Below are positions 1 through 57,984 of a stretch of 57,984 nucleotides of DNA, piece after piece. Origin of the DNA: Cyclobacterium sp. (GTDB lineage Bacteria > Bacteroidota > Bacteroidia > Cytophagales > Cyclobacteriaceae). A program made the translations under genes and the position numbers. The notes beneath the pieces were generated by a model. It saw only the letters and a list, made by a program, of their open reading frames with translations. It was not told the origin of the DNA and ran no database searches. Each line of letters begins with the position of its first letter. Positions within the stretch are counted from its first letter, which is position 1. The DNA lies in the NCBI RefSeq assembly GCF_014762705.1, contig NZ_JABURL010000072.1:1-57984 (forward strand), in the 5' to 3' direction.

Positions 1-86
1 TGAGTGGTTTAATTGGTCTTTTATTGGTCAATATATGGGATCCATCGGTTAAATATTTCAAAGTTCCTTTGGCCCCGGAAAAATAA
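1..86 (+). CDS. C-terminal end of a membrane protein (partial)
   Basis: An open frame runs in from the left edge (first whole codon at 3) and stops at 84-86. It gives 27 residues: a hydrophobic stretch (LIGLLLVNIW) followed by a short polar tail ending in PLAPEK. That pattern suits the last membrane helix and cytoplasmic tail of a multi-pass transporter, but too little is left to name a family. No start or domain is visible inside the window. Confidence 0.4.
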   Translation, partial: SGLIGLLLVNIWDPSVKYFKVPLAPEK

Positions 87-692
87 TTAGCCATTGATAC
101 TCAGTGGTTGCTACCTGATATCGATTTGTGCTTTTCCCAAAACTGCTTGAATTTGACCTAAATTCAATTTAATAGACCTTTATTCAGAAAAATAAAATTA
201 AATTTAATATTAATTTTTTTGTGATTGTTTTCCGGAAAATGAATAGCTATTCAAAAAGTGGATTTAAATAACTTAGTATACAGTAAATAATACTTTAAAT
301 CCGTATCAAATTAAAAAATCACCGCTTAATAAATGTGAGCAAATCAGCCATCTCTTCAAGGCTGAATTGATTTTCCAAACCCTAGGCTATCCCTGATACA
401 GGCAAAGCTTGTACAGTGAAGATTTCAAACCTGGAGAATGTCTGGGTGGATCTACCTGCCTGCACTAACTCAATTGCAGTGCTTGTTACATTGGAAATGA
501 TTCCCTGAACGAATTCACCACTGCTGCTTTCCAATTTTGGGCTTTGTAAATACCTAAAGCAAACAGCAGGAATATAACTATACCTGATAGGCGGAATACG
601 CTTCCCTTTCACATTTTTAACGGTATTTGATAATTTTGGAATCTTAATGTTGCCTATTCAACCTTAATCCTGTAATATTGCAGGCAAGAACC
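87..692. other. Mostly non-coding AT-rich spacer before tRNA-Val
   Basis: About 600 bases separate the left-edge membrane protein from the tRNA. Bases 90-380 are strongly AT-rich with no convincing reading frame. The only open frame of note is a doubtful 76-codon one on the minus strand at 382-612, listed separately. No clear terminator, promoter or repeat was recognised. Confidence 0.5.
382..612 (-). CDS. Doubtful 76-residue hypothetical protein
   Basis: A 76-codon frame on the minus strand starts with ATG at 610-612. The product is basic at the N terminus (MKGKRIPPIR) and has no membrane segment, lipobox or recognisable motif. Base composition here is less AT-rich than the flanks, which is the only argument for a real gene or a decayed gene fragment. 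It has no operon partner and points away from the tRNA. It could equally be a chance frame. Confidence 0.2.
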   Translation of the reverse strand: MKGKRIPPIRYSYIPAVCFRYLQSPKLESSSGEFVQGIISNVTSTAIELVQAGRSTQTFSRFEIFTVQALPVSGIA

Positions 693-767
693 AGGTCGTT
701 AGCTCAGTTGGTTCAGAGCGCTGCCTTGACAGGGCAGAGGTCACCAGTTCGAGCCTGGTACGACCTA
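693..767 (+). tRNA. tRNA-Val (anticodon GAC)
   Basis: A full cloverleaf can be folded. The 7-bp acceptor stem is AGGTCGT (693-699) with ACGACCT (760-766), and A767 is the discriminator base. The D stem is GCTC/GAGC. The anticodon stem CTGCC/GGCAG encloses the loop TTGACAG (726-732), giving anticodon GAC at 728-730. The T arm is ACCAG-TTCGAGC-CTGGT. CCA is not encoded. A T-run starts a few bases after the acceptor stem and may help termination; the convergent cbpM gene ends just downstream. Confidence 0.95.
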
Positions 768-781
768 CTTTTTTCCCTCAT

Positions 782-1078
782 TTATTGGTGTCTGTACAGT
801 TTCCTATTGAGGATAGCCACTTCTTCCTGTAAATTTTTGATTTTTTCCTGTAAGTGGACAATGGCATGGAGACCCTCTATATTGATTTCCATTTCATAAT
901 GAAGCCGGGATAATCTTTCCAATTCAGATACCTGATCAGTAAGAATATAGCTTTTCTCTTCCAAAATAACGATTTCACACAAACCAAACTCAGAAAGCTG
1001 GTGTATGAATGAAATTTCCACCCCACAGTTTTCACAAAACAAATCAATGGGAATATAAGATTCATCTGGATTAATCAT
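782..1078 (-). CDS. cbpM: Chaperone modulator CbpM-like protein
   Basis: This 98-residue protein fits the CbpM family in size and layout: an N-terminal segment typical of MerR-like modulators (residues about 1-60), then a C-terminal helix rich in Glu, Lys and Leu (about 60-95) suited to coiled-coil pairing. CbpM proteins bind the J domain of CbpA and inhibit its co-chaperone activity. The start codon overlaps the end of the upstream cbpA gene by 8 bases, so translation is probably coupled. The assignment rests on the pairing with cbpA as much as on sequence, because CbpM is poorly conserved. A pair of cysteines (CENC, near residue 15) is present; its role is unknown. Confidence 0.8.
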
Positions 1079-1982
1079 GGTTTTTCATTTTGGCCAGTTG
1101 GGTAAACAGTTTTTTCTCTTCCTCACTGAGGTTTGTTGGAATATCGATTTGATAAGTTAAAAATAAATCTCCAAAAACCCCTTCATCTTTATACTTTGGA
1201 AATCCTTTTCCCTTTAATTTTACCTTGGTTCCATTCTGAGTGCCCGGAGGAATTTTCAGTTTAACCTTGCCGGTCAAAGTTTCAACGATGGTTTCCCCTC
1301 CCAGGATAGCCGTATACAAACCCAGTTTTTCGGTTTTAAACAGATCCTTGCCTTCTCTTTTATAGATGGGATCTGGCAGAATGTTAAAAGTAATGTAAAG
1401 GTCTCCTCTGGGGCCACCATTTACTCCTTCTCCCCCATGTCCTTTTATTTTAATGGTTTGCCCATCCTCTACACCGGCATGAATGGTTAACCTTATTTTT
1501 TTTCCATTGATGTCCAGCGTACGTTTATCCGACTTAAAAACATCCCGGAGAGGTAATTCCAGGCTGGCGTGCAGGTCCTGACCTTTAAACCTGACCCGGG
1601 AGCCGGACCTGCTACTGCCTGCTCCGAACAGGGATTCGAAAAAGTCAGAAAATCCCCCTTGTCCAAATGCCTGTTCAAAATCCTCCGCACTGTATTGTTG
1701 CCTTGACCTGGCGCCGCCCTGGCCCTGTCGGGCTGACCCCTGCTGAAAAGCATCCGCATGTTTCCATTCCTTCCCAAATTGATCGTATTTTTTTCTTTTT
1801 TCAGGATCACTCAATACCTCGTTGGCCTCATTGAGAGCTTGAAATTTTTTTTGTGCTTCTTTATCATCAGGATTGAGATCAGGATGATACTTCCTGGCCA
1901 GTTTTCTATAGGCTTTTTTTATTTCTTCCTGACTGGCCGTTTTGGGTACTTCCAGTAGGCTGTAATAATCAATAAAATCCAT
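1071..1982 (-). CDS. cbpA: DnaJ-class co-chaperone CbpA
   Basis: This is a J-domain protein of 303 residues. The J domain occupies about 1-70 and carries the HPD motif ([10 protein letters not shown]) needed to stimulate DnaK ATPase. A Gly/Arg/Gln-rich linker follows (about 75-130), then two beta-sandwich substrate-binding domains (about 135-290; GDLYITF and GDLFLTY repeats). There is no cysteine-rich zinc finger, so it is a CbpA/type II protein rather than DnaJ itself. It is transcribed with cbpM, whose start it overlaps. The initiator Met directly precedes the helix I region ([12 protein letters not shown]), so the start is secure. Confidence 0.93.
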
Positions 1983-2035
1983 TTTCCATTTGCATTTAAT
2001 CCTAACTTTTGTCCTTCTGTTCCCTATTAATTCCC

Positions 2036-2971
2036 TTAAATTTGTTCCAAAAACTGAATTCTTTTTTCTATTGGCGGATGGGTAGCAAACAATCCGGTGA
2101 TGGCTGATAACAAACCTGAGGATTTATCCGGTCTGTTTTCTATAAACAATTCAGCCACATCATCACTTTTGACGGATTGAACCCTGTAATTTCCGGATAT
2201 TTTCCTTAGTGCCGCTGCCAATGCCCAGGGTTTTTTGGTCATTTCTGCAGCACCACTATCGGCCATGTATTCCCTTTTCCGGGAAATGGCAAACCGAAAC
2301 AACATGCTTAACAGAAAAGCGATGAAAGCAATCACCATGGCTATTAACATGGCCCGGTTATCATTTTTACCCCTTCTGCGGCCTGCACCGTACAACATGC
2401 TTCGGAAAAGAATCTGAGCAATAAAAGAAAAAATTCCCACAAAAATGATGGAAATGATCAACAGCCTCACATCCTTATTGCGGATATGCATCAATTCATG
2501 GGCTATTACTCCTTCCAATTCTTCGTCGTTGAGCTTGTCAATAATGCCCCTGGTCAAGGTTACGGTATAGGTTTTTTCGTTGATCCCACTGGCAAAGGCA
2601 TTTAGTGCCTGGTCTTCTATGATATTAACCCGTGGCATCCGCATGCCCTTGCTGATGCACAGGTTTTCTACCAAATTGTACACGCGCATATTTTCCTTCC
2701 TCTCCAGGGGCCTGGACCCTGCCGCACCACTGATCATTTTGGTATGAAAGAAAAATGCGATCACAAACCAAACGGCTACAGCTATCAATACCCCTGGAAT
2801 GGTGTCCAGGAAAATCCCATTGATGGACGCACTGGTATTCTCAGGAGGAAGGGTAAAATAAAGAAAGGCATATACAGCGGCTAATATTAACAGGGGAAAA
2901 CCCAACAAAAGCAGAACAGACCGAAAGTTATTTCTCCTGATTTGGGTTTGAATCCCGATATACGTTGCCAT
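2036..2971 (-). CDS. HtpX-like M48 zinc metalloprotease, membrane-bound
   Basis: This 311-residue protein is a peptidase of family M48. The zinc-binding HExxH site is HELMH, within [13 protein letters not shown], and the third ligand region is [11 protein letters not shown]. Two N-terminal membrane segments (about 19-39 and 54-72) and two further hydrophobic segments after the active site (about 145-165 and 185-205) match HtpX topology. HtpX enzymes act in inner-membrane protein quality control. The gene lies 8 bases after lemA on the same strand, a pairing common in bacteria. Whether this is the functional equivalent of E. coli HtpX or a LemA-associated paralogue cannot be settled from sequence. 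Confidence 0.9.
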
Positions 2972-2979
2972 TCTGTAAA

Positions 2980-3543
2980 CTAAAATTTAATTTCTGGTGC
3001 CTGGTCCAATCTTTCCCTTTCGGCATTTCCTACATCAAACATGGTTTCCGTATGAAATCCAAACATGCCGGCAATGACATTGGATGGAAAACTTTGTACG
3101 GCCACATTGTATTCTTTGGTAGCAGAATTGAAATACCTTCTAGCAGCGGCCAGTTTGTTCTCCACATCGGATATTTCATTTTGGAGTTGTAAAAAATTGG
3201 TGTTCGCCTTCAGATCAGGATAGGCTTCAACCTGAATTTGTAAACCCTGCAGGGCAGCACCTAATTCCTGTTCTGCGGCAATTTTTCCATCTATGGTAGA
3301 AGCTTTCATTGCCCTGGACCTTGCTTCTGTAACCCTGGTCAGAACACCTGCTTCGTGCTCCATATATCCTTTTACACTGCTTACCAATTGAGGAATCAGG
3401 TCATGCCTTTGTTTTAATTGCACATCTATGTCAGCAAAGGCATTTTCCCTGTTATTCTTATAAGCAACAAGCTTATTGTAAAGTGAAACAACGAAAATAC
3501 CGATTAGGACGGCAACAATAATGATGATTAATGTAGTGCTCAT
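2980..3543 (-). CDS. lemA: LemA family membrane protein
   Basis: A 187-residue LemA protein. A single N-terminal hydrophobic helix (about 3-22) is followed by a mostly helical body with the family pattern VAYKNNRENAFADIDVQLKQ and a conserved LIPQLV segment. LemA proteins are anchored in the membrane with the helical domain exposed; their biochemical role is not established. The gene is first in a two-gene operon with the HtpX-like protease. Length and start fit the family. Confidence 0.93.
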   Translation of the reverse strand: MSTTLIIIIVAVLIGIFVVSLYNKLVAYKNNRENAFADIDVQLKQRHDLIPQLVSSVKGYMEHEAGVLTRVTEARSRAMKASTIDGKIAAEQELGAALQGLQIQVEAYPDLKANTNFLQLQNEISDVENKLAAARRYFNSATKEYNVAVQSFPSNVIAGMFGFHTETMFDVGNAERERLDQAPEIKF

Positions 3544-3623
3544 GGTTTGGGGTTTTATCCTTTAAAGTCTGAATATACAAAAATTGAGATTTATTCTTAT
3601 ATTTATAATTCAATTTTAAGTTT

Positions 3624-4022
3624 ATGAAAAAATTTATTGGCCCTGCTATTGTTGTGTTGGTCATTGTCCTTGCCGGTGTTTTTTGGTGGAGGTATTATTT
3701 TGTATTTGCTGAAGGCGTAAAGGCCGGCAATCTCAATTATTTTGAGAAGAAGGGATTTATTTTCAAAACCTGGGAGGGCCGTCTGGTTCAGGATGGTTTT
3801 CAAAGTCCCAATCCCGGAGCCCTTCAAAGCAATGAATTTCGTTTTAGCGCCGCAGAAGGAGATTCGGTATCCTTAATTCTGGAAAGATCTGGAGGGAAAT
3901 TTGTAGAACTCAGATACAAGGAGTACCTGAACCCTATCCCCTGGAGAGGGGCCAGTGAATATGTGGTTACCGAGGTTTTAGAGGTGACTGATGCGAGAAA
4001 TTCGGGTTTACCGATGCGTTAA
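3624..4022 (+). CDS. Small membrane-anchored protein, function unknown
   Basis: The 132-residue product has one N-terminal hydrophobic segment (about 5-25) and then a soluble domain containing GFIFKTWEGRL, which resembles a group of short Bacteroidota proteins (often carrying an unreliable '6-phosphogluconate dehydrogenase' label) with a 'kGvvFKTWEG' motif. No catalytic motif or nucleotide-binding site is visible, so that enzyme name should not be used. The segment is not followed by a lipobox cysteine. It diverges from lemA, with an 80-base intergenic region, and is followed by a strong hairpin. Confidence 0.7.
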   Translation: MKKFIGPAIVVLVIVLAGVFWWRYYFVFAEGVKAGNLNYFEKKGFIFKTWEGRLVQDGFQSPNPGALQSNEFRFSAAEGDSVSLILERSGGKFVELRYKEYLNPIPWRGASEYVVTEVLEVTDARNSGLPMR

Positions 4023-4023
4023 T

Positions 4024-4062
4024 AAAAAAAGCGGCGAAGATTAATATTTTCACCGCTTTTTC
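4024..4062. terminator. Bidirectional rho-independent terminator
   Basis: An inverted repeat pairs 4026-4038 (AAAAAGCGGCGAA) with 4049-4061 (TTCACCGCTTTTT), with one C-A mismatch and a 10-base loop. It has A and T runs on either side, so it can terminate in both directions. It lies between the ends of the small anchored protein (+) and the molybdenum hydroxylase large subunit (-). Confidence 0.8.
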
Positions 4063-4075
4063 ATTTTAATTGATT

Positions 4076-6232
4076 TTAAGCCGGATCAGCCAGTTTGACA
4101 TTCTTCATTTCCTCCTGTTCCATAAAAGGTTGGTTTCTAACCCTTTTACCAGAGGCCTTGTAAATGGCATTGGCGATTGCCCCTCCTGTAGGAGGTAAAG
4201 CCGGTTCTCCCAAACCAGTAGGGTCTATTCCATTATCGATGAAATGGGTTTCTATCTCAGGAATCTCCTTCATTTTGATCAGTCGGTAAGAATCAAAGTT
4301 TTTCTGATCTGAAATACCATCTGTGAAGGTCATGTTGGTAAACATGGCATGTCCCATACCATCCACCATTCCTCCCCTTACCTGCTGGTCAGCTCCGGTC
4401 GGGTTTACTACAATACCGCAATCGGTTACGGCATAGATTTTATCCAAAACAGGTGCTCCGTTGACCATTCTGGCTTCCGCCACCTGACCAACATAAGATC
4501 TATGGGAAAAATATACGCTAATTCCCTGTGAAACACCTTGTTTATTGCCCCATCCGGACTTTTCCGCTACTGTCTCCACCACTTTCCTCATCCTGTCTAT
4601 ATCGTAATGTATCTCACCTACAGGATTGGATTTGGCCCTATCCAGTAACTCCAGCCTAAACGCAACAGGATCTTTTCCTGCGGCCTCGGCAACCTCATCC
4701 AGGAAGGACTGTTCTGCAAAAGCCAGGAAATTGGTGATGGGTGCTCTCCATGCATTGGTAGTGATGGGAGACTTGTATTCCAGAGATTCAATCAATAGGT
4801 TATCAACTGACCCTGAAGGAAAGTTGTTCTCCCGGGTACAATTGCCCGCATTGATACCTACTCCTCTCAATTTGTAGCCGATCAGCTTATTATCTTTATC
4901 CAAGGCTGCTTCAAACCTGTATTTTACTGCAGGCCGGTAGGCTCCTCCCGTAATGTCATCTTCCCTGGACCATGTCAATTTCACCGGTGCATTGAGCATT
5001 TTGGACAATTCCACCGCCTCTTCCACAAAGTCAGCCCGAAGTCTCCTTCCAAACCCTCCTCCAAGGCGGGTCATTTCTACAGTCACCTTGTCGGGAGAAA
5101 CCCCGCAGATCTCTGCTGCCGCATTTCTTGCCCTGTCTGGTGTCTGTGTAGGACCTACCAATTCTACTCCATCAGCTTTCACATGGGCGAAAAAGTTCAT
5201 GGGTTCCATCGGACTATGGGATAAAAAAGGACATTGATATTCACTCTTGACCACTTTGGCAGCGGAACTAAAAGCTGTACGCACGTCCCCATCCTGACGC
5301 TTGACATCTCCTTTTCCAGTATTTAACATTTCATCAAAAACCTGGTTGTGAAATGCAGTGGATTCCAGCTTACCATCAATGGGTTCATATTGCACTTTTA
5401 ACTGCTTCCTGGCTTTCATCAAAGGCCAGGTGGAATCACCTACAATGGCCACGTTATTTTTAAAAGTAAGCACATCTTTAACACCTTTGATTTGCTTGAC
5501 AGCTTCGGCATCTACGGATTTCAGCTTCATGCCAAAAGGAGGACGCTGAATCATGGCATGTACCATCCCCTCCCTGTAAATGTCCAGGCCGTACAATGGC
5601 TGCCCGGTAAACATGGCTTTATTGTCTACATTTTTAACAGGCGTACCAATGATTTTAAAATCATTGATGTTTTTTAGCTTGACATTTTCAGGAACAGGAA
5701 TAAGCGCAGCCTCATTCGCCAGTTCCCCATAGGTTAATTTTTTCGATCCATGGATTACATGACCATTCTCGGTCTTCAAATCCGACACGGAAACCCCCAG
5801 TCGTTTGGCCGCGGCCTCCATTAACATTTGTCGGGCAGTGGCTCCTGCAGTTCTCAATCTCTCCCAGGAATGGGGCATGGCACCAGAGCCTCCAGTCACC
5901 TGTCTGTCATACTTTTCAGTATCCAGAAAAGCTTGTTGCACCCTAACCTTAGACCAGTCCACATCCAGTTCTTCCGCTACTATCATGGGAAAGGAAGTCT
6001 TGATATTTTGTCCCAACTCCGGATTTGGAGAAAAGATCACCACATGGTCTGTGGGGGAAATGGATAAATAGCTGTTGAAATTTAAGGCACTGTTTAAAAC
6101 TTCCTCGTCACTGACCACCTTCATTTTAGGGGAATCACAACCAGTCCAGTTAAACCCGATCAATAGCCCTCCTCCTGCGGTGGCAAAAATCTTTAAGAAA
6201 TCTCTTCTATTTGTTTTCAATTCTTTTTCCAT
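4076..6232 (-). CDS. Molybdopterin-binding aldehyde/xanthine-oxidase-family subunit (IorB-like)
   Basis: The 718-residue protein is the large subunit of a molybdenum hydroxylase of the isoquinoline 1-oxidoreductase beta type. It starts with a twin-arginine signal (NRRDFLKIF, then GGGLLIGF), so the folded enzyme is probably exported to the periplasm. Molybdopterin-binding signatures include RLGGGFGRR and the C-terminal GLGEPALPPTGGA, which holds the glutamate that acts as base in this family. It follows the 2Fe-2S subunit gene after 2 bases. No FAD-binding subunit is encoded nearby, as expected for Ior-type enzymes that pass electrons to a cytochrome or other external acceptor. The substrate cannot be predicted. 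Confidence 0.9.
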   Translation of the reverse strand: MEKELKTNRRDFLKIFATAGGGLLIGFNWTGCDSPKMKVVSDEEVLNSALNFNSYLSISPTDHVVIFSPNPELGQNIKTSFPMIVAEELDVDWSKVRVQQAFLDTEKYDRQVTGGSGAMPHSWERLRTAGATARQMLMEAAAKRLGVSVSDLKTENGHVIHGSKKLTYGELANEAALIPVPENVKLKNINDFKIIGTPVKNVDNKAMFTGQPLYGLDIYREGMVHAMIQRPPFGMKLKSVDAEAVKQIKGVKDVLTFKNNVAIVGDSTWPLMKARKQLKVQYEPIDGKLESTAFHNQVFDEMLNTGKGDVKRQDGDVRTAFSSAAKVVKSEYQCPFLSHSPMEPMNFFAHVKADGVELVGPTQTPDRARNAAAEICGVSPDKVTVEMTRLGGGFGRRLRADFVEEAVELSKMLNAPVKLTWSREDDITGGAYRPAVKYRFEAALDKDNKLIGYKLRGVGINAGNCTRENNFPSGSVDNLLIESLEYKSPITTNAWRAPITNFLAFAEQSFLDEVAEAAGKDPVAFRLELLDRAKSNPVGEIHYDIDRMRKVVETVAEKSGWGNKQGVSQGISVYFSHRSYVGQVAEARMVNGAPVLDKIYAVTDCGIVVNPTGADQQVRGGMVDGMGHAMFTNMTFTDGISDQKNFDSYRLIKMKEIPEIETHFIDNGIDPTGLGEPALPPTGGAIANAIYKASGKRVRNQPFMEQEEMKNVKLADPA

Positions 6233-6234
6233 GG

Positions 6235-6696
6235 TTATTTGGTTTTAGCTGATGCCAACTTAACTGCTTCCTTGATTCTGTGATAGGTACCGCACCTGCA
6301 AATATTGGCATTCATACCTTCCACAATTTCCTCATCACTGGGTGAAGGATACTTTTTAAGAAAAGCCGCAGCGGTCATGATCTGACCTGCCTGGCAGTAG
6401 CCACACTGAGCCACATCCACTTCTTCCCAGGCCTTTTGCACAGGGTGGTCTCCTTTTTCGGATAATCCTTCTATCGTAGTCACTTTATCATTTTTCACCG
6501 CAGAAACAGGCAAAACGCATGACCTTACTGCCTCGTCGTTGATGTGAACCGTACAGGCACCACACTGGGCGATACCACAGGAGTATTTTGTTCCGACCAG
6601 GCCCAGGTTGTCCCGGAGTACCCACAATAAAGGTGTGTCTTCATCGACATCTACCTCGTAGCTTTTTCCGTTGATTTGAAGTTTGTAGTTAGCCAT
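6235..6696 (-). CDS. (2Fe-2S) subunit of molybdenum hydroxylase (IorA-like)
   Basis: A 153-residue two-cluster iron-sulfur subunit. The plant-type ferredoxin cluster ligands are C40, C45, C48 and C60 (SCGIAQCGAC), and the second cluster uses C98, C101, C133 and C135 (QCGYC and CRC). This is the standard small subunit of the xanthine oxidase family, delivering electrons from the molybdenum site. It is first in a two-gene operon with the large subunit; the Tat signal sits only on the large subunit, so the pair probably assembles in the cytoplasm and is exported together. Confidence 0.93.
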   Translation of the reverse strand: MANYKLQINGKSYEVDVDEDTPLLWVLRDNLGLVGTKYSCGIAQCGACTVHINDEAVRSCVLPVSAVKNDKVTTIEGLSEKGDHPVQKAWEEVDVAQCGYCQAGQIMTAAAFLKKYPSPSDEEIVEGMNANICRCGTYHRIKEAVKLASAKTK

Positions 6697-7107
6697 TTTT
6701 TAAATTTCTATTGTTAATTTTTGAATTAAACCTTGTTAACTGTAATTCAATTGATTGCATTATTGTTGGTAATATTTTAGGATTTAATGCAAGACTTTTG
6801 GAAATCATTAATTGTTAGACAGTTAAATCCTGATACAGTTTTAAATTTAATTGGAAATTAATAAAAATTGGAGAAAATTTAATGGGAAATAATGAAATGA
6901 TACAAAATGAAGTGAAAAAATCGGTTATCTATAATTGATCTAATTTACTACAATCTAGATCCCTCATTGCCGTCAAATTCTATTCCCCATTTTATTTTTA
7001 GAAAAAAGCCAAATTATTTTTTTGAACTTCTGTTTTTAATAATTAAATTTTGAATCCTATTAAACCAACATTATTTTTCTTTTGCCGCATTACTATCAGA
7101 ATGTTAA
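6697..7107. other. Divergent intergenic region, about 410 bp
   Basis: This AT-rich region separates the start of the molybdenum hydroxylase operon (-) from the start of the four-gene envelope operon (+). It must carry both promoters. One candidate promoter for the rightward operon is listed separately. I saw no clear operator palindrome, riboswitch or short gene here. Confidence 0.6.
7021..7052 (+). promoter_or_regulatory. Candidate Bacteroidota promoter for the envelope operon
   Basis: TTTG (7021-7024) is followed by 19 bases and then TAAATTTTG (7044-7052). This is one base longer than the Bacteroidota -7 consensus TAnnTTTG but has the expected spacing. It lies 55 bases before the ATG of the DUF5675 gene. 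The match is imperfect, and in AT-rich DNA chance matches occur. Confidence 0.35.
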
Positions 7108-7929
7108 ATGAAAAGGTTTGCCGGACTTCTTTTGTTGGCTTTGGTAATTTTGACCGTAGCCTTCTTTATTTATAACCCTCAAGTCCTAGAAAATATCTGG
7201 ATGTGGCTGGTTGGGTTTATTGGATACGTCATTTATTTTCTGAATAAAGGAGCCGATTCTATTAAAAATCTGTTCAAAATGTCCGCTTTTTCCGAATCCC
7301 CGGAAAAGGTAAACGAAAGTTCCGGTAAAGTCCCCCTAACGCAGTTGGGAAATAAGGAACCGGATTTGGCCCACCTGGAAAATTTGTTCAATAAATTTCG
7401 GCAGGAAGAAGAAAGTTTATCTCAAACAGACCTTACGGTATTGAGGTACACAGATGATGGGAAAACCACGCTGGGATTAATGTATGTTGATGGGCGTTTC
7501 TTTGCCTACACATTGGAGGACACCCATAGGGATGAGAAAATTTCCGGCAATACGCGGATTCCTGAGGGCAGGTATCCCTTGTCCATTAACCCAAACCTAA
7601 CCGAGCTAACCCAAAGATACAGAAATCGTTTTCCCTGGTTTGAATACCATATAGAAATCCAAAATATCCCCAATTATGACCTGGTATATATTCACATTGG
7701 CAATACGCATGAGGATACAAGGGGCTGTATTTTATTGGCAGACGGAGTCAATGCAGCCTCTGCGGAAAAAATGGTCACTCATTCGCAAAAGGCCTACGAG
7801 CGGTTTTATCAATCCATTTATCCAAGAGTAAGCAGCAATACTCCGCTTAGTATCCGGATTTTAAATGAAGATTGGATAAAAAAAGCCACCATTAAATCAA
7901 CTACTTCACAAGCTATTCCTCAAACCTGA
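7108..7929 (+). CDS. Membrane-anchored DUF5675 protein
   Basis: The 273-residue product has two N-terminal hydrophobic segments (about 5-22 and 30-46), a linker, and a C-terminal domain (about 107-255) of the DUF5675 type, with YTLEDTHRD and the strongly conserved motif HIGN (196-199) followed by DTRGCIL (203-209). DUF5675 has no established function. The spacing of H196, T204, G206 and C207 resembles the H...[ST]xGC active site of YkuD-type L,D-transpeptidases, but that likeness is only my reading. It is the first gene of a four-gene operon with a muramidase-domain protein 30 bases downstream, which points to peptidoglycan or envelope work. Confidence 0.75.
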   Translation: MKRFAGLLLLALVILTVAFFIYNPQVLENIWMWLVGFIGYVIYFLNKGADSIKNLFKMSAFSESPEKVNESSGKVPLTQLGNKEPDLAHLENLFNKFRQEEESLSQTDLTVLRYTDDGKTTLGLMYVDGRFFAYTLEDTHRDEKISGNTRIPEGRYPLSINPNLTELTQRYRNRFPWFEYHIEIQNIPNYDLVYIHIGNTHEDTRGCILLADGVNAASAEKMVTHSQKAYERFYQSIYPRVSSNTPLSIRILNEDWIKKATIKSTTSQAIPQT

Positions 7930-7959
7930 GAAACACTTCAACAGACATTGACAGTAATT

Positions 7960-9684
7960 ATGGAAACGGATAAAAAAAATAGCACAAGCCCAGAAGAAAA
8001 GAAAAAGGTTTTCTCAGAAAGAAGATATTTGTACATCCATATTGGGTCAATTTTCCTGATCATGCTGGCCGTACTGGTGTTTATTGTTCCTGGTATGGAA
8101 ACAACCAACCAATTGCTAGCCTCTGGACTGGTAGTTGTGACAGGCCTGATATTTATTTATGGTTTATTGGCCAGGTACTTCGGCCCTAAATCAAAGGACC
8201 GAAACCCAAATTACAATCCTTACCATACCTTTTTTTTCAAAGGCACCGTCATCCTATCTACCGTATTGGTGGTTTTTGGAATCCTTGGGGCCTTTTTTGT
8301 CTATGTGGAGTATGACAATCTCTTTCAGGCAGTTGGATTGGCCACTTCTGTAGTTTGGATAGCGCTTTTCCTGATTTACTTCATGTGGTCGGTTTACCAT
8401 TACAATATCAATTATGGGCTGACGGATCAGGATTGGCAGCGAATATATGAGGCCAAAGACCGGTACAGTCAGGGAATGCCGGTAAAAGCTTCCGAAATGT
8501 CCATGCCTGAACACAATCCCTACCGGAGCCAAACATTTGGGCTTCCTCCCGGAACGGTGCGGGGAATGATCGCATTTACCTTGTTGATGGGCGGAATGGC
8601 CCTACTCATCGTAAGTTTCGGAACCCAATATACCGGGGTTGATGCTGCCCTGCTCAGCCAGCAATTTGAATTCTTTGAAACGGCATTTTTGATGATGATT
8701 GCCTTTTATTTTGGAGATAAATCCCTTAAATATTTACAAACCAGGTGGGTAAGCAGGGACCGACCTGATGAAAACCAAAGCAGTCAAAATAAATCTGCCG
8801 GTACTGCTACCACCTCCTCAAGCGATGTTCCCGCTCATCCCTTAAGCAGTTTGGACATGGACAATAGCCTCTTTGCCATGGAGGATGCTGATTTTGCCAG
8901 CAAAGCACCTGATTCAGAAAGTGAATTAGACGAGCAGCGCGTGTCACTTTCAACGTCTTTCGACAATCAATCTGAAGAAATCTTGCAAAGGGAAGAATAT
9001 GTGCAAATCAAAGACAATATTAATAGTAAAATTTTAAGTGATATGGATATCCTGCAGGCTCTGGATGAATTGGAACAGCGGGATAAAATAAAAATTAGTC
9101 TGCCAGTAATCAAAGCCATAGTCGCTGTAGAATCGGCAGGAAGGGGTCATTTGAATGACGGAAGGGCCAAAATCCTTTTTGAAGGACATAAATTTTGGTA
9201 TTGGCTGGAAAAATTTGGAAAGGACCCCAAAGCCCTTAGTGTTGGCAAAGAACACATTATCTATGAAAAGTGGACCAGAAAGCATTATCGGGTGGGTGCA
9301 AAGGAATATGAACGGCTCGAAGCGGCCAAAAGCATTGACCCCAAAGCTGCTGTATATGCTACCTCCTGGGGATTGTTTCAGATTCTGGGAGAAAACATGG
9401 AACATCATATTAAGGCCAGGAAATACAAAAACGTGGTGGAATTTGAGGCCCAGCAACATGAATCTGAATATGTTCATTTTTTGGATTTCCTGGAATTTAT
9501 AAAATCCAAAAAAGTCCGCGGAAAGGCATTGATAGACTATATATCCGAGAAAGAGCAAGACAATTATGATTGGGAGTCTTTTGCATATGGATACAATGGT
9601 AGTGGCTATAAAGTCAATCATTACCATATAAAAATGAAAAACCACTACGAAAAATTCAAAAAAGAGGGGACATGGTTGACATGA
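7960..9684 (+). CDS. Six-helix membrane protein with C-terminal N-acetylmuramidase (DUF3380) domain
   Basis: This 574-residue protein joins a membrane region to a peptidoglycan hydrolase. Hydrophobic segments lie at about 27-44, 53-72, 93-115, 124-145, 203-222 and 238-253. A Ser/Asp/Glu-rich linker (about 265-360) leads to a domain (about 375-572) with the DUF3380 N-acetylmuramidase pattern: IVAVESAGRG, with E391 the likely catalytic acid, then ILFEGHKFW, and later ATSWGLFQILG. The ATG at 7960 is preferred; an in-frame TTG lies four codons upstream (7948). The stop overlaps the next gene by 4 bases (ATGA). An even number of helices would put the enzyme domain on the same side as the N terminus, a point worth testing. 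Confidence 0.8.
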   Translation: METDKKNSTSPEEKKKVFSERRYLYIHIGSIFLIMLAVLVFIVPGMETTNQLLASGLVVVTGLIFIYGLLARYFGPKSKDRNPNYNPYHTFFFKGTVILSTVLVVFGILGAFFVYVEYDNLFQAVGLATSVVWIALFLIYFMWSVYHYNINYGLTDQDWQRIYEAKDRYSQGMPVKASEMSMPEHNPYRSQTFGLPPGTVRGMIAFTLLMGGMALLIVSFGTQYTGVDAALLSQQFEFFETAFLMMIAFYFGDKSLKYLQTRWVSRDRPDENQSSQNKSAGTATTSSSDVPAHPLSSLDMDNSLFAMEDADFASKAPDSESELDEQRVSLSTSFDNQSEEILQREEYVQIKDNINSKILSDMDILQALDELEQRDKIKISLPVIKAIVAVESAGRGHLNDGRAKILFEGHKFWYWLEKFGKDPKALSVGKEHIIYEKWTRKHYRVGAKEYERLEAAKSIDPKAAVYATSWGLFQILGENMEHHIKARKYKNVVEFEAQQHESEYVHFLDFLEFIKSKKVRGKALIDYISEKEQDNYDWESFAYGYNGSGYKVNHYHIKMKNHYEKFKKEGTWLT

Positions 9685-10295
9685 AATTGGCTTTAACCCG
9701 CATAGCTCTTACAGGCATGCTATTCATTTCTTTTGTTGCTTGTGAAAAGGATGAAAGGGGCATGGTCATAGGGAAAATCCAACAGGCAAGTGATTTGGTT
9801 GTATCCGAATTCGTGGTGGACAAAGTAGTTTTTGGAAAGAAATCGAAAAATATCTTGTTTATACCCGTCAGCGAAGCCTCCTTTCTGGCCTATTCACGTG
9901 CAAAAATAAAAACCGGAATCAACCTTGATAAAATCACTGAAGAGGCCATCGACATACAGGGAAAGAAAATAACCTTGAAATTGCCACCCATTGAAGTGCT
10001 AAACTTTTCTTACCCACCGGAAGATTTTGTTGAGGACAGCCTGATTTCCAATCCTGAACGATTTCTCAATGAAATCAACCTGGAGGACCAGGAAAACTTC
10101 TTTAGGATGGCAGAAATGGACATCAGGGATAACCTGCCCTATATGGGCCTGGTCTCTACCAGTCAGGACCATGCCCGAAAACTCATCCAAATGGTGCTAA
10201 AAAGCTTTGACTTCGAAGAAATATACATCCAGTTTGAAAATGATTCGCTTTTAATAAGGCAAGTAAACAGTCCGGAAAACCTGATGAACCCATGA
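9681..10295 (+). CDS. DUF4230 lipoprotein
   Basis: The ATG at 9681 overlaps the upstream stop (ATGA) and gives 204 residues; an alternative in-frame ATG is three codons earlier. Residues 1-21 form a lipoprotein signal (LTGMLFISFVAC), with C21 as the lipidation site. The mature part resembles DUF4230: an N-terminal IQQASDLVVSEFVVDK segment, a central GINLDKI...IDIQGKKITLKLPPIEVL stretch, and a C-terminal helix region. DUF4230 has no known function. Its place inside a muramidase operon suggests an envelope-linked role. It overlaps the following gene by 4 bases. Confidence 0.75.
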   Translation: MKLALTRIALTGMLFISFVACEKDERGMVIGKIQQASDLVVSEFVVDKVVFGKKSKNILFIPVSEASFLAYSRAKIKTGINLDKITEEAIDIQGKKITLKLPPIEVLNFSYPPEDFVEDSLISNPERFLNEINLEDQENFFRMAEMDIRDNLPYMGLVSTSQDHARKLIQMVLKSFDFEEIYIQFENDSLLIRQVNSPENLMNP

Positions 10296-12391
10296 TTGGT
10301 CAAATTCTCAAGAGCGGCCGGTTTATTTTGGAGCTCCTTTTGGTAGGAGCACTTATTGTGCTTGTTATTTGGTGGAACCCATTGCATATTTTCGGAGGAA
10401 AGGCAGAGCTCCAGCCTACGGCAAATATTGTTTCTGATATCCGGGAAATCGGTGAATTGATTACTGCAGAGTATTATGGGGAGGTATTGGCATCCATCGA
10501 TGAAGCACAAATCAACTTGTTGGAAGAAGAGGACATCAGGAATCAGGGAGAATTTCTTCATCAGGAAATAGAGACTGCAATCCAAAACCTGCGCAACTTT
10601 CACATGCTATCGGTTGAAAATCGCTTATCCATAGGAGATGAGGACAATAGTCTCAGGCGCCGGGAACGAAAAAGGTTGCTGGTAGATCCCGTTAGTGAAA
10701 AAAACATCATCGAAAAGCTGTATTTTCTGGAAGAATGGGAGAATACCAGTCAAATGGCATTGTTCAATGAGCTGCTCAATTTCATGGGCATGCAAGCCGG
10801 CATGGGCAGCTCCGGGTCTACGCTCAGCGATAAACAAACCAGGAGAGTGCTCATGGATTGGTATGAAAGTCCTGAAAACGATTGGTGGCAAGCTGATAGA
10901 TTTGTCATTGATTATTTTGCAAACAGACTATCCTCCCTTTCCCGCAGGGAGTCCAGAAAAAAACTGGCCATGATAGGCAGGGGAACTGTAAAGGCAGGTT
11001 TTGATTTTACAGGTTTGGACCAGAGCATGTACCATTTCAATGAAGCAGTTGGCGAGTTACATTTTTTTGGGCTTTCTCCTCAAATCCTCAATTCCGATAT
11101 CAATCCCTGGTTCATTCCTGAAAAAGGAATTCCCGGTTTTGACATTCTAACGTATAATGGCAAAGTGGATTTCAAAGACAGTAGAAAAGTAAAAATATAT
11201 GCGGTACAAAAACTAAAAACCAATGCCTACAATGCGGGCATCATCGATCAGGCTGAAAAAAACGGTGGGGTAACACTCAGCCGGCTATTTTCCATGCTGA
11301 CCGGAAAAGAAGTTAAAAAGGTCATTTTTCACCATGATAAAATCATACAATTAACCAATGAAATTAAAAATGACCGGTACATCAGTTACGAAGAAGCCGA
11401 ACATTTTGAAAATAACCTGAAGTTAGAATTGATCAGCATTGATTCATTGAGGAGCGCCACTGATGACCGTTATAACAACAGGAATCTTGCAGAAAATAAA
11501 TGGAATACCCTTATTCAAATGGTAGAGCAATTGCAACAATTGGAATTTGAAGCCCAGACCCTGCCTTATCATTATTACTCTACCTTCTGGTACAGGGTTA
11601 CCAAAGATTCATTGATCGATCAAGCGGAATGGATGGAAATAAAAACCCAGGCCACCCAACATATAACTGATAAGCGCCCTTTACAAATTTGGGCAAAAAA
11701 CGACAGCCTTTTGTTTCAGTCCCAATTTAGCGGAGGGTTATACCAATTACACCAGGACAATATACCTATTGGCTCATTTTTGGTAGACTCCACCTCGCTG
11801 GACGATTGGAAAAGCAGGATAAAAAACCCAAATCGAATCAAAAATGTTTCTTTTCACCAGGATGGAGTTGTTTTTGAATATTTTCAGCCTAAAGCTGATT
11901 TAAGGGATAGCCTGTATCACCTGATGAGTCCTGTTAAATATGATCCGGAGAAATTCGAACAATGGATATCCCAAAAAAGTACCATCGAAAGCATCGGGCA
12001 AACTGATACCCTAAAAAGCCTGCCCACTAATCCGAATGGATTTTGGCTGATGGATATCAAGAAAGGTGACGAGCTGCTTAAAATCAACATACCCCTGGAC
12101 CAAATTACCTACCCGGCTTTCTTTACTGATAAGGCATTAACTGAATGGGATAAAATAGCTATGGACAGCCTGGTTCTTTTTAAATCTTCCGATGATTTTC
12201 CTGCTGACCTGAATAATTCCATTTCCTCCTCCAAACTATCCCAAGACCAGAACGAAAAGTTGGAACAATTCCTCAACCGTTTGAATTCAAGTCACAGTGC
12301 CTATCACAACAGGGATTTTTTTACCAAAACAAAGTCATGGTTTTCAGAAAGATGGGAAAGTAAATCAAGCTTAATAGAGAAATTCCAGTAG
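10292..12391 (+). CDS. Large single-pass membrane protein with DUF4230-like N-terminal region
   Basis: The 699-residue product has one membrane helix (about 11-29) and then a large, presumably extracytoplasmic part. Residues about 43-70 (TANIVSDIREIGELITAEYY) look like the start of a DUF4230 domain, and about 255-350 (with GFDILTYNGKVDF and KIYAVQKLKTNAYNAGI) could be its second half, separated by an insert of roughly 180 residues. The remaining 350 residues match nothing I recognise. The ATG overlaps the preceding stop (ATGA), so it is translationally coupled as the last gene of the operon. It ends 15 bases from the convergent GMC oxidoreductase gene. Confidence 0.7.
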   Translation: MIGQILKSGRFILELLLVGALIVLVIWWNPLHIFGGKAELQPTANIVSDIREIGELITAEYYGEVLASIDEAQINLLEEEDIRNQGEFLHQEIETAIQNLRNFHMLSVENRLSIGDEDNSLRRRERKRLLVDPVSEKNIIEKLYFLEEWENTSQMALFNELLNFMGMQAGMGSSGSTLSDKQTRRVLMDWYESPENDWWQADRFVIDYFANRLSSLSRRESRKKLAMIGRGTVKAGFDFTGLDQSMYHFNEAVGELHFFGLSPQILNSDINPWFIPEKGIPGFDILTYNGKVDFKDSRKVKIYAVQKLKTNAYNAGIIDQAEKNGGVTLSRLFSMLTGKEVKKVIFHHDKIIQLTNEIKNDRYISYEEAEHFENNLKLELISIDSLRSATDDRYNNRNLAENKWNTLIQMVEQLQQLEFEAQTLPYHYYSTFWYRVTKDSLIDQAEWMEIKTQATQHITDKRPLQIWAKNDSLLFQSQFSGGLYQLHQDNIPIGSFLVDSTSLDDWKSRIKNPNRIKNVSFHQDGVVFEYFQPKADLRDSLYHLMSPVKYDPEKFEQWISQKSTIESIGQTDTLKSLPTNPNGFWLMDIKKGDELLKINIPLDQITYPAFFTDKALTEWDKIAMDSLVLFKSSDDFPADLNNSISSSKLSQDQNEKLEQFLNRLNSSHSAYHNRDFFTKTKSWFSERWESKSSLIEKFQ

Positions 12392-12406
12392 GTTTTTTTT
12401 CTTATC

Positions 12407-14752
12407 TTATTTCAAACCCAGATAGGTTTCAAAGACATTTCCTGCAAAGAATTTCCCGAAAGTAGCAATGGCGGATAGCCCGTCGCTTTTGCTTTTGGGA
12501 TGAATGGCTTTGACTGTTCTCAGTTGCCGCAACAAATCAGCCACCTTTATGACCAATTTCCCCTTCCCCAGCAATTGGCCTTTGGAATCATTTCCTTCAT
12601 AGACTGAAATAAACAGGGTTGTGGTGTCTTTCCAGGCGTCTACCACGCTGTCATTAAAGATATCCTTAAAACCTTCAAAATAATAGGACTTTCCGTCTTT
12701 GCTGATCAACTCAGCCGTATAATTCATTTTTTTTCTTGAATCATTGTTTTCATCTGTGATAAATAAATTGAAAACCCCATTGTAAGCGCTCAGCGGTTCC
12801 TCGGAGATGGCAGGTGCCATCATGGTGCCCAGCATTTTTCCGGGATGGTTTTCACTTTCCACAAATTCCTGGATGTCTTCTGTCTGAATGGTCAGGGTAA
12901 ATTCAAAGGTGGTATTTTCCTTCTTTCCCTGGATAAATCCCGCTTCATAATCTCCTGTCTCTCCCATACCAATAAACCCTTTCATTGATTCGGTAAACTG
13001 TACCCCCGTTTCCAGCGAAGTTGGGCTGTCGGGAATATCAGTAGCATTTGAAAAATCATAATTCAGCTGATAACCTTTTTCATCTGCAATTAGCTTACAA
13101 CTCCTTTCTGCCAAAGCACTTATGGTTAGTAAAGGATTGGTCCCTACAGGCCTGGGAATTACGGCACCATCCATGACATATAATCCTTCATGGAGCTTGC
13201 TTCCCTCCTGCCCTGCAAAAACCTGCCCCTTGTGATCTACTACCCCCAAAGCAGCCTGGTCTGCCATGCCACATCCTCCCAGGGGATGCACCGTCACCAA
13301 ATCATAGTTCATCATTTTATTCCAGGTGGGATTGGGAATTTTAGTGCCTCCAAGGGCCTCAGTGGCACTGTACATTTCTCCATTTACCTTTCTAAAAATA
13401 TCTTGCTTCCCCACCCCTTGCCAGCTGATGTTCAATTTGTCTGCCTCATCCATTTTAAGCACTCCATTACCATCATCATGGGTCATCACCAGATAAACCT
13501 GTGTCCTGGCCAGTGCTCCATGAAAAGGGCCCAAAATCAGGCTGCGAATCTCCCTCCATTTTTCCTTCAGGTAATCCTTGATACCCCGATCTGTATCCTT
13601 ACCGGCCAGTCTGGAAAAAGCGAAAAGGGCTTTTGGCATGAGCCCCCGGATGGGACCCGGAATGGTTCCTTCCTCCAGGGTCATGCCCGCTTCCAGTTCT
13701 TCCCTTTCCCTCAAATCTATCACACTTGTAATGCAGGGACCCACATTGGCGATGCTGTCAGTGCCTTTTTTTCCCAAACCTATGCCATTGATGCGGTGTT
13801 CATTGTTGTATCCAAACCCTAAAACATCCCCATTCCCGGTAAATCTTTCACCCAGTTTTTTGGAAACCTCTAATCCCATCTTTGCTGATCTGAGAAGGAT
13901 TTCTGTGGATCCCAGAGAACCTGCTCCCAGGATTACATTTTTGGCTTGAACAAACATTAAAGGGGCATCGAAATTGTCCCTTCCAATGCCTATGGGGTGG
14001 TAATATACCTGCCAAAAGTCCTTGTTCCTTTTGATATACCTGACATTGATTTCCGTAAAAATTTCTGCTCCATGGTTATAGGCATCCGGCAAATAATTCA
14101 TCGCCGTGGTGTTTTTAGCTCCAATGTTGCAACCGGTCACACAATCCCCGCAATTGGTACATTTTGCTTGTTTTATTCCAACATGATTGATTTTGTCTTC
14201 AAAATTTACATTAATATCCAAAAGCCGGAAAGGGGCTGACATGTAGGCAGCAGATTTCCTCATGGCAGCGGTTTTTTCCAATTTTGGATAACCGTTTTTA
14301 TTTTCAGGATAGGGATTGGGCTTTAACATTTCCCAGGCCTGCTTTATACCCCATTTAAATGAATCCAGATCTTCCCTCAAAGGCACGGGCCAGGCGCTGT
14401 CTTCCATTACCCTGGGTTCCGGTTCAATGGACACATTGGCATTTACCAAAGATGTTCCCCCCAGACCACAGCCTTTAAATACGTTGATACCATTACCCAT
14501 GGTAAATTCATACAAGCCATTCTTTTCCAGATCGACAGACTTCCCTCCTGCGAAATTCATCTCGCTTGAGGCTTGAAATAAGGTTTGAGGAAACTCTCCT
14601 GGTAAAAATTCTTTTCCTTTTTCCAAAAGGCAGACAGATTGCCCGCATCGCGACATTCTTGAAGCAGCGATACTGCCGCCATAACCGGAACCTATGACCA
14701 CATAGTCATAGACCGGCTTGATAGAAGTCAATGGTTTAGCTAATCTTTTCAT
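12407..14752 (-). CDS. GMC-family oxidoreductase, cholesterol-oxidase-like
   Basis: This 781-residue flavoenzyme starts with a Rossmann FAD-binding motif (VIGSGYGG, 19-26) and ends its GMC core with VHPLGGC (H489 the likely catalytic base) and GTNPLLTISALAER (N539). This layout is seen in ChoD-like cholesterol oxidases. C198, C201, C204 and C208 form CxxCxxCxxxC, a possible 4Fe-4S site. Beyond the core, residues about 583-760 make an extra domain that seems homologous to the C terminus of the patatin encoded two genes upstream. In some bacteria such GMC proteins are fused to an alpha/beta hydrolase; here a separate hydrolase opens the operon. A hydroxylated lipid or sterol is a plausible substrate, not shown. 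It overlaps the previous gene by 17 bases. Confidence 0.85.
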   Translation of the reverse strand: MKRLAKPLTSIKPVYDYVVIGSGYGGSIAASRMSRCGQSVCLLEKGKEFLPGEFPQTLFQASSEMNFAGGKSVDLEKNGLYEFTMGNGINVFKGCGLGGTSLVNANVSIEPEPRVMEDSAWPVPLREDLDSFKWGIKQAWEMLKPNPYPENKNGYPKLEKTAAMRKSAAYMSAPFRLLDINVNFEDKINHVGIKQAKCTNCGDCVTGCNIGAKNTTAMNYLPDAYNHGAEIFTEINVRYIKRNKDFWQVYYHPIGIGRDNFDAPLMFVQAKNVILGAGSLGSTEILLRSAKMGLEVSKKLGERFTGNGDVLGFGYNNEHRINGIGLGKKGTDSIANVGPCITSVIDLREREELEAGMTLEEGTIPGPIRGLMPKALFAFSRLAGKDTDRGIKDYLKEKWREIRSLILGPFHGALARTQVYLVMTHDDGNGVLKMDEADKLNISWQGVGKQDIFRKVNGEMYSATEALGGTKIPNPTWNKMMNYDLVTVHPLGGCGMADQAALGVVDHKGQVFAGQEGSKLHEGLYVMDGAVIPRPVGTNPLLTISALAERSCKLIADEKGYQLNYDFSNATDIPDSPTSLETGVQFTESMKGFIGMGETGDYEAGFIQGKKENTTFEFTLTIQTEDIQEFVESENHPGKMLGTMMAPAISEEPLSAYNGVFNLFITDENNDSRKKMNYTAELISKDGKSYYFEGFKDIFNDSVVDAWKDTTTLFISVYEGNDSKGQLLGKGKLVIKVADLLRQLRTVKAIHPKSKSDGLSAIATFGKFFAGNVFETYLGLK

Positions 14753-16472
14753 TTTTTATAAATATTGGGTCCTCAATTAAATCATATTGTATATCCCCTC
14801 CTTCAAATCGGGGCTTTTCCTCCGTTCCCACATTCTCCCAATTGGCAGGTACTTTTTTTAACCCTACGGGAAAAATGGTGATTCCTTCCTTATTGACCGA
14901 AAATCTCAGGAAATTTTTATATCCCTCCCAGCGATATGAAGAGGAAGCTTCTGTAATATGGTTTTTTAATACCACTACACTGAAGGTAAGATAAAGGCCA
15001 AATAAAACCGCACTAATGATCCCACCGGCCAGCACCATTTCTACCACAAAAAGGAATATTTGCCGGGACTCATTTATACCTAAACCCAGCTGAAAAAGAT
15101 TGATCCTGGAAAATAGCCAAAGTAGAAAGTAAAAATTGACCAAATGAAGCAGCCCATGTACCAGGCCAGCCAGGTAATTCCAGTTTTTAGCACCGGATTT
15201 GACATCAGTGAACATCACAATGCCAAAAAATAGCAGTAGATTTAAAAACAAAGCTGCGGGATGGTGACTAATGCCTTCAAAGACCAATTGGAATAAATCA
15301 GCCAATTGAGCTTCAAAAGGATTTAATTGACTGATTTTTTCCATCAAAGAAACCCCTGATTCAATCTTGGATTGTAAAACCCAGGAGGTAAACACATGGA
15401 ATAATCCAAAGAAAAAAAGCATGGTAAGGCTGAAATAGGGGAATAACAAATTAAGAAAACTCAGACTTACAGAAGATTTTTTTGAGGGAAAAACTTTTTT
15501 CAATTCCGTGGCTTTCCCATTGATACCTGAGATTTCCTGCTTCAATGTATGGGTGGGATGCATAAAAGCCCCCCCTCCTCCTGCAGTGATCATTTGGCAG
15601 GGACCATCGGTACTTTCCTTTGCCTCATAACGCGCGTAATGGTGTAAATCACCTGTCAGGACAGCAACAATCTGTATGGCTTTATTTTTTTCTTCATAAA
15701 CCTTTTCCCCTTTTCCAAAAAGGACCCTGTGGATAAAAAATTGCAGGCGATCAAAGGATTCGTTTTTTGCATCAAAAGATTTGTATACCCAGGAAGGCTC
15801 AGATGTACATAAAATGATTTTACTCCCTTCATTAAAATGTTTCTCAGCAATTTCCTTAAAATAACAAATCTGGGGATAGTCTATATCAGCGTTTAGCTGC
15901 ACATCAATCGCTATGATCCAATAATCATGAGGAAGTTTTAATGCAAAATAACTTCTGTTTTGCCTGGTTTGCCAATTTCCCAGGGATCTTTTTTGCGTAA
16001 ATAACCTGAGAAAATTAGTCAACCCATCATACCAGTCATGATTACCGGGAATTGCAAATAAATCAGGCCGGTCCATATCCCCCTCCTTCTTGGGAAAAGC
16101 GGCCTGAAATGGACCCCGAAGCCTGTTATCATATTCAATTTTCTCTGGAGTAGGATAAACTTCATCACCGCCCATTATCAGCACATCCCCTCGCTTTATG
16201 GATTTTCCCCTCAAAGTAAGGGCTTCTCTTGATAAAAGCTCCGCCAAAGTATAAGTGGGGTTAAAACCATCTCCGAGATCAGAAATGAAATCTACCCAAA
16301 GCTCCTCTTTGTGGGAATAGTCAAAAAATTTGGTTTCCTTATCCAAAGCAGCCTGCAATTCCCTTCTGTCAGCAAAATTCCCGAAAACTGAGGACAAAAC
16401 GGTCTTCACTGCGGTAAAAGCCAATTGTTTTGGATCATACCAATTGACCATTGGTTTTTTATCAAACTTCAT
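14736..16472 (-). CDS. Metallophosphoesterase with C-terminal membrane segments
   Basis: The 578-residue protein has a calcineurin-like metallophosphoesterase domain in about 55-300. Metal-ligand motifs are present in order: SDLGD near residue 65, MGGDEVYP, GNHDWYDG and LTGDLHHYARY. After about residue 345 there are several hydrophobic segments (FLNLLFPYFSLTMLFFFGLF and four more to about 505), so the enzyme is held in the membrane, then a short tail. The substrate is unknown; a phospholipid or lipid phosphate would suit the neighbours. It overlaps both the upstream patatin (11 bases) and the downstream GMC gene (17 bases), so it is surely part of the same operon. Confidence 0.82.
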   Translation of the reverse strand: MKFDKKPMVNWYDPKQLAFTAVKTVLSSVFGNFADRRELQAALDKETKFFDYSHKEELWVDFISDLGDGFNPTYTLAELLSREALTLRGKSIKRGDVLIMGGDEVYPTPEKIEYDNRLRGPFQAAFPKKEGDMDRPDLFAIPGNHDWYDGLTNFLRLFTQKRSLGNWQTRQNRSYFALKLPHDYWIIAIDVQLNADIDYPQICYFKEIAEKHFNEGSKIILCTSEPSWVYKSFDAKNESFDRLQFFIHRVLFGKGEKVYEEKNKAIQIVAVLTGDLHHYARYEAKESTDGPCQMITAGGGGAFMHPTHTLKQEISGINGKATELKKVFPSKKSSVSLSFLNLLFPYFSLTMLFFFGLFHVFTSWVLQSKIESGVSLMEKISQLNPFEAQLADLFQLVFEGISHHPAALFLNLLLFFGIVMFTDVKSGAKNWNYLAGLVHGLLHLVNFYFLLWLFSRINLFQLGLGINESRQIFLFVVEMVLAGGIISAVLFGLYLTFSVVVLKNHITEASSSYRWEGYKNFLRFSVNKEGITIFPVGLKKVPANWENVGTEEKPRFEGGDIQYDLIEDPIFIKNEKIS

Positions 16473-17904
16473 GCTGTATCATATTTTTTATCAAATTAAA
16501 TTTAAACTTTATGCCTCCCCTGGCCCCATTTTTCTTTTTGGCAAGTGCATTCCAGGTAGCATTTAGCCTTGAGCCAAAGGATTGACGTAACCATCCTTCC
16601 ATAAGGACTTTGGGATCTGGTTCATGCCTGGGATATAAAATAATTTCTGCAGTCTTAAAATCCAATCCCGCCAAACAATACCAGGGGCCCTTACAATGGA
16701 TATTGGCAATCATGGTATATTCCTTACCTTCAATGGTCAGGGTACTTGTGGTCTCAAGACTGAAAAAGGTTCCCAGAGATTTTACGCTAACCTCATGCTT
16801 GCCCCCCAAAAATTCTTTATTGTAATATCCAATATAGACACTGGAATATACCTCCAATTGCTCCAGGGAGGCTGAAGAGGAAAAGCGCAGCAGCACATAA
16901 TACCTTACTTTTTCCAACTTGTCATTAAATACCAGGTTACCTGTATATTGCAGCCGGATACCTATGTAATCACCGGCGTCTCTTGTTTGGGTAGCCTGGT
17001 AGTCCAATTTTTCAGCGGTATTCTGGTCTGTCAAAAAATAACTTTTGGCATCCTGGTATCCCATATTGATCAAATCCCTGCTCGTTATTTTCCTTAAAAA
17101 AAGTTCGGGATCAAGGGGAAGTGGGAAATTGGGTTTGATAATAAAAACCTTAATTTTTTGCTGCTGTCCATATTCGCTATGTCCCTTTTCGATGGTTTTG
17201 TTTATCAGCTTGATTTGTTCAAATTCTTCCCATAGTGCTCCGTTGGCACTCATTTCAATGGAATGCACGTATTGGTGTAGGGCACCAGGAAAATAACTGG
17301 GATAATTGCCTATTCCCCAAATCAACCATATTTCTTCAGCACCTCTTCTGACAGCCTCCATCAAATTGGCATCCTTGACCCAAACAGCATCTATAAACCA
17401 ATCTTTTCCCACCTGTAAGGCGGGCATTAGAATGGGCAAGGAAACTCCGGCCAGTAAATGATTTTCTTTGATTTCCCCCGCAGGTATGGCCTGTACCGTT
17501 TTGTTGGAAAAATTGCACAAGGAAAAAGAAATGGGTAAATCCAGTTTGTGTATTCTATCCACCTCAACCTCAAAATGTGGAAGCACTCTTTTTTGTATAT
17601 TGTCTGCATCTCCTAAACCCTTTAATTTCCAAGGGGTCAGGTAATCATTGAACCTGGCCAGGGAGGCAAAATATTTTATGGGCAAGCTTTTCCACTTGTC
17701 AATCATTTTATCCACCGCATGGCCGGATGCCAGCATGGCTGCATTAAAAATACCTCCCGAAGTTCCATCCACATGATTAAAGGTAAGCCCTTTCTCTTCC
17801 ATGGCCTTAAGTATTCCTACCTGATAGGCCACCCTTATTCCTCCTCCTGCCAATACCAGGGCTCTACGATTTTTTTGTTCGGTATCCTTTTTCTCAATCA
17901 ACAT
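16462..17904 (-). CDS. Patatin-like phospholipase with extra C-terminal domain
   Basis: Of 480 residues, about 14-290 form a patatin domain. It shows the oxyanion loop GGGIRVAYQVG (20-30), the nucleophile elbow GTSGG with S49, and a dyad aspartate at D172 in IDAVWVKDANL, where DA replaces the usual DG. Patatins hydrolyse acyl ester bonds of lipids. The C-terminal part (about 315-420) is not patatin. It matches the extra domain of the GMC oxidoreductase in the same operon in spacing and residues (GTFFSL, KEYT, GPWYCLAG). No signal peptide is visible. A 73-base gap separates it from the upstream membrane protein, the widest in this operon. Confidence 0.85.
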   Translation of the reverse strand: MLIEKKDTEQKNRRALVLAGGGIRVAYQVGILKAMEEKGLTFNHVDGTSGGIFNAAMLASGHAVDKMIDKWKSLPIKYFASLARFNDYLTPWKLKGLGDADNIQKRVLPHFEVEVDRIHKLDLPISFSLCNFSNKTVQAIPAGEIKENHLLAGVSLPILMPALQVGKDWFIDAVWVKDANLMEAVRRGAEEIWLIWGIGNYPSYFPGALHQYVHSIEMSANGALWEEFEQIKLINKTIEKGHSEYGQQQKIKVFIIKPNFPLPLDPELFLRKITSRDLINMGYQDAKSYFLTDQNTAEKLDYQATQTRDAGDYIGIRLQYTGNLVFNDKLEKVRYYVLLRFSSSASLEQLEVYSSVYIGYYNKEFLGGKHEVSVKSLGTFFSLETTSTLTIEGKEYTMIANIHCKGPWYCLAGLDFKTAEIILYPRHEPDPKVLMEGWLRQSFGSRLNATWNALAKKKNGARGGIKFKFNLIKNMIQHEV

Positions 17905-17977
17905 ATGAATCGATAATAAAACAACATTGTCTCGAATATACCGGCATCAGGATAATTCTGCCTAAGGATTTTATGGC

Positions 17978-18394
17978 TCATTTTTCCCATGAGTTCAGTA
18001 CTTTTAAATACATCAAAAAGACAACTCCCGAGAACAAATCAAATAAAGCCACGGACATGGCCAGTATGGAAAATAATCCCTGAAACACACCAACGGATAC
18101 AGCAATGAATGCCCCAAACTTCTGAAGGGCTGTCCAGAGCATCACTTGTTTGTTCGTAACCGCGCTATAAACAGCATGCAAAACCATCCCGCCAAACAAT
18201 GCCATGAACATACCCACAATGGCAAAAAAGTGAGCGGATTCCGCAGTGGGTTCGGACCTGCCAATCAGGCCCAGTACCGTAGAAGGGGAAAGCAGCTGTA
18301 TTAGCCCTGATATCAGGGTGATAAAAGCTATCAAAACCACCAACAGTTCCACATAGCGTGGAGAAATACCTAAAATTTTTTCCTGATTATCCAT
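17978..18394 (-). CDS. Small four-helix membrane protein, unknown
   Basis: With the ATG at 18394, which overlaps the upstream stop by 8 bases, the product is 138 residues (MDNQEKILGIS...). An ATG 12 codons earlier is also in frame but lies deep inside the upstream gene. About four hydrophobic segments are seen (13-35, 50-72, 80-100, 105-128). No family was recognised with confidence. Its place in the lipid-type operon suggests a membrane partner of the enzymes. Confidence 0.65.
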   Translation of the reverse strand: MDNQEKILGISPRYVELLVVLIAFITLISGLIQLLSPSTVLGLIGRSEPTAESAHFFAIVGMFMALFGGMVLHAVYSAVTNKQVMLWTALQKFGAFIAVSVGVFQGLFSILAMSVALFDLFSGVVFLMYLKVLNSWEK

Positions 18395-18890
18395 GATCTT
18401 TAATTCGATATTTAGGTTTGGCCTTTGCAATAAAAAAGTACATCGTGATACCCCACATGATGGTCAAAATGACCCATCTTATATCGTTGAGCCACATCCA
18501 TTCCTCCAATAATACCTGAAGTGTAGCTTCATCCTGTAATCCTGCTTTAAATTGGTTGTTTATATCTTCTATGTACCGCTGCTGCACAATCACGGGTATC
18601 AGGAGACCGGGAATCCAGGCTAAGGGAACCCATCGCAGGCCTGTTTTCCATTCTGTCACCAACATGACTACCAGTGCTGCAGCCATAATGGGTATTGTGA
18701 TAAAGAAAAAATTGGTAGCCAGGTCGGTCTGGGGGATTATGGCATTGTAGTAATTTTCCAGCGTTAAGGTTTTGGGATAATTTGGAAACCAAAAAAAATG
18801 CAGCGACCAGAACATGCCCAAATACATGGAGGCACAGAAAAATATATAGGCATTGCTGATATCTATAAATGTTTTTTTTACCGAATCCAT
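18387..18890 (-). CDS. Small integral membrane protein, possibly DUF1772-like
   Basis: A 167-residue membrane protein with four hydrophobic segments (about 13-33, 57-80, 85-103, 136-155). The stretch WMWLNDIRWV before the last helix recalls DUF1772 proteins, which carry a conserved Asn/Arg in this place, but the match is weak. It lies 22 bases after the acetoacetate-decarboxylase-family gene and overlaps the next membrane protein gene by 8 bases. The tight spacing marks it as an operon member of unknown function. Confidence 0.6.
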   Translation of the reverse strand: MDSVKKTFIDISNAYIFFCASMYLGMFWSLHFFWFPNYPKTLTLENYYNAIIPQTDLATNFFFITIPIMAAALVVMLVTEWKTGLRWVPLAWIPGLLIPVIVQQRYIEDINNQFKAGLQDEATLQVLLEEWMWLNDIRWVILTIMWGITMYFFIAKAKPKYRIKDHG

Positions 18891-18912
18891 AGCTTTTTGA
18901 AAGGTTTAGGTG

Positions 18913-19797
18913 TTATATGCGAAATTTTTCGTAATCGGTAATAGCAGGTGGTGGCAACCATTCTTCTCCATGTCCCAGGGGATAAACGGTTTCCAGGCCT
19001 TCTGGCATAGTATCAGGTGGTGTTTCATATGTCATGAACCAGCACTGAAAATGATCATCCAGGATGCCATTGGTTTTTGGCATGTATGTAGTAAAAAAGG
19101 GATCCGGATTTATTCCCAAATCCCTCAGTTTGGCCACATTGGGATGATCACCGATAAAAAGGCTTCCTCTGGCTTTGCCAAATAAATTGATCCCGGCTTT
19201 GCTTTCAAAATAAATAAAAGAAGCCATGAGCATGTTCCTGAACCTGCAATAGTTGGTTGCTCCAACTTTCAATTTGATGGATGGAGATTTGGGTTTTTCA
19301 ATTTCTATTCTAAAGGCGAATTGTCCATCCTTTTCATATTGACTGCTTACCCTATCGGAAGTTTCAATAAAGTCCAGATTGGCCTGATGCTTGGGCATGC
19401 CCCAAATTCCTTTTCCTCCTTTAACCGAAATCTCACTGCTCACTGGTAAATCCAGGATATATTGTCCTGTACCATAATGACCCAGCAACAAGGCATTCAA
19501 AAACCTGGGGGCTGGCTTTGCACCATGCGTACAGGCAATGGCGATGCTGTATTCAATGTATTTTCCAATACTTGTATGCAAATAATTGATGACCGTAATC
19601 AACAGCGCTGCCCGTCCATTGGGCAATTTCATGGCATGGATTTCATTCCCTGGCAGTAAGGCATTGGCCTTTTCCCAATCGCAGGAAAAACCAGCCATCA
19701 ATGCAGGAGATTCTGAAGAACTAACGGGCATTTGGTAAGGAATACCATCTACAAGAGCATATCTACCTTTATATCGCTTGATTCTTTTTGGAGGCAT
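18913..19797 (-). CDS. Acetoacetate decarboxylase family protein
   Basis: The 294-residue protein fits the acetoacetate decarboxylase (ADC) fold. IEYSIAIACT around E82 and GGKGIWGMPKH with K136 fall where the active-site Glu and Schiff-base Lys sit in the family. True acetoacetate decarboxylase makes acetone, but many ADC-like proteins act on other keto or enol acids. Since it is co-transcribed with a GMC oxidoreductase, patatin and hydrolase, a role in processing an oxidised lipid product is more likely than solvent formation. It lies 9 bases after the alpha/beta hydrolase gene. Confidence 0.85.
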   Translation of the reverse strand: MPPKRIKRYKGRYALVDGIPYQMPVSSSESPALMAGFSCDWEKANALLPGNEIHAMKLPNGRAALLITVINYLHTSIGKYIEYSIAIACTHGAKPAPRFLNALLLGHYGTGQYILDLPVSSEISVKGGKGIWGMPKHQANLDFIETSDRVSSQYEKDGQFAFRIEIEKPKSPSIKLKVGATNYCRFRNMLMASFIYFESKAGINLFGKARGSLFIGDHPNVAKLRDLGINPDPFFTTYMPKTNGILDDHFQCWFMTYETPPDTMPEGLETVYPLGHGEEWLPPPAITDYEKFRI

Positions 19798-19806
19798 AAT
19801 AAATTT

Positions 19807-20823
19807 TTAACCCTGTTCCAATTCACTAATCATTTTAGGAAACACATCTACATGTGCATTTTTACCGAAGAAAACATCCAAATGACTATACCCCTCTAAG
19901 AGGTATAATTTATGAAATCCAGGCTTAAATTGTTCCAGATATTGGAAGGTTTTTTCCTGACTTTCAGGCAAAAAACACTTGTTCTTTTTTCCCCCAAACA
20001 ATACAAACCTGGCCTGTGTCTTTGGGGGACCAGTTACATAATCATTATTTTTATCATTCAATTTTTTCAAGGCTCCATATTGAATACATTCTTTTATATG
20101 TCTGAAGAAAGAAAGCGGTACATGGGCAAACTCATACTGTATCCAGGATTTGGTTTTTTCATCTAAATTTTCAAGCTCCCAAAGTGCGGGAAATCCGGAA
20201 CCATAGGTAAAGCTTACCATCTTACCTACCTTCGTATCCTTCTCCCAATGGGTTGCTTTAACTAAATTCAAAATAATTTTTGATTTCAAATCAGGTGGAT
20301 ACAAACCCCATTGTGGGTCCAGGTAATTAAAAAACCGGCTGACGACTGGCATCAAAACATTCAACTTAAATTTGGAAAAAAATGGCACTACGGGATGAAG
20401 GGAAACGGCATTACTTATTATTAGTTTTACCTCAGGAAGAAGGCCCATTACAGCTGAGATCATAAAACTGGTACTTCCCTGGCAATGTATGATCGCTTTA
20501 ATTTCCCTGGCACCCGTGATCTCGACAATTTTCTTCACCGCAGCCGGATGATCGTTGCGGGCGACCTGGTCTAAATCCCACTCATTGGGTTCCAGGTTGA
20601 TGCTACCCCTCCAGTTTTCCAGCCAAACATCGTATCCTTCAGCAGCGAGTTGATGGATGATATTGTTTTCTGAAGGTGGATTAAAAATATTACTGCTTAC
20701 CCCAGCCCCATGAACCAATAGGACAGGCCCTTTGGTGGCCTTATCAGATTTCAGATGCCTTAAATCACATTTAAATCCATCCAAAGCATCAAATTCTATG
20801 GTCTCAAAATACCGATTCATCAT
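19807..20823 (-). CDS. Alpha/beta hydrolase with Cys at the nucleophile position
   Basis: This 338-residue alpha/beta hydrolase is the first gene of the seven-gene operon. The oxyanion segment is LLVHGAG (35-41). The nucleophile elbow reads IIHCQGST (111-118), so C114 takes the place of the usual serine. The catalytic His is probably in GYSHLDVFFGKNA near the C terminus. Related hydrolases occur fused to GMC oxidoreductases of the cholesterol oxidase type, which supports a joint role with the GMC protein at the far end of this operon. There is no signal peptide. Two adjacent Met codons make the exact start uncertain by one residue. Confidence 0.85.
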   Translation of the reverse strand: MMNRYFETIEFDALDGFKCDLRHLKSDKATKGPVLLVHGAGVSSNIFNPPSENNIIHQLAAEGYDVWLENWRGSINLEPNEWDLDQVARNDHPAAVKKIVEITGAREIKAIIHCQGSTSFMISAVMGLLPEVKLIISNAVSLHPVVPFFSKFKLNVLMPVVSRFFNYLDPQWGLYPPDLKSKIILNLVKATHWEKDTKVGKMVSFTYGSGFPALWELENLDEKTKSWIQYEFAHVPLSFFRHIKECIQYGALKKLNDKNNDYVTGPPKTQARFVLFGGKKNKCFLPESQEKTFQYLEQFKPGFHKLYLLEGYSHLDVFFGKNAHVDVFPKMISELEQG

Positions 20824-20898
20824 AATTATTTTTAATTCTGTTAATTTAACAAAATATCATGAATAATAAATACAAAAAAAACAGTATTTTCAACATTA

Positions 20899-20921
20899 TT
20901 CCCGGGAGTTTTCACCGGGAA
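20899..20921. repeat. Short inverted repeat between divergent genes
   Basis: TTCCCGG (20899-20905) and CCGGGAA (20915-20921) form a 7-bp inverted repeat with a 9-base spacer. It lies between the divergently transcribed hydrolase operon and the YybH/SnoaL-like gene. It may be an operator for one or both. It is GC-rich in an AT-rich intergenic region, but it is short and no T-run follows. Confidence 0.35.
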
Positions 20922-20973
20922 ATTTTCTGCAAACGGTAAAAGACTTACCTTTACTTTTTAAACTACCTTAGGC

Positions 20974-21450
20974 ATGAAAATTCTATTCCCTATAATCATT
21001 GTCATCCTGATTGCATTAATTGGCTTATACCTTTTTTTTACTCCCCAAATTAGTAATGGGAATGTAGAGGAAGATATTGCAGCGATTACAGCAGTGAGCA
21101 AGGCACGGGCCGATGCTTTTAATGCGGGAGATGCGGCGACCATAGCCAGTTATTTCACAGAAGGAGCTTTTCTAATGGCGCCTGCCACTGAAACTAAGAT
21201 TGGACCAAAAGCCGTAGAGGCGTACTACCAGGAAATATTTGACACCTACCATACCGAATTGGAAAGTGGGTATGAGCAAGTAAAGGTAGATGGGAACCTG
21301 GCTTATGGAAGAGGCTTTGCCAAAGTCACCCTTTACGAAAAATCAACGGGGGATACGCTTTATTCAACTTCCAAATATTTGAATATTCTGGAAAGGCAGG
21401 CCGATGGTAGCTGGAAAACTACTCACGATATATGGAATGGTAACGAGTAA
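20974..21450 (+). CDS. Membrane-anchored SnoaL/DUF4440-like (NTF2-fold) protein
   Basis: The 158-residue product starts with a hydrophobic anchor or signal (about 4-23), then an NTF2-like domain (about 35-155). It has the DUF4440/YybH pattern ARADAFNAGDAATIASYFTEGA near the start and GSWKTTHDIWN at the end. Such domains bind small molecules or act as simple isomerases or hydrolases; no catalytic set can be assigned here. It diverges from the lipid-type operon and converges on priA. Confidence 0.8.
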   Translation: MKILFPIIIVILIALIGLYLFFTPQISNGNVEEDIAAITAVSKARADAFNAGDAATIASYFTEGAFLMAPATETKIGPKAVEAYYQEIFDTYHTELESGYEQVKVDGNLAYGRGFAKVTLYEKSTGDTLYSTSKYLNILERQADGSWKTTHDIWNGNE

Positions 21451-21476
21451 TTTTTGGTATTCATTTATTCCGGTAT

Positions 21477-23993
21477 TCAATAGGGGTCTACATCTACCAA
21501 AAAACGGACAGCGCGAAACCTTTTATCTGCCTGAAGCTCCGCGATTCTATCCATGAGTTGTTGTTTAAAAAATTGCTGTACGTTTCCCGATCTGTCCAGC
21601 TTGATCCATATTTCAAACAGGTAAAGGTTTTTAATTTTACCAATCAGGGATTTTTCAGGGCCCAAAATAATCTTTTTTGCCGCTATATCCATCAATAAAT
21701 TTTTGAGGAATTTAGCTGCAGTTTCTGCGGTTTTAAAATCCTTATGTTTGGTAATGATTTTAATATTTTTTACAAAAGGAGGATAAAAAAACTGTTTCCT
21801 CTCCGCCATTTCCAACCGGTAAAAGTCATTGTAATTTCCAGCGATTATCTGCCTGAATATCAATTGATCAGGTCTTCTTGTTTGAATGATTACATCACCG
21901 GTTTTATCTCTTCTTCCCGCCCTGCCTGCTACCTGGGTAATTTGCTGGAAAGCCCGTTCCCCTGCCCTGAAATCCGGGTAAAAAAGAATACGGTCTGCAT
22001 CCACGATCCCCACCAATGAAACCTTGTCAAAATCCAGTCCTTTGGTAATCATTTGGGTTCCTACCAGGATGTCCACATTTCCAGCAGAAAAATCCTCTAA
22101 AATTCGCTGATACCCATATTTGCTCCGTGTAGTATCCAGATCCATTCTGGCAATCCTTGCCTCGGGAAATAACAAGCTCAGACTTTCTTCTATCCTTTCG
22201 GTGCCAGTTCCCACGGTTGTTATCTTCTGGCTGCCACAGGCATGACAGGAAACAGGAACTTTTTCCTTGAATCCACAATAATGGCACCTCAACTCATCCT
22301 GATATTGGTGGTAGGTAAGGCTTACATCACAATGCTCGCATTCCGGTATCCAACCACATTCGTCGCAGGAAATATAGGGCGCATAACCTCTCCTGTTCTG
22401 AAAGATGAGTACCTGCTCCTGCCGGTTCAAAGTGGCCTGAATTTTTTCCCGCAACAAGCGGGTAAAATCCAGTTTCAGCAAGTTTTTTTTCTTGTCCTGA
22501 AGAATATCGGCGAGAAAAAAATGGGGAAGTTCGGCATTGCCATATCGTTTATCTATTTTAACATATCCATATTTACCATTTTGGGCATTATAATAAGATT
22601 CAAAGGAGGGAGTGGCCGTACCCAAAAGGGTCTTGGCCTGATGCATCCAGGAAAGCATAATGGCCGCATCCCTGGCCTGAAATCGTGGTGCAGGGTCAAA
22701 CTGCTTGTATGAACTTTCATGCTCCTCGTCTACAATGACCAGTCCCAGACTGTCAAAGGGAAGGAATAAAGAAGACCTTACACCAATGATAAAATTATAT
22801 TTTCCCTTAAGAACGCCCTGCCATACTTCAACCCTCTCATTATCAGAATATTTGGAATGAAAGACACCCATTTTATCTCCGAAAATTTTTTGCAAACGGT
22901 GTACCAGATGAGTCGTTAGGGCTATTTCCGGTAATAGCAGCAAAACCTGTGAACCGCTTTGAAGCACATCCTTGATCAATTGCGCATAGATTTCTGTTTT
23001 ACCTGAACCTGTTATTCCTTGTAACAGTAGGGTGTTTTTTTCCTCAAACTGCCTATGGATTTGCTGTAGTGCCTCCTGCTGAACAGGAGACAGCTCAATC
23101 CCATGATCCGACACCGGTGGGACTTCAAAACGGCTAACCAGCACTTTAAATGATTCCATCACTCCCTTTTTAACCAGGGTATCAATGGAACTTGGAGAAC
23201 ACCCATGATCTGTTAATACCTTTTTTTCCAGGCCTTTGGCATTCGCTTCCGGCTTTTGAAAAACGGAAACCTGCTGCAGGTATTTCAGAAGGACTGCTTC
23301 CTGTTTTTCCTTGCCCTTAAGGTCTTCAAAAAGGCTTTCCAATAAGCCCTCCTTCCCTATATACTTTGAAGTAAGCCTTACCCGCTGTTCGGTTTTTGGA
23401 CTGAACTTTTCCCTTACTGATTCATAGACCAAAATGGCCCCCTTACCCAATAAGCTTTTGATGATTTTATGGCTTGTTTTGCCAGGCAATAACTGGTCAA
23501 ACTGTTCCACATTCATTTCATCATGCTTGCTCAAGGTTTCTAACAGCAATATTTCCCGGTCATCCATAGGAAAGCCAGGATTATCGAAATCAAAGTCGGG
23601 ATGCACCTGCACCTTACTCTCAGTAGAAAGTTTCAATCCACTGGGAAGAGCGGCATTCATGACTTCTCCTATATGGCAACAATAATAGGATGACATCCAA
23701 CTCCAGAATTTGATTTGTAAGGCATTGACCACCGGAAAATCATCCAGTAAATCCAATATGGGTTTGGCCTGATAAACATCAGGTGCTTTTTGGTGAACCT
23801 TGGCCACAATGCCCGTTAATATCTTTTTCTTGCCAAACTGGACCATAACCCGATAACCAATGCCAATTTGATCCTGTATGTCCAGTCCTACGCTGTAGGT
23901 AAACCATTTAGGAATGGGTACAGGTAAAATGATATCCGCATAGAGGTTTTTAGAATTGGCAGCAGGATATTGATTGGCGAAAAGATCTTCCAA
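21477..23993 (-). CDS. priA: Primosomal protein N' (replication restart helicase PriA)
   Basis: The 838-residue protein has the PriA layout: an N-terminal DNA-binding region with the 3'-binding domain, a superfamily 2 helicase core with Walker A ITGSGKTEIY and the DEEH box, and a zinc-binding insert with eight cysteines (CDECGWIPECEHC and later CHYCG...CHACGS). Conserved TGTERIEE and QVAGRAGRRD follow. PriA reloads the replisome at stalled forks. It is the last gene of a GSCFA-DUF255-priA run, starting 19 bases after the DUF255 gene. Confidence 0.97.
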   Translation of the reverse strand: MEDLFANQYPAANSKNLYADIILPVPIPKWFTYSVGLDIQDQIGIGYRVMVQFGKKKILTGIVAKVHQKAPDVYQAKPILDLLDDFPVVNALQIKFWSWMSSYYCCHIGEVMNAALPSGLKLSTESKVQVHPDFDFDNPGFPMDDREILLLETLSKHDEMNVEQFDQLLPGKTSHKIIKSLLGKGAILVYESVREKFSPKTEQRVRLTSKYIGKEGLLESLFEDLKGKEKQEAVLLKYLQQVSVFQKPEANAKGLEKKVLTDHGCSPSSIDTLVKKGVMESFKVLVSRFEVPPVSDHGIELSPVQQEALQQIHRQFEEKNTLLLQGITGSGKTEIYAQLIKDVLQSGSQVLLLLPEIALTTHLVHRLQKIFGDKMGVFHSKYSDNERVEVWQGVLKGKYNFIIGVRSSLFLPFDSLGLVIVDEEHESSYKQFDPAPRFQARDAAIMLSWMHQAKTLLGTATPSFESYYNAQNGKYGYVKIDKRYGNAELPHFFLADILQDKKKNLLKLDFTRLLREKIQATLNRQEQVLIFQNRRGYAPYISCDECGWIPECEHCDVSLTYHQYQDELRCHYCGFKEKVPVSCHACGSQKITTVGTGTERIEESLSLLFPEARIARMDLDTTRSKYGYQRILEDFSAGNVDILVGTQMITKGLDFDKVSLVGIVDADRILFYPDFRAGERAFQQITQVAGRAGRRDKTGDVIIQTRRPDQLIFRQIIAGNYNDFYRLEMAERKQFFYPPFVKNIKIITKHKDFKTAETAAKFLKNLLMDIAAKKIILGPEKSLIGKIKNLYLFEIWIKLDRSGNVQQFFKQQLMDRIAELQADKRFRAVRFLVDVDPY

Positions 23994-24012
23994 AGCAAAA
24001 AGAGTTTAACGG

Positions 24013-26031
24013 TCAGCTTAAGTAAGGCAATTGATTCAGGGCATCCGCTACCTCTTCCACGGGCTGTTTGCAGGATTTATTGAAACACACGTAAAACAAA
24101 GATTTTACCATGGGTTTATCTTGCAATAAGGGCAATTTTGAATCACCTGAGGATGCTGAAATGACCAAATTAGGTCGATAGCCAGCCAGGAAGGTCAAAG
24201 CTTTTTTCTCTGCTCCGGGGCCTGTCACGGCAATTTCCGCAGTAGGGGTAGTTTTTTCCAGGTAAAAACTGGCCCAATTGGTCAAAAACGAGGGTTCTTT
24301 CTGAAGCAAATCCTGGATAAGTTGTAACATCTTTTCAGCCTGGTTGAGGTATTTATCCTTGTAAAAATACAAACCCAATTGGTGTAAATTCCGGGCCATC
24401 ACAGAATTAGAGGCAGGAATGACATTGTCAAAAACCTCCTTTTTGTCCGCTATCAATTGCTCAACTGCAGGGTCATTGAAATAAAACAAGCTGTCTGATT
24501 TATCCAGAAACCTTTCCAGCACCCGTTCCAGCAACTGTTCCGCCCTGTATAACCATTTGGGATCAAAGCTGATGGTATATAAAGAAATATAAGCTTTTAT
24601 GACTGCGGCATAATCTTCCAAAAATGCAGAAGTATAAGCTTCTCCACTTTTAAAATTCCTGAACAACTCCCCTCCCTTAACCATCTGCTGCCAAATGAAT
24701 TCGCCTGCTGAATGGGCTAGATTTTTATAGGCATCGTTTCCCAGTGCAAGGAATGCCTGGCTTAATCCATCAATGACCCAGCCATTCCAGCCGCTTATGA
24801 TTTTATCATCCAGTCCTGGCCTTTCTCTCTGATTCCTGTATTCAATTAATTTTCTCTTGGCTGCCTTCAGTTTTTGTTGGAAATCGGCTTCTGATAATCC
24901 CAGGGATTCAGCCGTTTCAAAATAATTCTTTTGCTGAAAAAGGATATTTTCACCGGATTCCCAATTTCCATTTTTTTTGATCCCATATAGACTGGCAAAC
25001 CAATCAAAATCATCCTTTAGCAAGGATTGAAGTTCTTCGAATGTCCAGGTATAAAACTTCCCCTCTTTGCCTTCACTATCCGCATCCAGGGCAGCATAGA
25101 AAGCACCAGCTGAATCCAACATCTCATTTTCAAGCCAATGAATCGTTTCAACTACTTTTTCCTTAAAATACCCATTCTGGCTGTATTGAAAAGCTTTGGC
25201 ATACAGGCTAAGGAGTTGCCCGTTGTCATAAAGCATTTTTTCAAAGTGGGGTGCAAACCATTCACCATCTACACTGTATCTGCAAAATCCACCGGTTAGC
25301 TGGTCATAGATTCCACCCCTTCCCATTTTTTCCAGGGTGAAGCAGACTTTTTTACCCAGTTCTTTATCCTGGTTCAAAATGGCCATGTCCAATAGAAAGC
25401 TCCAGATGGCGGGCATGGGAAATTTGGGTACCCGATTCATTCCTCCCCATTGTGGATCAAATCCCTCCATCAATTCCCTGGCAATTGTAATGATTTCCTT
25501 TGCCAAAAATGGCGAATCATTGGATTGGAGTCCATATTTTTCCGTCAATGACCTGTTAAGGCTATTGCCAAACCCAAGCGCACTTTCATTCAGCGCTTTA
25601 TATTGCTTGACGAATGCCGTGGATATGCCGGATAAAACTTTCATCCATTGGTTTTTTGGGAAATAGGTGCCTCCATAAAAAGGTTTTTGATCAGGCATTA
25701 AAAATACATTCAACGGCCAACCGCCCTGTAAACCCATCACCTGTACGGCTTCCATGTAAATGTTATCCAGATCAGGGCGTTCCTCCCTGTCAATTTTAAT
25801 ACAGACGAAATCCTTGTTCATCAAATCAGCCACTTCCTGATTTTCAAAAGATTCCTTTTCCATTACATGGCACCAATGACAAGCAGAATAGCCTATGCTG
25901 ACCAGCAAGGGTTTTTGCTCCTTTTTAGCTTTCTGCAAGGCCTCCTCTCCCCAGGGATACCAATCAACAGGATTATGGGCATGTTGTAATAAATACAGAC
26001 TTTTGCTATTGATTAATTTATTCGCTTTCAT
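24013..26031 (-). CDS. DUF255 thioredoxin-domain protein (YyaL/SPATA20-like)
   Basis: This 672-residue protein begins with a thioredoxin-like DUF255 domain (about 1-160), starting [20 protein letters not shown] and carrying ACHWCH (C51, C54), a CxxC redox-type motif. The rest is an (alpha/alpha)6-barrel-like region similar to six-hairpin glycosidases ([29 protein letters not shown]). The family is widespread from bacteria to man (SPATA20), but its reaction is not known. It overlaps the upstream GSCFA gene by 14 bases. Confidence 0.92.
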
Positions 26032-27049
26032 TTCCTGAATTAGATTTTTCTATTTGCCTAAAGTCCTCAATTTGCTTTAGTTGTTCCATTATGCCTTTTT
26101 TCTCTTCCGAAAAATCCAGACCGGCCGGCATGCGATCCATCTTTTGCAGCAGGTGGTGTAAAAAATCAAAATGGCTCTCAGAGAAGGGTTCAAATGGCCT
26201 GTGGTTTAAGTTTTTTTGAACCTGATCCAGGGCATGCAATATGTCAATAGTAGGCTGTTCAAAAAAAGCATCTTTAAATTTTTCCCAAATATAATTTTCT
26301 GCGGTAGCATTGGGATGAATCAGGTCATCTTTATAAAACCTGTAATCCCTGAGATCGTCCATTTGAAGTTCATAGGCAGGGAAATAATAGACATCTTCGT
26401 AGCGCTTTTCCAGCAAGTCGCAAAACACTCTCAGCAGACCTTTACTAACCTGATTTTGAGGTATTCCATCTTTGATATGCCGTACAGGGCTTACTGTGAG
26501 CACAATTTGAATCCCGGGATTATGCTTTTTAAGCTCTTGATAAAATCTTTCGAATATAAGGATCATTTCCTCTAATGCTAAAAGTTCCTTTTTAAAATCT
26601 TTTGCTGGCTGCTTGTGGCAATTGGCTACAATGCTATTGGAAGGCAAATGCCGGAAAACGAATGCTGTGCCCAGGGTAACCATTAGGTGGCTACTTGTCC
26701 TGATACAGTCATTTACCTGCCGAAGCTTATGATCAAGCAAGTCCTTAAGATCGACCTTATGATCTGCATTGATCCTGGAATGAAATTGAAAATGGTAATG
26801 CTTATTATGTCGGGTCAGGTACAGGTTGCCATCGGGGCTTTGCTTCTCAAGTGCCAGCAAAAGTAATTTAAAAATTGAAATGGGATTAAACAGTATCCCA
26901 AATGGATTTACAAGAACGCGAAATTTATGCAGGTGTAACTTTTCGCCAATCACCTCTGAAAAGCAGGAACCAACCGTAAGGAGTTTACCCTCATGGTTGA
27001 TACATTTCGGACTGGGAAGAATACCAAATTCGGTTCTGAAACTTTTCAT
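26018..27049 (-). CDS. GSCFA domain protein
   Basis: The GSCFA signature is visible as [13 protein letters not shown]. The frame is open for 59 more codons upstream, but that part has no family character. The ATG at 27049 ([10 protein letters not shown]) gives the usual N terminus and 343 residues. GSCFA proteins resemble SGNH-type esterases; a Ser in GSCFS and the late [11 protein letters not shown] block (an Asp/His pair) fit that idea. The substrate is unknown. It is the first gene of the run leading to the DUF255 gene and priA. Confidence 0.85.
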
Positions 27050-27391
27050 TTTTCCTTTAATTAACAGCAAATTAAACAAACACAGGCAGGAAGAAAAGTT
27101 CCTTAAAAAGAAAAACACCTTAATCACATTAAAGCCAAACCAGGCACTGGGGATTTGATGACGCTGCTCAAAAGTATAGCATGCTAACCCCTTCACAAAA
27201 TCAATCCTTGCAATTTTAAACTTCAAAATGGACGAGGAATATCCAAATTGCCGGATTTTCTGGTAATTTCAGCCCTTCCCAATATGGGAAAAGCTGTAAG
27301 TCAAGCTTATACCTGATCCAAAAAAAAGTTTAAACTAAAAAAGCCAGGAAAAACCTGGCTTTTTTTATTAATCGTTGAATGAAGTCTGGAT
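27050..27391. other. Intergenic region, about 340 bp, with terminator
   Basis: This stretch lies between rplI (ending at 27392) and the chosen GSCFA start. It holds the hairpin listed separately and presumably the promoter of the GSCFA-DUF255-priA run. The frame upstream of the GSCFA start stays open to 27226 but looks non-coding. No other structure was recognised. Confidence 0.6.
27337..27365 (-). terminator. Rho-independent terminator of the rpsF-rpsR-rplI operon
   Basis: A perfect 12-bp inverted repeat pairs AAAAAAGCCAGG (27337-27348) with CCTGGCTTTTTT (27354-27365) over a 5-base loop. On the minus strand the stem is followed by the T-run expected of an intrinsic terminator. It lies 26 bases after the rplI stop. 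It would also work in the plus direction. Confidence 0.9.
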
Positions 27392-27835
27392 TTATTCAGC
27401 CACAACTTCAAATTTAACATTGGTTTTGACTTCCCGATGAAGGTCAACCTCTGCTTCATATTCGCCTGCAGTAGAAACCGGCTGGTTGATCGAAATCTTT
27501 TTCCTATCTATTTCGATGCCTTTTTCAGCTAATGCGTCTGAAAGCTGTAAAGTGGTAACTTTTCCAAAAATCTTACCTGAATCGCCAATTTTGGCTTTTA
27601 TTTCCAAGGTGATTTTTTCCAGTTTCGCTGCGATATTTTCGGCTTCGGTCTTGATTTTTTCAGCTTTATGAGCTGCTTGTTTGATATTTTCATCCAATAT
27701 TTTTCTATTGGAAGTGGTAGCCAAAACCGCAAATCCTTGTGGGATAAGGTAATTACGTCCATAACCGGGTTTTACATCCACCAGGTCATTCTTATACCCA
27801 AGTCCTTTTATATCTGTTTTTAAGATAACATCCAT
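27392..27835 (-). CDS. rplI: 50S ribosomal protein bL9
   Basis: The 147-residue protein is a full-length bL9. The N-terminal RNA-binding domain shows VILKTDIKGLGYKNDLVDVK and GYGRNYLIPQGFA, and a long connecting helix and C-terminal domain follow. It binds 23S rRNA near the L1 stalk base. It is third in the rpsF-rpsR-rplI operon and is followed by a strong terminator. Confidence 0.98.
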   Translation of the reverse strand: MDVILKTDIKGLGYKNDLVDVKPGYGRNYLIPQGFAVLATTSNRKILDENIKQAAHKAEKIKTEAENIAAKLEKITLEIKAKIGDSGKIFGKVTTLQLSDALAEKGIEIDRKKISINQPVSTAGEYEAEVDLHREVKTNVKFEVVAE

Positions 27836-27874
27836 TATTGTAATAATTTAATTAGGTGAAGGATACAGTTGACC

Positions 27875-28126
27875 TTATTTCAAGCCATCTGCTACGTAAG
27901 GCAATAAGGCCAAATGCCTGGCTTTTTTAATAGCCTGAGCGACCTTCCTCTGGAATTTTGCGGAATTGCCTGTAAGTCTTCTGGGAAGGATCTTACCCTG
28001 TTCATTTACAAATTTCAACAAAAAGTTAGGATCTTTGTAATCAATATACTTGATACCTAATTTTTTAAATCTACAGTATTTTTTCCTGTTTTGCTCTCTG
28101 TTGATTGGTTCGTTTTTTAATGTCAT
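27875..28126 (-). CDS. rpsR: 30S ribosomal protein bS18
   Basis: The 83-residue product carries the bS18 core: [19 protein letters not shown], then [20 protein letters not shown]. It binds bS6 and 16S rRNA in the small-subunit platform. Its start overlaps the rpsF stop by 4 bases, matching the 1:1 need for bS6 and bS18. Confidence 0.98.
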
Positions 28127-28494
28127 TTTGCTGGCTCCTCCTTAGCTTCAGATTTTTTATTGAATTCACCTTTTCTTCTTCTCTCTGCGTACTTGATGCC
28201 ATGCTTGTCCATGACAGTGGTCAGAAAGCGTAAAACGGTTTCGTCTCTCCTGAAACCAAGTTCAAATTTCTTGATAGCCGTAGGATCTGCTGTGTATTCA
28301 ACCATCACATAAAACCCTGTGGTTTTCTTCTGAATGGTATAGGCCAATTTCTTAAGCCCCCAGTTCTCCACATTAACAATTTCTGCTCCCAATTCTTTTA
28401 ACAAGCCTACATACTTGTCTACGGTATCCTTCATCTGAACTTCAGACAAAACGGGAGTAAGGATGAATACCGTTTCATAATTTTTTTGGAACAT
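28123..28494 (-). CDS. rpsF: 30S ribosomal protein bS6
   Basis: The 123-residue protein is bS6: [14 protein letters not shown] at the N terminus, [22 protein letters not shown] in the middle, and a basic/acidic tail ([10 protein letters not shown]) as often seen. It heads the ribosomal operon; a consensus Bacteroidota promoter lies upstream. No priB or ssb gene lies between rpsF and rpsR, unlike in many other phyla. Confidence 0.97.
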
Positions 28495-28530
28495 TCTTTT
28501 AAATTTTTATTATTATTTTAAAACAGTTTG

Positions 28531-28560
28531 CAAAATTAAGGTATATAGACAGATAAACAA
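28531..28560 (-). promoter_or_regulatory. Consensus Bacteroidota promoter for rpsF
   Basis: On the minus strand TTG (complement of 28558-28560, within a TTTTTG run) is followed by exactly 19 bases and then TAATTTTG (complement of 28531-28538). This is a full match to the Bacteroidota -33/-7 consensus TTG-N19-TAnnTTTG. The -7 box ends 36 bases before the rpsF ATG. Confidence 0.8.
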
Positions 28561-28572
28561 AAATAAAAGGGT

Positions 28573-29496
28573 TTATTTTATCTCAAAAGTACCTTTCCCT
28601 ATTTCCGATCCTTCGGAGAAAACCTTTACGGCATAGATTCCCTTGTCGTATTCGGAACCTTTTTCATAATAATAAGTCAACTGTTGACGGGTATTATTGA
28701 ATAAAAAATCCTGCTTTGAGGTGTAAAATTCTTCTTTCCCATTCAATTCAAAAGTTCCCGAGCCTTTGGCAATATCAAATATAACCTGCCCATTTGGGGC
28801 GAGCACCTGTACAAAAACATCCCTGATACCTTTAGGAGCCACCGAATTTTCCGCAATATTGAATGAAACCTTTAACTTGGTCAGTTGTCTGTTTCTGAAT
28901 TCGTCTTCCCTTTCCCTGCCTCTGGAATTCACCGCCGAAACAATAATATTTTCAGCTTTTAATTTTGATGCAATAGTAACTTTTTCCTCAAGTTCTTCTT
29001 TTTCAATGTTGAGTTTGACCACTTCCTCCTCAACCTCCGCCTTATCGGTTTTCAACTCCTCATTTTCTGTAAAAAGCTGTACGTTTTGTTCCCTTAACCT
29101 GATAATGTCAGCATCCTTTTCACTCAACATCTTGCCATAAGCATCTATTCTGGAATTTAATTGCTCTATTTCTGCTGCTGACCTGCTCCTTTCCCTTTGT
29201 CTTTCCCTGACCAATTGCTGTCTGATCTGTAGCAGGGAATCCACATCTCCACCGAGTTTTTCGATCTCCTGAATTCTTAAATCCATCTGATAGGTCATGG
29301 AATCCAGGCGGATATTCAGATCACTGTTTTCCTCGGTTAGAATCAATATTTCTTCATTCTTTTGAGATTTTTCCCTGTGATCATTCCAAAGTCTCCAACC
29401 ACTAAGCAATACCAAAATGATCAGGACGATGATCAGAATATTTTTCCCTTTTTCCGTACCATTTTGATTATTCTCAGGCAGCTCCTCTTTTGTCAT
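28573..29496 (-). CDS. Single-pass coiled-coil membrane protein, unknown
   Basis: The 307-residue product has a short cytoplasmic N terminus, one membrane helix (about 20-37), a long coiled coil (about 42-190) with heptad-like Leu/Ile and many Glu/Gln/Arg, and a C-terminal beta-rich domain (about 195-307; KVSFNIAENSVAPKG...DVFVQVLAPNG). Similar proteins occur across Bacteroidota without known function. It stands alone upstream of the rpsF promoter, so it is probably its own unit. The coiled coil suggests a periplasmic spacer or oligomer. Confidence 0.8.
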   Translation of the reverse strand: MTKEELPENNQNGTEKGKNILIIVLIILVLLSGWRLWNDHREKSQKNEEILILTEENSDLNIRLDSMTYQMDLRIQEIEKLGGDVDSLLQIRQQLVRERQRERSRSAAEIEQLNSRIDAYGKMLSEKDADIIRLREQNVQLFTENEELKTDKAEVEEEVVKLNIEKEELEEKVTIASKLKAENIIVSAVNSRGREREDEFRNRQLTKLKVSFNIAENSVAPKGIRDVFVQVLAPNGQVIFDIAKGSGTFELNGKEEFYTSKQDFLFNNTRQQLTYYYEKGSEYDKGIYAVKVFSEGSEIGKGTFEIK

Positions 29497-29701
29497 AGCA
29501 ATTGGAAATCAATTATTTAAATTTTAATCCTTATTTATCTCTGTGAGTTTCGCTTATAAAACCTGCTTTCAAACTCCAAACAAATCATGCATCAATTATC
29601 AGACCAATTCAAAAATCAAGTCCTCATTTAAATTTACGTATGGAAGCCCAAACAAATTTATGAATTGTAGGGAGTAGTCAAAATGGAAAATCATAAAAAA
29701 T

Positions 29702-30475
29702 TTATATTTCCAATACAAAATGATTTTTGGATGCGGCAGGGCGGAAAAACAATACCCCACAATCAAAAAAATCAATCGTAGGTCCAATTTCTGGTCGTGT
29801 TTTTATTTTTTCCCAGGCCATTTTCATTTCTCCGGACCAATGGATGTCAGCAATTACCACAATACTTTTTTCATGCAATTTGGGCAAAATGGCATTGAAA
29901 TAAGTAAGGGTAGGCTCATATTGGTGGTTGGCATCCATCAAAACAAAATCGACCGAAGACAAGTCCTTTAAAACCTCCGTCAAGGTAAGGTCCAAATCCC
30001 CTTCTATCAATTGCAGCTGTGGAAATTGGCTGAGGTGCTTTCCAGCTAAAGCCAATAATTCCGGGTCCCCTTCAAAGCTATAAAGCTTCCCTCTGACCTG
30101 CCGGCTCAAATAGGCTGTATTAACGCCCAGAGAAGTCCCCAGGTCCAATACAATAGCTGCCGGGGTCTGTTTGCAAAGAAAACTGTAAATCAACGAGAAT
30201 TTTAGAGGTGTACCAATTCTTCTCATGATCTTCGACACGGGTCTTTTTCCTTTCCCAAACCACCTGGATCCGGCACCTAAATCAGTACTTTTAACCTTAA
30301 GGTTTGAATGTAGATAGTCATACCTTATGGATTCAATAGAAGTATCTCCCTTCCTGTTTTGTTTCAGGTAGGTTTTCAAGTTTTGGTACAAGTGAAAAAT
30401 GAAAGGGGAATGGATGCTATGGCTGTTTTCTTTTTTTAGAAAATAAAGAATATATTCCCAAAAATGGAAAAACAT
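29702..30475 (-). CDS. Class I SAM-dependent methyltransferase
   Basis: With the ATG at 30475 (MFFHFWEYILYFLKKENSHS) the product is 257 residues and starts 10 bases after the apaG stop. An ATG at 30508 is in frame but overlaps apaG. Residues about 105-215 show a Rossmann methyltransferase core: VLDLGTSLGVNTAYL (motif I), LYSFEGDPE (motif II), EGDLDLTL and VDFVLMDANH (motif IV). The N-terminal SIHSPFIFHLY is common in Bacteroidota O-methyltransferase-like proteins. The substrate is unknown. Confidence 0.85.
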   Translation of the reverse strand: MFFHFWEYILYFLKKENSHSIHSPFIFHLYQNLKTYLKQNRKGDTSIESIRYDYLHSNLKVKSTDLGAGSRWFGKGKRPVSKIMRRIGTPLKFSLIYSFLCKQTPAAIVLDLGTSLGVNTAYLSRQVRGKLYSFEGDPELLALAGKHLSQFPQLQLIEGDLDLTLTEVLKDLSSVDFVLMDANHQYEPTLTYFNAILPKLHEKSIVVIADIHWSGEMKMAWEKIKTRPEIGPTIDFFDCGVLFFRPAASKNHFVLEI

Positions 30476-30485
30476 ATTTGGTGTT

Positions 30486-30872
30486 TCAATTATCAAAAAC
30501 GGTGGCAATGAGTTGAAATTCTGGAATGGCCACAGTCAAGAGCTTCCCATCTACCTGCTTTTCCATGGTGTACTGTCCCATCATTTTACCCATTCCCGAC
30601 TTGAGGTTACATCCGGAAATGTAAGCATGTGTGGCACCAGGCTCCAGTACAGGTTGTTGTCCTACCACTCCCTCTCCCTCTATAATTTTCACCTTGGAGG
30701 CGGCATCGTAGACTTCCCATCTCCTATTCAATAATTGCAAAGTAAAATTACTATGATTTTCAATGGTCACTTTATAAGTAAAAACAAAATGATGCTGACC
30801 AGGATTGGAAAAACCCTTTTGGTAATTAGCTTCTACGCTTACCTTTACACCTTCAGTAATTGCGGTTACCAT
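30486..30872 (-). CDS. apaG: ApaG family protein
   Basis: The ATG at 30872 (MVTAITEGVKVSVEANYQ) gives the standard 128-residue ApaG; a Met six codons earlier is possible but atypical. The ApaG fold is shown by FVFTYKVTIENHS, LLNRRWEVYDA and the GxGVVGQQPVLEPGATHAYISG block. The family was named from an E. coli locus tied to Co/Mg resistance; its molecular job is unclear. It probably forms an operon with the methyltransferase gene. Confidence 0.92.
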   Translation of the reverse strand: MVTAITEGVKVSVEANYQKGFSNPGQHHFVFTYKVTIENHSNFTLQLLNRRWEVYDAASKVKIIEGEGVVGQQPVLEPGATHAYISGCNLKSGMGKMMGQYTMEKQVDGKLLTVAIPEFQLIATVFDN

Positions 30873-30944
30873 GCTGTTTTTAAATACCAAAACTTATTCG
30901 AAATTTGAATTGCCAAAACAAATATACCAAGATAAAACATATAA

Positions 30945-31607
30945 ATGAACGTCAAAATTGAAAATAGTTGGAAACAACTGCTGGAAGAGGAATTTTCAAA
31001 TCCTTATTTTAAAGAATTGGTGACTTTTGTGAAAAATGCTTACCAGATCAATACCATTTACCCTAAAGGTGAACATATTTTCAGGGCCTTCGACTTGTGC
31101 CCGGTGGATCAGGTCAAAGTCATCATCCTGGGTCAGGATCCCTACCACGGGCCGGGACAGGCACATGGATTATCTTTTTCCGTTCCGGAAGGTGTCTCCT
31201 TCCCGCCCTCTTTGCTCAATATTTTCAAAGAGCTTAAAAATGACCTGGACGTTCCTCTGCCATCACATGGCAATTTGGAAAAATGGGCAAAACAAGGTGT
31301 ATTGCTACTCAATGCAACCTTAACAGTGGAAGCCCATAAAGCAGGAAGTCATCAACAAAAAGGCTGGGAGAATTTTACTGATGCCGTTGTCAAAAAACTG
31401 GCCCAAAATAAAGCGCATTTGGTATTCATGTTATGGGGTGCTTATGCCCAAAAAAAAGCAGGAATGATTTCGGACACCAAACATCTCAAACTACATGCCC
31501 CTCATCCCAGTCCGCTTTCTGCCCACAGGGGATTTTTTGGTTGTCATCATTTTAGCAAGACCAATAACTACCTGGTCAAAAATGGTCAGCAACCTATCAA
31601 TTGGTAA
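30945..31607 (+). CDS. ung: Uracil-DNA glycosylase
   Basis: This 220-residue family 1 UDG has the water-activating loop GQDPYHGPGQAHGLSFSV (D65 catalytic), and the C-terminal HPSPLSAHRGFFGC motif that holds the catalytic His and inserts the Leu into DNA. It removes uracil from DNA to start base excision repair. It is transcribed alone, divergent from apaG and convergent with lepB, and is followed by a strong hairpin. Confidence 0.98.
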   Translation: MNVKIENSWKQLLEEEFSNPYFKELVTFVKNAYQINTIYPKGEHIFRAFDLCPVDQVKVIILGQDPYHGPGQAHGLSFSVPEGVSFPPSLLNIFKELKNDLDVPLPSHGNLEKWAKQGVLLLNATLTVEAHKAGSHQQKGWENFTDAVVKKLAQNKAHLVFMLWGAYAQKKAGMISDTKHLKLHAPHPSPLSAHRGFFGCHHFSKTNNYLVKNGQQPINW

Positions 31608-31647
31608 AAACACAGCCCTATGGCTTATGACCAAAGGGCTGTGTTTT
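31607..31647. terminator. Bidirectional terminator between ung and lepB
   Basis: A perfect 13-bp inverted repeat pairs AAAACACAGCCCT (31607-31619) with AGGGCTGTGTTTT (31635-31647) across a 15-base loop. A and T runs at the stem base allow termination both ways. It sits just between the stop codons of the convergent genes ung and lepB. Confidence 0.88.
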
Positions 31648-31662
31648 ATTGCTGTGGAAGTC

Positions 31663-32739
31663 TTATTCGATGGATTTAAAAAAGCGGCTCCACCTGATTT
31701 TATTAAACATGGATTTGTGTTTTTCCAGGGAAAGCCATAAAAACCAAGCCTTTCCCACCACATGGTCCTCAGGAACAAAGCCCCAAAAGCGGGAATCCAG
31801 GGAATCGTGGCGGTTATCTCCCATCATGAAATAGTAATTTTGCTGAAAAGTATAACTTTCCTGTTTTTCACCATTGATAAAGAGCTCATTACCATCAATA
31901 TTGATATCTTCATGTCCTTCAAACTTCTCTATGGTATACCCATATCGCCTAACATTGTCTTCATCCAATGTAATGGTCTGACCTTCTGCAGGGATTTCCA
32001 AGGGACCAAAATTGTCCTTGTTCCAGTTATAGTAGGCCCCATCCGGGAATATATTGGGATCGCCCTGTCCTGGCCGGTTCAACCTTTTCTTAACGGAAGC
32101 AACAGCTGGGGATTTTTCCAATTCGGTGACCATTTCATCCGTTGCAAAAATAAAATAGCCTGAGTTATCCTGGAAAGGAAAATAACTGTCCGGATTAATT
32201 CCATACCGGTCAAAAAACTCTGCATTCAATGGCCGATTGGTCATGACATCATAGGAGAATTGCATTTCCTCCGGTGTCTCAGCGGGCTCACCGTTTATGA
32301 AAATCCTGGCTTCCCTGATTTCAATGACATCGCCCGGAACTGCCACGGCTCTTTTGATATAATTGGTTTTCAAATCTACAGGATATTGAAATTCTTCGGG
32401 ATAATTGAAAACCACTACATCATTCCTTTTGATAGAAGTAAAACCCGGAAGCCGGTAATAGGGAAGTTGAACCGCTTCAGAATAGGAAGGTATCTCTGTA
32501 CCCCAAATTTTTTGATGTGTCAATGGTACCTGAAGGATGGTCTTGGGCACCCTGGTTCCATAATGCATTTTACTAACAAACAGAAAATCCCCAACCAGCA
32601 AAGATTTTTCCATGGAAGCTGTAGGAATGGTAAATGGTTCTAAAAGTAACCAACGGATAAGGCTTGCTGCAATAACAGCAAATAACAAGGCATCTACCCA
32701 CTCTCTGGCAGCTGATTTTTTCTTTTTTTCCTGACTCAT
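31663..32739 (-). CDS. lepB: Signal peptidase I
   Basis: The 358-residue enzyme has an N-terminal membrane anchor (about 15-34), the Ser box PTASMEKSLLVGD with nucleophile S42, the Lys box YIKRAVAVPGD, and the C-terminal GDNRHDSLDSRFWGFVP box. It is longer than E. coli LepB, with an insert between the boxes, as is common in Bacteroidota. It cleaves signal peptides of exported proteins. It is the last gene of the operon UPF0173-parA-parB-DUF5683-dapB-lepB. Confidence 0.97.
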   Translation of the reverse strand: MSQEKKKKSAAREWVDALLFAVIAASLIRWLLLEPFTIPTASMEKSLLVGDFLFVSKMHYGTRVPKTILQVPLTHQKIWGTEIPSYSEAVQLPYYRLPGFTSIKRNDVVVFNYPEEFQYPVDLKTNYIKRAVAVPGDVIEIREARIFINGEPAETPEEMQFSYDVMTNRPLNAEFFDRYGINPDSYFPFQDNSGYFIFATDEMVTELEKSPAVASVKKRLNRPGQGDPNIFPDGAYYNWNKDNFGPLEIPAEGQTITLDEDNVRRYGYTIEKFEGHEDINIDGNELFINGEKQESYTFQQNYYFMMGDNRHDSLDSRFWGFVPEDHVVGKAWFLWLSLEKHKSMFNKIRWSRFFKSIE

Positions 32740-32749
32740 TTTTTTATAG

Positions 32750-33475
32750 TTAAAAGTCCAAAAAATCGTTCATTGATAAAACGCCCTTTTTGCCGGGCAA
32801 CCATTCAGCAACCAATACTGCCCCTAAAGCGAAGCCCTGTCTGCTGTGGGCCTCGTGCTGTATGGTGATATCATCTACTTCTGAAACATATTGTACGATA
32901 TGGGTACCCGGGGCTGGATCAATACGCTTTGAGATGATGGGTAGTGTACCTTCCTTTAAGGTCTCTTTTCCCTCCCGTAATTTCCAATCCCTGTACCTGT
33001 TGTTGTTTTGAATCAAACCTTCAGCGAGTGAAATGGCCGTGCCGCTTGGGGCATCCCTTTTCTCCGTATGGTGAACTTCTTCCACCGATGCCTGATAGGC
33101 ATTTTGGTCTTGCATTAACCTGGCCAAAAACGCATTGACCTTGAAAAATATATTGACCCCAATGCTAAAATTAGAGGCATAAAAAAGTGATCCGTTTTTT
33201 TCTTTACACCATTTACTTACCTCATCTTTGTGGTCTAACCAACCGGTAGTCCCCACCACTACCGGGACAGCATTTTCCAAACACCATTTTATGTTCCCTA
33301 CTGCAGCATCCGGCTGACTGAATTCAATGGCCACATCTACCTTGTCCCTATCCAGGTTCTCCAGATCAGACACATTTTCAATGTTTATTTTTGCCACAAT
33401 ATGGTGGCCTCTGTTCACGGCTAACTGGGAGATAATTTTACCCATTTTGCCATAGCCTAAAATCAATATGTTCAT
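32750..33475 (-). CDS. dapB: 4-hydroxy-tetrahydrodipicolinate reductase
   Basis: The 241-residue enzyme shows the N-terminal nucleotide-binding loop GYGKMGK (7-13), VVVGTTGW, and the catalytic/substrate motif HHTEKRDAPSGTA. It catalyses the second committed step of lysine and diaminopimelate synthesis. It directly abuts the DUF5683 gene (no gap) and lies 10 bases before lepB, so it is co-transcribed with chromosome-partitioning and secretion genes, an arrangement typical of Cytophagales and relatives. Confidence 0.96.
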   Translation of the reverse strand: MNILILGYGKMGKIISQLAVNRGHHIVAKINIENVSDLENLDRDKVDVAIEFSQPDAAVGNIKWCLENAVPVVVGTTGWLDHKDEVSKWCKEKNGSLFYASNFSIGVNIFFKVNAFLARLMQDQNAYQASVEEVHHTEKRDAPSGTAISLAEGLIQNNNRYRDWKLREGKETLKEGTLPIISKRIDPAPGTHIVQYVSEVDDITIQHEAHSRQGFALGAVLVAEWLPGKKGVLSMNDFLDF

Positions 33476-34084
33476 TTAAAAACTAAATTTTACAGAAACC
33501 CCAATACTGCTGCCATTGGCGAGCACTGGCTCTATTGAGGGTTCAAATTTCAAACTCAAATCTTCACTGATATCAAAACTGGAAAGGTGAGCGTCTACAA
33601 ATGCATCTACTGCTCCTAATGCGTAGATGGCCCCAAATACCATGTACATGGCATCCCTGTTCCTTCTCCAGTAATTTACATTTCTTATGATTCCATCCTC
33701 ATTTAAATTGGGAAACGGACTGGGTTCTGTTCCTTCTCTTACAATATCCAAAGCAACCAAAAATTCCTGGTACCTTCTGTTGTTGAATCCCAAAAAATAC
33801 ACAGCGGTGGTTACTCCACCGTAAAGTAAAGGTAATTTCCAGACTTTCTCATTATAAACCTGCCCTGCACCAGGCAGAATCAATGACAAAAACAGGGCTT
33901 TTTTAGGATCTTTAACATTTGAAGGGGCCTCCGACTGGATAGTATCTTGTTCAATCAGCAAAGTATCTTGTTCCTGGGCCTTCACGTTTTGTACCAGCAG
34001 AGCACAAAAAGCAAATAGCAGGCAACAGGCAAAGAAATTTTTACCACATGACTTTATTTGAGCACAATTGACCAGACATTTCAC
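33476..34084 (-). CDS. DUF5683 membrane protein
   Basis: This 202-residue protein starts with GTG at 34084, directly after the parB stop. It has a signal peptide (about 14-36, ending NVKAQ) and a DUF5683 core: DPKKALFLSLILPGAGQVYN followed by KVWKLPLLYGG and a GFNNRRYQEF segment. The function is unknown, but the gene is regularly placed between parB and dapB in Bacteroidota. No ATG precedes the signal peptide in this frame, so the GTG start is the best choice. Confidence 0.85.
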   Translation of the reverse strand: MKCLVNCAQIKSCGKNFFACCLLFAFCALLVQNVKAQEQDTLLIEQDTIQSEAPSNVKDPKKALFLSLILPGAGQVYNEKVWKLPLLYGGVTTAVYFLGFNNRRYQEFLVALDIVREGTEPSPFPNLNEDGIIRNVNYWRRNRDAMYMVFGAIYALGAVDAFVDAHLSSFDISEDLSLKFEPSIEPVLANGSSIGVSVKFSF

Positions 34085-34993
34085 TTAGATCAAATCAAGA
34101 ATTTCCAAAATTCTGTTCAGATCGCTGGTGGAATGGAAAGGAATTTTAATTTCCCCTTTATCCTTTTGGTCTGCCTTTAAGGAGACCTTGGTACCAAAAT
34201 GGGAAGCAAGTTTCTGTTGCAGTTTGTTGATCTCGTATTTTTTTACCGGATCGGTGTTGGACTTGGATGCACCTTCTTTTTTTTCCTTGCCTTCACTCAA
34301 ATCTTTTACCAGAGCTTCTACTTTCCTTACGCTCAGTTCCTCGGTGATCATTCTCTTGAAAATGGAAAGTTGTTTATCCACATCTTCAATATTGATCAGG
34401 GCTCTGGCATGACCCATGCTGATCTTTTGGTCCCGGATGCCCGCCTGAATATCAGGTGGCAATTTCAACAACCTGAGGTAATTGTTTACAGTAGTCCGGT
34501 TTTTACCAACCCTGTCTCCCAGCTGCTCTTGCTTCAGGTCACACTCAGATAAGAGTCTCTGGTAGGAATGGGCTATTTCCAGGGCGTTTAAATTCTCCCT
34601 TTGGATATTTTCAATCAGTGCCATTTCCAGCATTTGCTGGTCATTGGCCAGCCGGACGTAAGCAGGAATTTTGTCCAAACCTGCCATTTTTGAAGCCTGG
34701 TACCTTCTTTCTCCGGATATAAGCTGGTATTCATTTTCTGCCAGCTTCCTAACTGTAATGGGCTGAATGATGCCCTGTACAGTAATGGATTCCGCCAATT
34801 CTTCTAGTGCGGTTTTATCAAAATGAGTTCTGGGTTGAAAAGGATTTACCTGTATCTGTTCCAGGGGAATTTCGAAAATACCAGCTATGGGATGGTTTTC
34901 TCCACTCTCGCCCTTTTGGGGAGAATCCTGCAACAAAGCACCCAAACCTTTTCCCAATGCCCCTCTTTTCTTGTTAGTTTTACTGACAGCCAT
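34085..34993 (-). CDS. parB: Chromosome-partitioning protein ParB
   Basis: The ATG at 34993 (MAVSKTNKKRGALGKGLGALL) gives 302 residues; a TTG six codons earlier overlaps parA but is less likely. Domains in order: the ParB N-terminal CTPase/parS-clamp domain with QVNPFQPRTHFD and the CTP-binding LISGERRYQA, a helix-turn-helix (KQEQLGDRVGKNRTTVNNYLR region), and a C-terminal dimer domain. It loads on parS sites and acts with ParA in origin segregation. I found no parS palindrome in the window. Confidence 0.96.
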   Translation of the reverse strand: MAVSKTNKKRGALGKGLGALLQDSPQKGESGENHPIAGIFEIPLEQIQVNPFQPRTHFDKTALEELAESITVQGIIQPITVRKLAENEYQLISGERRYQASKMAGLDKIPAYVRLANDQQMLEMALIENIQRENLNALEIAHSYQRLLSECDLKQEQLGDRVGKNRTTVNNYLRLLKLPPDIQAGIRDQKISMGHARALINIEDVDKQLSIFKRMITEELSVRKVEALVKDLSEGKEKKEGASKSNTDPVKKYEINKLQQKLASHFGTKVSLKADQKDKGEIKIPFHSTSDLNRILEILDLI

Positions 34994-35007
34994 TTCTTGT
35001 ATTATAT

Positions 35008-35787
35008 TCAATTAACCTTAGCCATTCCATTTTTAGTAGCTATTTCATTGGCCAGGTTCAGGTAGGCCACCGCACCTTTTCCGGTGGCATCAAAAGCCAC
35101 AACCGGCATACCAAAACTTGGGGATTCACTTAATTTAACATTTCTTGGAATAATGGTTTCAAAGGTCATGTTTTTAAAATGCATTTTAACCTCATCTACC
35201 ACCTGGTTGGAAAGCCTTAGCCTGACATCATACATTGTCAGGAGAATGCCTTCTATTTCCAGATCCTGATTGAGTCTGGTCTGAATGATCTTAATGGTAT
35301 TCAATAGCTTGCCCAAGCCTTCCAATGCAAAGTATTCGCATTGAACAGGTATTATCACCGAATTGGCGGCTGTTAAGGCATTGATTGTGATCAAGCCCAG
35401 TGAAGGTGAGCAATCAATAATGATAAAATCATATCGTTCCCTGACTTTACTGATAACGGCTCTCATTTTTTCTTCCCTGTTTTCCAGATTAACCATTTCG
35501 ACTTCTGCTCCTACCAAATCAATATGAGAAGGAACAAGGTCCAGGTGGTCAATTTCGGTTGAAATGATAATCTCCTCGATTTCATTTTCATTAACCATAC
35601 ACTCATAAATGCTGGTATCAATGCTTTTAGGATCATACCCTAATCCAGAAGTGGTATTGGCCTGGGGATCTGCATCGATCACCAGCGTCTTGTATTCCAA
35701 AACAGCCAAACTGGCCGCCAGATTCATGGCCGTAGTGGTTTTACCCACTCCTCCTTTTTGATTGGCAATAGCAATTACTTTTCCCAT
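35008..35787 (-). CDS. parA: Chromosome-partitioning ATPase ParA (Soj)
   Basis: The 259-residue protein has the deviant Walker A KGGVGKTT (11-18), VIDADPQANTT (Walker A') and FIIIDCSPSLG (Walker B). There is no N-terminal DNA-binding extension, so it is a short chromosomal Soj-type ParA. It works with ParB, encoded next. It starts 6 bases after the UPF0173 hydrolase gene. Confidence 0.96.
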   Translation of the reverse strand: MGKVIAIANQKGGVGKTTTAMNLAASLAVLEYKTLVIDADPQANTTSGLGYDPKSIDTSIYECMVNENEIEEIIISTEIDHLDLVPSHIDLVGAEVEMVNLENREEKMRAVISKVRERYDFIIIDCSPSLGLITINALTAANSVIIPVQCEYFALEGLGKLLNTIKIIQTRLNQDLEIEGILLTMYDVRLRLSNQVVDEVKMHFKNMTFETIIPRNVKLSESPSFGMPVVAFDATGKGAVAYLNLANEIATKNGMAKVN

Positions 35788-35793
35788 TATTTC

Positions 35794-36477
35794 TTATAGC
35801 GTAATACTTTCCCCTATTTCAGGCAAGAACAATCTTTTACCGGCTTTTTCAGCCAATTGTTTTGCCTCTGATTTATTGATCCTGATGTATGGAAAGGTGT
35901 CATAGTGCATTCCTATGATTTTATCCGTACCTACAAAATCTGCTGCCTTGATGGCATCCTTGATGTCCATCGTAAAGTTATCTCCTACGGGCAATACAGC
36001 AAAATCTATGTCAAAGGAATCTGCAATTAATTTCATGTCATAGGTAAGAGCAGTATCCCCGGCAAAATAAAAATTACCCTGGTCGGAGGAAATGACAAAT
36101 CCTCCCGGATTTCCACCACTGGACCCATCCGGCATGGTACTGCTGTGAATAACATTCACATATTTTACAATTCCAAAATCAAAAGCCTTACTCCCCCCAT
36201 GATTCATGGGATGCACGTTTTTAATTCCCTTTTCCTGAAACCAGCTAATGATTTCAAAATTGGATACCAACATGGCAGAACTGTTTTTTGCAATCCTTTC
36301 CACATCAGCCACATGGTCTTCATGTCTGTGGGTAATTAAAATATATTCCGGATTTATTTCATCTACATTGATAGCCGAAGCCAGTGAATTGGGTGAAATA
36401 AATGGATCAAATAATATTTCAATTCCTTTAATCCTGGTCATAAAGCTTGAATGACCAAAATACTTGAGTTCAATCAT
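35794..36477 (-). CDS. Metallo-beta-lactamase-fold hydrolase (UPF0173)
   Basis: The 227-residue protein is a UPF0173 metal-dependent hydrolase: the HxHxDH zinc site is HRHEDH (50-55), with later ligands in NHGGSKAFDFG, FAGDTALT and GMHYDTFP. The family fold resembles UlaG-type lactonases; the substrate is unknown. It is the first gene of the operon that continues into parA, 6 bases away. Confidence 0.93.
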   Translation of the reverse strand: MIELKYFGHSSFMTRIKGIEILFDPFISPNSLASAINVDEINPEYILITHRHEDHVADVERIAKNSSAMLVSNFEIISWFQEKGIKNVHPMNHGGSKAFDFGIVKYVNVIHSSTMPDGSSGGNPGGFVISSDQGNFYFAGDTALTYDMKLIADSFDIDFAVLPVGDNFTMDIKDAIKAADFVGTDKIIGMHYDTFPYIRINKSEAKQLAEKAGKRLFLPEIGESITL

Positions 36478-36511
36478 ATAAATTTGATTTTCCTTTTCCT
36501 CATGGCTTTAC

Positions 36512-36519
36512 AAATATAT
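36512..36519 (-). promoter_or_regulatory. Possible -7 box for the UPF0173-parAB operon
   Basis: On the minus strand TATATTTG matches the Bacteroidota -7 consensus TAnnTTTG, 34 bases before the UPF0173 start. No TTG is found at the proper -33 spacing, so this is weak support. Confidence 0.3.
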
Positions 36520-36547
36520 CATTTAAATCGGAACTATGGACAGCTAC

Positions 36548-36571
36548 TTTTCCACATCAATTGGTGGAAAA
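36548..36571. repeat. Inverted repeat with DnaA-box-like arms
   Basis: TTTTCCAC (36548-36555) and GTGGAAAA (36564-36571) are perfect inverted copies separated by 8 bases. The left arm with its next base is TTTTCCACA, one base from the DnaA-box consensus TTATCCACA; the right arm, read on the other strand, is TTTTCCACC. It could bind DnaA, or be an operator for the UPF0173-parAB operon, whose start is 70 bases away. Confidence 0.45.
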
Positions 36572-36662
36572 CTCATGAATAATTATTGATAAGTCGCTTA
36601 GGTGACCTGTAATTACCCAATCGCAGCCGATTTAGGAAGATGAAAAGGACTCCAAAGGAGGC

Positions 36663-36824
36663 ATGAAATCAAGCCTAAAACAAGCGATACAGAAATATAT
36701 GATTTTCCAAACTGCTGTGATGCATCAAAATCAGCTTCTGCTCAGGTTTTCTCAACCTTCAGTGAGGTACAAGGCACCGCCGCTTTCAGTCAAACATACA
36801 CTTTTGAAACCCATCAAGCCTTAA
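36663..36824 (+). CDS. Doubtful 53-residue open frame
   Basis: An ATG at 36663 opens a 53-codon frame ending TAA at 36822-36824. The product is basic (MKSSLKQAIQKYM...LLKPIKP) with no known motif. AAAGGAGG ends one base before the ATG, too close for a normal ribosome site and not typical for this phylum. It may be a chance frame within a repeat or remnant. Confidence 0.18.
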   Translation: MKSSLKQAIQKYMIFQTAVMHQNQLLLRFSQPSVRYKAPPLSVKHTLLKPIKP

Positions 36825-36842
36825 TTTTCGGATCAAAACAGC

Positions 36843-38663
36843 TTACTTTTGCTTGCCCTTTCTTTTTTTAGGCTCGGTTTTTTTATTTTCTGCTGCCTTC
36901 ATGGCTTGCTCAATCCTCATTTGAAACTTGGATTTTTTCTTATTGGCATTTTTAGCTTTGCTCTCTTCAACTTTTTGCCTGATTTTGCTATCGTCTACAA
37001 ATTGCTTGATCAATGCCTGCTGTCCAAAGGTGACCATATTGGAAACGAAATAATAGAAACTCAAAGCCGCCGGGAAAGAGTTCAACACAAACATGAAAAC
37101 TACCGGCATGATATAACCGATGTTTTTCATGGGGCCTTGGGCTGTTGTCAGCTGATTGTTAAAATGTGTGTACGCTATCTGTGAAAGCGTCATCAACAGA
37201 GTAAACAAACTGACATGAGATCCATAAAATGGAATGGTAAAAGGCAGGTTCAAAATCGAATCGTAAGTAGAAAGGTCATGGGCCCAAAGGAAAGATTCCT
37301 GCCTCAATTCGATGGAATTGGGAAAGAAGAAGAACATGGCGAGCAAAAAAGGCATTTGCAGTACCATCGGAAGGCAACCGCTTATGGGACTGACGCCGAG
37401 CTGTGAAAAGAGTTTCATTTGCTCTTGCTGCATTTTGGTCTGATCATCCCCGTATTTCTCCTTCAATTCGTCAATCTCAGGTTTAATAACCCTCATTTTG
37501 GCCATTCCTATATAGGACTTGTAAGTCAATGGCAAAAGAAACAACTTAATGATAAAAACAATCAGGATAATGATTACCCCATAATTATCAAAAAATTTCT
37601 CCAGCCAATGGAAAAGGTTGACAATAATGTATTTGTTTACCCAACTCACAAAAACATACCCCATGTCTACATTATTATCAAACTCAGGGGTGACCTGCTT
37701 GAGGATTTTATAATTATTCGGTCCAAAATAGTAGGACACTTCTTCATTCAGGGGCAAAGATAAGGTAGCATACATGTTCTTCACCGAGGAGGCATCCAAA
37801 GGAGTCTCCTGAGCAAGGTTTCCATTATTAAACTGGTTTTCAGCAATAATGCCTGCGGTAAAAAACCGCTGTTTGAAAGCTACCCATTTCAAGGGTTCCC
37901 CTATTTGCTGGGCATCTTCTGAATCTCCCGTTGTCAGGTAATCATAATCTTCAGCAACGGTGTAATAATTCATATAAGTTTTCCTCCGGGATTCTTCCAG
38001 GTCTTCTTCCAGCATCATTAGCTCACTGCGCCAATTCATGGTCAGGATATCGTCAGATACCATGGCATTCAACCCTTTACCCTGTACAAGGTGGCTCATT
38101 TCATATCCACTTGCAGGCAAGCCATAAACTCTCTCCAAACTACCGGATCCTACACTGGCCGTGAAAATCAATTGATTGATCTCTACACCCTCTACCTCCG
38201 TGGTAGATTCCCTTACCTCGAAAAAGAGTTCATTCAAGCCGATTTTTCCCTGTCTGGTATTGATTTCATATTCCAGGTCTCCCGATTTCTGGTCAAACAA
38301 TATCAATGGCTGCTGATCAAAAGTTTTAAATCCTTTAACCTCTACCTGTTGAATTTCCCCACCTTTGTTGGAAAAAGTAACCTTAATATTCTCATTTTCT
38401 AAAATAAAGGATTCTTCCACTCCACTGGTAAGGCTAGAAAATTCTCCAAACTTTTGAAGTTTTTCTTTGCTCTTTATACTATCCGCCTGATCATCCGCTT
38501 CAAATTCAGTAAAGTCATCCTCATCCGTTTCTTTGGACTGAACCTGGGTGGATTTAGAGGTCTGGGGTTCGGTAACTGGTTCAGGGTCGCTCGCAAAAAA
38601 AAGTGAGTAAACCAATATTACCGCTGCGAAAAGAATTAGTCCTGTCGCTTGATTTTTATCCAT
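36843..38663 (-). CDS. yidC: Membrane protein insertase YidC
   Basis: The 606-residue protein has an N-terminal signal anchor (about 8-23), a large periplasmic domain (about 70-340), and the conserved insertase core with membrane helices (about 345-560; LIVFIIKLFLLPLTYKSY, QMPFLLAMFFFFPNSIELRQ), then a Lys-rich tail. It inserts proteins in the inner membrane, alone or with SecYEG. It follows pyrG after a 52-base gap, the usual pairing in Bacteroidota. Confidence 0.97.
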   Translation of the reverse strand: MDKNQATGLILFAAVILVYSLFFASDPEPVTEPQTSKSTQVQSKETDEDDFTEFEADDQADSIKSKEKLQKFGEFSSLTSGVEESFILENENIKVTFSNKGGEIQQVEVKGFKTFDQQPLILFDQKSGDLEYEINTRQGKIGLNELFFEVRESTTEVEGVEINQLIFTASVGSGSLERVYGLPASGYEMSHLVQGKGLNAMVSDDILTMNWRSELMMLEEDLEESRRKTYMNYYTVAEDYDYLTTGDSEDAQQIGEPLKWVAFKQRFFTAGIIAENQFNNGNLAQETPLDASSVKNMYATLSLPLNEEVSYYFGPNNYKILKQVTPEFDNNVDMGYVFVSWVNKYIIVNLFHWLEKFFDNYGVIIILIVFIIKLFLLPLTYKSYIGMAKMRVIKPEIDELKEKYGDDQTKMQQEQMKLFSQLGVSPISGCLPMVLQMPFLLAMFFFFPNSIELRQESFLWAHDLSTYDSILNLPFTIPFYGSHVSLFTLLMTLSQIAYTHFNNQLTTAQGPMKNIGYIMPVVFMFVLNSFPAALSFYYFVSNMVTFGQQALIKQFVDDSKIRQKVEESKAKNANKKKSKFQMRIEQAMKAAENKKTEPKKRKGKQK

Positions 38664-38715
38664 GATATAATCGTTTATTTAATAGGCCTTTACACCTTGA
38701 ACTGCTTATTTCTTT

Positions 38716-40338
38716 TTATGATTTATTTTGTTTTTTATCGATCATTGCTTTAATAAACCGCACAAACAAGGGATGAGGATTCAAAACGGTGCTTTTATAC
38801 TCCGGGTGAAACTGGGTACCGACGAACCATGGATGGTCTTTGATTTCCACAATTTCTACCAATCCTTTATCAGGATTCTTACCAGAGGCAATCATACCGT
38901 GTTTCTCAAATTCTTTCAGGTATTTGTTGTTAAACTCATACCTGTGCCGGTGTCGTTCAGTAATCTTTTGCTTGCCATAAGCTGTGAAAGCCCGGCTTCC
39001 CTTCACCAATTCACAGGGATAGGAGCCCAATCGCATGGTTCCGCCCATCTGGGTAATGTCTTTTTGCCCTTCCATTAAAAATATCACCGGATCTTTGCAA
39101 TCCGGTTTAATTTCAGTGGAACTTGCTTCGGTCAATCCCAAAACATTATTGGCAAACTCAATCACTGCTATCTGCATCCCAAGACAAATCCCGAAATAAG
39201 GGATTTGATTTATCCGGGCAAATTTAACCGCATCTAATTTACCTGCCAAACCCCTGATTCCAAATCCGGGAGCTACCAGCACACCATCCATATCTTGAAG
39301 CTTTTTATCCACGTTGTCTTTATTTACCTCTTCGGAAGAGATCAAATGAAGATTAACTTTACACTCCAGGGATGTTCCTGCATGGATAAAGGATTCAATA
39401 ATCGATTTATAGGCATCAGGGAGGGAAACATATTTTCCTATCAATGCCACATCCACTTCCATAGTAGGGTTTTTAAGCCTGCCCAAAAACTCCTTCCACT
39501 GTTCCAATTCGGTATTGGATTTGGAAGAAATTTTCAATTTGCTCATGACCCTTTCATCCAAACGTTCCTTTTTCATCAGCAAGGGGACATCATAAATGGA
39601 TGCCGCATCCATGGCTTCAATGACACAATTCAACTGAACATTACAGAAAAGGGCAATTTTCTTTTTTACATCCGAAGGAAGATGGTGTTCTGTCCTGCAA
39701 ACCAAAATATCCGGTTGCACTCCTGCTTCCAACAGTTGCTTAACAGAATGCTGCGTTGGTTTGGTTTTCAACTCCTTTGCTGCAGAGAGGTATGGAATCA
39801 GGGTAAGGTGAATCACCAGAATATTATTCGGTCCCAGGTCCCACCGGGCCTGTCTTACTGCTTCTACAAAAGGCAGGGATTCAATATCCCCTACACAACC
39901 TCCGATTTCGGTAATGATGACATCATACTTTCCATCACGACCCAGCTTATAGAAATTGTTTTTTATTTCATCTGTTATATGAGGTACCACCTGTACCGTT
40001 TTACCCAGGAATTCCCCTTTTCTTTCTTTTGTGATTACATTATTATAAATCCTGCCGGTAGTTACATTATTATCCTGGGAGGTGGTAGCATTCAGGAATC
40101 TTTCATAGTGGCCCAAATCCAGATCCGTCTCGGCCCCATCCTCTGTGACATAACATTCACCATGTTCATAAGGATTCAGGGTACCCGGATCTATGTTCAG
40201 GTATGGATCGAACTTTTGAATGGTTACGGAGATCCCTCTGGATTGCAAAAGTTTGGCAAGGGAGGCAGCAATAATACCTTTGCCGAGAGAAGAAGTGACT
40301 CCTCCTGTAATAAAGATGTGTTTAGCAGATAAACCCAT
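38716..40338 (-). CDS. pyrG: CTP synthase
   Basis: The 540-residue enzyme starts with [16 protein letters not shown] (synthetase domain) and contains [15 protein letters not shown]. Its C-terminal glutaminase domain has the nucleophile Cys in YFGICLGMQ and the HPE triad in QFHPEYKS. It makes CTP from UTP and glutamine. It heads the pyrG-yidC operon. Full length and start agree with the family. Confidence 0.98.
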
Positions 40339-40380
40339 AAGAACGCTTATATGAAATTTTGTTTATATTCTTATGGGATT

Positions 40381-40388
40381 CAAAATTA
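40381..40388 (-). promoter_or_regulatory. Possible -7 box for pyrG
   Basis: The minus strand reads TAATTTTG here, a full match to the -7 consensus TAnnTTTG and the same octamer as in the rpsF promoter. It lies 42 bases before the pyrG ATG. No TTG is present at the -33 spacing, so the call is tentative. Confidence 0.35.
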
Positions 40389-40534
40389 AGTAAAATAATT
40401 GACTTGGTTATGGCCAGACGGTTTAAAATTTTGGTGCCTAACCAAGGGCAAGCAGATCGAATGAAATAAAAAGGATTTAACCTACGTAGTAGCAAAGGTT
40501 TACCTCATTTAGGAAATTTTGAAACAAATTGTTA

Positions 40535-41371
40535 CTAATCCACAGTATTGATCAATGTACCGATCTTATCTATATGAATTTTTATTACATCTCCCGACTT
40601 TAGGGTGAAGCTCTGGTCAGGAACGATACCCGTACCGGTCATTAAAAAAGCACCTTTAGGAAAGGAATATTCTCTGAAAAGAAACTCCACCAACTGATTG
40701 AAATCCCTTTTTATTTGGTCTATGGAAATGGCATCACTAAAAACCAGGTTACTTTCCCGAATGATTTCCAGTTTTATTTCTGAAGTTGCCGGAAGAGGGC
40801 TATCTGTTACAAAAATGCAAGGCCCCAATGCGGCACATCCATCATAAATTTTGGCCTGGGGAAGGTACAAAGGATTCTCTCCCTCTATACTCCTTGAACT
40901 CATGTCATTGCCTATGGTATAACCGATGATTTTTCCTGAAGATGATACCACAAGAGTAAGTTCAGGTTCTGGTACGTCCCAGGTAGAATCCTTTCTTATA
41001 CGCACATTTTGCAAATGCCCTTTTACCCTTGGCCCGGTAGCTTTCATAAATAACTCCGGACGTTCTGCCAGATACACCTTCTCATAAAATGTGCCCCCAC
41101 CGCTGTCTTTGGATTCTTCCTGCCTGCCTAGTTTACTTCTGTAGTAGGTTACACCGCTGGCCCAGACTTCCTGATTTTCTACAGGAGGAAGCAAACCATT
41201 GGATATCCATTCATGGGCCTCTTCAGAGGGATCAGCATCATTGATGGTCGCTTCCATTTTCTGCAGCAGTTGGTCATCATTGATAAAAGTATCCCAATTT
41301 TCATTTTTTAAAGCATATAACTTATGGGCATTTTCTATAACAATCCCATGGGTGGTTCTATAAATTTTCAT
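40535..41371 (-). CDS. Fumarylacetoacetate hydrolase family enzyme, sugar-acid dehydratase candidate
   Basis: The 278-residue protein has the C-terminal FAH domain (about 95-275) with the metal-binding pattern [11 protein letters not shown] and [15 protein letters not shown], and the late [19 protein letters not shown]-fold enzymes include 2-keto-3-deoxy-pentonate dehydratases as well as hydrolases and decarboxylases. Here it closes a module with a GntP permease, a KDPG/KDPGal aldolase and a 2-keto-3-deoxygalactonokinase, so action on a 2-keto-3-deoxy sugar acid is the best guess. The exact substrate is unknown. Confidence 0.85.
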
Positions 41372-41404
41372 TTGCCGGGTTCATTTATTTTTGCTATATC
41401 ATTA

Positions 41405-42769
41405 TCAGGCTATCATCAAAGATACGATCAATACCAAAACAAAACCAGTAAGTGAAATGATCGTTTCCAAAACTGTCCAGGATTGAAGGGTTTCTTTTTC
41501 TGAAATATCTAAATATTTTTTCACCAACCAAAAGCCACTATCATTGACATGAGAAAGTATACAGGACCCTGCTGCTATGGCAATGCCTATCAATGCTTTC
41601 TGGGGATCTGAAATATCCATATCCATAATTATGGGAGCAACCATACCCGCCGCCGTTACCATGGCCACTGTGGCGGAACCCTGAATAACCCGAATGATCA
41701 CAGCAATCAAATAAGCCATAACGATTGGAGCCACGTTATAAGCGATGAATACCTCTGCCAAAGCCTCTCCTGCACCACTTTGTACCAGTATCTCCTTAAA
41801 CATTCCACCTGCACCGGTAATGACAATGATCAAACCTGCAGGAGCCAAGGCTTTATCTGAAAATTCCAATAATTGTTTGGCTTTAAACCCCTTTCTAAAG
41901 CCCAAAAAATAGGAAGCAATAAGGGTCGCAATGGTAAGTGCAATAAATGGATGACCTAGAAACTGGGCCAATTGAACCAAGGTGTTTTCCGGATCAAAAT
42001 ACCCCATGTCCAAAAGCATATCGGAGGAGGTGGCAATTAAAATCAGAAACAAAGGCAATATGATGATAAAAGCTATCATGAAAAAATCAGCTTTAGAGGC
42101 GACACTTTCCTTTTCATCCTTGAATTCAATGTGCTGTGGAACCGGCACAAATATTTTCTTCGAAATGTAACCTCCAAAGACCGGACCGGCCAGGATCGCA
42201 CATGGCAATCCAACCAATACCCCAAATAGGATCATCCATCCCAGCGGAGCGTTGATAATTTCTGCCACAGCTACCGGCCCAGGTGTCGGCGGTATAAATG
42301 CATGGGTAACTGCCATTCCTGCCAGAAGTGGAACAGCAAAATGTAACAAGGATTTTCCTGCTTTATGTGCCAGTGCATAGACCAGAGGAATCAATATGAT
42401 AAAGCCTACATCCAAAAATACTGGTATGGATACGATAAAACCTGTAAGCATCAATGCCCAGGAAGTTCGTTTTTCCCCAAAACCTCGGATGAGGTAGTGT
42501 GCCATGGTCTGGGCCCCTCCTGATACTTCAAGTAATTTTCCCAAAATAGCTCCCAGCCCTACGACAATAGTAATAAAGCCCAAAATATCTCCCATTCCCT
42601 TTTGAAGACTACCAATCAATTCCATAAAAGGCATACCTGCCGCTAACCCGACAAAGCAACTGGCCAATAGCAAGGAAATGAAAGCATGTACTTTCAATTT
42701 CATCACCAAAACCAATAAAAGTAAAATTGATAAAATAGTGATGGTTAAAAGGTAAATGGTCGGATCCAT
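41405..42769 (-). CDS. GntP family sugar-acid:proton symporter
   Basis: The 454-residue protein has about 12 membrane segments and GntP family signatures such as FIPPTPGPVAVAEI, SIPVFLDVGFIILIPL and the late HVNDSGFWLVKKY. GntP members import gluconate, galactonate or related acids. It lies between the aldolase gene (47 bases) and the FAH gene (33 bases), so it is likely the uptake step of this sugar-acid module. Confidence 0.95.
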   Translation of the reverse strand: MDPTIYLLTITILSILLLLVLVMKLKVHAFISLLLASCFVGLAAGMPFMELIGSLQKGMGDILGFITIVVGLGAILGKLLEVSGGAQTMAHYLIRGFGEKRTSWALMLTGFIVSIPVFLDVGFIILIPLVYALAHKAGKSLLHFAVPLLAGMAVTHAFIPPTPGPVAVAEIINAPLGWMILFGVLVGLPCAILAGPVFGGYISKKIFVPVPQHIEFKDEKESVASKADFFMIAFIIILPLFLILIATSSDMLLDMGYFDPENTLVQLAQFLGHPFIALTIATLIASYFLGFRKGFKAKQLLEFSDKALAPAGLIIVITGAGGMFKEILVQSGAGEALAEVFIAYNVAPIVMAYLIAVIIRVIQGSATVAMVTAAGMVAPIIMDMDISDPQKALIGIAIAAGSCILSHVNDSGFWLVKKYLDISEKETLQSWTVLETIISLTGFVLVLIVSLMIA

Positions 42770-42816
42770 GGATATTTAGGGTCTTAGGTTTAATAAAAGA
42801 TTAATGCGAAATAGTT

Positions 42817-43473
42817 TTAACCTTTCGGGCTATCTGCAAATTTTTGATAGGCTGCGAAAAAAGATTTCAGGTGCCTGGTCAGACCCTCCCAATCTTTCTT
42901 TTGCAGAAAATTTTTGGGGACCAATGCACTTCCAACTCCTACGGCTCTGGCTCCAGCTTCAAAATATTCCTGAATGTTGTCTTCATTGATCCCCCCGGTT
43001 GGCAATAGTTTGATTTCATTTAAGGGAGCCTGTATATCTTTGATATATCCGGGACCCATAGGTCCTGCCGGAAAAACCTTTACCATGGTAGCACCCATCT
43101 GCCAGGACTTGTAAATTTCAGTTGGGGTAAAAGCACCAGGGAAAACCGGGATTTTCTGGGCTACGCAGAAATTAATAACGTCAATATCTGAAATCGGTGT
43201 GACAATAAATTGAGCCCCGGCATCCAATGCCTCATGCATGTCATTCAAGTCGCATATGGTCCCTGCACCAATATTTAACACATCTCCAAAAGCCTCAACC
43301 AAACGCGAAATATCCGCAGTTGCATTGACAGAGTTTAATGTAATTTCCATGGTAGAAAGTCCTGCCGCCTGAAAACAAGAGGCAACCTGCATCAAGTCAT
43401 CACTATCGAGGTTTCGGAATATGGCTATAATCGGTGCTTTTTCAAAAGCTTCCCAGGAAAATGTTTTTCTCAT
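42817..43473 (-). CDS. KDPG/KDPGal aldolase (Eda/DgoA type)
   Basis: This 218-residue class I aldolase has TMEITLNS, GAGTI, FIVTPI and VKVFPAG; the Lys in VKVFPA forms the Schiff base with the 2-keto-3-deoxy-6-phospho sugar acid. The C-terminal LLPTGGINEDNI binds phosphate. It yields pyruvate and glyceraldehyde 3-phosphate. Beside a DgoK-type kinase its natural substrate is probably 2-dehydro-3-deoxy-6-phosphogalactonate, but KDPG is equally possible by sequence. Its start overlaps the kinase gene by 32 bases. Confidence 0.92.
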   Translation of the reverse strand: MRKTFSWEAFEKAPIIAIFRNLDSDDLMQVASCFQAAGLSTMEITLNSVNATADISRLVEAFGDVLNIGAGTICDLNDMHEALDAGAQFIVTPISDIDVINFCVAQKIPVFPGAFTPTEIYKSWQMGATMVKVFPAGPMGPGYIKDIQAPLNEIKLLPTGGINEDNIQEYFEAGARAVGVGSALVPKNFLQKKDWEGLTRHLKSFFAAYQKFADSPKG

Positions 43474-44437
43474 GTTTACCTATTTGATTTAATATTTCTA
43501 TTTGTCCATAGACAACAGCCTTTTCCACCATTTCAGGTGAAAGGACAGTTGAGGGAATTCCCATTACTTCCATTGCTTTTGAATAACTCCAGTGAAGTTT
43601 ACTGTCCGAACAAAGATACACAGGTCTCCGGATTTCATCTCCTAAAATACCAAGTTCGTTTCCAATCAACAAACCACTCAAATAATGATAATTCTCGAAT
43701 TTATTGAATTTGCCAAACAACTCTTTCGTCCTTACTTTAAAAAGTGCCGCCAGCAAATTACTGCTTCCACCATCCAATACTCCTTTTTCAAAAGCTTTTT
43801 CCATTTCAGGTGTCCTGGAGGAATTTTTTGAAACGCTTTTAGAAAGTATACTGGAGAAGGACATCAAATGAAAAACCTCACCTGTCATAAAGGTTCGAAA
43901 ATCCATTATTTTCTGATTGGCTACAAACAAATGTTTGGAATGCGTTCCGGGAAAGATAAAAATTCCACTTCCCTTAAAATCCTTCAATTGTCTGATAACA
44001 CCGATGAGCTGGGTTTCTTCCCCACGCATCACATCCTCTGCTGCCTGGACTCCGGAGAGTAAAAGTACCGGATGTTTAAAGGAATCATCCGCTTTAAAAA
44101 AATGCAGGTTCATGGATTTCCCTCCAATATCAAAGGGCAAACCCGAATAGGGCAATTCCATTAGCCCAATGCTGGAAGAAGCCATGCCTGAACAAACTAC
44201 CCATAATCCTTCCAGATTGACATTTAACTGTTTGGAAAAGCCTTTTATGCCCTTTTCTAAAAATCTGGAGAAATAAGTACTCCTATCCAGCGTGGGGCCA
44301 TCTTGCAGATAGGAAGAATTGACTGTCTGAACGCCATCTTCTGAACTGTATTCACCCAAAATGCTGGCATCTTTTTGATTCACCAGACGCAGTCTGAAGG
44401 AACTGGTACCCCAGTCACAACTTAAAAATCTTTCCAT
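43442..44437 (-). CDS. dgoK: 2-dehydro-3-deoxygalactonokinase
   Basis: With the ATG at 44437 (MERFLSCDWGTSSFRLRL) the protein is 331 residues. The phosphate-binding CDWGTSSFRLR lies right at the N terminus, as in the DgoK family. An ATG 12 codons upstream (44473) is also possible. IFPGTHSKHLFV and the late GLLIGNELG block fit the family. It phosphorylates 2-keto-3-deoxygalactonate for cleavage by the aldolase encoded next, with which it overlaps by 32 bases. No galactonate dehydratase (dgoD) is present nearby. Confidence 0.9.
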   Translation of the reverse strand: MERFLSCDWGTSSFRLRLVNQKDASILGEYSSEDGVQTVNSSYLQDGPTLDRSTYFSRFLEKGIKGFSKQLNVNLEGLWVVCSGMASSSIGLMELPYSGLPFDIGGKSMNLHFFKADDSFKHPVLLLSGVQAAEDVMRGEETQLIGVIRQLKDFKGSGIFIFPGTHSKHLFVANQKIMDFRTFMTGEVFHLMSFSSILSKSVSKNSSRTPEMEKAFEKGVLDGGSSNLLAALFKVRTKELFGKFNKFENYHYLSGLLIGNELGILGDEIRRPVYLCSDSKLHWSYSKAMEVMGIPSTVLSPEMVEKAVVYGQIEILNQIGKHEKNIFLGSF

Positions 44438-44600
44438 TAAACCATGCGTATTTTTGGGTTTATCCAAAGTCATCTTATTTGTAAAAACTAATGTCTTTGT
44501 ATTTTATTTTTGAAATTAGGAAAATCAGGTGAAAATTAAATCAAAATCCAATATTTTTAAATTTAACCCGGGTTCAAAACCAGAGTAGCAGATAAACATA

Positions 44601-44640
44601 AAAAAACCAGGGAACTTTTCCTTATTTAAAGTTCCCTGGT
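44601..44640 (-). terminator. Rho-independent terminator after the phospholipase C gene
   Basis: A 13-bp inverted repeat pairs ACCAGGGAACTTT (44606-44618) with AAAGTTCCCTGGT (44628-44640) over a 9-base loop. On the minus strand the stem is followed by the complement of AAAAA (44601-44605), a T-run. It ends the SusC-SusD-phospholipase C unit before dgoK. Confidence 0.88.
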
Positions 44641-44660
44641 AAATTATTCCAAAAAAGAAA

Positions 44661-47219
44661 TTAGGTTAACTTAATCGGTACTTCTCCTCCCATATATGGA
44701 TCTGACCTGCTGTGACTTCCAAACTCCAATCTACCACAATACCGTTTCAAATAGGAATCATTATCTGCCATTTTTAGGCTAAAATCATACCATCCATAAC
44801 TGGAGGAAGTAGAGATTTTTACCGGTGTTTTCTTACCGGAATTTATTGAGATGAATTTATTACCCTGATTGTAGGCATTATCCGATACAATAAGGGATAA
44901 AGGTCTTCCGGAATGATTCTCAAGTTCCAAAAGAAAATGGCCCTCTTGTGATATCCCATCCCCGGTTTTATAAAATGTCTCGGTGGTAAAGCCTGTTGTC
45001 TCTTTATTTCCTTTAAACTCCCTGAAAAAGCCATTGGGTCCATAAACCAATAAATGATATTGATCGCCCTTAAAGGCTTCCATAGGCCAATTATAAGACA
45101 CCTGATCTCCTGCTTTTACGGCAAATGACCATGTCTTAAAGTGTGTTGTTTGACCGGTTTTACTATCCATATAATGACCGGGAGCATAGACCAGGAATGG
45201 AGCTCCAAGCGCTTTCTTTCCAAACCTTCGGTTTGATGCATGAAAATTAATTGTAATATCCCTTCCCTCGGGATCCACATTGCCATCTACATAAAGTTCA
45301 TAGGCCAAAGCACTGGAAGGCTTGGTACCCTCCTCTTGTCTTGGAATCCATGGCGAGTCTAAAGGGTTTTGGTTTACTTGCCGAATTTCTTCCTCCTCAA
45401 GGGCCTTGAAATTATCTGGCAAATCCTTAAAACCTGCATTGAAAATAGCTTTTACATGGCTTTCCAGATTTACCAAATCCGGAAGATCGGTTTTTTCACC
45501 ATTGTAGGGTCGGAATACCGAGGTTAGGTCACCACTGATATTTCTTCTCCAAGAGCTGATATTGTCTTCCCGAATCAGTTTACCTTTTTTATGGGATAAA
45601 AACTTTTCCAGGAATAGAATGGTTGAAGTGATATCACAAACTTCAGAATTCACCCAACCTCCCCTGCTCCAGGGTGAAGCCACAATCAAAGGTACCCGGT
45701 ACCCCAAACCAACGGGGCTTTCTCTGGCATTTTCAGGCTGAATCCCCGGATAGTTCAGTTCCTGCTCCAATGTTACAAATTCTCCTCTGGCATCTAAATC
45801 CCTGGACATGCTGCCGGTAGAATCATCTCCGGGCTTTGGAGGCACAAAAGGAGGAACATGATCAAAATATCCATCATTTTCATCGTAGTTAAGGATAAAA
45901 ATGGTTTTTTTCCAGACCTCAGGGTCCTTGGTTAAAATATCCAAGGCTTCGGATACATACCAGGCACCATACCAGGGCGCACTGGGATGATCAGAGAAAT
46001 TTTTGGGTGCCACCAAATAAGAAACGGTGGGTAATTCCCCTCTATCTACATCTTTTCTGAATTCGTGAAAAATATCTCCTTTTGGAATCTTTGTCTCCCG
46101 ATCCTGATCTCCATCTTTGAACTTCAAACTTTCAGTTTGGTGATAATGAGGATCATCGATATTGGTGGTAAAGGCCCTTTGGTGCATTTCTTGCTCCCTT
46201 TGGGAAAGCCTGGCAAATGTTTCAGGATTAAATTGAGCAATGGCTTTTTCTACCTGAAGCAATGCCTCTTTTTTCCGATCCAAAAACTTTTGAAGTTCTT
46301 CCTTCTCTGCATCCAAAGCTTTTCCTAGCGATGTTTCTAAATTAGCTATTTCTTCCGGAAGATGCTTTTGCTGATGCAAGAGGTATTCATAATGGCCCGG
46401 GGTAAAACGGACCCCAAACTGCTTGAACCATTCCAGATTATTGTCTGTGAAATTGGCCAGCCAGGATTCATCTTCTCCTTCAAGCAAGGTATTTACACTT
46501 ACTTCATTCTGATAGACTTTCCAGGAAATCCCATTGTCCTGCAACAGGTCTGGAAAAGTTTTCCAATCCACTTCCTTTCCATAGGTATGTTCACCATTTC
46601 TCACCAAAGGTTTATCATCAGGCTCACCTACAGATTTACCTGCCCAAAGGTAGTTTCTATTGGTAGTGGTGCCTGTGAGAGCGGCACAAAAATGCTGGTC
46701 GCAAACGGTAAAGGCATCGGCAAAAGCATAATAAAAAGGAAGGTCCTCACGGTCATAAAAACCCATGGTCATGGGAACATGACTAAATTCCTTTCTTCCG
46801 GGTCTTTTGGCCTCTATCCAGCCGTCATACTTTCCGCCATTTCTGGCATCAACCTGGTTTTCCCAGGAATGGGGAATGGAACTCATCCAGGTCGACTTCG
46901 TATCTTTGATGTTTAATCGGAAAGGGGCAAAAGTCTGGCCCTGATTATCTTTCTGTAGCCATACCAGGTTCTTATCCGGAAGCCGGATCGCCCTGGGATC
47001 ATTATATCCCCTTACCCCTTTTAACTTTCCAAAGCAATGGTCAAATGATCGGTTTTCCTGCATCAATATCACCACAAGTTCTGCATCCAAATAGGATGTA
47101 CCCATTTCTGGGTTAATGGCCATGGCCTTCTGAATGGTAGAAGGCAAGGTTCCCCAAAGGCCTGCTCCTCCGGTAAAAATGGCTGCTTTTTTTAAAAAAT
47201 CTCGTCTGTTTTCATTCAT
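44661..47219 (-). CDS. Tat-exported phosphocholine-type phospholipase C
   Basis: The 852-residue protein starts with a twin-arginine signal (NRRDFLKKAAIF) and belongs to the bacterial phosphoesterase/acid phosphatase family of non-haemolytic phospholipase C. Metal and catalytic signatures include LMQENRSFDHCFG near the N terminus, DQHFCAALTGTTTNRNYLW and later NYDENDGYFDHVPPF. After about 620, two beta-rich C-terminal domains of the family follow. It cleaves phospholipids such as phosphatidylcholine or -ethanolamine, releasing the phosphorylated head group. It lies 109 bases after the SusD gene on the same strand and directly links that uptake pair to phospholipids. Confidence 0.92.
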   Translation of the reverse strand: MNENRRDFLKKAAIFTGGAGLWGTLPSTIQKAMAINPEMGTSYLDAELVVILMQENRSFDHCFGKLKGVRGYNDPRAIRLPDKNLVWLQKDNQGQTFAPFRLNIKDTKSTWMSSIPHSWENQVDARNGGKYDGWIEAKRPGRKEFSHVPMTMGFYDREDLPFYYAFADAFTVCDQHFCAALTGTTTNRNYLWAGKSVGEPDDKPLVRNGEHTYGKEVDWKTFPDLLQDNGISWKVYQNEVSVNTLLEGEDESWLANFTDNNLEWFKQFGVRFTPGHYEYLLHQQKHLPEEIANLETSLGKALDAEKEELQKFLDRKKEALLQVEKAIAQFNPETFARLSQREQEMHQRAFTTNIDDPHYHQTESLKFKDGDQDRETKIPKGDIFHEFRKDVDRGELPTVSYLVAPKNFSDHPSAPWYGAWYVSEALDILTKDPEVWKKTIFILNYDENDGYFDHVPPFVPPKPGDDSTGSMSRDLDARGEFVTLEQELNYPGIQPENARESPVGLGYRVPLIVASPWSRGGWVNSEVCDITSTILFLEKFLSHKKGKLIREDNISSWRRNISGDLTSVFRPYNGEKTDLPDLVNLESHVKAIFNAGFKDLPDNFKALEEEEIRQVNQNPLDSPWIPRQEEGTKPSSALAYELYVDGNVDPEGRDITINFHASNRRFGKKALGAPFLVYAPGHYMDSKTGQTTHFKTWSFAVKAGDQVSYNWPMEAFKGDQYHLLVYGPNGFFREFKGNKETTGFTTETFYKTGDGISQEGHFLLELENHSGRPLSLIVSDNAYNQGNKFISINSGKKTPVKISTSSSYGWYDFSLKMADNDSYLKRYCGRLEFGSHSRSDPYMGGEVPIKLT

Positions 47220-47282
47220 AGTGATTGTAATTGAAATGGCAAGATCTTAAGCTTGGGAAATTGCCAGGTTTTATAAATCAAA

Positions 47283-47313
47283 CCTAAGGGAAAATAAACA
47301 ATCTTCCCTTAGG
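47283..47313 (-). terminator. Hairpin between SusD and phospholipase C genes (terminator or attenuator)
   Basis: A perfect 10-bp inverted repeat pairs CCTAAGGGAA (47283-47292) with TTCCCTTAGG (47304-47313) over 11 bases. On the minus strand it comes 15 bases after the SusD stop and is followed only by TTTGATTTAT, a weak T-run. It may reduce, rather than stop, read-through into the phospholipase gene, or protect the 3' end of the SusCD message. Confidence 0.65.
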
Positions 47314-47328
47314 CTCATGCTTATAAGC

Positions 47329-48882
47329 TTATTCTACATCCCACCAAACACGGGTAGTAATTCTGTCTTCACCCTGAACACCAACGGCCTGTTCGTAATT
47401 TTCACGGTTTAAAGCCTGCAAACTGCTTGGATACATAAACCTTACCGGAACTGAATCGATAAATGCCGCCGGTCCAGGTTGTATTTCAGGAATCCCGGTC
47501 CTTCTCCAATCAAACCAGCCTTCAAGACCGTTGAAAAACAGGGCCAACCATTTTTGGGTACCAATTTTTCTCAACTTTTCTTCCTGGCTACCATCATAAA
47601 TTACCTGATCCTGTGAAAAATATACCGGCGAAGGCTGTACCGCATCAGCCAGAACATTGAGGTTGGCAACTCTTAAGCGCTCTTCGTAATAGTCGAATGA
47701 TGCCCGCATTCCGTTTTCATAATACGTTCCGGCATCTCCTACCGAGATGTACCCCTTTTCCCTTGCTTCTGCCAAAATAAACTGCAACTCCGGATATCCC
47801 ATCAATATGGTTTGAAAACCAACCGGGGAAGCAAATTCAGAACAAGTCAGACAGGAAAACAGTAATCCAACCCTGGAAATAAAATTGGATCCCCCCTTAT
47901 TGGGATCACCAGAGGGAGAATAGCCATAAGCATTCTCATCAGCCAAGCCATTGGGTACTCCTGCATAATCTTCAGGTGCGCCAATAAGACCTGCACCGCT
48001 GTCATTTGTAGGCTGAAAGTAAGCAAACAATCTGGGGTCTTCCATATCTTTTAAATAGCCTTCAATTGTGGTACTTAAACGGTATTCATCAAAGGAACCA
48101 GACCTGGTGGTATACAGGTAATGTTGATTGGGTACATCCTGAAGGTATTGCAAGGCAGCATTATCCGCGTTGTTTTCAAATAAGGGAAATTGACCTGGAT
48201 TACCGACAATGGCCTGCATGGCCGTAGAAGGGTCTTCCCTGTCAGAAAGCCTCATCAATGCTCTTAGCCGCAAGGAATTGGCTAATTTTCTCCATTTCAT
48301 AACATCACCTTGAAAAAGAATATCTCCTTCTATCCCCTCCGAAGAGCTACCCAACAGCTGATTGGCCCGTTCCAAATCAGCCAATATCCCATCATAAATG
48401 ACATCCTGCCGGTCAAATCTTGGATAATTGATCCCTTCTTTGGCACCTATGGCCTCGGAATAAGGCAGGTCTCCGTAGGCATCCGTCATAAAGGCATACA
48501 TCAGAGACTTCATAACAAGCGCTGCTCCAACGTAATTGTTCTCTCCCAATTCTCCGGAAATGATTACCATGTTGTTCACATCCCGCAGGGTATTATAAAA
48601 AACACTGTAAGGATTGCCTTCAGGTCCCCAGTTGTACCGATCTTCGTTGGTAAACTGAATTTTCGCGGTGTATTGCATGACCACGTTTCCTATGCCCCAG
48701 CCTTTTCCAATGATTTCATTAGCCGTGTTTCTGATAATGTTGGGCAATAAAAGAGAGGAGGAAACCGTCTCCGGGCTATTGGGATTTCGGTTTACTTCTT
48801 CAAAATCCTTATCGCAACTGACTAGCCCCATAAACAGCAATAATGAGAGGGCGCTGAATAAATATTTATATGTCGATTTCAT
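47329..48882 (-). CDS. SusD/RagB family outer-membrane lipoprotein
   Basis: The ATG at 48882 places a lipoprotein signal at the N terminus (LLLFMGLVSC, then DKDFEEVNRNPNSPE), giving 517 residues; the longer open frame upstream is unlikely to be translated. NPNSPE, the tetratricopeptide-like region with WRKLANSLRLRALMRLSD, and the C-terminal QKWLALFFNGLEGWFDWRRT fit the SusD-like_2 group. SusD proteins cap the SusC channel and bind the nutrient. This group is not limited to glycans; the downstream phospholipase C suggests a lipid-derived or phosphate-ester ligand. Confidence 0.93.
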   Translation of the reverse strand: MKSTYKYLFSALSLLLFMGLVSCDKDFEEVNRNPNSPETVSSSLLLPNIIRNTANEIIGKGWGIGNVVMQYTAKIQFTNEDRYNWGPEGNPYSVFYNTLRDVNNMVIISGELGENNYVGAALVMKSLMYAFMTDAYGDLPYSEAIGAKEGINYPRFDRQDVIYDGILADLERANQLLGSSSEGIEGDILFQGDVMKWRKLANSLRLRALMRLSDREDPSTAMQAIVGNPGQFPLFENNADNAALQYLQDVPNQHYLYTTRSGSFDEYRLSTTIEGYLKDMEDPRLFAYFQPTNDSGAGLIGAPEDYAGVPNGLADENAYGYSPSGDPNKGGSNFISRVGLLFSCLTCSEFASPVGFQTILMGYPELQFILAEAREKGYISVGDAGTYYENGMRASFDYYEERLRVANLNVLADAVQPSPVYFSQDQVIYDGSQEEKLRKIGTQKWLALFFNGLEGWFDWRRTGIPEIQPGPAAFIDSVPVRFMYPSSLQALNRENYEQAVGVQGEDRITTRVWWDVE

Positions 48883-49011
48883 GTGTGTATAATTTGTTTT
48901 TAAAGACCACATATCTGTCCTTCGGCAAACAGAAAATAGCGCAGGTTTTGTAGTTATCTCCTTCTTTGTTGCTTGCTCCATGCTCGATTTCATATCGGTC
49001 TTATTTTTTTA

Positions 49012-52000
49012 TTAAAATTTAAGGTTCAAATTAAAACCTATACTTCTGGTGGACGGGAAGGCCATATCCTCAACTCCGGGTATGAGTGTTCCGCCGCTCA
49101 TTGACATGGTTTCCGGATCAAAGTGCGGGTTTTCAGTCCATAGCGCCAGGTTCCTGGCAACAAGGGAAAAGCGGGCTTCCTGGAAAGGCAATTTACTCAT
49201 GGCAGCACCTGGCAAATTGTATCCCAGGGTGATTTCCCTTAATTTCACAAATGAGGCATCGTACTTGGCGGCTTCCACATTGCTTCGCTCGTAATACCTG
49301 TTGTGCCAATCCCTTGAACTAATTTTCATTTCATTTGGCACATAACTTCCGTCCGATGTCTGAATTACACCGGGACTAATGATGCCATTTCCCTCTATCG
49401 ATAAATCATAGCCATTTTCTCTGCCTAACAATGTCTCCTCCAGCTGTCCTGAAGTGCTACCAATGGTTTTTGTTCTGGACACCACAATGCCACCATACCT
49501 GATGTCAAACAGAAACCCGAAAGACAATCTTTTATAATTGAAATTATTTTGTATGCCCAGCATCCAATCGGGATTATAATTTCCCTGAAATACCAATTCC
49601 GTGGCTGTCAAAGGGGTTCCCGAGGTATTGTGAATGATTTGACCAAAATAGGGGCTATTGGCATCAGTTACTCTGGCAAAACCTCTTCCGTAGATATTCC
49701 CCATTCTTTCGCCAATCCTGGCCTGAATGGTCGCTCCATTTCTACCTACCATGGAGTAGGTATCCAGGTCATCTGTCAGCTCCAATACTTTACTTCTGTT
49801 TCTGGTGAAATTGGCCATTACATTCCATTTCAAACCATTGACTTTCTGAATCGGACTTCCCGACAAAACCAATTCAACCCCGTTGTTTTGTATTTCTCCG
49901 GCATTGATAATCCTGCTGGCGTATCCTGTGGAAATGTCAAGTTCTATGGGAATGATCTGATTTCTGGTCCGGTTGTCATAGTAGGTGAAGTCCAGCCCTA
50001 ACCTGCCCTTCAAAAGCCTGAGATCCGCCCCAATTTCAAAGGATCCGGTCCTCTCTGGTTTTAATGAAGCATTGGCAAGCCTGTTGGATTCGGTTTTACT
50101 TTGAATGGATCCCCAGGCTGTTGCCGGATTGAAAACATTCGTAAGGCTATACGGATTGGTGTCATTTCCCACCTCGGCATAGGCCGCCCTGACTTTGAAA
50201 AAAGAGACCGCTTCCGGTAAAGTAACCATATCAGAAATGATACCACTCATGGTAGCTGATGGATAAAAATAACTGTTGTTCCCTATAGGAAGGGTACTGG
50301 ACCAGTCATTTCTGCCTGTAATGTCCAAAAACAAGATATTATTGTAACCTATCTGGCTAAATCCATAAATGGAATTGATTCTTTTTTCAGAGACCATGTG
50401 GTCAACCTGAAGATTAACTGCAGTATTGGTGAAATTATAAATTCCCGGGATCAGCAATTGAGGGGCCATGGTACGGGTAAACCTGTTTTCCTGTACCATT
50501 TGATTGCCTCCCAATGATAGTGAGTAAGACCATTTCACATTTTCTGTTTCAGAATAAGTCAACAAAAAATCCGTATTCCTCTCGCTGAAGTATACCGCAT
50601 CTTCCCGGTAACTTCCCAGAGGAAACCTCATGGTACTGAAGGCTCTTTTTCGGTCCCTCAGGTCATTATACTGATCTAAACCAGTTCTGACCATCAGGTT
50701 TAATTTATCCAATATTTTGTAATTGGCCACCACATTCCCAAATACCCTGTCTTTGGACTGCCCGTTGGTATTTTCATAAACGTTGAAATAAGGGTTATCG
50801 TGGTAATTGTAGTTGTAATTGAACTGCTGCCTTCCCTCAAGGCCTGGCATCCAATAATCTCTAAGGTTTCCTGTGTTGATCTGTCTGCCGTACCAAATCC
50901 ACAGGTACATCAGGCTCTCCGTTCCATAACTGATGCTGGGACGGTTTCCACTATTGGTTTTCTGGTAATTGATAGCCGTGGTAATGGTCAGACGATCCGT
51001 GATCTTACTTGTACCATTAAAAGCAAGGGTGTTTCTTTTCAGATCCGTATTGGGTATCGTTCCTTTTTGGTCAAGATTGGTCCAGGAAAACCGGAAATTT
51101 GATTTCTCGTTGCCGGAGGCTATGGAAACATTATTGGATAAGGTTACCCCTGTTTGAAAAAAGTCTTTGATGTTATTGGGTTGCGATACCCATGGAGTTG
51201 GCGTGATGGTACTGCCTTCAGGTGCGTTCAAATCTCCACCTCTAAACCCTGCTACACTCCTGGGTGAGTCAAACTGAGGAAGAGAAGTTCCCTGGTCCAT
51301 TTCAGGTCCCCAACTTTCATCTACGCCATCCGCAATACCTGCCCCTGCCCCATTGACAAAAGAAAATAAACCGTTATTTCCCTGTCCGTACTTGTCTTGC
51401 CAATCAGGAAGTACCAGGGGGGTATCGAAAGTCGTATTGGAATTGATGCTAACACCCAGACCCTTTTTGTTCTTTCCGGATTTTGTGGTGATCAAAATGG
51501 CACCATTGGCCGCCCTGGAGCCATAAAGGGCTGCAGCAGCAGGGCCCTTCAAAATGCTCATGGATGCAATGTCATCCGGATTGATTTCTCCGGCAGGATT
51601 CCCATAATCCACTTCCTGGTTACCGGAACCGGATGAACCCACAATATTGTTGCTGATCGGAACACCATCCACCACAAACAAGGGCTGGTTGGCATTGATG
51701 TTCAAGGATGATTCACCCCTGATGGTAACCCTGGAGGACCCTCCAATACCACTGGAAGAATTGGTGATTTGTACACCGGCCACTCTTCCGCTAAGAGAGT
51801 TCATCACATTCGTTTCCCTGGCCTCGGTAAAACGATCTCCGTCCACCGCCTGCACGGAATAACCCAGTGCTTTGGTCTCTCTTTCCACACCCAATGCGGT
51901 AACGACCACCTCACTCAATTCTTCGGAGGAGTATTCCAATACCACATCAATGGTGGACCGGTTTCCCACGACCAGCTCCTTGGATTGAAAACCAATGTAG

Positions 52001-52269
52001 GAAAACACGAGTATGGCTTCATTGGAGGGTACTTCCAGTTCATACCTGCCATCCAGGTCTGTAACTGTGCCTCGGGTGGTACCCTGTATTAACACAGAGG
52101 CACCTAACACCGGCTCCCCATTGGAGCTTTCCGTAACCAGGCCCTGCACAGTTCTGGATTGGGCCCATAAAGCTTGGCTATTGACCAAGAGCAATAGCAG
52201 GGACATTAGTCCCATACATTTTAATGTACGGGAAAATTGCCCTCTAACATAAGGTACTGATTTCATCAT
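49012..52269 (-). CDS. SusC/RagA family TonB-linked outer-membrane transporter
   Basis: The 1085-residue protein has a signal peptide (about 15-36, ending ALWAQ) and a carboxypeptidase-like regulatory domain (VTESSNGEPVLGASVLIQG to LVFSYIGFQ). The plug domain carries the SusC signature region GPAAAALYGSRAANGAILITTKSG, and a 22-strand barrel ends in RSIGFNLNLKF with C-terminal Phe. It has no N-terminal STN domain, so no transenvelope anti-sigma signalling is expected, and no sigma/anti-sigma genes lie nearby. It pairs with the SusD protein encoded next (129-base gap). Confidence 0.95.
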   Translation of the reverse strand: MMKSVPYVRGQFSRTLKCMGLMSLLLLLVNSQALWAQSRTVQGLVTESSNGEPVLGASVLIQGTTRGTVTDLDGRYELEVPSNEAILVFSYIGFQSKELVVGNRSTIDVVLEYSSEELSEVVVTALGVERETKALGYSVQAVDGDRFTEARETNVMNSLSGRVAGVQITNSSSGIGGSSRVTIRGESSLNINANQPLFVVDGVPISNNIVGSSGSGNQEVDYGNPAGEINPDDIASMSILKGPAAAALYGSRAANGAILITTKSGKNKKGLGVSINSNTTFDTPLVLPDWQDKYGQGNNGLFSFVNGAGAGIADGVDESWGPEMDQGTSLPQFDSPRSVAGFRGGDLNAPEGSTITPTPWVSQPNNIKDFFQTGVTLSNNVSIASGNEKSNFRFSWTNLDQKGTIPNTDLKRNTLAFNGTSKITDRLTITTAINYQKTNSGNRPSISYGTESLMYLWIWYGRQINTGNLRDYWMPGLEGRQQFNYNYNYHDNPYFNVYENTNGQSKDRVFGNVVANYKILDKLNLMVRTGLDQYNDLRDRKRAFSTMRFPLGSYREDAVYFSERNTDFLLTYSETENVKWSYSLSLGGNQMVQENRFTRTMAPQLLIPGIYNFTNTAVNLQVDHMVSEKRINSIYGFSQIGYNNILFLDITGRNDWSSTLPIGNNSYFYPSATMSGIISDMVTLPEAVSFFKVRAAYAEVGNDTNPYSLTNVFNPATAWGSIQSKTESNRLANASLKPERTGSFEIGADLRLLKGRLGLDFTYYDNRTRNQIIPIELDISTGYASRIINAGEIQNNGVELVLSGSPIQKVNGLKWNVMANFTRNRSKVLELTDDLDTYSMVGRNGATIQARIGERMGNIYGRGFARVTDANSPYFGQIIHNTSGTPLTATELVFQGNYNPDWMLGIQNNFNYKRLSFGFLFDIRYGGIVVSRTKTIGSTSGQLEETLLGRENGYDLSIEGNGIISPGVIQTSDGSYVPNEMKISSRDWHNRYYERSNVEAAKYDASFVKLREITLGYNLPGAAMSKLPFQEARFSLVARNLALWTENPHFDPETMSMSGGTLIPGVEDMAFPSTRSIGFNLNLKF

Positions 52270-52621
52270 AGTAATGAATGTTTAAGATATTGGTTTATAA
52301 AAGAAAAAATAATCAAAGAAAGATATAATCATCAATACTTCCTTTCACTAAACGGTAGGTTAATAGGATTTCAGGAAAGATTTAATAACCAATCAGGAAA
52401 TTCTGATAAAGCAGGTAAATTCTTTATAAAAACCTCTTAAGAAAGGAAATACAAATCTTTAATTCTAAATATAATTAATATTTAAAATTAAAATAAATAT
52501 TTATACAAAAATGATAAATAAAAAAATTTCTAACTATCTGTCCGCCTTTATTTAATTATAAATAAAAAGTAAAAAATTTAATATAAAATTAAAGGAAAGA
52601 CCACATACGCGACACTTGGAT
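52270..52621. other. Promoter region before SusC, about 350 bp
   Basis: This very AT-rich spacer lies between the end of the ethanolamine-type operon (52622) and the SusC start. It must hold the SusCD promoter unless read-through serves both. I found no full TTG-N19-TAnnTTTG match, no clear Pho-box-like direct repeat and no intrinsic terminator in it. Confidence 0.5.
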
Positions 52622-53989
52622 TCAATCTCTTAAATGAAAGGCTTTGGGATGGGTAAAGGCCCTTATTCCCAAATGTGACAAAGTGACCCCCAACCCGGAA
52701 TTTTTTCTTCCTGTCCAGGGCAAATTCGGACTTACCCTATCGCAACAGTTCCAATAGGCCGTGCCTGTGGGAAGCTGCTCTAAAATATTTTTTGCCCTTT
52801 TCTCATCTGCTGAGAAAACTGCGGCTGTCAAACCGTAATCGGTATCTTTCATTAAGGTGAGGGCTTCTTCATCGTTCGCAACGGATTGAATACCAATAAC
52901 TGGACCAAAAGTCTCTTCTTTCATAACAGCCATTTTGTGATTCACCCCTGTCAATACTGTTGGCAGCAGGTAGAACCCCTTTTCTCCCCAACGCTTACCC
53001 CCCGTCTCTAAGCGGGCACCCTGACGGATTGCATCCTGAATTTGATCCAAAATGACATCCAATTGATCCTTTCTGGTAAGGGGGCCTATAAAAGTTTTTG
53101 GATCCAAAGGGTCACCAATGGGGTATGTATTCACTTCAGTCACAAAAGCAGCTACAAAATCATCGAAGATGCGCTCATGGACGTAAATTCTCTCCACCGC
53201 ACAACAGCTTTGTCCATTGTTGTAAAATGCTCCTTCAGCCGCATTGAGGGCAGCCTGCTTGACATCAGGTACATCATCCATTACGTATAAGGGATCTTTA
53301 CCTCCAAGCTCCAATTGTACAGGAACCAGTTTTTCTGCCACTTTCTTTGCTATATATTTTCCGGTTCTGTAGGATCCGGTAAAAAAGTAGCCATCCAAAT
53401 CTGCTTCCAAAAGCATTTCTCCAACAGCAGGCCCACCAATAAAACATTCAAAAGCATTTTCTGGTACGCCTGCTTTCCAAAGCAGTTCTCTGAACTTTAA
53501 ACCGGTCAGGCTGGCATATTCAGAAGGCTTGTAGGCTACTGCATTTCCTGCTACCAAGGCATATAAAAAAACATTATAACCCACATTATAGGGAAAGTTC
53601 CAAGCTGATATATTGGCTATAACCCCCAGAGGTTCATAGACAATTAGCTCCCTGGTTGGACCATCTGCTGTTACCATTTCCTGAGACAACCATTTGGCAG
53701 CTGCCGTCTCTATATGAACTATTCGGTTATGTGCTCCTGTAATTTCATTTTTCGCTTGCTGAAGGGGTTTTCCGGTTTCCCGGCTGAGCAACAGGGACAG
53801 TTCTTCCAGGTTTTCCCTGACCAGATTACCAAAACGACTAATTATGGAAATCCTTTCCTCCAGGGGAACTTTGGCCCATTTAGACTGACCTGTTTGTAAT
53901 CTTTTTATTTTTTCATTGACACTTTCCGCATTGTCTACGGGCAATGATTCTACAAGCTGACCTGTGGCAGGGTTAATGATGTCCATCAT
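52622..53989 (-). CDS. NAD(P)-dependent aldehyde dehydrogenase
   Basis: The 455-residue enzyme shows ISAWNFPYNVG (cofactor fold), LELGGKDP with the general-base Glu, and NNGQSCCAVERIYV with the catalytic Cys. It is close to succinate-semialdehyde-type dehydrogenases by these motifs. It is the last gene of the ethanolamine-type operon and starts directly after the amidotransferase-like gene. In the proposed route it would oxidise a gamma-glutamyl-amino-aldehyde to gamma-glutamylglycine; oxidation of another aldehyde is also possible. Confidence 0.92.
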   Translation of the reverse strand: MMDIINPATGQLVESLPVDNAESVNEKIKRLQTGQSKWAKVPLEERISIISRFGNLVRENLEELSLLLSRETGKPLQQAKNEITGAHNRIVHIETAAAKWLSQEMVTADGPTRELIVYEPLGVIANISAWNFPYNVGYNVFLYALVAGNAVAYKPSEYASLTGLKFRELLWKAGVPENAFECFIGGPAVGEMLLEADLDGYFFTGSYRTGKYIAKKVAEKLVPVQLELGGKDPLYVMDDVPDVKQAALNAAEGAFYNNGQSCCAVERIYVHERIFDDFVAAFVTEVNTYPIGDPLDPKTFIGPLTRKDQLDVILDQIQDAIRQGARLETGGKRWGEKGFYLLPTVLTGVNHKMAVMKEETFGPVIGIQSVANDEEALTLMKDTDYGLTAAVFSADEKRAKNILEQLPTGTAYWNCCDRVSPNLPWTGRKNSGLGVTLSHLGIRAFTHPKAFHLRD

Positions 53990-54742
53990 TTATTGGTTTT
54001 TTACTTTTTCTATAAAATAGGAATATAACTTTAAAGGATCAAGCAGTGGTTTTCCTTTTCCGACAGAAAACTCAGGATGCCATTGAACCCCAATGATGTT
54101 TCTATTCGGGGCCATATTGGCTTCTACAGCCTCAATCATACCATCCTCGGAACACCTTGCAAGAATTTTCAAACCTTTTCCCAGTGTTTTGATTCCCTGA
54201 TGGTGAACCGAGTTTACCATTGGGTTTTCGATGCCTTTATATATTTTATCAAGGGTTTCGTTTTTTGCAAAGGTAATCTGATGCGTCAGGCTATCGTACT
54301 TTTCTGCATTCCTGTGCATAATGGACTGGGGTACCTGGGTAGCAATATCCTGGTATAGGGTCCCTCCAAAATGCACATTTAGTAGTTGTATCCCCCGGCA
54401 GATGGCAAGGATGGGTTTCTTTTGACGGATTGCAAAATCCATTATTGCCATTTCATACTTGTCCCTGTAAGGGTCTCCAAGCCATTTTCCTGCCTGTATG
54501 GGTTCCTCTCCATAAGTTTGAGGGGAAAGGTCTGTCCCACCCTGAAACACAAATCCATCCAGTTCCTTAAGTATTTCTACCAACTTATCAAAAGGAAGAT
54601 CAGGAATCAAGACCGGAAGAACCCCCTCCTGTGCAACGTACCTGAACATATCTGATTCCACATAGGCAAGATTTTTTGGTCCAAATACAAGCCTTGATGG
54701 ATCCGGATACATAAAGCAGGAGCTGATGCCTATTTTCAACAT
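53990..54742 (-). CDS. Class I glutamine-amidotransferase-like gamma-glutamyl hydrolase (PuuD-like)
   Basis: The 250-residue protein belongs to peptidase family C26. The nucleophile Cys is in LAICRGIQLLNVHFGG, and the His/Glu pair is in GVQWHPEFS. E. coli PuuD of this family hydrolyses gamma-glutamyl-GABA to glutamate and GABA. Here it sits between an alcohol and an aldehyde dehydrogenase and downstream of a glutamine-synthetase-like ligase, so it would release the gamma-glutamyl group at the end of the route. FVFQGGTDLSPQTYGEE is a family signature. Confidence 0.9.
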   Translation of the reverse strand: MLKIGISSCFMYPDPSRLVFGPKNLAYVESDMFRYVAQEGVLPVLIPDLPFDKLVEILKELDGFVFQGGTDLSPQTYGEEPIQAGKWLGDPYRDKYEMAIMDFAIRQKKPILAICRGIQLLNVHFGGTLYQDIATQVPQSIMHRNAEKYDSLTHQITFAKNETLDKIYKGIENPMVNSVHHQGIKTLGKGLKILARCSEDGMIEAVEANMAPNRNIIGVQWHPEFSVGKGKPLLDPLKLYSYFIEKVKNQ

Positions 54743-54745
54743 AAA

Positions 54746-55894
54746 TTAAAGTGCTGTGAGATAAATGGTTTCAAAATCCTTTTGGCTAACAGGCTTGGGA
54801 TTGTTTGGGTGACAAAAATCGGCAATCGCCAAAGCAGAAAGGGTAGGAATATGGAATTTATTAACACCTATTCCGGAAAGATGGGTCGGTAAGGCTAATT
54901 TCACATTCAATTCTTTGATAAAACCGCTTAATTGATGCCCTTCTCCTTTGTTAAAACCTAACTTAAGCGCCATTTGATCAAACCTTTCTTCGCTGCCTTC
55001 ATAATTGAAATCAAGACCATATGGTAAATTTACCGCATTTGCCAGACCATGGTGGGTGTCCAGTAAACTGGACAAGGGATGGGCAAGGCTGTGAACAATT
55101 CCGAGACCTTTCTGGAAGGCTATGGCCCCCATCATGGAAGCCATCAACATTTTACTTCTGGAAAGTAGATCAGGTTGTAACGTAGCCTTTTCCAAAGATT
55201 CTCCAATCAATTGAATCCCCTCTAAGGCAATCCCACTACACATCGGGTGCCAGTTTTTTGACAAATAAGCTTCAATATTGTGGGTAAGCGCATCCATGCC
55301 TGTGGCCGCTGTCACAAAAGGAGGCAAATCCAAGGTCAACTGTGGATCGGCAAAAACCATTTTTGCCATTAATGAAGGGGCGAAGAGTATCCTTTTCTTC
55401 TTGCTTTCATCCTCTGAAATGATGGCACTTCTGCCGACCTCACTTCCGGTGCCGGCTGTTGTTGGAACAGTGATAAAATGGGGGATTGGCTCAGTAACGT
55501 ATTGATCGCCTCCGATCAAATCATCATAATCAAACAAATCCCTATGGTGGTTGATACTTAAGGCAATGGCCCTGGAAACATCCAGTGCCACTCCTCCCCC
55601 AATCCCTACAATAGCATCTCTCTGTGTAGATTGATACTGTTCTTTTCCCTTAAGCACATCTGATTTTACGGGATTTTTATGTACATCCGAAAAAATGGCT
55701 ACAGCAATACCAGCGCGGGAGAGATCAGCGGTTATTTTTTTAAAAAAATCCAGTTCTTTTACCAAAGGATCGGTAACCAAAAGAGGACGGCTTAGATGAT
55801 GGGCTTTCAGGTATTCCGCAAGCTCCGCAATAACCCCTACTCCAAATCGGATCTGGGTGGGGAAATTAAAGTTGAATTTATCTTGTATATTCAT
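54746..55894 (-). CDS. Iron-containing alcohol dehydrogenase
   Basis: The 382-residue enzyme is a group III, metal-dependent alcohol dehydrogenase. NAD-binding IGGGVALDVSRAIA and PTTAGTGSEVGRSAI are clear, and the metal-binding His block is HSLAHPLSSLLDTHHGLANA. It lies 3 bases before the amidotransferase-like gene and 39 bases after the ligase gene. In the putrescine pathway this slot is filled by an amine oxidase (PuuB), so its presence argues for a substrate with a hydroxyl, such as ethanolamine. That reading is an inference. Confidence 0.92.
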   Translation of the reverse strand: MNIQDKFNFNFPTQIRFGVGVIAELAEYLKAHHLSRPLLVTDPLVKELDFFKKITADLSRAGIAVAIFSDVHKNPVKSDVLKGKEQYQSTQRDAIVGIGGGVALDVSRAIALSINHHRDLFDYDDLIGGDQYVTEPIPHFITVPTTAGTGSEVGRSAIISEDESKKKRILFAPSLMAKMVFADPQLTLDLPPFVTAATGMDALTHNIEAYLSKNWHPMCSGIALEGIQLIGESLEKATLQPDLLSRSKMLMASMMGAIAFQKGLGIVHSLAHPLSSLLDTHHGLANAVNLPYGLDFNYEGSEERFDQMALKLGFNKGEGHQLSGFIKELNVKLALPTHLSGIGVNKFHIPTLSALAIADFCHPNNPKPVSQKDFETIYLTAL

Positions 55895-55933
55895 TTTTTG
55901 TAAGGTAATAAATAGGGGTGTTTTTTGTAAAAA

Positions 55934-57298
55934 TCAGATGATTTCAAAATATCTTTTTCTTTCCCAATCGGTAACTTTAGCATCAAATTCCCTGCACTCC
56001 CATTCTCTGGTTTTACAGAAATGCTGGACAAAAGCTTCTCCAAAAAGGTCATTGGCCAAATCGGAATTTTTCATTAGGCTGCTGGCTTCTTTTAGGGAAG
56101 TAGGTATGGTTCCATTTGAAAAGTCTTTGTATCCATTACCGACAGTCGCTGTTTTATTCAATTCCAACTGCTGCTCAATTCCATATAATCCGGCTGCCAG
56201 ACAAGCGGCCATGGCCAGATAAGGGTTGACATCCGAGCCAATTACCCTGGTTTCCAGGCGGGTAGATTTTTTTCCACCAGATAGGACCCTCAGGGCAGTA
56301 GTCCGATTATCTCTCGCCCATGTAAGGGTTGTTGGTGCCCAGGCTCCTTCCACCAGCCTTTTGTAGCTATTTATGGTGGGCGCAAACATGGGAAGCATAT
56401 AGGGCAGACAGTGCAATTGACCAGCAATATACTGTTCCATCACTTTGCTCATCTGCCATTTCCCCTCTGGCTCATAGAAAAGGTTATTTTCAAGGTTTTT
56501 GTCCCAAAGGCTTTGGTGGACATGTCCTCCGTTTCCGGGAAGTGTCTCAGACCACTTGGCCATGAAGGTGGCCATCAATCCATGCTTGTAGGCAATTTCC
56601 TTTACGCTGGTTTTAAACAAAACTGCCCGGTCTGCAGCCAGGAGAATTTCGCTGTATTGAATTGCCGCTTCGTACACGCCAGGGCCTGTTTCGGTATGTA
56701 AACCTTCCAAAGGAATGTCAAACTTACGGCAGAGGTCAAACAAGTCATTGAAATATTCGCTTTTCAAAGAGGCCCTTAGAATTGAATAACCAAACATTCC
56801 CGGTGTCATGGGTTTGGCCAGATCCGGTTGCTCATTTCCAAAAGCTTCCGGGGTAACTTCAAAGTTAAACCATTCAAATTCCTGAGAGAATTGAGGCATA
56901 AATCCGGCATCCAGTGCTTTTTGTTTAATTCGCTTTAATAATGACCGCGGGCAAACCAAAGCTCCCTGCTCCTTGTCCTTTTCAAAATCAGCCAGAAAAA
57001 ATGGCATGTCCTGATCCCAGGGGATTTGTCTTTGGGTAGACAGATCTATCCGGGCCTGAAAATCCGGATAGCCTGTATGCCAACCTGTGACGGAAACATT
57101 ATCATAAGATTTATCCTCCATATCCCAGCCAAACACCACAGCACAAAAGCCCAAGCCCCCATCCAGCATGGAAATAAATTTATCCAGGGATACTACCTTT
57201 CCCCTCAAAACCCCATCAATATCTACTATTGCCAATTTAATCTTGTTACAGGATTTGGCTTTCAATTCTTCAATAAGACCTTCTTTTGTAGTTTTCAT
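55934..57298 (-). CDS. Glutamine synthetase family ligase, gamma-glutamyl-amine synthetase candidate
   Basis: The 454-residue protein has the glutamine synthetase catalytic fold: SQEFEWFNFE with paired glutamates, EGLHTETGPGVYEAA, the ATP/His site GNGGHVHQSL, and DNRTTALRV. It lacks the strict GlnA residues typical of nitrogen assimilation and resembles PuuA-like enzymes that join glutamate to an amine. Placed between an ethanolamine-type permease and an alcohol dehydrogenase, gamma-glutamylation of ethanolamine is the most economical proposal, as reported for GlnA4 of Streptomyces coelicolor. Putrescine or another amine cannot be excluded. Confidence 0.9.
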   Translation of the reverse strand: MKTTKEGLIEELKAKSCNKIKLAIVDIDGVLRGKVVSLDKFISMLDGGLGFCAVVFGWDMEDKSYDNVSVTGWHTGYPDFQARIDLSTQRQIPWDQDMPFFLADFEKDKEQGALVCPRSLLKRIKQKALDAGFMPQFSQEFEWFNFEVTPEAFGNEQPDLAKPMTPGMFGYSILRASLKSEYFNDLFDLCRKFDIPLEGLHTETGPGVYEAAIQYSEILLAADRAVLFKTSVKEIAYKHGLMATFMAKWSETLPGNGGHVHQSLWDKNLENNLFYEPEGKWQMSKVMEQYIAGQLHCLPYMLPMFAPTINSYKRLVEGAWAPTTLTWARDNRTTALRVLSGGKKSTRLETRVIGSDVNPYLAMAACLAAGLYGIEQQLELNKTATVGNGYKDFSNGTIPTSLKEASSLMKNSDLANDLFGEAFVQHFCKTREWECREFDAKVTDWERKRYFEII

Positions 57299-57304
57299 GT
57301 GCTG

Positions 57305-57984
57305 TCAGGCTTTGTGAATAAATAATTTGAAAAACAGGTAGGACCCCAGGAGCATGGCGAAAAATATCAAGGCCAGATTAAAATTGTAAATAACCATCGC
57401 AATCATTGATATACTTGCAATAATCAACGCTACCACAGGGAATAGCGGGTAAAAAGGAACTTTAAAAGGCCGATCCAGATCAGGTTCATTTTTTCTAAGT
57501 TTTAAACAGGCAATCATCGATAAGATGTAAAGGCCCAAAGCACCAAATACAGCGATGGTGATGATTTCACCCGTCTTGCCTGTTAGCAAAGCAATGATTC
57601 CAATGAGCATGTTAAACAGCAGGGCATTGCCCGGGGTCTTAAATCGTTTATTCACCTTGCCAATTGCCTTGGGGGCATACCCCACTCTTCCAAACTCAAA
57701 GGTGGTTCGGCCAGCTGCCAAAATGATCCCATTAAAAGAAGCCACCAGGCCGAATAGCGCAATGAAGGTTAAGATTTGATAATTCCAGTGTCCTTCTCCT
57801 ACCACCATGCTCATAGCCAGGGGCAAGGGAGAGTCTGAAGCAATTCCTGAATCATCTGGGTATACAATGGCCTCCCATCTACCAACTCCAACTGAAGACG
57901 CAAAAGACAAAATGCAGAGAATTACCATGGTAAGCAAAGCAAAACCAACGCCATTCAAAATGTTTTTCTGTGGATTTATAGTTT
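57305..57984 (-). CDS. APC-family amine permease, ethanolamine-permease-like (partial)
   Basis: The gene runs off the right edge: the frame is open to 57984 with no stop, so the N-terminal half is missing and no true start is visible. About 226 codons remain, with five or six membrane segments. ASFNGIILAAGRTTFEFGRV and GYAPKAIGKVNKRFKTPGNA, followed by LTGKTGEIITI, are close to what I know of proton-driven ethanolamine permeases (Eat) of proteobacteria. It is the first visible gene of the five-gene operon, 6 bases before the ligase gene, and probably imports the substrate. Confidence 0.87.
   Translation of the reverse strand, partial: TINPQKNILNGVGFALLTMVILCILSFASSVGVGRWEAIVYPDDSGIASDSPLPLAMSMVVGEGHWNYQILTFIALFGLVASFNGIILAAGRTTFEFGRVGYAPKAIGKVNKRFKTPGNALLFNMLIGIIALLTGKTGEIITIAVFGALGLYILSMIACLKLRKNEPDLDRPFKVPFYPLFPVVALIIASISMIAMVIYNFNLALIFFAMLLGSYLFFKLFIHKA

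What the first reader, a model, noticed from the sequence alone, without database searches (positions are those of the whole stretch)
52622..57984. Possible gamma-glutamylation pathway for ethanolamine in a Bacteroidota operon
Five contiguous minus-strand genes encode an ethanolamine-permease-like transporter, a PuuA-like ligase, an iron alcohol dehydrogenase, a PuuD-like hydrolase and an aldehyde dehydrogenase. In the putrescine (Puu) route the second step is an amine oxidase. Here an alcohol dehydrogenase takes its place, which suits an amino-alcohol. The chain would be ethanolamine to gamma-glutamylethanolamide, to the aldehyde, to gamma-glutamylglycine, to glutamate plus glycine. No EutBC lyase or microcompartment gene is seen in the window.
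Basis: partly seen in the sequence, partly recalled or inferred. Interest (0 to 1): 0.8.

Follow-up and report, generated by a model that had tools for sequence, protein, structure and literature searches.

The report
Bacteroidota gamma-glutamyl ethanolamine catabolic operon
A Bacteroidota bacterium carries a compact five-gene set that most likely imports ethanolamine, tags it with glutamate, oxidises it to glycine and releases the glutamate again; this route is already known from other bacteria, and what is new is its form in Bacteroidota, with a distinct ligase, transporter and hydrolase.

Summary
In detail: five minus-strand genes, gaps 6, 39, 3 and 0 bases, encode an Eat-type permease (cut by the contig end), a glutamine-synthetase-like ligase, an iron alcohol dehydrogenase (ADH), a PuuD-like hydrolase and an aldehyde dehydrogenase (ALDH). 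All five stand in this order in 11 of 11 other Cyclobacterium genomes and in 23 of 51 Bacteroidota loci read, those 11 included. In three relatives permease-ligase and ADH-hydrolase-ALDH lie at two places of one genome; in two, hydrolase and ALDH are fused. Permeases pass the curated ethanolamine-permease model, 8 of 8 scanned; one beside an IpuC-like ligase gave no hit. Against an exact match, the ligase lies outside the clade of the C. salexigens ligase, in its own clade whose deep placement is unresolved. Ethanolamine is inferred from gene content and transporter, not shown. Verdict: new variant of a known pathway.

The parts
57305..57982 (-). C-terminal half of an APC-family ethanolamine (Eat-type) permease; 5' part lost at the contig end
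   Evidence: TIGR00908 best hit, 174 bits on the fragment; full-length orthologue of C. plantarum passes the cut-off, 422.6 vs 381.75; contig ends at 57984
55934..57298 (-). glutamine-synthetase-like gamma-glutamyl-amine ligase, proposed ethanolamine gamma-glutamylase
   Evidence: PF00120; among solved structures best matches 11zs and C. salexigens Csal_0679, 5dm3; two ammonia-pocket residues replaced; own clade
54746..55894 (-). iron-containing alcohol dehydrogenase, proposed gamma-glutamylethanolamide dehydrogenase
   Evidence: PF00465/PF25137; 39% identical to the iron ADHs of Ruegeria, Paracoccus and Legionella ligase operons; metal-binding motifs kept
53990..54742 (-). class-I amidotransferase-like C26 hydrolase (PuuD-like), proposed gamma-glutamylglycine hydrolase
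   Evidence: PF07722; PuuD structure 6vtv among the matches; C115, H222, E224 aligned with E. coli PuuD 114/222/224
52622..53989 (-). aldehyde dehydrogenase, proposed gamma-glutamyl-aminoacetaldehyde dehydrogenase
   Evidence: PF00171; 38-39% identical to the ALDHs of Ruegeria, Paracoccus and Legionella ligase operons; C262 and E227 kept

Best explanation
The five genes are one catabolic operon for ethanolamine by gamma-glutamylation. The Eat-type permease imports ethanolamine; the ligase joins it to the gamma-carboxyl of glutamate with ATP, giving gamma-glutamylethanolamide; the iron alcohol dehydrogenase oxidises the hydroxyl to the aldehyde; the aldehyde dehydrogenase makes gamma-glutamylglycine; the C26 hydrolase releases glycine and regenerates glutamate. 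The tag keeps the amine and the reactive aldehyde masked, so neither a B12-dependent lyase nor a microcompartment is needed. Shown here: gene set, order, conservation, families, catalytic residues, permease class, absence of EutB. Inferred: every reaction, the substrate, co-transcription and induction.
For: Five genes tightly packed, same order in 23 of 51 Bacteroidota loci. In three Cyclobacteriaceae genomes permease-ligase and ADH-hydrolase-ALDH stand at two places of the same genome. In 395 Bacteroidota genomes a close ADH relative (E <= 1e-110) occurs in 8, exactly the 8 that carry the operon; the other 33 of the 41 genomes with the ligase have none. Hydrolase and ALDH are fused in 2 loci, which fits successive steps. 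The permease passes the ethanolamine-permease equivalog in 8 of 8 Bacteroidota proteins scanned (of 28 at hand) and in Thermomicrobium, where it also sits by a ligase; the permease beside an IpuC-like ligase of Microbacterium gives no NCBIfam hit at 1e-40. The ligase has the catalytic residues but not E327 and Y179. The same enzyme series is published: in Phaeobacter, ethanolamine gamma-glutamylase, gamma-glutamylethanolamide dehydrogenase, the aldehyde dehydrogenase and gamma-glutamylglycine amidohydrolase are all listed as raised on phosphorylethanolamine (fold-change column 2.56, 2.68, 2.97, 2.71); Ruegeria and Paracoccus operons of that layout carry an iron ADH. EutB not found.
Against: The ligase is not inside the clade of C. 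salexigens Csal_0679: that group and the window's group are each starred clades, it is 33% identical to the Ruegeria ligase, and the pocket differs (F169/W320 against E or V and F); W at this place is shared with the three IpuC-like ligases. The hydrolase is of another family than the N-formylglutamate amidohydrolase-type one of Ruegeria. S. coelicolor GlnA4 itself could not be placed. Whether the permease model separates ethanolamine from other amino alcohols was not tested. In what was read of the Phaeobacter paper the dehydrogenase is not called an iron enzyme ('alcohol dehydrogenase' occurs 0 times); that rests on Ruegeria and Paracoccus. No expression or growth data.
Confidence: 0.72

Rival explanations
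1. Same chemistry on another short primary amino alcohol (for example L-alaninol, 2-amino-1,3-propanediol or 3-aminopropanol), giving alanine, serine or beta-alanine instead of glycine.
For: Iron ADH plus ALDH asks only for a primary hydroxyl; the ligase shares W at the E327 position with IpuC, whose P. aurescens cluster holds P450, SDR, ALDH, amidotransferase and alanine dehydrogenase.
Against: The permease passes the ethanolamine model and the permease beside an IpuC-like ligase does not match it. No alanine dehydrogenase or monooxygenase among the five genes.
Confidence: 0.17
2. A Puu-type putrescine or polyamine pathway with an unusual second step.
For: Hydrolase and ALDH resemble PuuD (33%) and PuuC (34%); the tree cannot reject ligase clade plus PuuA (AU p 0.498); the curated putrescine-ligase model scores the window ligase (194.3 bits) like E. 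coli PuuA (198.7), both far under its cut-off of 650.
Against: No PuuB-like oxidase and no PuuE among the five genes; permease 22.6% identical to PuuP and its orthologue passes the ethanolamine model; an alcohol dehydrogenase would have no hydroxyl to act on.
Confidence: 0.05
3. The ligase is an accessory glutamine synthetase and the other genes merely neighbours.
For: Glutamine-synthetase fold and catalytic residues; an Asp (D66) is aligned with the ammonia residue D50.
Against: E327 and Y179 are replaced in all 52 Bacteroidota rows examined; gene order is kept across families; a second Gln-synt_C gene in a 723-aa frame is in the genome, by length a type III glutamine synthetase (inferred).
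Confidence: 0.02

Closest known systems
Ethanolamine gamma-glutamylation operon of Phaeobacter sp. MED193 / Chromohalobacter salexigens (EtoVWX, ethanolamine gamma-glutamylase, two dehydrogenases, gamma-glutamylglycine amidohydrolase)
   Same: Ligase, ALDH, second dehydrogenase (iron ADH in Ruegeria and Paracoccus operons of this layout) and a hydrolase in one operon
   Different: TRAP transporter instead of Eat permease; N-formylglutamate amidohydrolase-type hydrolase instead of C26 (Ruegeria); RpiR regulator present; ligase of another clade
GlnA4 cluster of Streptomyces (SCO1610-SCO1615 and relatives)
   Same: Ligase, ALDH, glutamine amidotransferase-like protein and, in several species, a putative ethanolamine permease
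   Different: Short-chain dehydrogenase instead of iron ADH; own regulator; GlnA4 was not available for the tree, only other actinobacterial ligases (L111, L119, L120) whose substrate is unknown
Legionella lytica and Photobacterium plasmid operons ligase-ALDH-iron ADH
   Same: Closest plasmid-borne ligases outside Bacteroidota (45-46%) and the same dehydrogenase pair
   Different: Order ligase-ALDH-ADH; no relative of the window's permease or hydrolase within 8 kb by tblastn; in Legionella the fourth gene is another class-I amidotransferase without a C26 match; no description of function seen
E. coli Puu pathway
   Same: Logic of the tag, PuuD-like and PuuC-like enzymes
   Different: Alcohol dehydrogenase instead of PuuB; permease of another class; ligase 30% identical
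IpuC isopropylamine cluster (Paenarthrobacter aurescens TC1 pTC1)
   Same: Ligase, dehydrogenase, ALDH and amidotransferase around a ligase of this superfamily
   Different: P450 and ferredoxin, SDR, alanine dehydrogenase; ligase of another clade

Membership tests
Ethanolamine gamma-glutamylation pathway (C. salexigens / Phaeobacter kind) | Glutamine-synthetase-like ligase without the ammonia residues | tested here: met
   E327->W, Y179->F, catalytic residues kept; D50 aligned with D66, in a region where the model is of low confidence
Ethanolamine gamma-glutamylation pathway (C. salexigens / Phaeobacter kind) | Ligase inside the clade of Csal_0679 | tested here: not met
   Separate starred clades; a sister relation is neither shown nor rejected (AU p 0.205)
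Ethanolamine gamma-glutamylation pathway (C. salexigens / Phaeobacter kind) | Alcohol dehydrogenase, aldehyde dehydrogenase and gamma-glutamyl hydrolase encoded with the ligase | tested here: met
   hydrolase of another family than in Ruegeria
Ethanolamine gamma-glutamylation pathway (C. salexigens / Phaeobacter kind) | Ethanolamine transporter | tested here: met
   TIGR00908 passed by the full-length C. plantarum orthologue and 7 other Bacteroidota permeases, 8 of 8 scanned, of 28 at hand; the window itself holds only the C-terminal half, under the cut-off
Ethanolamine gamma-glutamylation pathway (C. salexigens / Phaeobacter kind) | Ligase turns over ethanolamine; operon needed for growth on it | not testable with these tools
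   Needs enzyme assay and mutants
Puu putrescine pathway | Gamma-glutamylputrescine synthetase equivalog | tested here: inconclusive
   NF045547: window 194.3 bits, E. coli PuuA 198.7, cut-off 650; 0 of 14 control genomes over the cut-off, so the model cannot tell them apart
Puu putrescine pathway | PuuB-type FAD oxidase in the set | tested here: not met
   Iron ADH in its place; the rest of the genome was not searched for PuuB
EutBC ethanolamine lyase route | EutB large subunit | tested here: not met
   Not found in the genome; 12 of 395 Bacteroidota have it, none of the 8 with this operon
Isopropylamine (Ipu) pathway | Ligase in the IpuC clade, with monooxygenase | tested here: not met
   IpuC-like rows form their own starred clade; no P450 among the five genes
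Glutamine synthetase type I | Ammonia-binding residues E327 and Y179 | tested here: not met

The most novel reading that the evidence does not exclude
The window's ligase represents a separate gamma-glutamyl-amino-alcohol ligase family that was drawn into the catabolic operon within Bacteroidota from a wider setting: in 33 of the 41 sampled Bacteroidota genomes that have it, the same ligase, with the same pocket residues where examined, sits beside a divergent APH-like kinase, as a rule followed by an HAD-IIA phosphatase. Gamma-glutamylethanolamide (or its phosphate) would then be a metabolite handled by two systems, one that burns it and one, undescribed, that phosphorylates and dephosphorylates a related compound.
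Probability: 0.2. Interest if true: 0.65.

Novelty: new variant of a known kind. Interest (0 to 1): 0.38.

Why it matters
If true, it extends B12-free, microcompartment-free ethanolamine use to Bacteroidota (8 of 395 genomes sampled carry the operon), where ethanolamine from phospholipids is a plausible source (inference), and it shows the pathway assembled from exchangeable parts: different transporters, dehydrogenases and hydrolases around one chemical idea. It also gives a well-bounded set of enzymes for assay; as it stands none of the ligase, ADH, hydrolase and ALDH passes a curated NCBIfam cut-off.

Tried and rejected
Rejected: putrescine pathway (no oxidase among the genes, other permease); true glutamine synthetase; EutBC route. 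That an alcohol dehydrogenase in place of the amine oxidase is new was rejected because published or same-layout operons have it.

Tests that turned out not to decide: the curated putrescine-ligase model, which E. coli PuuA itself does not pass; the deep tree joins, with long branches for PuuA and GlnA. The structure model of the ligase (mean pLDDT 77.6, but under 50 at 56-76, which holds D66, aligned with D50) confirmed only the fold. The kinase-like c5 protein had no match in PDB sequences, only weak APH matches in 4 of 17 members, best E 0.0081, and was not found in the window's own genome. The paper by Vetting et al. that the Phaeobacter authors cite for C. salexigens was not held under the DOI that I tried from memory, so it was not read. 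Rows left out: the 37-row tree used 37 of the 77 sequences at hand; the c5 alignment 17 of 21; the permease scan 8 of 28. Of the 41 ligase genomes, 27 were read on wide loci, 8 on short loci, one is the window, and for 5 only coordinates were compared.
Full report
What is there. The window is the whole of contig C26 of a 6.08 Mb, 125-contig genome. Its nearest named relative is Cyclobacterium plantarum (ligase 98%), and all 11 other genomes of its genus that were searched carry the ligase. The permease frame runs off the end of the contig, so only its C-terminal half is present. Catalytic residues of hydrolase, ALDH and ADH are kept.

Conservation. Of 51 wide Bacteroidota loci, all brought in through the ligase, 23 have all five genes in the order permease, ligase, ADH, hydrolase, ALDH. 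One more locus has permease, ligase and ADH; two have ligase, ADH, hydrolase and ALDH without a permease (one on a cut contig); four have permease and ligase only; in 21 none of the four partners was found. Of the four with permease and ligase only, three (Lunatibacter salilacus, Pleomorphovibrio marinus, a Cyclobacteriaceae MAG) hold ADH, hydrolase and ALDH together at a second place of the same genome; in the fourth the contig ends in the ligase and the rest appears to follow on another contig, with an insertion. In two loci (L057, L079) hydrolase and ALDH are one 703- or 699-residue protein. In 395 Bacteroidota genomes a close ADH relative (E <= 1e-110) was found in 8, the same 8 that carry the operon. 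This linkage says that the five proteins work together.

Which substrate. An alcohol dehydrogenase with an aldehyde dehydrogenase asks for a primary amino alcohol (inference). The full-length C. plantarum permease scores 422.6 against a cut-off of 381.75 for the ethanolamine permease model; all 8 Bacteroidota permeases scanned (of 28 at hand) pass, as does the eat permease that lies by a ligase in Thermomicrobium roseum, while the permease beside an IpuC-like ligase of Microbacterium gives no hit at 1e-40. EutB was not found in the genome.

The ligase. Its best sequence matches among solved structures are 11zs and 5dm3; one search names them as a Brucella melitensis glutamine synthetase and C. 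salexigens Csal_0679. Csal_0678 is an ethanolamine-binding protein of known structure (passages of PMC12410723; PMC10132767); that the two genes are neighbours I infer from their numbers and recall. Mapped on E. coli GlnA, the window ligase keeps the metal, ATP and arginine residues but has W for E327, F for Y179 and P for N264, the same in all 52 Bacteroidota rows; D50 is aligned with D66. Krysenko et al. give replacement of E327 and Y179, and depending on the model of D50, as marks of GlnA4 as a non-ammonia ligase (passages of PMC6529630). In two careful trees the window ligase falls in a starred clade with all Bacteroidota rows and with ligases of Legionella lytica, Photobacterium, Burkholderia vietnamiensis and other proteobacterial plasmids; Csal_0679, Ruegeria and Paracoccus rows lie in another starred clade, with actinobacterial, Thermomicrobium and Meiothermus rows, and the IpuC rows form a third. 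How these join is open: AU p 0.205 for clade C plus the ethanolamine group, 0.498 for clade C plus PuuA. The curated putrescine-ligase model does not help, since E. coli PuuA scores 198.7, the window ligase 194.3, the Ruegeria ligase 196.8 and IpuC 237.2 against a cut-off of 650. One hint that the two clades can do similar work: plasmid clusters of Rhizobium and Paraburkholderia with the same aminotransferase, PLP enzyme, desaturase, hydrolase and LysE genes carry a clade C ligase in one and an ethanolamine-group ligase in the other.

What is known. Westermann et al. 2023 (PMC10132767; abstract and passages) name a Phaeobacter operon of amidohydrolase, TRAP transporter, ethanolamine gamma-glutamylase, aldehyde dehydrogenase and gamma-glutamylethanolamide dehydrogenase, raised on phosphorylethanolamine, and refer to C. 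salexigens and Agrobacterium. Ruegeria and Paracoccus plasmids have that layout, and the last gene is an iron alcohol dehydrogenase, 39% identical to the window's. Krysenko et al. 2019 (PMC6529630; passages) showed GlnA4 to be specific for ethanolamine and proposed the same later steps. A 2022 review (PMC9397018; passages) repeats this and lists Flavobacterium among genera reported to use ethanolamine, without a pathway in the passages seen. My searches for this pathway in Bacteroidota found no paper on it: no paper; the papers above and others on actinomycetes or Haloferax (listings); three papers that mention Cyclobacterium and ethanolamine, listing only, none on this by title. The library is open-access only. 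So the chemistry is known, and the Bacteroidota form, with Eat permease, iron ADH, C26 hydrolase and a ligase of another clade, is a variant.

A wider setting for the ligase. In 41 of 395 Bacteroidota genomes the ligase is found at E <= 1e-100. Eight carry the operon. In the other 33 of 33, a protein called c5 here lies on the same contig within 653 bases of the ligase, within 200 bases in 30 (coordinates, compared). c5 has 347 residues, no Pfam or NCBIfam family in the member scanned, weak APH similarity in 4 of 17 members and an invariant DWNIGN stretch that looks like a kinase catalytic loop (by eye). c6, the next frame after c5 in 20 of 21 wide loci, is an HAD-IIA phosphatase close to 2hx1. 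c5 occurs in 41 of 395 genomes; the 8 of these without the ligase beside it all have c6 next to c5, and one of them (G163) has the operon elsewhere. Ligases of the two settings differ at only three conservative columns under the thresholds used, and the operon ligases form one clade among the c5 ones. This suggests the same amine in both settings; what c5 and c6 do is unknown.

Judgement. The operon very probably degrades an amino alcohol through gamma-glutamyl intermediates (about 0.9 by my estimate), and ethanolamine is the most likely one (0.72). It is a solid extension of a known pathway rather than a new one. After checking, the putrescine rival was raised from 0.04 to 0.05, because the curated ligase model proved unable to speak against it.

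Noticed in passing
L081:8196-9236 and 7341-8186 (and 20 other wide loci): A divergent APH-like kinase (c5, no Pfam or NCBIfam family) and an HAD-IIA phosphatase (c6) next to the same ligase; c5 in 41 of 395 Bacteroidota genomes, beside the ligase in 33, with c6 but without the ligase in 8 of 8 others read; c5 not found in the window's genome.
   Followed up: partly
   Followed up: partly
Bacteroidota genomes: EutB in 12 of 395; 6 of these 12 also have the ligase in its c5 setting (33 of 395 overall), none has the operon. Three of the six are one genus and two more one family, so the excess may be kinship.
   Followed up: no
L102 and L110: Clusters with aminotransferase, PLP enzyme, desaturase, hydrolase and LysE (rhizobitoxine-like by recall) hold ligases of two different clades in the same setting.
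   Followed up: no
L048 and the 10 other Cyclobacterium loci, upstream of the operon: A gamma-glutamyltranspeptidase-like gene (named by eye, cluster c9) on the opposite strand is kept in 11 Cyclobacterium loci upstream of the operon.
   Followed up: no
window 47329-52269: SusC/SusD-like pair (named by eye) directly downstream on the same strand; relatives of it follow the operon in 8 of 11 Cyclobacterium loci; link to the operon unknown.
   Followed up: no
L117: Thermomicrobium roseum plasmid has ligase, SDR dehydrogenase and an eat permease side by side, a third arrangement of the same idea.
   Followed up: partly
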